From Myxococcales bacterium (GTDB taxonomy: Bacteria; Lernaellota; Lernaellaia; Lernaellales; Lernaellaceae): DNA of 40,623 nucleotides. The position numbers and the translations under genes were made by a program. Of the stretch, positions 1 through 40,623 are shown piece by piece (position 1 is the first letter of the stretch; each line of letters begins with the position of its first letter). Location of the stretch: contig JAAYVF010000053.1 of NCBI GenBank assembly GCA_012517325.1, positions 1-40,623 on the forward strand, given 5' to 3'. The notes beneath the pieces are model-generated. The model did not search any database. It saw nothing but the letters and a program-made list of their open reading frames with translations, and was not told the DNA's origin.

Positions 1-2
1 CG

Positions 3-272
3 ATGGATGACGAACGAATCCGCCTTTCTCGCTTCGACGCCCTGGCGATGGCCGCGCTGGGCGTGTTTTTTCGCGCCGGCGACTCGTGGCTGCCCCTGGG
101 GCTGCATTTGCTGGGAGCCGTGGCGACGGCGCTGGTGCTGATCGCCGCGGCCGATCTGAAAACCGGGCCCGCCGTTCTCTGGGCGGTCGTCGGCTGGACG
201 CTGATCTGGCTGGGATTCCGCGCCCGGCGGCTGCTGAAAAAGCGCCCGCTCGACGAGGCCGTCGATCGCTGA
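3..272 (+). CDS. Small membrane protein, possibly 5'-truncated
   Basis: This 89-residue frame has two likely membrane segments (about residues 30-50 and 54-72) and ends in a basic, Arg/Lys-rich tail that would face the cytoplasm. The first ATG is only two bases from the window edge, so I cannot tell whether it is the true start or an internal methionine of a longer protein. No ribosome binding site is visible. I do not recognise a family. The stop codon is followed at once by a GC-rich hairpin. Confidence 0.45.
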   Translation: MDDERIRLSRFDALAMAALGVFFRAGDSWLPLGLHLLGAVATALVLIAAADLKTGPAVLWAVVGWTLIWLGFRARRLLKKRPLDEAVDR

Positions 273-288
273 ACGCGGGGGCCCGCGT
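273..288 (+). terminator. GC-rich hairpin after the first gene
   Basis: A 7-bp inverted repeat (ACGCGGG paired with CCCGCGT) begins directly after the TGA stop. There is no T-run after it, so it is at best a weak or factor-assisted terminator. Confidence 0.25.
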
Positions 289-291
289 CGC

Positions 292-303
292 TTGAATATT
301 CAA
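292..303. promoter_or_regulatory. AT-rich perfect palindrome
   Basis: TTGAATATTCAA is a perfect 12-bp palindrome. The symmetry continues outward as CGC/GCG with a one-base offset. It lies about 115 bp upstream of the TlpA-like gene and could be an operator for a dimeric regulator. Nothing else supports this. Confidence 0.2.
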
Positions 304-417
304 AGCGAGAATAAATCGCGATCCGGCGACGCCGGCCGCTTCATTGACCCGTCCACGGTCCTTTGCTAAACAAGTACGACCGCTCCGCGACTGGGTTCGC
401 GACGAAAGGAGCCGCAC

Positions 418-909
418 ATGCGCCGTCTCACAATCGCCATCGTCCTGCTGCTGTTTCTCGCCGGATTGGCGTGGGCCGTCGGTGAAGCCGCGCCGAATTT
501 TTCGCTGAAGGATCTCAACGGCAAGACCTACCGCCTGGCCGATTACAAGGGCAAGGTCGTCGTGCTCAGCTTCTGGATGACTTGGTGCGCGCCCTGCAAA
601 CAGGAAATGCCTTTCCTGGCCCAATATTACGAGTTCTACAAGGACAAGGGACTGGAAGTGTGGTCGATCACCGCCGATACGCCTTCCGACATGCCCAAGG
701 TGCGCTCGATCGCCCAGCACTACAAGCTCACCAACCCGGTGCTGCTCGACCAGGACAGCCGGGTCAACAGCCTGCTCAACCCGCGCAGCGACTATCCGCT
801 GACCGTGCTGGTCGACAAGGCGGGCAAGATCGCCTGGGTGCACGTCGGCTATCAGCCCGGCGACGAAAAACTGCTCGAGGCGCAAATCAAAAAAGCCCTG
901 GGATTGTAA
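418..909 (+). CDS. TlpA/ResA-like thioredoxin-fold protein
   Basis: The product is a periplasmic or membrane-tethered thioredoxin-fold protein of 163 residues. The first ~20 residues are a signal peptide or N-terminal anchor ending AWA. The AhpC/TSA-Redoxin type domain follows, with APNFSLKDLNG at its start. The redox pair is C57 and C60 in WCAPC, and the probable cis-proline is P126 in DYPLTV. An AAAGGAG ribosome binding site at 405-411 fixes the ATG. The gene is immediately followed, with no spacer, by the ATG of a DUF6029 outer-membrane protein, so the two are translationally coupled. A role in disulfide reduction or maturation of an envelope partner is inferred from the family; the actual substrate is unknown. 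Confidence 0.85.
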   Translation: MRRLTIAIVLLLFLAGLAWAVGEAAPNFSLKDLNGKTYRLADYKGKVVVLSFWMTWCAPCKQEMPFLAQYYEFYKDKGLEVWSITADTPSDMPKVRSIAQHYKLTNPVLLDQDSRVNSLLNPRSDYPLTVLVDKAGKIAWVHVGYQPGDEKLLEAQIKKALGL

Positions 910-2490
910 ATGAAACGCCTGCTGTCGATTCTGCTGCTGGCGCTGCTGCTGCCGCTGCCGGCGCTGGCCTTGGAACTCGAAACGCCGGTCAGCGATTCGC
1001 TGAGCATCATCGAAACCCTCAAGGTTCTGCGCGACAACACGGTGAAGGACAACGAATTCTGGGCGGTGATCAACCGCCTCAACCTCGTCGTCGCCAAGGG
1101 CCCGTTCATGGCGGGGCTGCGTTACGACACCGAGGCCTACTTTCTGTCCGAGGAATACTACGTCCGCTACATCCCCGAAAAATTCTTCTTCCAATACGAG
1201 GATGGGCCGTTCCTGGCGCGGCTGGGCGATTCGTACGCGCGCTTCGGCCAGGGCCTGACGCTCAGCCTGCTCAAGCGCGACGAATTCGGCGAGGACACGA
1301 CGGTGCAAGGCGCGCTGCTGCAACTGTCGCATGAAAACGTCGAGTTCGCGGCGCTGGTCGGCCCGGTCAACCTGGGCGACGACAGCGCCTTCGTCCCGCA
1401 ACGCGCCCAGACCGAGGAACCGGAATTCATCGACGAGCGCGACCTGATCTGGGGCACGCACCTCGAGGCCGGCGCGCCGCAATACGTCATGGTGGGCGGC
1501 AACTGGGTCGGCGCCACGCTGCGTTTCGATCCCGACAGCCAGTTCGCCGACTACGAGGAAGACGACCGCGTCAACCTGTACTCGCTCACCGCCCGGGCGC
1601 CCGTGATGGGCGGCGTCGGCTCGCTCGAGGGCGAATATTCCTGGTTGGAATACGACGACCAGCGCGAAGCGAAATTGGACGACCTGCAGTGGGAAGGCCG
1701 CGGCGGCCATCTCGCCGCGACCTGGAACATCGGCCCAGTGACCCTGCTGACCGAAGCCACCGACTACTTCCGCTTCGAATTCCCGTACCACGATCCGCCG
1801 AGCATGGAATATACCGACATGTCGTTCGGCCATTTGCCCAATTTCACCGACGCCATCGGGGCGCGCGGCCGCGTGGATTACACCATTCCGGGCATCGACC
1901 TGGGCCTGTTCGCCAACTACACCAACATTCAGACGCACGAGGAAATGCCCGCGGAACTGGCCGACCATTACAGCGACCGCCTTTCCTGGCTGGAATGGAT
2001 CGAACACTCCTACGGCGGCCTGGACAAAACCTTCGGCAACGGCGCCTACGTCAGCGGCAGCGGCGGCTACCGCGAAATCCCGGAAGGCCGCTACGTGCAC
2101 GGCGACTCGAAAATCAGTACGCCGATCGTGCGACCGCACTCGCTGACCGCCGAATACAAATTCAAGCTCTTCCACGGCTTCGATCTGCTGCAAGGCACCG
2201 AATACGCCGACCATGAAACCGACCTAACCTACGGCTACGCCCCCTACCTTTCGTTGACCGGCACCTACGAATGGTCGGACGAACCGTCGGGCGGCATCAT
2301 CACGCTCGGCGCGGAGGAAGAGGACAATCCGCATTTCTGGGCGGTCGAGACGATGGTCCAGCCGGCCGATTGGGCCCGCATCACCCTGGGTTACGGCCGC
2401 TACAAGGGCGGTTTGAAATGCGCCGGCGGCGTCTGCCGGCAAATGCCGCCGTTCGAGGGTTTCCGCAGCGAGTTCGCGCTCCGGTTCTAG
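910..2490 (+). CDS. DUF6029-like outer-membrane protein
   Basis: This 526-residue protein has a clear signal peptide (about residues 1-20, ending ALA) and then alternating aromatic and polar strands typical of an outer-membrane beta-barrel. It ends in phenylalanine (ALRF), the usual barrel-assembly signature. The segment around YARFGQGLTLSLLKRDE resembles DUF6029 family proteins, whose function is unknown. Its ATG directly abuts the TAA of the TlpA-like gene, so the pair is probably made together. Two cysteines near the C-terminus (CAGGVC) might form a disulfide handled by that partner. The family call is from memory of the motif; the barrel call rests on the signal peptide, strand pattern and terminal Phe. 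Confidence 0.7.
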   Translation: MKRLLSILLLALLLPLPALALELETPVSDSLSIIETLKVLRDNTVKDNEFWAVINRLNLVVAKGPFMAGLRYDTEAYFLSEEYYVRYIPEKFFFQYEDGPFLARLGDSYARFGQGLTLSLLKRDEFGEDTTVQGALLQLSHENVEFAALVGPVNLGDDSAFVPQRAQTEEPEFIDERDLIWGTHLEAGAPQYVMVGGNWVGATLRFDPDSQFADYEEDDRVNLYSLTARAPVMGGVGSLEGEYSWLEYDDQREAKLDDLQWEGRGGHLAATWNIGPVTLLTEATDYFRFEFPYHDPPSMEYTDMSFGHLPNFTDAIGARGRVDYTIPGIDLGLFANYTNIQTHEEMPAELADHYSDRLSWLEWIEHSYGGLDKTFGNGAYVSGSGGYREIPEGRYVHGDSKISTPIVRPHSLTAEYKFKLFHGFDLLQGTEYADHETDLTYGYAPYLSLTGTYEWSDEPSGGIITLGAEEEDNPHFWAVETMVQPADWARITLGYGRYKGGLKCAGGVCRQMPPFEGFRSEFALRF

Positions 2491-2642
2491 TCATTGCGAA
2501 CCGGTTCCTCGTCCGGCGCGCCTCAACTTTTTGTATCCGCATCGAATTTCTGAAATTGAAAACCCGTCGCACCCGATTTTTCCCAAACCATCCAATTTCA
2601 ATTTCTCTTTTAAAACAACAAATTAGATCACTGGCCCATTTT

Positions 2643-2658
2643 TGGCACCCGCTTTGCT
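2643..2658 (+). promoter_or_regulatory. Candidate sigma-54 (-24/-12) promoter
   Basis: The sequence reads TGGCAC, five bases, then TTGCT, with GG and GC separated by exactly ten bases. This matches the RpoN consensus at all conserved positions. Transcription would start near 2669, about 170 bp upstream of the GH127-like lipoprotein gene. An RpoN-dependent gene would also need an enhancer-binding activator; none is encoded in the window. Confidence 0.55.
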
Positions 2659-2735
2659 ATGTAACGAAGACGGATGCTGTTGGTGATCATTTGGAAGAAA
2701 GGAACCTTTTCGCAGTAAGGCCAATCTCCTCTCCA

Positions 2736-2769
2736 GCGACGCCGAGCAAAGCCCCCAGCTCGGCGTCGC
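2736..2769 (+). terminator. 12-bp stem hairpin, terminator or attenuator
   Basis: GCGACGCCGAGC pairs perfectly with GCTCGGCGTCGC around a 10-base loop and is followed by CTTTCC. It lies 246 bp after the DUF6029 stop and downstream of the candidate sigma-54 promoter. If that promoter is used, the hairpin would be in the 5' leader of the next gene and could attenuate it. The T-run is poor. Confidence 0.5.
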
Positions 2770-2837
2770 CTTTCCATATTAAGGCCACGGAAAATCTCCG
2801 CTTTTGAGATCGCGCCGATTCGGTTACATTCAAGGCC

Positions 2838-4535
2838 ATGCGATTCGCCGGGAAAAATTTTACCTGCCTCGTGAAAATCCTCGCGCTGCTGCTGCCGCTC
2901 GCGCTCGCGGCCTGCGATCACGCTGACTCCACCACCGTCGAGGCGGTTCCCGATCAACCGTTTTTCACCGCCGATGAAATCGACGCCCTCCTGGCGAAAA
3001 ACGAAACGCCGCCGCCCGTCGACGAGGCGACCATCGCCGCCGATTGGCTGCGGCAGAGGATGGCGCTTTCGCAGCGCCACCTGCTGACAAACCTCGACGA
3101 CCGCCGCGGCGACATTCCCTACTTCGACGTGAATTTCGAAACGGGAACGATGCAGGTCAAACACGCCGGCTGGGATTGGTGCGATCTGGCGTCGCGGTAC
3201 GCGCTGGCCGCGCGGATGCTGGCGCGACACCTCGGCCTGCCGGGCGACGCTGCCGCCGCGCGCCTGCTCCGCCTCGAAAAAACGATCCTGCAAAACATTC
3301 GCCGCGACGGACTGGCCTATCGCCGCGCCGCCGATTTTTCCGCCGTCGAAGCCGACATCTTCGATCAAGGCAGCGTGATGCTTTATCTGGTCGATCGCTA
3401 CCGCGCGACCGGCATCGCCGAATACCGCGCGGTCATCGAAATGATGATCCGCGGCCTCTCGTTCCGGACCGTCCGCACCGAACACGGCCGGCGCTTTCTC
3501 TACCCGACCTATCGGCCCGACGGCGCGCGCGGCCCGGCGACCGACAACTGGAACGAGGCCGATCCCTGCCACCACGGCGGCCGCCTGCTCTACCCGCTGG
3601 CGCTGTTCCTGGAAGCGGCGCCCGATTCGGAAGCGGCGCGCCGCCTGTTCGACGACCTGGCGAATTACGTGCGGCTCGACGCGAAGGTTTTCGCGGCCGA
3701 CGGCTCGTTCGCGGGTCACACGCACAGCCGCACCAACACCCTCCTGGGCCTGCTGATCCGCGCCCGCCAGACCGGCGACGCCGACACCGCGGCGCAGGTC
3801 CGCCGATCGGTCGATTGGCTCGTCGCGGCGACGCCGCGCTGGGGTTGGGTTCCCGAATTTCTGCCCGCCGGCGACCGGCCCGAACCGCGCGCCGCCCGCG
3901 CCGAAACCGACGGCCTCGCCGATCTGCTTTCCCTGCTGCTGTTGCTGGCGAAAGACGACCCGGCCTATTGGGACGTCGTCGAGCGCTACGTGCGCAACGG
4001 TCTGGCGCAGGCGCAATGGACCGCACCGCCGCCCGCCGATGCCCCCGATCCGCGCGGCATCTTCTGCGGGTATTGCGATCCCAACGGCTTCGGCGCGCGG
4101 TCGATGAACTGCTGTTCGCCGGCCGGCGCGCTGGCCCTGGCGGCGGTCCGCGAAGCGGCGGCGACGGTCAGCGCCGAAAAAGGGACGGCGGATTACCGCG
4201 TGTTTCTGCCGCTGGCCCGCGACGACGAAAACGTACGGATCACCTCGGCCGTCAGCGACAACCGCCTGCTGGTCACGCTGGTCATGAAAAAGGCCGGACG
4301 CTATCATCTGCGGGTGCCCGCCGACGGGCGGGATCCGAGCGCCGGCGCGGAAGTTCTGGCCCGCGCGGATCACCCCGGACAGGCACAAGATTTCGCTTTT
4401 TCGCTCAAGAAAAATACGGAAGATCGACGCCTCGGCGACGCTTCTTTCCAGTACGACTGGCTCGGTCCTTTCGTGACGCGAGTGGCCCCCGCCGCGGCTC
4501 GCTTCGGTTTTTTCCTTTCACCGGCGGACAATTGA
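2838..4535 (+). CDS. GH127-like (alpha/alpha)6-barrel lipoprotein
   Basis: This is a 565-residue lipoprotein with lipobox LAAC and Asp at position +2. The body is rich in helical hairpins with conserved Trp/Asp/Asn positions, as in six-hairpin glycosidases, followed by a short beta-rich C-terminal part. A cysteine cluster at C410, C413, C425 and C426 (CGYC then NCC) resembles the zinc-binding cysteines near the active site of GH127/GH146 beta-L-arabinofuranosidases, although spacing differs and the acidic zinc ligand is not obvious. A role in removing sugars from a surface or environmental glycan is inferred. No strong ribosome binding site precedes the ATG. The next lipoprotein gene begins 13 bp downstream, so they form an operon. 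Confidence 0.6.
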   Translation: MRFAGKNFTCLVKILALLLPLALAACDHADSTTVEAVPDQPFFTADEIDALLAKNETPPPVDEATIAADWLRQRMALSQRHLLTNLDDRRGDIPYFDVNFETGTMQVKHAGWDWCDLASRYALAARMLARHLGLPGDAAAARLLRLEKTILQNIRRDGLAYRRAADFSAVEADIFDQGSVMLYLVDRYRATGIAEYRAVIEMMIRGLSFRTVRTEHGRRFLYPTYRPDGARGPATDNWNEADPCHHGGRLLYPLALFLEAAPDSEAARRLFDDLANYVRLDAKVFAADGSFAGHTHSRTNTLLGLLIRARQTGDADTAAQVRRSVDWLVAATPRWGWVPEFLPAGDRPEPRAARAETDGLADLLSLLLLLAKDDPAYWDVVERYVRNGLAQAQWTAPPPADAPDPRGIFCGYCDPNGFGARSMNCCSPAGALALAAVREAAATVSAEKGTADYRVFLPLARDDENVRITSAVSDNRLLVTLVMKKAGRYHLRVPADGRDPSAGAEVLARADHPGQAQDFAFSLKKNTEDRRLGDASFQYDWLGPFVTRVAPAAARFGFFLSPADN

Positions 4536-4548
4536 GGACGCGACGACC

Positions 4549-6447
4549 ATGAGACGATCCCCGCGTTTCCTTCTGCTCTGCCTGTTCGGCCTGCTGGCCT
4601 GGACGGCTTGCACCTCGGCCCCCTCGGGGCCGCACCAAACGCCGACCGTCAAAACGGTTGACCCGCTGTCTGGGGTGGCCGGCGAATTGGACGAAGCCGT
4701 TTATCAAGTGGAGGCGATTGCCGGTCCAGTGCCGAAAGACAGCCGGCTCATCCTGCGGCTGCCCGGCGCCGAGTACCCCGACAATTTCCGGGCGATGATT
4801 CCGACCGTGCGCGCGGCCCTGGACGGTCTCGATCTGCCGGTCGGCGCGGGCGATGCGCGCGGCGAATGCCCCTCGCCGTCGCGTTCGCGCTACGAGGTGC
4901 CGATTTCCCTGCCCCAAGGCCTGCCCCAGGGCGGCCGCGTGATCATCTCGGTGAACAAATACCGGCTGCCGCTGCGCGCGGTCGCGCAATTGCCGGTTTC
5001 CCTGGCGATCGGCTGGGGCAAATCGACGACGACCGAACCGCTGGCGCTGTTCGCCGAACCGGTCCGCGCCGGCGCCGCCGTGGCGGTTCTCGCCGATGTG
5101 CCGTCGACCGCCGACCCGACCGAAAAAATCAAGCTGCGGGTCACGGGCGTGGATCGGTACGGCAACGCCGCCGTGCCCGTGAATCGCGAGTTCCGTCTCG
5201 AATCCGAGCCGCAGGACCTGGACCTGCCGGACGTGACCATCGACGAGCAGGGGCAGGCCACGATCGAATTGCGGCCGCTGCCGGCCGGCGTCTATCGTTT
5301 CTCGCTGATCCAAAACGATCAGCGCTGGGGCCGCGCCGGACCGTGCCTGGTGACCGATCGACCGGCCGCGAAAAAAATGCTCTGGGGCGATCCGCACAGC
5401 CACACCGGTTATTCCGACGCTTACACCACCGCCGGCCCGCGCGACGCCTGGGCCTATGCGCGCGACGCGGCCCACCTCGACTTCGCGGCGGTGACCGATC
5501 ACGCCGAACCGATCTGGAGCTGCGGCCTGCGGCCGGAAACGGAATGGGCGGCGATCCGGCAGGCGGCCCGCGAAGCGAACCAGCCGGGCTCGTTCACCGC
5601 GTTTCTCGGCTTCGAATGGACCGGCTCGTTTCCGTTCCAGCCCGGTTGGCCGGCGCACGACGGGCACGCCAACGTGCTCTTCCCGGGCGATGACGGCGAA
5701 CTTTGCCGCGCCGACCGACCCGATTGCGACACCTTCCTCAAGCTGGCCGATCGCCTGACCCCGCTCGGGGCGCTGACGATCCGCCATCATACGATCGTCG
5801 CCTGGGGCGCGGCGGCCGCCCCCCGAATGCCAGTGGCCACACTGCCGGTTGTCGAGATTTTTTCAAGCCATGGCAGCAGCGAATGCCTGGATTGCCCGCG
5901 CGCGATTCCCGAACACGTCACCGACGCGGGTTACGCCGTGCAGGATTATCTGCTGGCCGGGTTGCGCCTGGGGCTGATCGGCGGCACCGACAATCATCAG
6001 GCGCGGCCGGGTAGCCGGCCGTTCCCCGGCCACGTCGACCTGGCCATGGACGCCGGCGGCCTGACCTGCGCCGTGGCCGACGAAAACACGAGAGAAGGCA
6101 TCTTCGCCGCGCTCCGCGCGCGCTCCGCCTACGCCACCACCGGCGCGCGCATCTGGCTCGATTTTTCGCTGGGCGCGACGCCGCTGGGGCAACTGGCGCC
6201 GGCCGGCGCGGCGCCGGACCTGCGATTCACGGTGCATGCCGTCGAACCGCTGGCCCGCGTGGAAATCCTGCGCGGCGACCTGGACGCGAAAAAAATCACC
6301 GTGCCGTTCAAACTGGAATCGGCGGAATACGATCTGGCGGGACAATGGCGCGATCCGCAACCGGTGCGCCACGCGTTTTACTACCTGCGGGTGACCCAAA
6401 GCGACGGGCAGATGGCGTGGTCGAGCCCGATCTGGCTCGACCGCTGA
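4549..6447 (+). CDS. DUF3604/PHP-type metal-dependent lipoprotein
   Basis: The 632-residue product has a lipobox (LAWTAC) and an N-terminal beta-rich region of about 250 residues. A PHP-like domain of the DUF3604 family follows. Metal-ligand motifs are H283/H285 in GDPHSH, D317/H318 in VTDHAE, paired histidines in TIRHHT, and D481/H483 in GGTDNH. This layout is typical of DUF3604 proteins, thought to be metal-dependent hydrolases of unknown substrate. The C-terminal ~100 residues look like a beta-sandwich. The gene lies 13 bp after the GH127-like lipoprotein gene and is probably cotranscribed. It converges with gyrB over a 34-bp gap that has no obvious terminator. Confidence 0.75.
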   Translation: MRRSPRFLLLCLFGLLAWTACTSAPSGPHQTPTVKTVDPLSGVAGELDEAVYQVEAIAGPVPKDSRLILRLPGAEYPDNFRAMIPTVRAALDGLDLPVGAGDARGECPSPSRSRYEVPISLPQGLPQGGRVIISVNKYRLPLRAVAQLPVSLAIGWGKSTTTEPLALFAEPVRAGAAVAVLADVPSTADPTEKIKLRVTGVDRYGNAAVPVNREFRLESEPQDLDLPDVTIDEQGQATIELRPLPAGVYRFSLIQNDQRWGRAGPCLVTDRPAAKKMLWGDPHSHTGYSDAYTTAGPRDAWAYARDAAHLDFAAVTDHAEPIWSCGLRPETEWAAIRQAAREANQPGSFTAFLGFEWTGSFPFQPGWPAHDGHANVLFPGDDGELCRADRPDCDTFLKLADRLTPLGALTIRHHTIVAWGAAAAPRMPVATLPVVEIFSSHGSSECLDCPRAIPEHVTDAGYAVQDYLLAGLRLGLIGGTDNHQARPGSRPFPGHVDLAMDAGGLTCAVADENTREGIFAALRARSAYATTGARIWLDFSLGATPLGQLAPAGAAPDLRFTVHAVEPLARVEILRGDLDAKKITVPFKLESAEYDLAGQWRDPQPVRHAFYYLRVTQSDGQMAWSSPIWLDR

Positions 6448-6481
6448 GGCCGGCGTCGCAGTCCCGAGCCGCGTTCGCGGG

Positions 6482-9316
<2,835 letters not shown>

Positions 9317-10171
9317 CTATTTTGCCAGCAACCGCCGGGCGTTGCCGCCGAAAAAATCGTCGGCCCGTTCGCGCACCCAGTCCACCCGCAGCCAACTGCG
9401 GACCTGCCACGCGTAGGGAAACGTGACGTACGGAAAATCCGAACCGAAAAGCAAGCGGTCGGCGTACCGGCCGAGCCGCGCCAGCATCGCCGGCGGCTGC
9501 TCGTACCACGGCGGCACGTGCGCGAACGAAACCTCCAGGCGCAACTCGGAGTAGCGATCCATCAGTTCGAGGTAGTCCGCGGTCTGCGGCGCGCCGAGGT
9601 GCGCGATCACCGCTTTCAATCGCGGGTTGCGCGCCAGGCGGCCCGCCAGGTGCGCGACGTCCAGCCGCTCGATTTTTTCGGGGTACGGCGCGTTGCCGGC
9701 GTGCAGGATGCAGGGAACGCCCCGCGCTTCCAGCAGAGCGAAAACCCCGTCGAGACGCACGTCGTCCAGCGCCATCCCCTGCACCTCGGCGTGGAGCTTC
9801 AGGCCGTGCAGACCCAGTTCGTCGAGCGCGCGCCGCGCCGTCGCGGCCGGATTTTCATCGGCCGGATGCACGGTGAAAAAACCGATGACGCGAGGGTCGT
9901 CGCGCTGCTGCCCGGCGATGTACTCATTGAGCGCGTCGGCGATTCCCGGCTTGTGGGCGTAGGGCAGCGCCCAGAACTCGCGAACGCCGAGCAGCGACAG
10001 GGTCCGCAGGATATCCGCGGTGCGGGTCTGGTAGGGCAGTTCCCAGCCGGCGGCGGCGAACCAGCGGCTGATCGCCGCGAACAGCTCGTCGGGAAACAGA
10101 TGGACGTGCGCGTCGACGCCGACCGCGATCGGCGGTGGTTCGTAAACCGCGGCCGGCTGCCAGCGAATCAT
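9317..10171 (-). CDS. Amidohydrolase_2-family TIM-barrel hydrolase
   Basis: This 284-residue cytosolic protein has the metal-dependent hydrolase pattern of the amidohydrolase_2 family. It shows HxH near the N-terminus (DAHVHLF), then GLKLHAE, CILHAGN, IAHLGAP and FGSDFPY, which carries the late aspartate. Members include decarboxylases and lactonases, so the reaction cannot be stated. It starts with ATG 12 bp after the stop of the GH92 gene and is likely its operon partner. It has no signal peptide, so a link to the exported mannosidase is only positional. Confidence 0.8.
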   Translation of the reverse strand: MIRWQPAAVYEPPPIAVGVDAHVHLFPDELFAAISRWFAAAGWELPYQTRTADILRTLSLLGVREFWALPYAHKPGIADALNEYIAGQQRDDPRVIGFFTVHPADENPAATARRALDELGLHGLKLHAEVQGMALDDVRLDGVFALLEARGVPCILHAGNAPYPEKIERLDVAHLAGRLARNPRLKAVIAHLGAPQTADYLELMDRYSELRLEVSFAHVPPWYEQPPAMLARLGRYADRLLFGSDFPYVTFPYAWQVRSWLRVDWVRERADDFFGGNARRLLAK

Positions 10172-10183
10172 CGCCGGCCGGCT

Positions 10184-12565
10184 TTAACGCTTCGCCGGCC
10201 AGGCGCCGGGTTGCGCCCCCATGACGAACTCGAGCGTGCCGCCGTCGACAATCTGGTCGTGGGTGAAAAACGGCTCGGCCAGCGCGACGCCGTTGAGCTT
10301 CACGGATTGCACGTAGACGTTTTCGGGGCTGTTGTTTTCGACGGAGACCACCAGGTCACCGCCCGCCAGGTGCAGCGTCGCGCCGTCGAACAGCGGGCTG
10401 CCGATCGTGTAGACGTCGGACCCGGCCAACGGAAAGAAACCGAGCGACGAGAACAGGTACCAGGAGGACAGCGTGCCGCAATCGTCGTTGCCGTTCAGGC
10501 CCGCCGGTTCGTCGCGGTGCTTGGTTTCCAGAATCCAGCGCACGTACTTCTGCGTCAGATCCAGGCGCGAGGTGTAGTTGAACAGGTACGCGTGGAACAG
10601 GCTCATCTCGTTGCCGTGCCAGAAGTAGATGTCGGGCAGGATCGCGTTGTCGGGCCCTTGCACCGCCTGCTCGAAGGCGTAGCCCAATTTGTCGAGGAAA
10701 GCCGCTTCCGTGCCGAACAGATCGATCAGCCCCGCCGCGTCGTGCGGCACATAGAACGACCAGTGCCAGGCGTTGCCCTCGACGTACTGCTCGCTGAACA
10801 CGTAACCCGGATAGAACGGCTCGTAGAAGCTGCCGTCGCTGTTGCGCGGCCGCAGAAATTCCGTTTCGGCATCCCAGTGGTTGCGGTAGTTGTGGCTGTG
10901 CTCGAGAAACATCTCGGCGTCGTCGGTCAGGCCCATCGCATCGGCCCACCACGACAGCGCCGCGTCGTCGTAGCTGTATTCCAGCGTGTCGCAGGTGCCC
11001 TTCGACGAATGATCCTCGGCGACGTAGCCGAGGGTGAGGTAATCGTCCAGCCCGCTGCGGCCGCCCGAAATGCCGGGCACCGTGGCGTGCGTGTAGCAGC
11101 CTTCATAGGCGGTTTCGTAATCCCAGTCGCGAATGCCTTTCAGGTAGGCTTCGGCGAAGACGATGTCGGCGCTGGTGCCGATCATCGAGCCGGTTTCGCC
11201 GTCCGCCTGCGGCCACTTGGGAATGGCGCCGCCCTGGTCGTACATGTCGACGAGCGACTGCATCAGGTCGGCCGATTCCGCGGGCCGCAGCAGGTTGAGC
11301 AGCGGATGTTCGGTGCGGAAAGTGTCCCACAGCGAGAAATCGGTGTAATAGCGCCGGTCACCGGCGTCGTGGGTGGTTTGATCGAACCCGAAATAGCGGT
11401 TGTTGGCCTCGGTCCAATCGGTCGGCATGAGGAAAGCGTGGTAGAGCGCCGTGTAGAAGATGCGCTTCTGGCGTTCGGTGCCGCCGACCAGATCGATCTG
11501 CGAAACGACCTCGCGCCACTGGTCCTTGGCCGCCGCGCGCAGGCCATCAAAATCCCACTCCGGAATCCGGTCGTCCAGGTTGGCGGCCGCCTGTTCCTCG
11601 CTCTGGTAGCTGAGGCCCGTCTTCACCAGCAACGGCGAGCCGCGGTCGAGCGCGAAGCGAAAATAGGCGCCGATGTCGGTGCCCGTTTCCGCGGTCTGGT
11701 TCGCGGTGGGGTCGCCGTCCTTCCAGGTGCCGTAGGCCGCGAAGGGTTCCGAGAACCGCACCACATAGTAAACCAGCACGCCGCCGTGCCGGCCCGACAT
11801 CGGCCCGTGCAAGTCCATCATCCCGCTGACCGTCCGGTTCGCCGGATCGATGGCCACCGTCGCGTTCTGGACCCAGCCTTCCTCGATCGAATGGGTCGGC
11901 ACCACGACGAGGTACGGATCGTCGCTGGGCGCGTAGGTATAACGGTGCATCGCCGCCAGGTCGGCGGTCGTCAATTCGGCCAACACCTGCGGATCGTCGA
12001 GCCACACGCGGTAATAGCCCGCTTCGGCGCGTTCGTTCGTGTGCAGGTACTTGCTGCGGTAGGAGCGTTCCTTGATCGGCGTGCCGGGCATGCCGTCGGT
12101 CGGCATGATCAGCAGGCTGGCCCCGTCCGGGGCGCCGGTGCCGTGCATCCGGGTGTGCGAGAAACCGCGAATCTGCGGATCGGGATAGTAATAGCCGGAA
12201 AAGTGATTGAACCCGTAGTTGATGCCGTCGAGCGTGGTGTCGGGGCACAGGGACAGCATGCCGAACGGCACCTTCGGACCCGGATAGGCGCTGGCGTAGC
12301 CATAGCCCAGGCCGCCCGAGCCGATGAACGGATCGATGTAATCGACGGGCTCGACGGGCGAGCTGTCGTCGTTGTTGTCGTCGTTGTCGTCGTTATCGTT
12401 GTCGTCGTTGTCGTCGTTGTCGTCATCGTCGCCCGGCGACTGGTCGTCGTTGTCGTCATCCGCGGCGGCGTCGTCGTTGTCGTCGTCATCGCCGTTCGCG
12501 CAGGCGGACAGCGCCACCAGGCCCAAACTCAAAATCAGGATGATCCACCAAGGAAAAGCCCGCAT
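10184..12565 (-). CDS. GH92 alpha-mannosidase lipoprotein with Asp linker
   Basis: This 793-residue lipoprotein has a signal peptide ending LSAC (Cys22), then an Asp/Asn linker of about 45 residues, then a full glycoside hydrolase family 92 catalytic region. Family marks include DPFIGSGG and AYPGPKVPFGM at the start, GFSHTRMHGTGAPDG, the FYTALYH and SLWDTFRTEHPL helices, GGAIPKWP, and GNDDCGTLSSWY near residues 690-703. GH92 enzymes are calcium-dependent exo-alpha-mannosidases. I chose the ATG at 12565 because GAGGAG lies 7-8 bp upstream and it gives a proper signal peptide; the frame upstream is open for 20 more codons without merit. It follows a polyprenyl-phosphate sugar transferase gene by 79 bp. 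Confidence 0.9.
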   Translation of the reverse strand: MRAFPWWIILILSLGLVALSACANGDDDDNDDAAADDDNDDQSPGDDDDNDDNDDNDNDDNDDNNDDSSPVEPVDYIDPFIGSGGLGYGYASAYPGPKVPFGMLSLCPDTTLDGINYGFNHFSGYYYPDPQIRGFSHTRMHGTGAPDGASLLIMPTDGMPGTPIKERSYRSKYLHTNERAEAGYYRVWLDDPQVLAELTTADLAAMHRYTYAPSDDPYLVVVPTHSIEEGWVQNATVAIDPANRTVSGMMDLHGPMSGRHGGVLVYYVVRFSEPFAAYGTWKDGDPTANQTAETGTDIGAYFRFALDRGSPLLVKTGLSYQSEEQAAANLDDRIPEWDFDGLRAAAKDQWREVVSQIDLVGGTERQKRIFYTALYHAFLMPTDWTEANNRYFGFDQTTHDAGDRRYYTDFSLWDTFRTEHPLLNLLRPAESADLMQSLVDMYDQGGAIPKWPQADGETGSMIGTSADIVFAEAYLKGIRDWDYETAYEGCYTHATVPGISGGRSGLDDYLTLGYVAEDHSSKGTCDTLEYSYDDAALSWWADAMGLTDDAEMFLEHSHNYRNHWDAETEFLRPRNSDGSFYEPFYPGYVFSEQYVEGNAWHWSFYVPHDAAGLIDLFGTEAAFLDKLGYAFEQAVQGPDNAILPDIYFWHGNEMSLFHAYLFNYTSRLDLTQKYVRWILETKHRDEPAGLNGNDDCGTLSSWYLFSSLGFFPLAGSDVYTIGSPLFDGATLHLAGGDLVVSVENNSPENVYVQSVKLNGVALAEPFFTHDQIVDGGTLEFVMGAQPGAWPAKR

Positions 12566-12644
12566 GTCAGTACTCCTCATCGGCTGCAATGAGGCAGTAT
12601 GACTTGATTGGCCCCGGCAAATCAATTGCGGCCGCGAGCTCGGG

Positions 12645-14015
12645 CTAGCGGGCCATTTTCTTGAACAGGACCCGCAGGGTGGTAAACAAAATCTTCAGGT
12701 CAAAGCCCAGGTTGGTGTGCTTGATGTAGTACAAATCGAGTTGCAGTTTTTCGCGGGAGTCCTCGACCGAGGCCCCGTAGGGGTAGCGGACCTGCGCCCA
12801 CCCGGTGATGCCGGGCTTCACCACGTGCCGCTGGTGATAATACGGGATCGCCGCCGCCAGTTGCTTGACGAAAAACGGCCGTTCGGGGCGCGGGCCGACG
12901 AAGCTCATCGAGCCGGCGATGACGTTCCACATCTGGGGAATTTCGTCGACGCGGAACCGGCGGATGAAGCGGCCGACGGGGGTCACGCGGGTGTCGTTCA
13001 TCGCCGCCCAGACCGGCCCCGAACGCGCTTCGGCGTCGGTATACATCGACCGGAACTTGAGCAACTGGAAGGTGCGACCGCCCTTCCCCACCCGTTCCTG
13101 CCGGTACAGGATCGGGCCGCGGCTGGTGAGTTTGATCAGCAGGCCGATGATCAGAATGATCGGCGAGGCCAGGATCAGACCCAGCAACGCCACCAGAAAG
13201 TCGAACACCCGTTTGATGAAGAGGCGCAGGCGACTGATCTTGAAGCCGTCGGTGAACACGAACCAGCTCGGGCGGAGCGATTCGAGGATGATTTTTCCGG
13301 AAAACAGTTCGTGAAAAGTGACGTTGTCGACGATGCGCACGCCCGCCAACTTCAGGCCCATCAGTTCCTCGGTGGGCAGATTGCCGCGCTGCTCGTCCAG
13401 GGCGACGATGATCGAGTCGATGGGCTTTTCGTCGAAGAGGTTCGGCAGTTGCTTGGCGTAGCCGAGGATCGGGAAGCCGAGCAGGTCCTCGCGGTCGGTT
13501 TTCTGCTCGTCGATGACCCCGACCACGTCGTAGCCCGAATGGCTGTAGCGCAGCACGTCCTCGAGCACCGCCTGCGACGCGCGGCCCGTGCCCAACACCA
13601 CGACGCGCTGGGTAAAACTGGATTCCTTGCTGAATTCGTTCCACAGGAAGCGGTACAAAATGGTGGCGAAGATCGAGAGCGGGGCGATCAGCGAAACCAT
13701 GTAATCGCCGGCTTTGGCGGGCGGATAGAAATAATAGATGACGGTCAGAATGAGAATCACCGCAATGAAACTGCTGAGCAGATTGCTGAAAAACTCACGG
13801 AAGGAAATGTGCAGGGAGATCTCATAAATATCGAAATAATAAAAGCAGACCTTGATGACCACGAACATCACGAGAAACGAACCGATTTTCTGAGCCGAAA
13901 AAACCGGATACGCGTCGAGCAGATAGCGCAAATGCCCGGCCAGGCCGATGCACGCCAAAAGAATCAAATCCTGGAAAATGGTGAAGACAAAATTCCGACT
14001 GGCGTTTGAACGCAT
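12645..14015 (-). CDS. Polyprenyl-phosphate sugar-1-P transferase (exopolysaccharide)
   Basis: This 456-residue membrane enzyme would start exopolysaccharide synthesis by moving a sugar-1-phosphate onto undecaprenyl phosphate. It has four N-terminal membrane helices (about residues 10-135), a nucleotide-binding-like middle domain (VVVLGTGRASQAV), a fifth hydrophobic segment near 270, and a C-terminal bacterial sugar-transferase domain. That domain shows LKFRSMYTDAEA, VDEIPQMWNV, SFVGPRPERP and KPGITGWAQVRYPYGAS. The last stretches closely resemble the PEP-CTERM-associated subgroup (TIGR03013/TIGR03025 type). A GGGAG ribosome binding site precedes the ATG by 5 bp. The gene is divergent from the TULIP-like lipoprotein gene and heads a run with GH92 and the amidohydrolase. 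Confidence 0.9.
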   Translation of the reverse strand: MRSNASRNFVFTIFQDLILLACIGLAGHLRYLLDAYPVFSAQKIGSFLVMFVVIKVCFYYFDIYEISLHISFREFFSNLLSSFIAVILILTVIYYFYPPAKAGDYMVSLIAPLSIFATILYRFLWNEFSKESSFTQRVVVLGTGRASQAVLEDVLRYSHSGYDVVGVIDEQKTDREDLLGFPILGYAKQLPNLFDEKPIDSIIVALDEQRGNLPTEELMGLKLAGVRIVDNVTFHELFSGKIILESLRPSWFVFTDGFKISRLRLFIKRVFDFLVALLGLILASPIILIIGLLIKLTSRGPILYRQERVGKGGRTFQLLKFRSMYTDAEARSGPVWAAMNDTRVTPVGRFIRRFRVDEIPQMWNVIAGSMSFVGPRPERPFFVKQLAAAIPYYHQRHVVKPGITGWAQVRYPYGASVEDSREKLQLDLYYIKHTNLGFDLKILFTTLRVLFKKMAR

Positions 14016-14079
14016 ATTCTCCCACCGTTCGCCCCATCACGGCGTTTTATCCGGCAGCGATCATTTACCGTTGATCCTG

Positions 14080-14108
14080 TTGTAGAGTTTGTCTTTCTTC
14101 GCTAGAAT
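14080..14108 (+). promoter_or_regulatory. Candidate sigma-70 promoter of the surface-protein operon
   Basis: TTGTAG (14080-14085) and TAGAAT (14103-14108) are separated by exactly 17 bp. The GGGAGGGG ribosome binding site and ATG of the downstream lipoprotein follow about 40 bp later. Confidence 0.5.
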
Positions 14109-14156
14109 CGTCAAGGAACTTATCGCGCTTTTTATTTCCCACTGGGAGGGGTTACG

Positions 14157-17252
<3,096 letters not shown>

Positions 17253-17283
17253 CGGCCGGCGGGCCCATGGACGAGCGGAACGA

Positions 17284-19038
17284 ATGAAAAAAATGAAGCA
17301 CCGCCGCCACGCGGCCGTCTGGGCCGTCGCGGTATGGATCGCTTGCCTGCTGCCGGCCGGCTGGGCCGCCGCCGGCAATGAATATCCGACCGACAAAGCG
17401 CCGACCATCTACCTGGGAGCGCGTTACGACAACATCGGTTTCGTGGTCGTCACCGGCGATTTCAACGGCGACGGCCACACCGATTTGTTTTTCAGCGCTC
17501 CCGGCGACTGATACAAGAATCCGGCGTCCCGGGCGGACGTCCAGCGCGTTTACGGAGTCCTCGGCCCGCTTCCCAATTCCCTGGGAATCGTCGATCTGTC
17601 GGTCACCCCGACCGACGTGCAAGTGATCGGCCCGCCTTACTGCGGCGGGTTCGGCGGTTCGCTGGCCCTAGCCGATTTGAACGAGGACGGCTGCGACGAC
17701 CTGATCGTCGGCGATTTTCTTTCGCAACCGGCCACGCAAATCTGGGCCGGGGAAGTCGGCGTCCTGTACGGCCGCACCGATCCCCCGGCGAATTGGGTGG
17801 TGGATTGGCGGGTCGAATCGCCGCCGTTGCGCATTTACGAAGACGTTTATTATCTGCAACTGGGCGCCGCGCTCGGCGTCGGCGATTTCGACGGCGACGG
17901 CCATCCCGACCTGGCGATCGGCACCGATTCGTACCTGGATCCCGGCGCCATTTATCTGCTGCGCGGCCCCTTCCCCGCCCCGGCTTCGCCGGCCGTGCGC
18001 GACCTGGCGACCGAACCCGCCGAGTGGCTGCTGCCCACGCCGGGCGGCGCGATGGACGGCTTCGGCACGACATTCGCCCTGGCCGATCTGGACGGCGACG
18101 GCCGGGACGATCTGGCGGCCGGCGCCCCCGATCAAACCAATGACGACTTGCAAGGCGCGACGTACGTTTATTTCGGCCGCGCCTTGGCGGCGACGGCCGG
18201 CAACCTGAGCCCCGATGTCTCGATTCTTTCCGGCGATGCCGACCGTTTCGTTCGCCTCGGCGCGTCGCTGGCGCTCGGCGATTACACCGGCGACGGTCTG
18301 CCGGATTTGCTCGTCGCCGATCCCTTTTTCGTCCATGAAGAAAAACACACCGGCCGCCTGTTTCTGCTCGACGGCACCCGCCTGGAGCCGGGCGCTTCCT
18401 TCGCGCTGCCGCAAGGCGCCGCCGACTGGACGCTGACCGGCGTCGGCGATTGGTGGTACGTCTTCGACCGCTTTGCGGTCACCCATACCGTGGGAGCGGC
18501 CGCCGGGCCGACCCTGCTCGTCGGCGCGACCAAGGCGACCTGGGACGAAATGCGTTACACCGGAGTGGTGTTGCGCGTCGACCGCGACCGGGTAGCCGAT
18601 TTGGGACCGGACGTGTTGCTGGCGGACGTCGAACCCAACGCGATTTATTGCGGCGCCCGCGCTTACTTTTACCTGGGCAACTCCATCACGCCCGCCGATC
18701 TGACCGGCAACGGCATCCCCGACCTCGTGCTGGGCGCCTCGGGATCGCTGACCGGCGACGACCTGGGCGGCGTCGTGGCCGTCTATCCCGATCACTTGAA
18801 CGACGTCATTCCCGACGACGATGACGATGACGATGACGATGACGACGATGACGACGACAACGATAACGACAACGACGATAACGACAACAATGACAACGAC
18901 AATGACACCGCCCCGATCGATGACGATACCGCGCCGGAAACCGACGACGACTCGGCCCCGGCTCCCGGCGACGACGATTCCCCCGCCGGCGGGCCGAGTG
19001 ACGACGGCGATGACGACGAAGGCGGCTGCGGCTGTTAA
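17284..19038 (+). pseudogene. FG-GAP beta-propeller surface protein with in-frame TGA
   Basis: The frame encodes a secreted protein of about 585 codons with a signal peptide (ends AAA before GNEYP) and at least six FG-GAP/calcium-loop repeats of the type DFNGDGHTDL, DFDGDGHPDL, DLDGDGRDDL and DLTGNGIPDL. These form an integrin-alpha-like propeller. A C-terminal Asp/Asn linker ends GGCGC. One TGA at 17509-17511 interrupts the frame just after the first repeat (FSAPGD-stop-YKNPAS). Homology-like coding resumes at once in the same frame, and TGG (Trp) would fit. TGA is a normal stop for other genes here, so I read this as a nonsense mutation or base-call error. If real, only a 75-residue stub is made. 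The start is ATG 17284, 31 bp after the preceding gene. Confidence 0.75.
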
Positions 19039-19086
19039 CTGAAACGACGGCCGGCGCGGCGCAGCTCCCCGCCCAACCAATGACCT

Positions 19087-19114
19087 TTTCGGCCGGAATT
19101 GTTTCGGCCGGAAT
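19087..19114. repeat. 13-bp direct repeat upstream of the M1 peptidase gene
   Basis: TTTCGGCCGGAAT occurs twice, separated by two bases (19087-19099 and 19102-19114), with a 15-bp period. It lies 58 bp upstream of the peptidase ATG in a 133-bp gap. It may be an operator. A -10-like GATACA is nearby but no -35 is convincing. Confidence 0.45.
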
Positions 19115-19171
19115 AGACTGCCGGACCACACCGAAGTAAGATGATACAAACCGTTACTCGGAGGTACCCTG

Positions 19172-21151
19172 ATGTCTTTTCGACACTGGTTAATATCACT
19201 GTTGGCCCTCGCGTTTTTACTCGCGGCGCTCGGCGCGGCGGGAGCCGGCACGCCGCTGTACGATCCGGCCGCGAAAATCCGCATCCAGCGCGGGGCTCAT
19301 GAATTGACGGCTTACCAGCAGGCGGAAACGGCGTTTTCGCCGTTGCGCCAGGCGGCCTTCCGCCACCGGATGGAACGCAAGGCGCCCAACCCGATCGAGA
19401 TCAAGCACAGCCTGATCGCCTTCGACGCCGAAGAAGGCCCCGGCACCATCGACACGCAAACCACGGTGACCCTGGCGGCGACCGAGGACGGCGTGACCAC
19501 CGGCGAGTTCGTCGTCACGGCGCTCGAAGATTTTTCGGTCACCGACAACGGAGGCATTCCGCTGACCGTCGAGGCGAACCCCTACTACGGCACCGTCGTC
19601 GTCACCTTCCCCGAAACGCTCGACGAGGGCGATGAACTGGTGCTCGTGTTTCACAACGCGGGAACGCCCGACTGCGAGCCGGACGACTTCTTCGGCATGG
19701 TCTTCTGCCGGGTTTCCGACGACATCGTCTTTTTCGCCGGCCTGGATTGGGTGCCGTCGAAGGCCGCTTACACCCTCGAGGATTACTACGGCCACCAGAC
19801 GACCGATCTGGACATCACCACGCCGCCGGACTACCTCGCGGTGTCCACTTCCGATCCGGCCGGGGTGGACGACGAGGGCGATCACCTGGTGCAGCATTTC
19901 GTCGGCCACTTCGACGAATCCTACGCCGGCTTCGCCTACGCCAAGTATGAAACCTTCACCCACGCGACTGCCGCCGGGCAACCGGTCACGACCTATCTGC
20001 ACACCGGCACGACCTCGTTCGGGCAGCCCTGGGCGGATACCGGCGCGGCGATCATCGATTATTTCGCCGGCATCTTTTCCCCCTACGTTTACAACAAGCA
20101 CGATCTGGTGCAGACGATCAACGAACTGGGCGGCGGCGTCGGGCCCCAATCGCTGAGTTTTTATTACGCCGACGCGCTGATCACCGACCCGGCTTATATG
20201 TTTTCCGAGAGCATCTTCTCGCACGAAATCGCCCACTCCTGGTGGGGCAACATGATCCGCTACGGCGACGAGGATTCGCCCTGGCTCAACGAGGGCATCG
20301 CCGAATATTCCTCGCGCCGCTACGGCTACCAGGTCTGGCCGTCCTACTACCAGGATTACCTCTACGAGTTCTACTTCAATTACTTCCGCTATGCGGTCGA
20401 CCCGTCGCAGGAAGTGCCGATGAGCAGCGATGCCATCTTCGCGGTCGATTCGATGATCTACCAGGCGCTGACCTACTGGAAAGGCGCCCACGTGCTGCGG
20501 ATGCTCGAATCCTGGCTCGGCGACGAGGACTTCCTCGCCGGCATGGCCGACTATGCGCAAACGTACACCTGGGAAAACAACGCGGAACTGACGACCGTAG
20601 ATAAGTACCGCGCCAAGCTCGAAGCCACCAGCGGCCTGGATCTGCAGGGCTTCTTCGACCAGTGGGTCTACGGCAAGGGTTACCCCGTCTACCGCTGGGC
20701 CGCCGAGTTCGGCCAGGACGGCGCGCAATATACCGCCCGCCTCCGCGTCGAGCAGATTCAGGAATCCGGCGCCTTTTTCGATCTGCCCGTCCAGGCGTCG
20801 CTCTGGATCGGCGAGGAAGACGAGCCGCGCACCGTCTCGCTGGAATTCACCGCCGGCGTCGCCGACCAGACCTTCACCTTCGACGCCGAGCCGCGCGGCG
20901 CGCGCGTCGACGGCGAGGCGCGCATCTGGGGCGACAAGATCGCCGCGCTGACCGGCGACGTGGACGCCAGCAACGAGGTCGACGGGCTCGATTTGATTTA
21001 CGTCGCCTGGTCGCAGGGCGGCCTGTTCAACGATTACGACCATTACAATTACCTGCCCGAGGCGGATTTCGACCGCGATTTCACGGTCGACCAAACCGAC
21101 CTGGACGCGCTGCACGCCAACTTCGGCAAGAGGGGAACGATCGATGAATAA
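19172..21151 (+). CDS. Secreted M1-family metallopeptidase with C-terminal dockerin
   Basis: This 659-residue protein has a signal peptide (about residues 1-25), an N-terminal beta domain and an M1 gluzincin catalytic domain. H351EIAH355 is followed after 18 residues by E374, and Y435 in TYWKG matches the catalytic tyrosine. The GxMEN motif that holds the substrate amino end is replaced by GGVGPQ (near 321-326), so aminopeptidase activity is doubtful. Residues ~595-659 form a dockerin with two calcium loops, GDVDASNEVDGLDL and ADFDRDFTVDQTDL. GGAGG at 19160-19164 supports the ATG. The stop overlaps the start of the next gene by 8 bp, and that gene encodes a cohesin-like lipoprotein. I infer that the peptidase is held at the surface by its neighbour. 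Confidence 0.88.
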   Translation: MSFRHWLISLLALAFLLAALGAAGAGTPLYDPAAKIRIQRGAHELTAYQQAETAFSPLRQAAFRHRMERKAPNPIEIKHSLIAFDAEEGPGTIDTQTTVTLAATEDGVTTGEFVVTALEDFSVTDNGGIPLTVEANPYYGTVVVTFPETLDEGDELVLVFHNAGTPDCEPDDFFGMVFCRVSDDIVFFAGLDWVPSKAAYTLEDYYGHQTTDLDITTPPDYLAVSTSDPAGVDDEGDHLVQHFVGHFDESYAGFAYAKYETFTHATAAGQPVTTYLHTGTTSFGQPWADTGAAIIDYFAGIFSPYVYNKHDLVQTINELGGGVGPQSLSFYYADALITDPAYMFSESIFSHEIAHSWWGNMIRYGDEDSPWLNEGIAEYSSRRYGYQVWPSYYQDYLYEFYFNYFRYAVDPSQEVPMSSDAIFAVDSMIYQALTYWKGAHVLRMLESWLGDEDFLAGMADYAQTYTWENNAELTTVDKYRAKLEATSGLDLQGFFDQWVYGKGYPVYRWAAEFGQDGAQYTARLRVEQIQESGAFFDLPVQASLWIGEEDEPRTVSLEFTAGVADQTFTFDAEPRGARVDGEARIWGDKIAALTGDVDASNEVDGLDLIYVAWSQGGLFNDYDHYNYLPEADFDRDFTVDQTDLDALHANFGKRGTIDE

Positions 21152-21728
21152 GCTGTTTCGACTGCTCGCTATCGCGTTGTTGCTGCTGGCGGCGGCGTCC
21201 GCCGGCTGCCAGAAAAGCGGCGATGACGACGACAATCAGAACAACGACGACGACAACACCCCGTTCCAGGCCAAGCAGATCACCTTCACCCCGGCCGGTT
21301 CCGCCCAGGCGGGCGACATCTGGCTGGAAATGGAAAACGCCGATCCGGCCCAAAACGCCTTCACCCTGCGACTGATGGGCAACGGCCTGACCGACGTTTA
21401 CGGCGTCGCCGGCCGGCTGACCTTCGATCGCGCGATCGGCGCGCTCAACTCCGCCGCGCCCAAGGATGCCTTGGGCTCCGGCGGCGCGACCGTCGCCACC
21501 GAGGCGGCCGCCAACGACGCCGGCGGCGTCTTCGGCTTCAGCCGCCAGGGCCTGGTCGCGGGCGTCGCCTTCGCCGAACCGGTCGTCATCGGCACGCTCG
21601 AATTCAACGCGCTCAAGGCCGGGAAAACGGACATCGCCTTCACCGAAAACAAATCGCGGGTGATGAATCCGGATCTCGAGGTCGTCGAGGTGGCGCACTG
21701 GCTCGGCGGAACGCTAACGGTGGAGTAA
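21144..21728 (+). CDS. Cohesin-like lipoprotein with Asp linker
   Basis: This 194-residue lipoprotein has lipobox SAGC (Cys22), a short Asp/Asn linker (about residues 27-40), and one domain of ~150 residues. The domain has the cohesin pattern: NGLTDVYGVAGRLTFD near its start, then VFGFSRQG, then IGTLEFNALKAGKTDIAF, and a final WLGGTLTVE strand. Cohesins bind dockerins through calcium-dependent helices on the partner. The ATG overlaps the stop of the dockerin-bearing M1 peptidase by 8 bp, so both are probably made in one coupled step. The likely role is to tether that peptidase, or other dockerin proteins of the cell, to the outer membrane. A strong terminator follows 21 bp downstream. Cohesin type and specificity cannot be told from sequence alone. 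Confidence 0.72.
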   Translation: MNKLFRLLAIALLLLAAASAGCQKSGDDDDNQNNDDDNTPFQAKQITFTPAGSAQAGDIWLEMENADPAQNAFTLRLMGNGLTDVYGVAGRLTFDRAIGALNSAAPKDALGSGGATVATEAAANDAGGVFGFSRQGLVAGVAFAEPVVIGTLEFNALKAGKTDIAFTENKSRVMNPDLEVVEVAHWLGGTLTVE

Positions 21729-21745
21729 AGGGCTAGGACCAAATC

Positions 21746-21774
21746 AAAAGGGCGGCCCGACGGCCGTCCTTTTT
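21746..21774. terminator. Bidirectional intrinsic terminator
   Basis: GGGCGGCC pairs with GGCCGTCC (one G-T pair) around a 4-base loop, flanked by AAAA and TTTTT. It ends the plus-strand surface-protein operon. With A and T runs on both sides it can also stop the convergent minus-strand lipoprotein gene. Confidence 0.9.
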
Positions 21775-21812
21775 GCATGATTCAACCGTCGATAGTCCAT
21801 GAGCGATGCGCT

Positions 21813-23036
21813 TTACTCCGCGTCGGCCGCGACGAGAAAATTAGTTGGCCATGCGCCGGTAATCGTAGCAAAGGAGTAAAGAGGAATTAGTTCGGTTCCT
21901 TTGATTAGATAGACAACATCCTCGGTAGTTTCTTTCGCGATGCCCCCGCCGCCAGGGGCAAAGGCGATACTAAACAGTCGAGGCCAATCGGGATCAATTA
22001 TTTCTCCATCTTTCCCAAGCACCAAGGTTTTTGGATCGTCGCTCCAAGCATCACAGTTTAATGTGACGAAGTCATCATTGATCCGGTCCAACACGGCCGA
22101 CCGGAACGCGTATTGCTCAAACCGCTCGTCCCGAATCCAAGTGGCGTTTTCGTAGCGGTAGAGCGTCAAATTCATATCGTCGCCTTCCCAAGTGCCCCAG
22201 ACGGCATAGGCCGTTTCCGGTCCGGACAAAATCGCGCTGATCAATTCGTCCTCCCCGGGAGGGAAATCGTTCACTACCGTTGCCGTTGATCCATCGAAAA
22301 ACGTCATCGTGTCGCTATTGTCATTAAAAAGCAGACAACTGTTCTTGGCGCGGCATTGCAACATCGTGCCGATATCAAAAGAAGCCAAGGGAGCCCCCCA
22401 GGATTCGCCGTCGAAAAAATACAAGGAGGGCGGCCGGCCGGAGAGCGCATAGCCCGTGCCGTCGGCAAAGCGTTGGGGCGCGATGGACAAGGCAGGCTCC
22501 GCGCCCGCCGCCACCGGCGGCTGTGGTTCAAATTCGCCCCACGAACCGTTGTCGAGATGATACAGCGTGGTCTCACCGGCCGCCCAGCCGATTTGCGCCG
22601 AACCGAGAGAGCCGGAAGCGAAAATCTGTGTGTCGGGGATTATCTGCTTGATGGCGGTTTCATTTTCAACGCGATAGAAATCGATCCACTCCTCGTACAT
22701 GTTGGTGCTGACCGCGAACCAACCGACGATCGGTTTCACGTGGTCCGGCCAGTGCCCGGCCGAACTGTCGTCGTCATCATCGTCATTGTCGTTATCATCA
22801 TTATTATCGTCGTCATCATTGTCGTTGTCGTCGTCATCGTCATCGTCATTGACGGCATCGTTGTCATCATCGTCGCCACCGGCACAGCCAATGACGGAAA
22901 GCAACAAACAGAAAAGAACTCCAGCCGATATCCGAAACAACGTTCGACACATTGACGAAATCATCTCTGCGGGATGATACGATCGATAAAGGAGGTGTGA
23001 AATGCCAAGACAATCAACCATCTTATTGATATTCAT
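21813..23036 (-). CDS. Asp-linker lipoprotein of unknown function, lower GC
   Basis: This lipoprotein has an IGC lipobox, an Asp/Asn linker of about 38 residues, and a ~310-residue beta-rich domain. Recurring short motifs such as LYHLDNGSWG, LYFFDGESWG and LYRYENATW suggest a beta-propeller. I do not recognise a family. The ATG at 23036 has AAAGGAG 9 bp upstream and a promoter just beyond, but it gives an unusually long stretch (~28 residues) before the hydrophobic core. In-frame ATGs at 22964 and 22952 would give a normal lipoprotein signal but have weak ribosome binding sites. Base composition and codon choice are clearly more AT-rich than in the neighbours, which suggests different ancestry. 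It lies between two nearly identical terminators. Confidence 0.75.
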   Translation of the reverse strand: MNINKMVDCLGISHLLYRSYHPAEMISSMCRTLFRISAGVLFCLLLSVIGCAGGDDDDNDAVNDDDDDDDNDNDDDDNNDDNDNDDDDDDSSAGHWPDHVKPIVGWFAVSTNMYEEWIDFYRVENETAIKQIIPDTQIFASGSLGSAQIGWAAGETTLYHLDNGSWGEFEPQPPVAAGAEPALSIAPQRFADGTGYALSGRPPSLYFFDGESWGAPLASFDIGTMLQCRAKNSCLLFNDNSDTMTFFDGSTATVVNDFPPGEDELISAILSGPETAYAVWGTWEGDDMNLTLYRYENATWIRDERFEQYAFRSAVLDRINDDFVTLNCDAWSDDPKTLVLGKDGEIIDPDWPRLFSIAFAPGGGGIAKETTEDVVYLIKGTELIPLYSFATITGAWPTNFLVAADAE

Positions 23037-23078
23037 CCTAAATATCTCCTTTCTCTAAGATAAAGAACAGATGAAAAT

Positions 23079-23108
23079 ATTCTAGAATTCCCAATTCATT
23101 ATTGTCAA
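23079..23108 (-). promoter_or_regulatory. sigma-70 promoter of the lower-GC lipoprotein gene
   Basis: On the minus strand a consensus -35 TTGACA (23103-23108) and -10 TAGAAT (23079-23084) are separated by 18 bp in AT-rich DNA. A start site near 23072 leaves a ~36-nt leader carrying the AAAGGAG site of the ATG at 23036, which supports that start. Confidence 0.6.
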
Positions 23109-23179
23109 GAATATTTTCAAAATGATCTTCCGGTGAATGGTTTCGATTTGCCGGCGGGTTAATCGTTTAACGCATAGTC

Positions 23180-23208
23180 AAAAGGGCGGCCCGGCGGCCG
23201 CCCTTTTT
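23180..23208. terminator. Intrinsic terminator downstream of cysS
   Basis: GGGCGGCC pairs perfectly with GGCCGCCC around CGGC, flanked by AAAA and TTTTT. It lies just past the cysS stop codon on the minus strand. It differs from the terminator at 21746-21774 by only two bases. Confidence 0.9.
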
Positions 23209-23226
23209 CATCGGGGCAATTCTAAA

Positions 23227-24699
23227 TTACTTCGCGTACCAGGTGGTCACGGCCGGGGTGTCTTTCAGGAAGATACCCAGCGCTTCGAGCTCCTGGCGGA
23301 TTTCGTCGGCCTTGGCGTAGTCCTTGGCGGCGCGGGCCGCGTTGCGGTCGGCCAGCTTCGCGTCGACGTCGGCCAGGGTCAGGTGATGGCGCGCCAGCGC
23401 CTGCTCGGCGCACCGCTTGCGGTATTCGACCGGCGGCGCGATCGGGAAGCCCAGCACCTGCTTGAGGTCGTCAAACAGCTTTTTCGCCACGGTCAGCAGC
23501 ATGGCGCCGCCCGGCGCGGCCTTCAGCTTGCCCTTCACGGCGATGGTGTTGATCAGCGTCACCAGCTCGAACAGGCTGCCCAGGGCGCGCGGCGTATTGA
23601 AGTCGTCGTCCATCGCCTGCTCGAACGATTCGCGAATCTTCGCCAGCACCGGCAATTGCTCGGCCTGCAGGGGAGTCATTTGGTCCGCCGCCGGCTCGAC
23701 CGGCGCGGCCAGGTTGCTTTCCAGCGCTTCCCACGCGGTGTACACGCGGTCGACCGCCTCGCGCGCTTCCTGCAAGGCGCCGTCGTAGTAGTCGAGCGGA
23801 TTGCGGTAGTGCACGGTCAGCAGCAGGAAGCGCAAAATCTCCGGCGGCACCGCCTGCAACACGTCGCGGATGGTGAAGAAGTTGCCCAGGCTCTTGGACA
23901 TCTTCTCGTGATTCACCTGCACGAAACCGTTGTGGATCCAGTATTTGACGAACGGCTTGCCGGTGGCCCCCTCCGACTGGGCGATCTCGTTTTCGTGGTG
24001 CGGAAACACCAGATCCTGGCCGCCGCCGTGAATGTCGAAGGTGTCGCCGAGGTGATGGCCGCTCATCGCCGAGCATTCGATGTGCCAGCCGGGCCGGCCT
24101 TCGCCCCACGGGCTGGGCCAGGCGGGTTCGCCCGGTTTCGAGGCCTTCCAAAGGGCGAAATCCAGGGGGTCCTTTTTCGACTCGTCGACCTCGACACGCG
24201 CGCCGGACTGCATCTCGTCGATGTCGCGGCGCGACAGTCTGCCGTAGTTTTTAAACTTGCGGACGGCGAAATAGACGTTGCCCTTTTTCTCGTAGGCCAG
24301 GCCGTTTTTCACCAGCTTGTCGACCAGCGCCACGATCTGGGCGATGTGCTCGGTGGCCCGCGGCTCGACGGTCGGCCGCTGGATGTTCAAGGAGTCCATG
24401 TCGACGTAAAATTCGTCGATGTACCGCTGCGCCAGTTCCTTCGTGCCGACGCCGCGCTCGTTGGCCCGGTTGATGATCTTGTCGTCCACGTCGGTGAAGT
24501 TGCGGACGTAGGTCACGTCCAGGCCTTTGAAACGTAGGTAGCGAAAGACGACGTCGAACACCACCTGGCTGCGCGCGTGGCCGATGTGGCAGTGGTCGTA
24601 GACGGTCACCCCGCACACGTACATGCCCACCTTGCCGGGCGTGAGCGGCACGAACTCTTCCTTCGCCCGACTGAGGGTGTTGTAAACCATCAGCGGCAT
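23227..24699 (-). CDS. cysS: Cysteinyl-tRNA synthetase
   Basis: This 490-residue class I synthetase charges tRNA-Cys. It has the zinc ligand C29 (YVCGVTVYD), HIGH at residues 38-41, the WHIECSAM motif with further zinc ligands, [14 protein letters not shown], and KMSKS at 266-270. The C-terminal DALR-like helical region follows ([16 protein letters not shown]). Length is normal for the family. AAAGGAG lies 6 bp upstream of the ATG. It is separated from the upstream DsbA-like gene by a strong terminator, so it must have its own promoter, which I could not identify with confidence. Confidence 0.97.
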
Positions 24700-24721
24700 C
24701 GTCGGCTCCTTTCCCGGGCAG

Positions 24722-24758
24722 AAAGTTGAAAAAGGCCGAAACGGCCTTTTTCAACTTT
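24722..24758. terminator. 17-bp stem intrinsic terminator
   Basis: A perfect 17-bp inverted repeat (AAAGTTGAAAAAGGCCG and its complement) surrounds an AAA loop. Its right and left arms supply T-runs on both strands. It lies between the DsbA-like stop and the cysS start and should end the DsbA-like transcript. Confidence 0.92.
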
Positions 24759-24784
24759 GCTGTCGGTCGGCTGATCGGGAGCGA

Positions 24785-25675
24785 TCAGCTTTTTCCTTGC
24801 AGCAACTGGTCGATGATCTGCTTGAAGGTATCCTTGTCGCGGGCGCCGCGCACCATCCGGCCGTTGATGAACACCGTCGGGGTGCCGCGGACTTCCATCT
24901 TGTCGCCCATCGCGTTTTCGGCTTCGATTGCTTTTTTGGCCGCGTCGCTTTCCATGTCTTTCTTCAGCTTGCCGAGGTTCAATCCCAACGCCTTGGCTTT
25001 GGGCGTAATGACCTTTTCAAACGCTTCTTCCTGGGGAATCTTGGTCCATTCGGACTGGGTTTTGAACAGTTCCTCGGCGAATTCCCAGAATTTGCCCTGC
25101 TGGCCGGCGGCCCAGGCGGCGCGGTGATACCAGGCGGCGCGTTCGCCGTGGATCAGGCGGGTCTGGAACACGACGCGGATTTTGTCGCCGTATTCTTTCA
25201 TCAGGTCTTCGATCACGGGGTCCAGGCGGCCGCAGAAGGGGCACATCAACTCGGTGAACATCACCAGCGTGACGGGCGCGTCTTTCTTGCCCTTGGTGAA
25301 GGCGTTGGGCGTGAATTCGACGTTCTTCACGTCCTTCATGATGTCTTCCAGGGTCGGCTGCTGCGGTTTCTGGGCGGCCTGCATGTTGCCGCTCGAGACG
25401 CCGCGGGCCAGCGCCATGATCTTCTGGAACGATTCCTTGGGCAGATCGCCCTTCTTTTCCAGGTTCTTAATGATTTCCTTGGCGATTTCGGGGCTTGAAG
25501 CCGCGCCGGCCAGGGCGATCGCCTGTTGCGTCTCGTCCAATTGTTTGAATTCGGCGTTTTCCTTCGCCGCCATGCTCATCTTGCTCGTCGGAATCAGGTT
25601 GGTGAACCGGCCCAGCGAGAACCCGAGAAAGAGCACGCTGAACACGAACAATACCACCAGGATTTTCTTAGCCAC
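24785..25675 (-). CDS. DsbA-like periplasmic thiol oxidoreductase
   Basis: The 296-residue protein has an N-terminal membrane anchor or signal (about residues 4-22) and a helical spacer region (about 40-115). A DsbA/thioredoxin_4 type domain follows. The redox pair is C145 and C148 in MCPFC and the cis-proline loop is RGTPTVFING. This layout is common in deltaproteobacterial DsbA-type proteins that work with a membrane partner such as VKOR or DsbB; no partner is present here. The start is GTG at 25675, chosen because it gives the hydrophobic N-terminus; the ribosome binding site is weak. It lies 71 bp after the TonB-like gene, with a possible promoter in between. Confidence 0.88.
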   Translation of the reverse strand: MAKKILVVLFVFSVLFLGFSLGRFTNLIPTSKMSMAAKENAEFKQLDETQQAIALAGAASSPEIAKEIIKNLEKKGDLPKESFQKIMALARGVSSGNMQAAQKPQQPTLEDIMKDVKNVEFTPNAFTKGKKDAPVTLVMFTELMCPFCGRLDPVIEDLMKEYGDKIRVVFQTRLIHGERAAWYHRAAWAAGQQGKFWEFAEELFKTQSEWTKIPQEEAFEKVITPKAKALGLNLGKLKKDMESDAAKKAIEAENAMGDKMEVRGTPTVFINGRMVRGARDKDTFKQIIDQLLQGKS

Positions 25676-25715
25676 GTTAGGACCCCCTGTTTTGAAACGA
25701 ATTTAGAACCTACAA

Positions 25716-25743
25716 AACATACCGACCGCGCCGCCTTTGTCAA
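25716..25743 (-). promoter_or_regulatory. Candidate sigma-70 promoter of the DsbA-like gene
   Basis: On the minus strand TTGACA (25738-25743) and TATGTT (25716-25721) are separated by 16 bp, about 40 bp before the GTG start. The -35 is perfect and the -10 is moderate. Confidence 0.5.
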
Positions 25744-25746
25744 GCT

Positions 25747-26679
25747 TCACTGGATATAGCCGGAGCCGACCAGCATGTAGTTGAACCGCGCCGCGACCGT
25801 CAATTCCTTCTCGGGCCAGTTGGCCGGAATCGGGTTGAAATGCGCCTCCCGAACCGCCTTCACCGCGTATTGATCCAGCAATCGGTAGCCGCTCGTCTCC
25901 AGAATCCGGGCTTCGGACACCTCGCCGCTCCGTTGCACGGTGAATTTCAGCAGGCACGAACCCTGTTCGCCCCGCCGCTGCGAATCCTGGGGATAAACCC
26001 AGGCCAGGTAGATTTTCTCGCGCATGTGGCTGAAGTACCCCATGTACTTCAGCTCTTTCGTCGAAATCGACAGCACCTTGCCGGGATCGCCGACGTTGGG
26101 ATTGTACGGATTGATGCCGTCCTCGCCGCCGCCGCCGCCCCGCGGCGCCTGCATTCCCGTCTTGGCGAGCATCTGATCGAGGTTGGTCGGCGGCTTGCCT
26201 TTTTCGATCCGTTCGCCCGAGGGATCGAAGGCTTTGTTATCGGGTTTTTCGCCGACTCCTTCGCCGACTTTGGGCATCGGCGGCATGCGGCCGCCGCTCT
26301 GACTGGGCCGACCCGCTCCCTGACCGGGACCGCGCGGCCCGACGTCGCGTTCGATTTCGTTGATCGGTTTGTCGGCCAGGTGCGTCGGCCGCTCGGCCTC
26401 GTGGTTCTGGAACCCGTAGGCATCGGCCTTGGTCGGGGCTTTTTCGCTCGGCTGTTCTTTTTGAAACAACATCCGGTCGGGCTTCTGTTCCTGCCGCGCC
26501 AGTTCCTCGAGCGCCTTCGCGTCGGCCTGGGACAGGTCGAAATCGATCGTCTCGTCTCCCTTGCCGCGGGGCGATAAGTCCACGATTCCCGAGAAGAAAA
26601 CCGCGATGATGATCAGGTGGACGAGGATCGACAGACCGACGCTGACGCCGATGATCCAGCGGTCCTTGTACTCCCGCAT
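25747..26679 (-). CDS. TonB-family energy-transducer-like protein
   Basis: This 310-residue protein has one N-terminal membrane helix (about residues 9-32). A Pro/Gly/Lys-rich periplasmic stretch follows, and then a TonB-type C-terminal domain from about residue 215 (YFSHMREKIYLAWVYP, then GSCLLKFTVQRSGEV, then AVKAVREAHFNPIP). Such proteins couple the inner-membrane proton gradient to outer-membrane receptors, or act in gliding and secretion machines. No ExbB/ExbD genes are present. The ATG at 26679 lacks a good ribosome binding site. A strong AAGGAGGGG lies about 26 bp upstream of it with no standard start codon in frame next to it. Confidence 0.8.
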   Translation of the reverse strand: MREYKDRWIIGVSVGLSILVHLIIIAVFFSGIVDLSPRGKGDETIDFDLSQADAKALEELARQEQKPDRMLFQKEQPSEKAPTKADAYGFQNHEAERPTHLADKPINEIERDVGPRGPGQGAGRPSQSGGRMPPMPKVGEGVGEKPDNKAFDPSGERIEKGKPPTNLDQMLAKTGMQAPRGGGGGEDGINPYNPNVGDPGKVLSISTKELKYMGYFSHMREKIYLAWVYPQDSQRRGEQGSCLLKFTVQRSGEVSEARILETSGYRLLDQYAVKAVREAHFNPIPANWPEKELTVAARFNYMLVGSGYIQ

Positions 26680-26740
26680 CTGGTCGCGCCAGGAATTTTG
26701 CAGAAACCCCTCCTTCGGAAAGTCTAAACTTTCTGATTTC

Positions 26741-26769
26741 TCTATACGTCATCGTCCGTTCCGGCGCAA
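26741..26769 (-). promoter_or_regulatory. Possible sigma-70 promoter of the TonB-like gene
   Basis: On the minus strand TTGCGC (26764-26769) and TATAGA (26741-26746) are 17 bp apart, about 60 bp before the ATG. The -35 match is partial. Confidence 0.35.
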
Positions 26770-26858
26770 TAGAACGCACGCGGACATGGAACATTTGATC
26801 CCGCGGATCCGGCTTTTGTTCAGAGAAAAATGGAATGGCGAGGAAATTTTGCCGGGGT

Positions 26859-28172
26859 CTAGTCGCCGGAGGCCGGCGCCACGGGCCGCGCCAGCCAGGC
26901 GTTCCAGGTGGCGAGCGCCGACTTCGGCTGCCAGGCGAAATCCAGCATGCCCATCGCGCCCCAACCCAGCCAGGCCGGCAACAGATCCGTTTCCCAGACC
27001 GCTTCGTAAAGAATGCACCAGAGGCCGTCGGCGTCGCAGGGACAATGCCCTTGCACGGCCGACGGCAGAAAATCGCGCAGCGACCACCAGCAAACGAGGT
27101 CCGAATCGAGTTGCTGCGCCTGGTCGAACAGATACTCGAGGTAGTGAATCTGATCCGCGTCGCCGTAGTCGAACAGGGTCAGGCATTCGCTGTCGTAATC
27201 GGGGTACGGAAAAGTGATCAGCTTGTTCGGATAACCCGTTTCGCCGAAAACGATCCGGTCGCCGGTGGCGGCCGTGACGGCGCTGAAAATATCGTCCGGC
27301 AATTCGTCGAGGGCGTACTGCATGATGAACGGATAGATGCTGACGCCGAAGCGGTCGCGCCGCAGATCGGCGATCTTGTCCAGGTTCTCGTGCAGGCAGG
27401 AGGCGTCGCCCAGCGCGCACGAGCCGCCTTCCTCGTAGCCCCACATCAGTTCCATCACGTAGGTTTGAAAGACGGGCCGGTCCGGCGCGGCGGCTTTTTC
27501 CTGGTCGTACACGTCATTGAGCAGCGCCAGCGTCGCCGCGTACTGGTCCGGGCAGTTCCAGTCGTACATGTTCAGTTCGATGGCGATCGCCAGGTAATCG
27601 GGCAGGAAAAAATCGGCCATCCAGCGCACGTAAGCCAGGTAGGCCTGGCGGATCGTCGCCGCGTTCGGGCCGGCGGCGAAATCGTAGCAGCCGGGCGTCG
27701 GATAATCCTCGATCATCAATTCGCCGTCCTGCTCGTAGGCGATCTTGCTCAATCCGTCGCGCATTCCCGACAGCGGCGTGACGCTTAAAAAGATCCCCAC
27801 GCCCAAATCGTCGGCCTGTTGGCGATAACCGGCCATTTTCTCGACCCACAGCGGCGGCGGCTCCTCGCCGGCGGCGAATTCCGTCCAGGGGATGCCGAAG
27901 AATTCCATTTGCAGCGAAGCGAGGTCGAGCTTGCCCTCGAGGCCCGAGAAATCCAGGTCGTCCTCGATGGAATACGGCGAGAATTTGTATTGATATCCCA
28001 TCGCCGTCAGGTAAAAGGAACGCGGCGAGGCATCGTCGTCGTTGTCGTTGTTGTCGTTGTTGTCGTCGTCGTCTTGAGCCTGCCCCGGACTCGATTCGGA
28101 GTCATCGTCGCCCTGGCAGGCGATCGCCGAAACCATCAGCAGCGCCAGAATGAAGAGAATTGCCTGTCGCAT
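26859..28172 (-). CDS. Asp-linker lipoprotein with GH-A-like TIM barrel
   Basis: This 437-residue lipoprotein has Cys19 in SAIAC, an Asp/Asn linker (about residues 22-48), and one catalytic-looking domain. The strand-end motifs AIAIELNMY and IVFGETGYP place glutamates where clan GH-A glycosidases have their acid/base and nucleophile residues, and FGVSIYPF precedes the second. I cannot name the GH family. Several cysteines (CALGDASC, CPC, CIL) may form disulfides. It starts 15 bp after the ChbG/HpnK-type gene and is the last gene of that operon. Confidence 0.7.
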   Translation of the reverse strand: MRQAILFILALLMVSAIACQGDDDSESSPGQAQDDDDNNDNNDNDDDASPRSFYLTAMGYQYKFSPYSIEDDLDFSGLEGKLDLASLQMEFFGIPWTEFAAGEEPPPLWVEKMAGYRQQADDLGVGIFLSVTPLSGMRDGLSKIAYEQDGELMIEDYPTPGCYDFAAGPNAATIRQAYLAYVRWMADFFLPDYLAIAIELNMYDWNCPDQYAATLALLNDVYDQEKAAAPDRPVFQTYVMELMWGYEEGGSCALGDASCLHENLDKIADLRRDRFGVSIYPFIMQYALDELPDDIFSAVTAATGDRIVFGETGYPNKLITFPYPDYDSECLTLFDYGDADQIHYLEYLFDQAQQLDSDLVCWWSLRDFLPSAVQGHCPCDADGLWCILYEAVWETDLLPAWLGWGAMGMLDFAWQPKSALATWNAWLARPVAPASGD

Positions 28173-28187
28173 CGATTTCCGCCTTGC

Positions 28188-29024
28188 TCACGCCAGATCG
28201 CGATAATTGCCCAATCGCAACCCGGAGGCCCAGACCAACTCCACTACCGCCGGGTCGCACAATGCCGCCAGCTCCGTCTCCCAATGATAATTCCAAACGA
28301 GGTTTTGGCGCATCGCCGGATCGAAATCCGCCGGATGCGTCATCAACTCATGGGAACCGGCGGTGATGTTCCTCAGAATAGCCAGCAGGTTTTCGCGGTG
28401 CAAATCGCCCGAGCAGGCCAGGCCCCAGAACCGATCCGGCCGCGATAAACCGGCGAACGCCGGACGCGCCAGCCGCGCCATCGCCGCGATGCCCGCCGCC
28501 TTGAGCCATTCGCCCGGCGAGCGGCTCGGACCGCCCAGGCCGGGCAGGCGAACCTTGCCGATGCCGTACCGCCGGGCCAACTCGGCGAGAATACCGCGCA
28601 GCGCCGGCAGAACGTGCAAATGCTGGTGGCCGTCGAGGTGCGTGACGGTCAACCCGGCGGCCAGCGCTCGCTCGATCTGCGCGCTCCATTCCGCGACGAT
28701 CTCCGCCCGCGGAATCCGCCCGGCGGCCAGCCGGGCGATCAGTTTTCCCGGCCCGTCTGCGAAGGAATCGCCGCCGGCGCAAAGCCCCGGCAAACGTTCC
28801 GGCGGCAGGACGGGCCGGACCTGCGTCAACGCCAGGTGCACGCCGACGCCCAGCGCCGCGCGGGATTTCGCGATCGCCACCGCCTCCGCGAACACCGCGC
28901 CGCCGGCGAGCAGCGAGGCCGAGCGCACAATGCCGCGATCGAAGGCCTGCGTCACGCCCCGGTTCGTCCCGGCGGCCAGGCCGAAATCGTCGGCGTTGAC
29001 GATCAACAACGGCTGTTCAGCCAA
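28188..29024 (-). CDS. ChbG/HpnK-family (YdjC-like) deacetylase
   Basis: This 278-residue protein has the marks of YdjC-like carbohydrate deacetylases: NADDFG at residues 10-15, GVHLALT, and HLDGHQHLHVLP with the metal-binding histidines. Known members remove acetyl groups from N-acetylated sugars (ChbG) or act in hopanoid synthesis (HpnK). No hopanoid genes are seen here, so a sugar substrate is more likely. It starts with TTG at 29024, 7 bp after GGGAGGG, and its start overlaps the end of the GT2 gene by 8 bp, so the two are coupled. Confidence 0.87.
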   Translation of the reverse strand: MAEQPLLIVNADDFGLAAGTNRGVTQAFDRGIVRSASLLAGGAVFAEAVAIAKSRAALGVGVHLALTQVRPVLPPERLPGLCAGGDSFADGPGKLIARLAAGRIPRAEIVAEWSAQIERALAAGLTVTHLDGHQHLHVLPALRGILAELARRYGIGKVRLPGLGGPSRSPGEWLKAAGIAAMARLARPAFAGLSRPDRFWGLACSGDLHRENLLAILRNITAGSHELMTHPADFDPAMRQNLVWNYHWETELAALCDPAVVELVWASGLRLGNYRDLA

Positions 29025-29775
29025 GCGCGGCCCTCCCTTCGGTCAGCGGACTAGTTCGACGCGGCCGATTTTGCCGCCAGAAAACCGCCATTTCGCGCAA
29101 AACGCGCCGGATGATCGCCAGCGAGGCCAGCGTGGAACGGCCGCCGCGCCGCGAGTGATATTGGACCGGAATCTCGCGGATGCGACAACCCATCCGCTGC
29201 AAGCGGTAGAGAATCTCCGCGTCGATGAACGATCCGGTCGATTGCAGTTCGAGTTTCCGCAAGTCCCGCCGGCGAAACAGTTTGAAGCTGAAATTGACAT
29301 CGCGAAACTTCATCTTCAACAGCAGCCGCAAGATCAAGCGGTATCCCCAGGTAAAAAGTTTGCGCCGCAACGCTTCCCGATCGCGGTTCAGGCGGTAGCC
29401 GATGACCACGTCGCAGCGATCGGTCAGCGCCAACGCGCGATCGATGTCCTCGTAATCGATCGGGCAATCGCCGTCGGTATAAAAAACATATTCCTTCGTC
29501 GCCGCCGCGAGCCCGGCCTTGAGCGCGCCGGCGTAGCGCGTGTTGCGCGGCATCGTCACGATCTTCACCCGCCGGTCGTACGCTTGCCAGGAACGCGCCT
29601 TGACGGGCGTCTGGTCGGTGCTGGCGTCGTCCACCGCGATAATTTCAAAATCGGCAAACCGCGCCCGCAGGTATGCCAGCGCGGCGTTGAGGGAGGCGTC
29701 GATGTTGTCCTCCTCGTTGTAAAAGGGAATCACCACGGACAAACAAGACTTCAATGGTTTGGCAATCAGTTGCAT
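29017..29775 (-). CDS. GT2 glycosyltransferase (dolichyl-phosphate-mannose-synthase-like)
   Basis: This 252-residue GT-A enzyme has VVIPFYNEEDN at the N-terminus, VDDASTD, and DGDCPID carrying the DxD metal motif. A basic C-terminal region follows. The sequence GSFIDAEILYRL and the VQYHSRRGG segment are as in polyprenyl-phosphate sugar synthases. It has no C-terminal membrane helices. It probably makes a lipid-linked sugar donor, which the GT-C protein encoded 18 bp upstream could use; this pairing is inference. GGAG lies 9 bp before the ATG. Confidence 0.88.
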   Translation of the reverse strand: MQLIAKPLKSCLSVVIPFYNEEDNIDASLNAALAYLRARFADFEIIAVDDASTDQTPVKARSWQAYDRRVKIVTMPRNTRYAGALKAGLAAATKEYVFYTDGDCPIDYEDIDRALALTDRCDVVIGYRLNRDREALRRKLFTWGYRLILRLLLKMKFRDVNFSFKLFRRRDLRKLELQSTGSFIDAEILYRLQRMGCRIREIPVQYHSRRGGRSTLASLAIIRRVLREMAVFWRQNRPRRTSPLTEGRAALG

Positions 29776-29793
29776 GATTTCACTCCAATCATT

Positions 29794-32700
29794 TCATTCC
29801 ATCCAGGCGTTGAAACAAAAATGGCGCCAACTTTGATCCGGCGCCTCGGCCAGAAACGAAATTTCCGCCTCCTTTCCCCGCCACCGCGGCGGAATCGATA
29901 CCTCGAAATCACGCCATCCGCCCCGATTGGCGGCCGTGACGCGGTAAATCTCCTCGCCGCCGACGCGGATCGAGAAATCGACCGAACCCTTTTTCATCTT
30001 CACGGCCAGGTCGGTGAAGCCGAAGTAGCCGCGCAGCCGCGCGCGCACCGGCAACGGGCCGTACACCAGGTGGCGTTTTGCGCCGGTCAGCGGGTGCAGC
30101 CAGATCGCCGGACGCAAATCCCGGCCGCTCTTTTGCCGGGTCAATGCCGCCGCGTCCCACAGGTCGGCACTGCAATAAAGGCGGCGGTACAGCACCCCCT
30201 CGGCGAAAAAGCCCTTTTCCTCGTTGCGCAGCCAGCGAAACGACTCGTCCGGTCCGGCGCACGCGGCGCGGTTGCCATCCGGCGTCTCGACGAAAACGCG
30301 CGCCTCGTCGAATCGTTCGCGAAAAGCGTACGGTTCCGCCTCCCGAACCTTCAGCGTTTGCGGACTCCGCGCGATCACCGCCGCTACCGCCACCGGGAAT
30401 TTCGCCTTGCCGAACGGACCGACCCGAATCGTCACCGGACGCCGCTCGCCCGCGAAGGCGCTCGTGTCCACCTCGGTCCGACGCCAACCGGGGGCGTATT
30501 TGAGCGGCGCGGCAAACAAAACCTCATCCCCGACGAGAAATTCCACTTGCGGGATGTCATGCGGCTGAAAAAGCGCCTGGAAGGCCGAATCGACGATGCC
30601 GAAAGCCAACCGGACGCTCTCGCCGAGCAAGAGATCGTCGAAAGTCGCCGCGACGCCGCCGGCCCGGCCTGGTTCGAAAACCAGCGCCCGGCGATATTCG
30701 CCCAGGCTACGAACGTTGCCGGCGCCGACCGAAGCGCCCTGCGACGAACGGTATCCTTCATGGATCGAGGTGCTGGCCTGAAGCACGCCGATCCAATTGG
30801 TGGCATTGACCGGTTTGGAATCGGACTTGCTCGAGGAGACCCGGGCCTCGATCAGGCGATCGACGAGATTTTCCTCGGCGGGTTGCGACGGTTGAAAGTT
30901 CAGACCTTCGCCTTCCGCCGGCCGCGCGAAGGCCGGCCGTCCCAGGTCGTCGAACGTCACCGGAACCACGTCGCAGCGCGGCGGCTCGCCGGCGGGAAAA
31001 CGCAGCCGCACGACGAATCCGCGGCTGCTCGCCCAACCGTTGCCGACCGGCGGCGTCAGAAAAACGCCCGGCGAATGAAGAATCAGGCCGTTTCGGTAGG
31101 TTTCGATCTCCCGCGCCACGCGGCCGCCCGCGCCGACGACGACATCCGCCCCCAGGTCGATCGCCCGCCGGGCCAGCATCTGATCCTCGCGCCCGACACA
31201 CCGGTCGTGATTGATTTTCTGCGGCAGCAAAACCAGCAAACGGTCGCCGTCGCCGGCCTGTTGCCGGGCCTCGCGCACCGCTTGTTCCAGGTCGGCGAGC
31301 CCCGCTTCTTTTTTGCGGCGATGGTGCGGCTTCTCCAGCGAAACGGCCTGCCCGAGGTTGAGCACCACCAGCCGGCGATCGCGTAGCGGCAAAATACCCG
31401 GCTTGGCCTTGGCCAGTTCGGCGGCGGCCGGAAACGCCTGCAAACCGGCGGCGTCGAACGGCACCCGCGGATCGCCTTCGGGATTGCGGATCGGCAACAA
31501 CGCCACCGCGTCGATCCCCGCTTGTTTGAGTCGCCCGAGCACCGCGACGTTCGTTTCCCGCGCCGGGAGAGCGGGATGTCCGAACAACCGCCGCACCCAG
31601 TTGTCGCGCCCCGGAGCGAGGCTTTCGTAAAGCGCCAGGGTCAGGTCGGCCTGCCGCAGCAATCCCTGGAGGCGCGCGAACGGATCCTGCCAGGTGCGAT
31701 CGTCCTGCCACGGATAACCGCCCGAACCGATCACCCCGGTCAGCAACAGCGAGGGATCGTCCGTCGGCGGCAAGTCGAATGAACGCGGCAAGTCGCTTTG
31801 CAGGACCCGGACTTCGACCTTTTCCCGCACCTTGGTCGTGAAAAATTCCTGTGGGTGGACGTGGCTTTTCAGGTGGGCGTTGATCGCGCCGAAATAGCGA
31901 CCCGGCCCGGCTACCAGGAAGGTCCGTTGGCCGCGCGCCAGAACCCGATCCAGTTCGTCCGGCGACGAAATATCCACCGCGTCCGGGTCGCCGCCGTATC
32001 CGGCGAAGGTCCATTTGAAAAAATCGGGAAAAACCGCCGTCGGCTCGCCGGGCGCACGGCGATCGCGGATGTACTCGCCGGCCGCGCGCCAATCGGTGGA
32101 CGGCGTGAAGTGCCGCTCCGCCGCCGCCAGGGTCGGCAGCGCGACCAGCAACGCGAGCGGCGCCCAGCCCCAAATCGCCCGCAGCCGCGCGGCCGGCATG
32201 GCGAGGCAGGCGGCGATGATCGGCAACAAAAAGCAGACGTATCGCGTATCGACCGGATGGGAGAAACTGAGCCCCCACAAACCCCCGATGACCGGGAGAA
32301 TCAGGCAGCCGCCGACCAGCAAGCCGCGTTTTTTCCAGACGATCAGCCCCGCCAGCACCAGCGCCCCGAAAAGCCCGAACAGCCACGGCGAACTCATCTC
32401 GTTGGCGAAAAACAATTCCCGCGACAGGCTTCTGAAAAACAGGTCGGGCCGCGGCGACAGGCCGGGAAACGCCTGATGACGATTCGCGGTGAAACCCAGC
32501 ACCCGGCTCAGCCGCCAAAGCTGCGGCAGAATGGCGACCAGACCCGCCGCGCCCGCCACCGCCAGCCGCGCCCAGCCCCGCCAATCGCGCCACTGCCGCG
32601 CTTGCACGACGACCAGCAACCCGGCCAGGGCGCCGGCGAACAACAGAAAAAACAGGTGCGTGTAAACGCCGGCCACCGCGCCCAGGACGATACCGGCCAG

Positions 32701-33171
32701 GTAGCGCCGCCGCGGAGTCACCGTCAGGTAAAGCTGGGCTTGGTACAGGCACCAGGCCGCCAAACCAATCACCAGGCCGTACATCCGCGCCTGGCGGGCC
32801 AGCTCGAGCGTCAGGGGATTGATCGTCAGAAACAACGCCGCCAGCAATCCCGCGGTCCGGCCGGCTTCGCGCCGCACCATCAGATAAAGCAGCAGCGCCG
32901 CCAGGGCGACGAACGTCGCCGCGGGCAGCCGCCAGACGAACACCGAGGTTTCATCCAGGCGATGGGCGGCATTGAGCAGGATGTAGCCGAGCGGCGATTG
33001 GTCGGCCGGCAGGTTGAACTTGCCGTTCGTATACAAATTGCGGGCAAGACCCAGATCCTGCGCTTCCATGCCGTAGATTTCATGGCTGGTCAGGCCGGCG
33101 CAAATGGCGATTTCCGCCGCCAGCAACACCAAAAGCGCGATCCGTTTTTCCCAACGAGCCCGTTCATCCAT
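29794..33171 (-). CDS. GT-C (PMT-like) / degenerate CapA / jelly-roll fusion
   Basis: This 1125-residue protein has three parts. Residues ~14-415 form a multi-pass GT39/ArnT-like GT-C membrane domain (MEAQDLGLARNLYTNGKF near the first loop). Residues ~472-745 align in order with CapA-type metallophosphatase domains (DPFARLQGLLRQADL, RRAIDLGADVVVGAGGRV), but the metal motifs are gone: GDVM reads GVIG, NLE reads YES, NNH reads IRN, and GHHPH reads GAGGR. Residues ~820-1125 hold beta-rich, carbohydrate-binding-like segments ending in RGYFGFTDLAVKM and FCFNAWME. The family suggests transfer of a sugar from a lipid donor to a glycan or protein outside the membrane. It heads the operon with GT2, deacetylase and GH-A-like genes. 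GGGAG precedes the ATG. Confidence 0.8.
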   Translation of the reverse strand: MDERARWEKRIALLVLLAAEIAICAGLTSHEIYGMEAQDLGLARNLYTNGKFNLPADQSPLGYILLNAAHRLDETSVFVWRLPAATFVALAALLLYLMVRREAGRTAGLLAALFLTINPLTLELARQARMYGLVIGLAAWCLYQAQLYLTVTPRRRYLAGIVLGAVAGVYTHLFFLLFAGALAGLLVVVQARQWRDWRGWARLAVAGAAGLVAILPQLWRLSRVLGFTANRHQAFPGLSPRPDLFFRSLSRELFFANEMSSPWLFGLFGALVLAGLIVWKKRGLLVGGCLILPVIGGLWGLSFSHPVDTRYVCFLLPIIAACLAMPAARLRAIWGWAPLALLVALPTLAAAERHFTPSTDWRAAGEYIRDRRAPGEPTAVFPDFFKWTFAGYGGDPDAVDISSPDELDRVLARGQRTFLVAGPGRYFGAINAHLKSHVHPQEFFTTKVREKVEVRVLQSDLPRSFDLPPTDDPSLLLTGVIGSGGYPWQDDRTWQDPFARLQGLLRQADLTLALYESLAPGRDNWVRRLFGHPALPARETNVAVLGRLKQAGIDAVALLPIRNPEGDPRVPFDAAGLQAFPAAAELAKAKPGILPLRDRRLVVLNLGQAVSLEKPHHRRKKEAGLADLEQAVREARQQAGDGDRLLVLLPQKINHDRCVGREDQMLARRAIDLGADVVVGAGGRVAREIETYRNGLILHSPGVFLTPPVGNGWASSRGFVVRLRFPAGEPPRCDVVPVTFDDLGRPAFARPAEGEGLNFQPSQPAEENLVDRLIEARVSSSKSDSKPVNATNWIGVLQASTSIHEGYRSSQGASVGAGNVRSLGEYRRALVFEPGRAGGVAATFDDLLLGESVRLAFGIVDSAFQALFQPHDIPQVEFLVGDEVLFAAPLKYAPGWRRTEVDTSAFAGERRPVTIRVGPFGKAKFPVAVAAVIARSPQTLKVREAEPYAFRERFDEARVFVETPDGNRAACAGPDESFRWLRNEEKGFFAEGVLYRRLYCSADLWDAAALTRQKSGRDLRPAIWLHPLTGAKRHLVYGPLPVRARLRGYFGFTDLAVKMKKGSVDFSIRVGGEEIYRVTAANRGGWRDFEVSIPPRWRGKEAEISFLAEAPDQSWRHFCFNAWME

Positions 33172-33352
33172 GTGCCGCTACTCCCATTGGTTCGGCCTGG
33201 ACGTACCGCTTGCTTCCGAAGTTCGCTGGAATGCTGAATGGCTTTAGTTGGAAGGAGGAACCTTTTACACTCGCCGCGCGATGCGCGCCTCTCCACTGAT
33301 TTTCAGAATAACAAAGTTTGAAAGGCCTGTAAAGGATTTATTCTTTAAAAAA

Positions 33353-35659
33353 TCAGCAACCGCAGCCGCCGGCGTCGTCGTTGTCGCCGTCGTCGCTCGG
33401 TCCGCCGCCCGCATCGTCGTCGTTGTCGTCGTCGTTGTCATCGTTATCGTCGTTATCGTCATTGTCATCGTTGTCATCGTTGTCGTCATCGGCGGTTTCC
33501 TCGATGAGCACACAGATCTCGTTGCTGGCGAGGGCGCCGGTCTTGGCGGTCACGCACAGTTCGCCGGGGGCCAGCGCGCGCAATTCGCCGTAGTCGATTG
33601 CGGCCAGCGCCGGATCGCTCAACTCGTACTCCACCCAGCCGGTGACTTCCTCGGCGTTCCCGCTGGGATAAATTCCGTCCGTGGTCAATTGCAGGGTATC
33701 GCCCACGGCCAGCACCGCCGCCGGGGACGTCAGCTCCAACTCGGCGAGGCGGCCGAGCAGGGGATTTTTCCAGGCCTGGAACCAATAGCGATATTGGGTG
33801 AACGGGCGGTCCGGCGCGGCGTTTTCCAAAACGATCTCCAGCCGGCGCTCGCCGTGGGTCAGCGCGGGCGGCAGGTCGAACACCGCGTCGCGCCACCGCT
33901 TGAAGGTGTTGCGTTCGCTGGTGCGCCAGAGGCCGGCGTCCCGGCCGTTCACCCAGACGCGCACCACTTCGCGGCCCCGGCTTTGATCGAGACGGCGCAC
34001 CAGGCGCACGCCGTCATTGAACGGATTGACCGCGAACGAAAGGCTCGCTTCGCCCGCGGTGCGGTAGCCGCCGTCGAAAATCCCCACCAAATCGGAGTCG
34101 CCCTCGTAAAAATAAAAATCCGGGCCGACCGCCTCGTCGCCGACACCGGAATATTGGAAGCGCGCTTCGTCGCCGGCGTCGCCGACATCGAATTCGTCGA
34201 TCGGCACCAACGCCGGTTCGTCGTCGCGGTACACGAACGCCACGGTGCGGTATTCCTCGTCGGTGGCGGTATCGAGCGCGTCGTGCTCGATAGAGAAGCG
34301 GACGCCGTCGTAAAAATCCAGGCTGTCGCCGAGGTGCAGGCGGTACATGGCCGCCGTGGTCCAGACCCCGTCGTTGCGCAGCAGCGGGTGGCCATGCGTC
34401 GGCAGCAAAAACGTGCCTTGATTGAAATACCAGCCGCCGTTGTAGTAATCCTCGGTGCCGGTTCCCTGGATCGTCGGCGTGCGCAAGCCGTCCGGGTAGA
34501 AGCGCTCGTCGCCTTCCAGAAATCCCAGGCCGCTCAGTCCGGCCGAGACTTGCAACACCCCGACGATCCGCCCCTGCCCGCTCGTTTCGACGAACACGTG
34601 ATCGCGGCCGTAAACCGTCGGTACCGAATCGGAAGCGACGGCGGCGAAGCGGCCGGCGTGGTCGTCGGGCGGCGTTGCGGTATGGCCGACCACCGAGTGA
34701 AACGCATAAGCGATCGCGCCGTCGTTGGCCAGACGGATCGACGCGGCGGAAAAATACGGCATGGGAAAGAAGCAATACAGCGTGTCGTCCAGCCGGCCGA
34801 TGAGCAGGGAACCGCTCGGCGCGTCGACGGCCGTGCCGAAGAACCGCCCCAGCGGCAGGTCGACGGCGGGCGCGGCGGCGGCGTCGAAACGGATCACCAG
34901 GCGCACGTCGGCCAGCGCGTCCGCGGTCAGCGCCGCCGGGGTCAATTCGAGGCTGGCCACCTGGCCGGACCCGGCATCGACAAAGATTTCGTTTTCATCG
35001 CCGGGTTGTATCTCGAGATCGGCGGTGTCGTACGACACGCCGTCGGTGTCCTTGGGATCGCGGCCGGCATTGGCGGGATCGTAAATCGAGCGGGCCGCGG
35101 CGTCGTCCTCCGACCCGGTGAACGCGGCCACCGCGACGTCGGCGCGGTAGGAGTGCGCGGTAAAGTTGTAGAAAAACGGATAGCCGGTCGTGGCGATCAC
35201 CAACCGTTTCCGGTAGCAAATCGGTACGTACGAAACGAAGCCGCCGCTGGACGCCACGTCATCCCAGACCAGCGGCGGGGTGAACGGCGCGGCCGTCCCG
35301 GCGAAAAAATCATCCAGATCGGCGTCGACGGCCGGCATCGCCGCCTCGTCCACGAAAATCTGCAGCCGCGCGGCGGGGTTCAGCAGCGTGAACCACATCC
35401 GGTACACGCAGCCCGGCCCCTCGGCGTCGTACAGCACGTGCTTGCCGTCCTCGTAATAGAGCCGCGAGAAAAGGCCGGCGAAACCGTCCTCGTTCAGGCC
35501 GGTGCGATCGTGGCTGGATTCGCCGAAGACCTGCGTGCCCGGCGCCGTCACCGGCAGGTTCCACAAATCCGTCATCCGCGCCAAACCGGTCGCCTGCGGC
35601 CAGGCCGCCGCCGGAACCGCCAGCGTCAGGCAAAGCGCCAACCAAACCAGCCGCTGCAT
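33353..35659 (-). CDS. GH172/DUF2961 protein with C-terminal Asp linker and GGCGC
   Basis: This 768-residue secreted protein has a plain signal peptide (ends AAA before WPQ, no lipobox). DUF2961/GH172 marks are GPGCVYRMWFT near the N-terminus, FLEGDERFYPDG, and GTGTEDYYNGGWYF; the acidic residues in these motifs are the likely catalytic ones. Characterised GH172 enzymes act on alpha-D-fructofuranosides and D-arabinofuranosides. A second beta domain and a short Ig-like domain follow. The last ~48 residues are an Asp/Asn linker ending GGPSDDGDNDDAGGCGC, almost the same as the FG-GAP protein at 17284-19038. I chose the ATG at 35659 because GAGGAGGGGAG precedes it; the longer open frame adds an acidic non-signal extension. 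Confidence 0.88.
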   Translation of the reverse strand: MQRLVWLALCLTLAVPAAAWPQATGLARMTDLWNLPVTAPGTQVFGESSHDRTGLNEDGFAGLFSRLYYEDGKHVLYDAEGPGCVYRMWFTLLNPAARLQIFVDEAAMPAVDADLDDFFAGTAAPFTPPLVWDDVASSGGFVSYVPICYRKRLVIATTGYPFFYNFTAHSYRADVAVAAFTGSEDDAAARSIYDPANAGRDPKDTDGVSYDTADLEIQPGDENEIFVDAGSGQVASLELTPAALTADALADVRLVIRFDAAAAPAVDLPLGRFFGTAVDAPSGSLLIGRLDDTLYCFFPMPYFSAASIRLANDGAIAYAFHSVVGHTATPPDDHAGRFAAVASDSVPTVYGRDHVFVETSGQGRIVGVLQVSAGLSGLGFLEGDERFYPDGLRTPTIQGTGTEDYYNGGWYFNQGTFLLPTHGHPLLRNDGVWTTAAMYRLHLGDSLDFYDGVRFSIEHDALDTATDEEYRTVAFVYRDDEPALVPIDEFDVGDAGDEARFQYSGVGDEAVGPDFYFYEGDSDLVGIFDGGYRTAGEASLSFAVNPFNDGVRLVRRLDQSRGREVVRVWVNGRDAGLWRTSERNTFKRWRDAVFDLPPALTHGERRLEIVLENAAPDRPFTQYRYWFQAWKNPLLGRLAELELTSPAAVLAVGDTLQLTTDGIYPSGNAEEVTGWVEYELSDPALAAIDYGELRALAPGELCVTAKTGALASNEICVLIEETADDDNDDNDDNDDNDDNDDNDDDNDDDAGGGPSDDGDNDDAGGCGC

Positions 35660-35736
35660 GAGTCTCCCCTCCTCATTCGGCGTTCTCGGGCTGTCGGATC
35701 GATCGTCGTCGCCGCTTCGGTTCGGCAATCGGCTTT

Positions 35737-37083
35737 TTATTTATTTTTACCCTTATCCCGGCTCTCGCCGCCGAACCGGTACGAGGTCGCCAGGATCACG
35801 TTGATCGTCTGCACGTCCAGATCGACGGTCGCGCCTTCCGTCGCGATGGCGCCGTTTTTCTCGATGATCCGGGCGATCGAGGTGTCGCCCCGGCCCCAGG
35901 CGTAATTCAACCCGAGGCTGAAGCTCGTCTGTTTTTCCTCGTAACCGCCGGTCAGGGTCAGGCCGTAGGTGTCGATGCCCTCGTCGCGGTAGGGCGAAAA
36001 ATTGGTGTAGAACCCGGCGCGCAGGGGAAAGCGCTTCGCCGCCACGTATTCGAGGCCGATGTTGCCGTTGACGACCTGCCGCAGTTCGACGTCCTCGGCC
36101 ACCTCGTCCTTATCGGCATCGCGGAATTTCGCCGCGCCGTGATACTTCACGTCGGCGGACGCGGCCCAGGAAAGCGGCGATACGTAGGCGACGCCGAGGC
36201 CGACCATGAACGGATCGACTCGCCGCGGCTGAAAATCGATCTGCTTCGTATCCTGATCGACCTCGTTCTGGTAAGTCACCAGGTAGGAGGTGGCGTGACT
36301 TCCGGAACCCCAGGCTTGCAGGGACGGCGAACGCGCCACGAGGCCGAGGTGCCACTCGTTCCACGAGAGCCGCACGCCGGCCTGAGCCAGGACGCCGAAG
36401 GTCTTGCGGTCATCCGAGAAATTTTCACTCAGCCGCAAATCGTCCCGCAAGGATTCGAAATCCTCGTCATTCAAGCGTCCGGAAAGTTGCGCCTCGAAGG
36501 CGGATTGCCCGAACAACCCGTAAAGCGTCGCCCCGGCGCTGAGGTGCCGGTTGATCCGGCGGGCATAGGACGGCCCAAACCAGTAGGTCTGTTGCGAGGA
36601 CCGCGAGGAGAACAACAGCCGGTCCTCGCCGGTCTTGGTCTGGTTGCGATAGGAAAACACGTCGGGCGAGACGATCGAGAATGCGACGGTATTGGCGTCG
36701 CCGGCGCCGAAATGGTAGACGGTGCCGAACAACGAGGGAATGGCGTAGAAGGTGGTGATGTTCATGTCGCCGACGGATTCGCCGAAACCGAGCGCGTTGT
36801 CCATGGCGACCTTGGTGTAACCGTAAACCGTGGCGCTCAGGCTGAAGCTGTCGGCCGCGGCCTCGGCCAGGCCCGCCGGGTTGTAATAGGCGCCGGAGGC
36901 GTCGTCGGCGATCGCCACGAACGCGCCGCCCAGGCCCGCCGCGCGCTCGCCGATCGGGTAGTACTGGTAATTCTGCGCGGCGGCCGGCAATGGCAGCGCC
37001 AGACAAAGCAGAAGCAGCAGGGTGCCGCCCACCAGCCGGCGGAAAATTGCGAAAGCGACGGCTCGACCCTCGGCATTAACCAA
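35737..37083 (-). CDS. FadL/OmpP1-like outer-membrane protein
   Basis: This 448-residue protein has a signal peptide (ending AAAQ) followed by YPIGERAAGLGGAFVAIADDASGAYYNPAGL. This is the N-terminal hatch-type motif of FadL/OmpP1/TodX hydrophobic-compound transporters and related PorV-type proteins. The rest shows beta-barrel strands, with a short basic tail after the last strand (SYRFGGESRDKGKNK). The start is TTG at 37083, six bases after GGGAGGTGG; no ATG gives a proper signal peptide. It is 77 bp upstream of the GH172 gene on the same strand, so the two may be cotranscribed. The substrate is unknown. Confidence 0.85.
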   Translation of the reverse strand: MVNAEGRAVAFAIFRRLVGGTLLLLLCLALPLPAAAQNYQYYPIGERAAGLGGAFVAIADDASGAYYNPAGLAEAAADSFSLSATVYGYTKVAMDNALGFGESVGDMNITTFYAIPSLFGTVYHFGAGDANTVAFSIVSPDVFSYRNQTKTGEDRLLFSSRSSQQTYWFGPSYARRINRHLSAGATLYGLFGQSAFEAQLSGRLNDEDFESLRDDLRLSENFSDDRKTFGVLAQAGVRLSWNEWHLGLVARSPSLQAWGSGSHATSYLVTYQNEVDQDTKQIDFQPRRVDPFMVGLGVAYVSPLSWAASADVKYHGAAKFRDADKDEVAEDVELRQVVNGNIGLEYVAAKRFPLRAGFYTNFSPYRDEGIDTYGLTLTGGYEEKQTSFSLGLNYAWGRGDTSIARIIEKNGAIATEGATVDLDVQTINVILATSYRFGGESRDKGKNK

Positions 37084-37408
37084 AGTCCACCTCCCGACAC
37101 GAACGGTAATGAAAATCGATTAGGGAATTTTAGCAGAGTCCCGGCCCGACTTCAGCAAAAAGCGCCCGCCGGCGAAAATTGCCGTCGGAACAATCCCTTG
37201 GCCGTTTTCGATCCCCGGTTTTTCGCGGATTTTTTCACTTGCCCGGAACTCGCCGAGCGGTTTAACCGTCGGTTTCCACTGGCGATTATCTCACTTTGTA
37301 TCCTTTTGAAAAAACGAAAAACGGCATTTATCTTTTTGCGGTGTCTGATATAGAATAGCCTGCTGAATTGCATCATGCAGGCAGAGAGAAGTAAACGGGG
37401 GCATTGGC
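37084..37408. other. Divergent intergenic region
   Basis: This 325-bp gap separates the FadL-like and response-regulator genes. It holds the ribosome binding site of the FadL-like gene at its left end and a candidate promoter for the response regulator at 37306-37334. The middle has no gene or clear terminator. Confidence 0.5.
37306..37334 (+). promoter_or_regulatory. Candidate sigma-70 promoter of the response-regulator gene
   Basis: TTGAAA (37306-37311) and TATCTT (37329-37334) are 17 bp apart in AT-rich DNA, about 75 bp before the ATG. TATAGAAT near 37355 is an alternative -10 but has no matching -35. Confidence 0.4.
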
Positions 37409-39664
37409 ATGGCGAAGCGGATCCTGGTTGTCGACGATGACCGCAACATCGGGCAGATTTTACACGCCTCATTCACCTCGAAGGGTTATGAAACCATCGT
37501 TTCCCGAAACGGCGAGGATGCCATCGCCAAATTCGGCGAAACTCCCCCGGATCTCGTGTTGCTCGACGTCCTGCTGCCGAAAATGAACGGCTGGGAAGTC
37601 TGCCGCAAGCTCAAGTCGACCGATCACGGCGCGAAAATCCCCGTCATCCTGATGAGCGCGGTCTATAAAAACTACAAAATGCAGCAGGACGCCATCAATA
37701 AGTACGGCGCCGACGACTTCGTCGAAAAACCGTTCCAGCTTTCGAAACTGCTCGACAAAATCGAGGAAATGATCGGCGCGCCGGACGGCCCGGGCGTTCC
37801 CCTCACGCCGGCCGCGACCACCGTGAAAACCGACGACGGCGAGGACGCCGGCCTCCCGGCCGCCGCACCCGCCCCGAGCGTTTCGCCCGACACCGTGATC
37901 AGCCTCGAGGGTGCGCTGGACACGATCGGCTTCGCCGAACTGCTGCACGACGTCTACGTCATGGGCAAAAGCGGCTACCTGCTCGTGCGGCACGGCGACG
38001 TCGAAAAGGAAGTGGCGATCAAGGACGGCTACCCGGTCAGCGTGCGGACCACGCTGGAGGAAGAGTACTTCGGCAACTTCCTGGTGCGCAAACGCAAGAT
38101 CACCGCGGAACAGCGCGATCAATCCGTCGCGCGCATGACGGAAACCAAGCGCCTGCAGGGGACGATTCTCATCGAGATGGGCGTGCTGACGCCGCACGAG
38201 GTGGTCAAATACCTGAAATTGCAGATGCGCGAAAAGCTGTTCGAAATTTTCGGCTGGCGCGACGGCATCTACAAGTTCACCGAGGACGCCACGGTGCAGG
38301 GCGACATCACCACGCTCGACATGAGCACCGCCAACGTCATCAACGAGGGCGTCCGGCTGCACTACGACCTGGATCGCCTGCTGCCGATCATCGACCAGTG
38401 GCGGCCGAAATACATCCGCCCGGGATCGAACCAGCACTATCGGTTCCAGGACATCGAACTGACCTCCCGCGAACAAGCCGTCTACGAGCAGATCGACGGC
38501 ACCCAAAGCGTCGCGGAAGTGCTGGCCGGCCTCGATCTGGACACCGAACGCGGCTATCAAATCCTTTATACCCTGATCATCTGCGAAATGGTCGAGCTGA
38601 ACGACGAACCGCTCGCGGAACCCGAATCGATCGTCCCCCAACAAAGCGACATCGACGCCGAATTCGAAGCCACCGAGGAAATGAAGGCGGTGGAAGAAGC
38701 GCTGAGCGCCGCGCCGGAAAAGCCGGCGGCCGCTCCCATCTCGGCGGCTCCGGTTGCGCCGGCCGCGCCGGCCGCGCCGGAAAAGCCGGCGCCGCGCGTG
38801 GAAAAGGAAAAAGCCGAACCGCAGCCCGCGAAAGCCGAAGCGAACGAGGCGGACGCCGAGGAAGCCGAGATGCGCACCCGCGTGTTGCGTGTTTTCAACC
38901 GCGTCTCGCAGGGCAACGATTTTCAGGTGTTGGGCGTCGGCCCGAATCCGACCGAGCACGAGATTCGCGTCGCTTACCACAAAATGGCCAAGGAATTTCA
39001 CCCCGACCGCTTTTTCGGCCGCGCCAGCGAGGAAGTGCGATCGCAGGTCGAGGAGATCTTCCGTCGCGCCACCGAATCCTACGAAAACGTCAACACGCAG
39101 GAAAAAATCGGCGAATACATTAAAAAAATCGAAAGCCAGGACGAAGCGCCCAAGACCGACGCGCGTATCGAGGGCGTCAAGCGCATCATCATGGCCGAGC
39201 AATATTTCCAGAACGGCAAGCAGTATCTGCGCGAAAAGCGCTTCGCCCGCGCGGCGGCCGAATTCAAAAAGGCGATGGAAATCAGCACCAACGAGGCCGA
39301 GTACGTCGCCTATTACGGCTGGTCGCTCTACAACATCCCGCGGGAAAAGGACATCACCGACGAGGACAAGAAGCTGTTCGCCGACCAGTCGGAAGGCGAT
39401 CTGCAGTTCAACGGCCGCGAATCGCTGAACCGCGCCATCACCCTCAATCCGCGGTCCGAACGGGCCTATCTGTTCCTCGGCGCGATTTACAAGCAGGAAG
39501 GCCTCAAGGAATTCGCCGAGAAGCAATACGAAAAAGCGCTGATCTGCAACCCGAACTGCATCGAAGCGCTGCGCGAATTGCGGCTGATCAAGCTTCAAGA
39601 GCAGAAACTGACGCAGAAGAAAACCCTGATGGATAAACTCAATACGTTCTTCAAACGCAAGTAA
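37409..39664 (+). CDS. Response regulator with PATAN/DUF4388, J and TPR domains
   Basis: This 751-residue cytosolic protein begins with a CheY-like receiver domain: acid pocket D9-D11, phospho-acceptor D53 in LLDVLLP, and K in EKPF. A PATAN/DUF4388 domain follows (from about residue 165, ISLEGALDTIGFAELL), then a helical region with a SREQAVYEQIDG winged-helix-like repeat. A disordered Ala/Pro/Glu-rich spacer (about 425-490) leads to a J domain with HPD at 531-533, and then TPR-like repeats to the end. J domains recruit and stimulate DnaK. The protein therefore links a phosphorelay to chaperone recruitment. The output is unknown and no histidine kinase is nearby. A weak ribosome binding site precedes the ATG. 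Confidence 0.88.
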   Translation: MAKRILVVDDDRNIGQILHASFTSKGYETIVSRNGEDAIAKFGETPPDLVLLDVLLPKMNGWEVCRKLKSTDHGAKIPVILMSAVYKNYKMQQDAINKYGADDFVEKPFQLSKLLDKIEEMIGAPDGPGVPLTPAATTVKTDDGEDAGLPAAAPAPSVSPDTVISLEGALDTIGFAELLHDVYVMGKSGYLLVRHGDVEKEVAIKDGYPVSVRTTLEEEYFGNFLVRKRKITAEQRDQSVARMTETKRLQGTILIEMGVLTPHEVVKYLKLQMREKLFEIFGWRDGIYKFTEDATVQGDITTLDMSTANVINEGVRLHYDLDRLLPIIDQWRPKYIRPGSNQHYRFQDIELTSREQAVYEQIDGTQSVAEVLAGLDLDTERGYQILYTLIICEMVELNDEPLAEPESIVPQQSDIDAEFEATEEMKAVEEALSAAPEKPAAAPISAAPVAPAAPAAPEKPAPRVEKEKAEPQPAKAEANEADAEEAEMRTRVLRVFNRVSQGNDFQVLGVGPNPTEHEIRVAYHKMAKEFHPDRFFGRASEEVRSQVEEIFRRATESYENVNTQEKIGEYIKKIESQDEAPKTDARIEGVKRIIMAEQYFQNGKQYLREKRFARAAAEFKKAMEISTNEAEYVAYYGWSLYNIPREKDITDEDKKLFADQSEGDLQFNGRESLNRAITLNPRSERAYLFLGAIYKQEGLKEFAEKQYEKALICNPNCIEALRELRLIKLQEQKLTQKKTLMDKLNTFFKRK

Positions 39665-39689
39665 CGCCAACGAAAAGCGGACCGGAACG

Positions 39690-40295
39690 ATGAAAGAATT
39701 GCTGACTGTCGCGCTCGCCAAGGCCGTGGTCTACAACCTGTACGTCCTCTGGGGCTGGCTGGCCCTGCTGACCCTGCTGTTTTGCTGGACGATCTGGCGC
39801 CAGCGCAAGGTCAAGAAGCTGACCAAGCTGGTCACCGCCAACTTCGAGAACCTGCGCGCCAAGCTCGACGACGTGACGACGCAAAACAAGCGACTGGCGC
39901 TCGAATCGACCGCCAACCTGGCCAAGCTGCTCAAGGAAATGCAGGGCGAGCAGAACCGCGTGCTGACCGAAGTCCGCGGCGTTTCCAACACCCTGGATCA
40001 AACCGGCACCGGCATCCGCGAGCAAATCCAGGGTCTGGCGCAGGAACTCGGGGCGCTGGCGCACGCCGCCGGCGGCGGCGGCGCATCGGCCGAATCGTTG
40101 TCGGAACTCAGCACGCGTTTGGAAGACCTGGCCGACGAGATGGCCTGGTCGCATCACTACTACGACCAACTGCGCACCCTCGAGGTTTCCGTCGAACACC
40201 TCGTCGGTCCCGAAAAGATGCGCCAGCTCATCGCCAAAGAAAAGGGCGCCGGAGCCGGCGCCCGCGAAGAGTTCGTTCGCAAAAGCAATCTGTAG
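39690..40295 (+). CDS. Membrane-anchored coiled-coil protein
   Basis: This 201-residue protein has one membrane helix (about residues 18-38), then a basic stretch and a long coiled coil (about 45-125). A Gly/Ala-rich break and a second short helical region (about 135-170) follow. I do not recognise a family. It lies 25 bp after the response regulator gene and is probably cotranscribed, so it may be a partner or scaffold for it. A near-perfect GC inverted repeat near the 3' end encodes part of the GAGAGA stretch and is best explained by coding. Confidence 0.7.
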   Translation: MKELLTVALAKAVVYNLYVLWGWLALLTLLFCWTIWRQRKVKKLTKLVTANFENLRAKLDDVTTQNKRLALESTANLAKLLKEMQGEQNRVLTEVRGVSNTLDQTGTGIREQIQGLAQELGALAHAAGGGGASAESLSELSTRLEDLADEMAWSHHYYDQLRTLEVSVEHLVGPEKMRQLIAKEKGAGAGAREEFVRKSNL

Positions 40296-40299
40296 CCGG

Positions 40300-40623
40300 T
40301 TATTTCGCGCCGGTGACGCGCTCCCGGATCTTCGACACGATATTGGGCAGGTCCTTCTTCGTCAGGTAATCCTCGATCGACTTGGGCACCGCCAGTCCCG
40401 TATCCACCGACAGGGAATAATAAACGATCGTGCCGTTTTTATAGGGTTTGAACACCCAGACGCCGTCGGTGGCGGCGATCTCGTTTTTCTTGGATTTGTC
40501 GAGGGTCCAGGTGATATAGCCGGCGTCGCGATTGACCGTGTGCATCAGATAGTAGGTCACCTTGACCAGCACGACCTTGATGGTGAACTTGACGTTCACT
40601 TCGGTCGCGGTGCGAGTGTAGAC
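40300..40623 (-). CDS. SRPBCC/START-like lipid-binding protein (5' end outside window)
   Basis: The open frame continues past the right window edge, so only the last 107 codons are seen. Alternating beta strands and a long C-terminal helix (IEDYLTKKDLPNIVSKIRERV), with the ITWTLDKSKK and GVWVFKPYKNGTIVYYSL segments, resemble the SRPBCC/COQ10-like helix-grip fold, which binds hydrophobic ligands. The GTG within the frame at 40599 is unlikely to be the start because the frame stays open with sensible strand-like sequence upstream. It converges with the coiled-coil gene over a 4-bp gap. Confidence 0.65.
   Translation of the reverse strand, partial: VYTRTATEVNVKFTIKVVLVKVTYYLMHTVNRDAGYITWTLDKSKKNEIAATDGVWVFKPYKNGTIVYYSLSVDTGLAVPKSIEDYLTKKDLPNIVSKIRERVTGAK

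Follow-up and report, generated by a model that had tools for sequence, protein, structure and literature searches.

The locus described here raises the question of whether a secreted peptidase can be kept at its own cell by the product of the gene that overlaps its stop codon. Cohesins and dockerins outside cellulosomes have long been known, while their partners and purposes are mostly obscure. The DNA analysed, a stretch of 40,623 nucleotides in full and hereafter the window, is assigned by kinship to the class FEN-1099, the proposed phylum Lernaellota/Podoxiota (PMC13248872). It encodes an M1-family metallopeptidase directly followed by a small lipoprotein. The initial annotation read the pair, from the letters of the sequence, as a two-gene module in which a dockerin at the end of the peptidase is held by a cohesin on the lipoprotein. 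We followed up this reading by family profiles, structure models and a survey of other genomes.

Gene pair and peptidase

Re-reading of the open reading frames confirmed the coordinates and motifs given for the pair (Table 1), including the overlap of the lipoprotein gene with the M1 stop, which is exactly 8 bp. In each of the five class genomes that carry the pair, the M1 and cohesin genes overlap by exactly this length, which suggests that their translation is coupled. The only site found by a terminator scan 3′ of the pair lies on the minus strand.

Table 1. Features of the M1-cohesin gene pair and of proteins with an acidic, Cys-containing end
Feature	Position	Strand	Length, conservation or support
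M1-family metallopeptidase gene, secreted product with C-terminal dockerin	19172..21151	+	659 aa
GGGVGPQS in place of GAMEN	20129-20152	+	Invariant among aligned class orthologs
Zinc site HEIAH...NEGIAE (HExxH, then Glu) of the M1 domain	20222..20305	+	Kept in all orthologs; aligned with solved M1 enzymes
Dockerin: pair of calcium loop-helix units at the extreme C-terminus of the peptidase	20954..21148	+	PF00404 in the G006 ortholog; dockerin profile
Overlap of the M1 and cohesin genes, ATGAATAA	21144..21151	+	8 bp; equal length in 5/5 class genomes
Single-cohesin lipoprotein gene	21144..21728	+	194 aa; AlphaFold model and PDB fold matches
Lipoprotein signal peptide ending with the lipobox Cys	21144..21209	+	Sequence; PS51257-like pattern matched
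Asp/Asn-rich spacer from lipid anchor to cohesin	21210..21257	+	Sequence; low model confidence, consistent with a flexible linker
Cohesin domain	21270..21725	+	Family profile, AlphaFold model, fold matches
Proteins with Asp-rich run and terminal GCGC/CCGC-like end	Window 17617-19038; L003 1599-3449; L053, L054, L057	+ (window)	Sequence

The first gene product matches Peptidase_M1 (PF01433, 2.6e-22 in Pfam) and is 49–56% identical to its orthologs in genomes G004, G005 and G006, and 49% to that in L058. Both HEIAH and NEGIAE, the HExxH motif and the downstream Glu expected of the M1 family, are conserved among the orthologs. The GAMEN exopeptidase motif is absent in an alignment with class orthologs and solved M1 enzymes, and GGGVGPQS lines up with the segment that holds GAMEN in puromycin-sensitive aminopeptidase. 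Since this motif is replaced though the zinc site is intact, the enzyme may have a changed specificity and not work as a normal aminopeptidase. Its export signal is a plain signal peptide; the lipobox and the Asp linker are, as had been noted at the outset, confined to the cohesin protein, and the peptidase has neither.

Dockerin and cohesin domains

Searches with the single window proteins against Pfam, NCBIfam and PDB sequences were too weak, and the identity of both domains was settled by family profiles and fold. The last 65 residues of the M1 protein hold two calcium loops (DVDASNEVDGLD and DFDRDFTVDQTD), each with a helix after it, and the class orthologs retain their acidic positions. 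PF00404 scored the window dockerin on its own at 11–15 bits, below the cut-off of 22.9, but the G006 ortholog reached 24.2–26.3 bits and 12 of the 14 dockerins of the group matched (best 1.1e-9). A profile built from these 14 found 2y3n_B first among solved structures (4.3e-11), then 2b59_B (1.2e-7), with calmodulins ranked lower. Two loop-helix units are also present in the model of the dockerin from a sister pair (L220). The C-terminus is thus a dockerin, as first proposed, for which calcium binding is predicted from the loop residues. Many other PF00404 matches came from S8-like proteins with internal calcium loops or from other kinds of EF-hand, and were left out of the counts.

In the lipoprotein, the lipobox reads LLLLAAASAG followed by the Cys, and the acidic linker contains DDDDNQNNDDDN. 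The Pfam search with this single sequence gave no PF00963 match, whereas 13 of the 17 members of the aligned cohesin family did match (best 1.7e-10). The family profile retrieved cellulosomal cohesins from the PDB, mainly of type II, with ScaB cohesins at the top (3.4e-10). AlphaFold modelled the domain with confidence (pLDDT 90.1, pTM 0.82) as the nine-stranded jelly-roll of cohesins, and all 50 of the matches listed by Foldseek against the PDB were cohesins (best 5nrm_A, 2.5e-6). What had been a guess from sequence, that a cohesin is the only domain of the protein encoded at 21144-21728, is hence upheld by fold and family profile. Most PF00963 matches from other loci of the class proved to be different beta-sandwich repeats of secreted, Cys-rich proteins and were not counted.

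Acidic runs occur in further proteins of the class. In several secreted ones a long stretch rich in Asp runs up to the last residues, which are GCGC, CCGC or the like (Table 1); this end looks like a C-terminal attachment signal, MYXO-CTERM-like but with no membrane helix. The window also encodes a lipoprotein of 1031 aa with an Asp linker (14157-17252, plus strand); its similarity to the LBP/BPI/CETP C-terminal domain, unusual in a bacterium, is sub-threshold (19.9 bits, cut-off 23).

Co-inheritance within the class

Four of the seven class genomes have both the M1 and the cohesin gene and the other three have neither. With L058 as a fifth genome carrying both, the M1-dockerin and cohesin genes are adjacent in every one of the five genomes that have either. 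This joint presence and absence, together with the recurrence of the pair type described below, supports the proposed two-gene module. In the G006 copy (L004/L059) the reading frames of both genes are broken, possibly by assembly errors or by decay. L006, also near cysS, had been considered syntenic with the window and was dropped, as a locus with no dockerin.

One may alternatively regard the cohesin lipoprotein as a shared receptor for other dockerin proteins of the cell, e.g. the C106 protein (L014), or of other cells, with adjacency to the M1 gene being secondary. A C-terminal dockerin-like tail is indeed found on at least one more protein of the genome (L014, with L028 and L035 as orthologs), and cohesins of ANME archaea and their bacterial partners have been discussed as cell-cell adhesins (PMC10553843, PMC9012536). 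No cohesin partner adjoins any of these three loci, which make up the second secreted dockerin-tailed family of the class. Proteins of the L014 type are, however, also encoded in G002, a genome with no such cohesin, and it is to the M1 gene that the overlap and the joint presence and absence link the cohesin. We consider a shared receptor unlikely.

Recurrence in other phyla

Profile searches, run on 386 genomes and on two other phyla, recovered lone cohesin lipoproteins of the same size. Outside the class FEN-1099, a dockerin-ending gene directly adjoins the lone cohesin lipoprotein in 9 of 19 evaluable cases; L183 and L184, at contig ends in G240, were omitted from the 19. In G240, six of nine evaluable cohesin lipoproteins are encoded directly beside a secreted dockerin-ending protein (L181, L185, L186, L220, L222, L251), and such a neighbour accompanies two of three in G091 (L187, L190) and the only one in G233 (L191). 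Single-cohesin lipoproteins directly beside dockerin-ending genes in two further phyla are a new observation, and cohesin-dockerin gene pairs are thereby found in three independent phylum-level lineages, the class of the window included. The probability of 9/19 adjacencies by chance is 8e-14 to 4e-11 if 1–2% of genes have a dockerin neighbour and 1e-7 at 5%, where the expectation, roughly estimated from dockerin counts, is below 1% per gene and the nine pairs are not all independent, G240 and G091 being of one genus. Two pairs in G240 had come to light around dockerins before a cohesin-first search of G240 recovered them both. The L251 dockerin, left out when the dockerin model was built, still scored 70 bits. 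In 846 kb of control loci there were no dockerins apart from those in the M1 genes themselves.

The cargo differs from pair to pair. It is a subtilase in L220, an M4/M36-like peptidase in L190, a PKD protein with weak InhA similarity in L181, an RCC1-repeat protein in L186, a VWA protein in L185 and a protein with beta-propeller-like repeats in L251. Judged from these sequences, the anchor is generic and the cargo variable. Two dockerin genes (L187 160-504 and L222 4448-4864) encode very short secreted proteins with little beyond a signal peptide and the dockerin; each overlaps the cohesin lipoprotein gene, and a large secreted protein is encoded after it, which in L222 is a DUF5060/CBM4_9 protein.

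The remaining 10 of the 19 lone cohesin lipoproteins (L182, L188, L189, L192, L252 and L262-L266) have no dockerin neighbour, and this counts against a tether. Some of them are in conserved settings, L188 and L189 after a LysM-repeat protein and L264-L266 before a lytic-transglycosylase-like gene, which hints at a different role.

M1 peptidases with dockerin-like C-terminal tails were also found in one further bacterium (L065) and, with no adjoining cohesin, in Armatimonadota and Planctomycetota (L063, L073, L075, L079, L085, L095, L134). Most genomes with a dockerin-tailed M1 peptidase outside the class have no Pfam-detectable cohesin, while the genome of L065 has many; a dockerin-like tail therefore need not imply a cohesin partner. 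These tails favour another explanation, namely that the tail is only a calcium-stabilised end cap while the cohesin-fold protein has a different ligand, e.g. polysaccharide, the adjacency having some other cause. Cohesin-fold domains on secretins, with no dockerin involved as far as seen (L008), point the same way, as does the modest model of the L220 pair presented below. Such an end cap does not readily account for the adjacency seen with unrelated cargo in three lineages of phylum rank, for which the odds are about 1e-13, nor for the correlated divergence of cohesins and dockerins, and we find it very unlikely. The secretin-like proteins with a C-terminal cohesin are encoded at L008 1444-3357 (minus strand; 39 bits) and L180 3691-6232, and in L180 a second, separate cohesin protein is encoded after the secretin-like one.

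Fit between putative partners

Among the eight pairs outside the class, cohesin and dockerin distances are correlated with r = 0.90, and only 22 of the 40,320 ways of permuting the partners reach this value; within G240 alone the correlation is 0.96 for five pairs (6 of 120 permutations as good). This correlated divergence could reflect co-evolution of cognates but also a joint duplication of the gene pairs.

The sister pair L220 was modelled with the in-frame stop read as Gln (code 6), its native leader thus serving as the tether. Both domains folded in this model, and the pTM of 0.60, given without PAE, is about that of two unrelated domains, so that docking is not confident, which may be held against a tether. 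The cohesin of this model has 2y3n_A as its nearest fold and the dockerin profile is nearest to 2y3n_B, two chains that bind each other in a single solved complex. For both halves, profiles and folds point to type II cohesin-dockerin partners, the 2y3n complex included, and from these similarities one may expect that the dockerin and the cohesin of the window bind each other, presumably in a calcium-dependent manner.

A probable tether for a single peptidase

The most plausible account of the locus, and one that we hold to be probable, is a cognate and monovalent tether outside any cellulosome, in which one cohesin anchor holds one dockerin cargo. It rests on the identity of the domains, their joint inheritance, the constant overlap, the frequent adjacency in other phyla, the variety of cargo, the correlated distances and the partnership of the two nearest structures. 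The M1 peptidase would be exported by an ordinary signal peptide, with its C-terminal dockerin folded around calcium. Translation of the second gene would probably be coupled to that of the first, and the two products exported separately. The second product would consist of a lipid-anchored Cys, a flexible Asp-rich spacer and the cohesin domain, into which the dockerin plugs, and the peptidase would be kept at the membrane of its own cell and not lost.

A membrane tether of the peptidase is in this way indicated, and display on the outer surface may follow from it. The lipoprotein might instead face inward and hold a periplasmic peptidase near the membrane. The sequence has no sign of export across the outer membrane, and the class is presumably diderm. 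In E. coli, the residue at position +2 after the lipoprotein Cys bears on sorting to the outer membrane, and the Gln found there argues for that membrane only if the E. coli rule applies. The long acidic spacers, on the other hand, would suit an outward face, as would the cargo of sister pairs (secreted peptidases, and the DUF5060/CBM4_9 enzyme encoded beside one of them). A periplasmic tether is therefore a real possibility, though the less probable orientation.

It may further be speculated that the membrane tether is one case of a widespread system, in which bacteria of several phyla tether single secreted proteins, each by its own co-encoded single-cohesin lipoprotein, and G240 runs at least six such pairs that are mutually selective (orthogonal). 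We put forward this generalisation tentatively, as somewhat short of an even chance.

If the tether is real, bacteria of little-known phyla have a simple natural means of fixing soluble enzymes to the cell, and compact binding pairs with cognates already assigned can be drawn from it. Since the partner can here be assigned from the genome, its function is directly testable.

Relation to known systems

The literature search surfaced no description of monovalent lipoprotein cohesins whose genes overlap those of their cargo. The parts are already known, and it is the cognate, overlapping, monovalent lipoprotein arrangement that, by this search, is new. The best profile and fold matches of both halves are type II cellulosome pairs (SdbA/CipA of C. 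thermocellum, 2b59, and the B. cellulosolvens complex 2y3n). As in those pairs, the cohesin is the receptor and the dockerin lies at the C-terminus of its partner; unlike them, the window pair has one cohesin on a lipoprotein in place of scaffoldin or SLH anchors, and a peptidase as cargo. No multi-cohesin scaffoldin was found in the same genome by Pfam, which is blind to the window cohesin too and gave one PF00963 match of 16 bits, below the cut-off. The pair is thus read as non-cellulosomal, in agreement with the setting outside cellulose degradation envisaged in the initial annotation.

The single-cohesin cell anchors of cellulosome bacteria, such as OlpA and OlpC of C. thermocellum and the single-cohesin proteins listed in PMC11557425, are alike in that one cell-attached cohesin is able to hold one dockerin enzyme. 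Anchors of that type are attached by SLH domains, the cell wall or a transmembrane helix and serve many enzymes, whereas here the anchor is a lipid and its gene overlaps that of the cargo.

Non-cellulosomal cohesins and dockerins are shared with Archaeoglobus, with ANME archaea and their SRB partners (PMC9012536, PMC10553843) and with Cloacimonadota, in which peptidases are dockerin-tagged (PMC8542988). Adjacent cohesin and dockerin domains are mentioned for Hot-Seep1 (PMC10553843), and it has been stated that the implications of cohesins and dockerins outside cellulosomes are not clear from their presence alone (PMC9012536). The systems in these three reports are adhesins or polyvalent scaffoldin-like proteins, in contrast to the monovalent lipoprotein cohesin described here.
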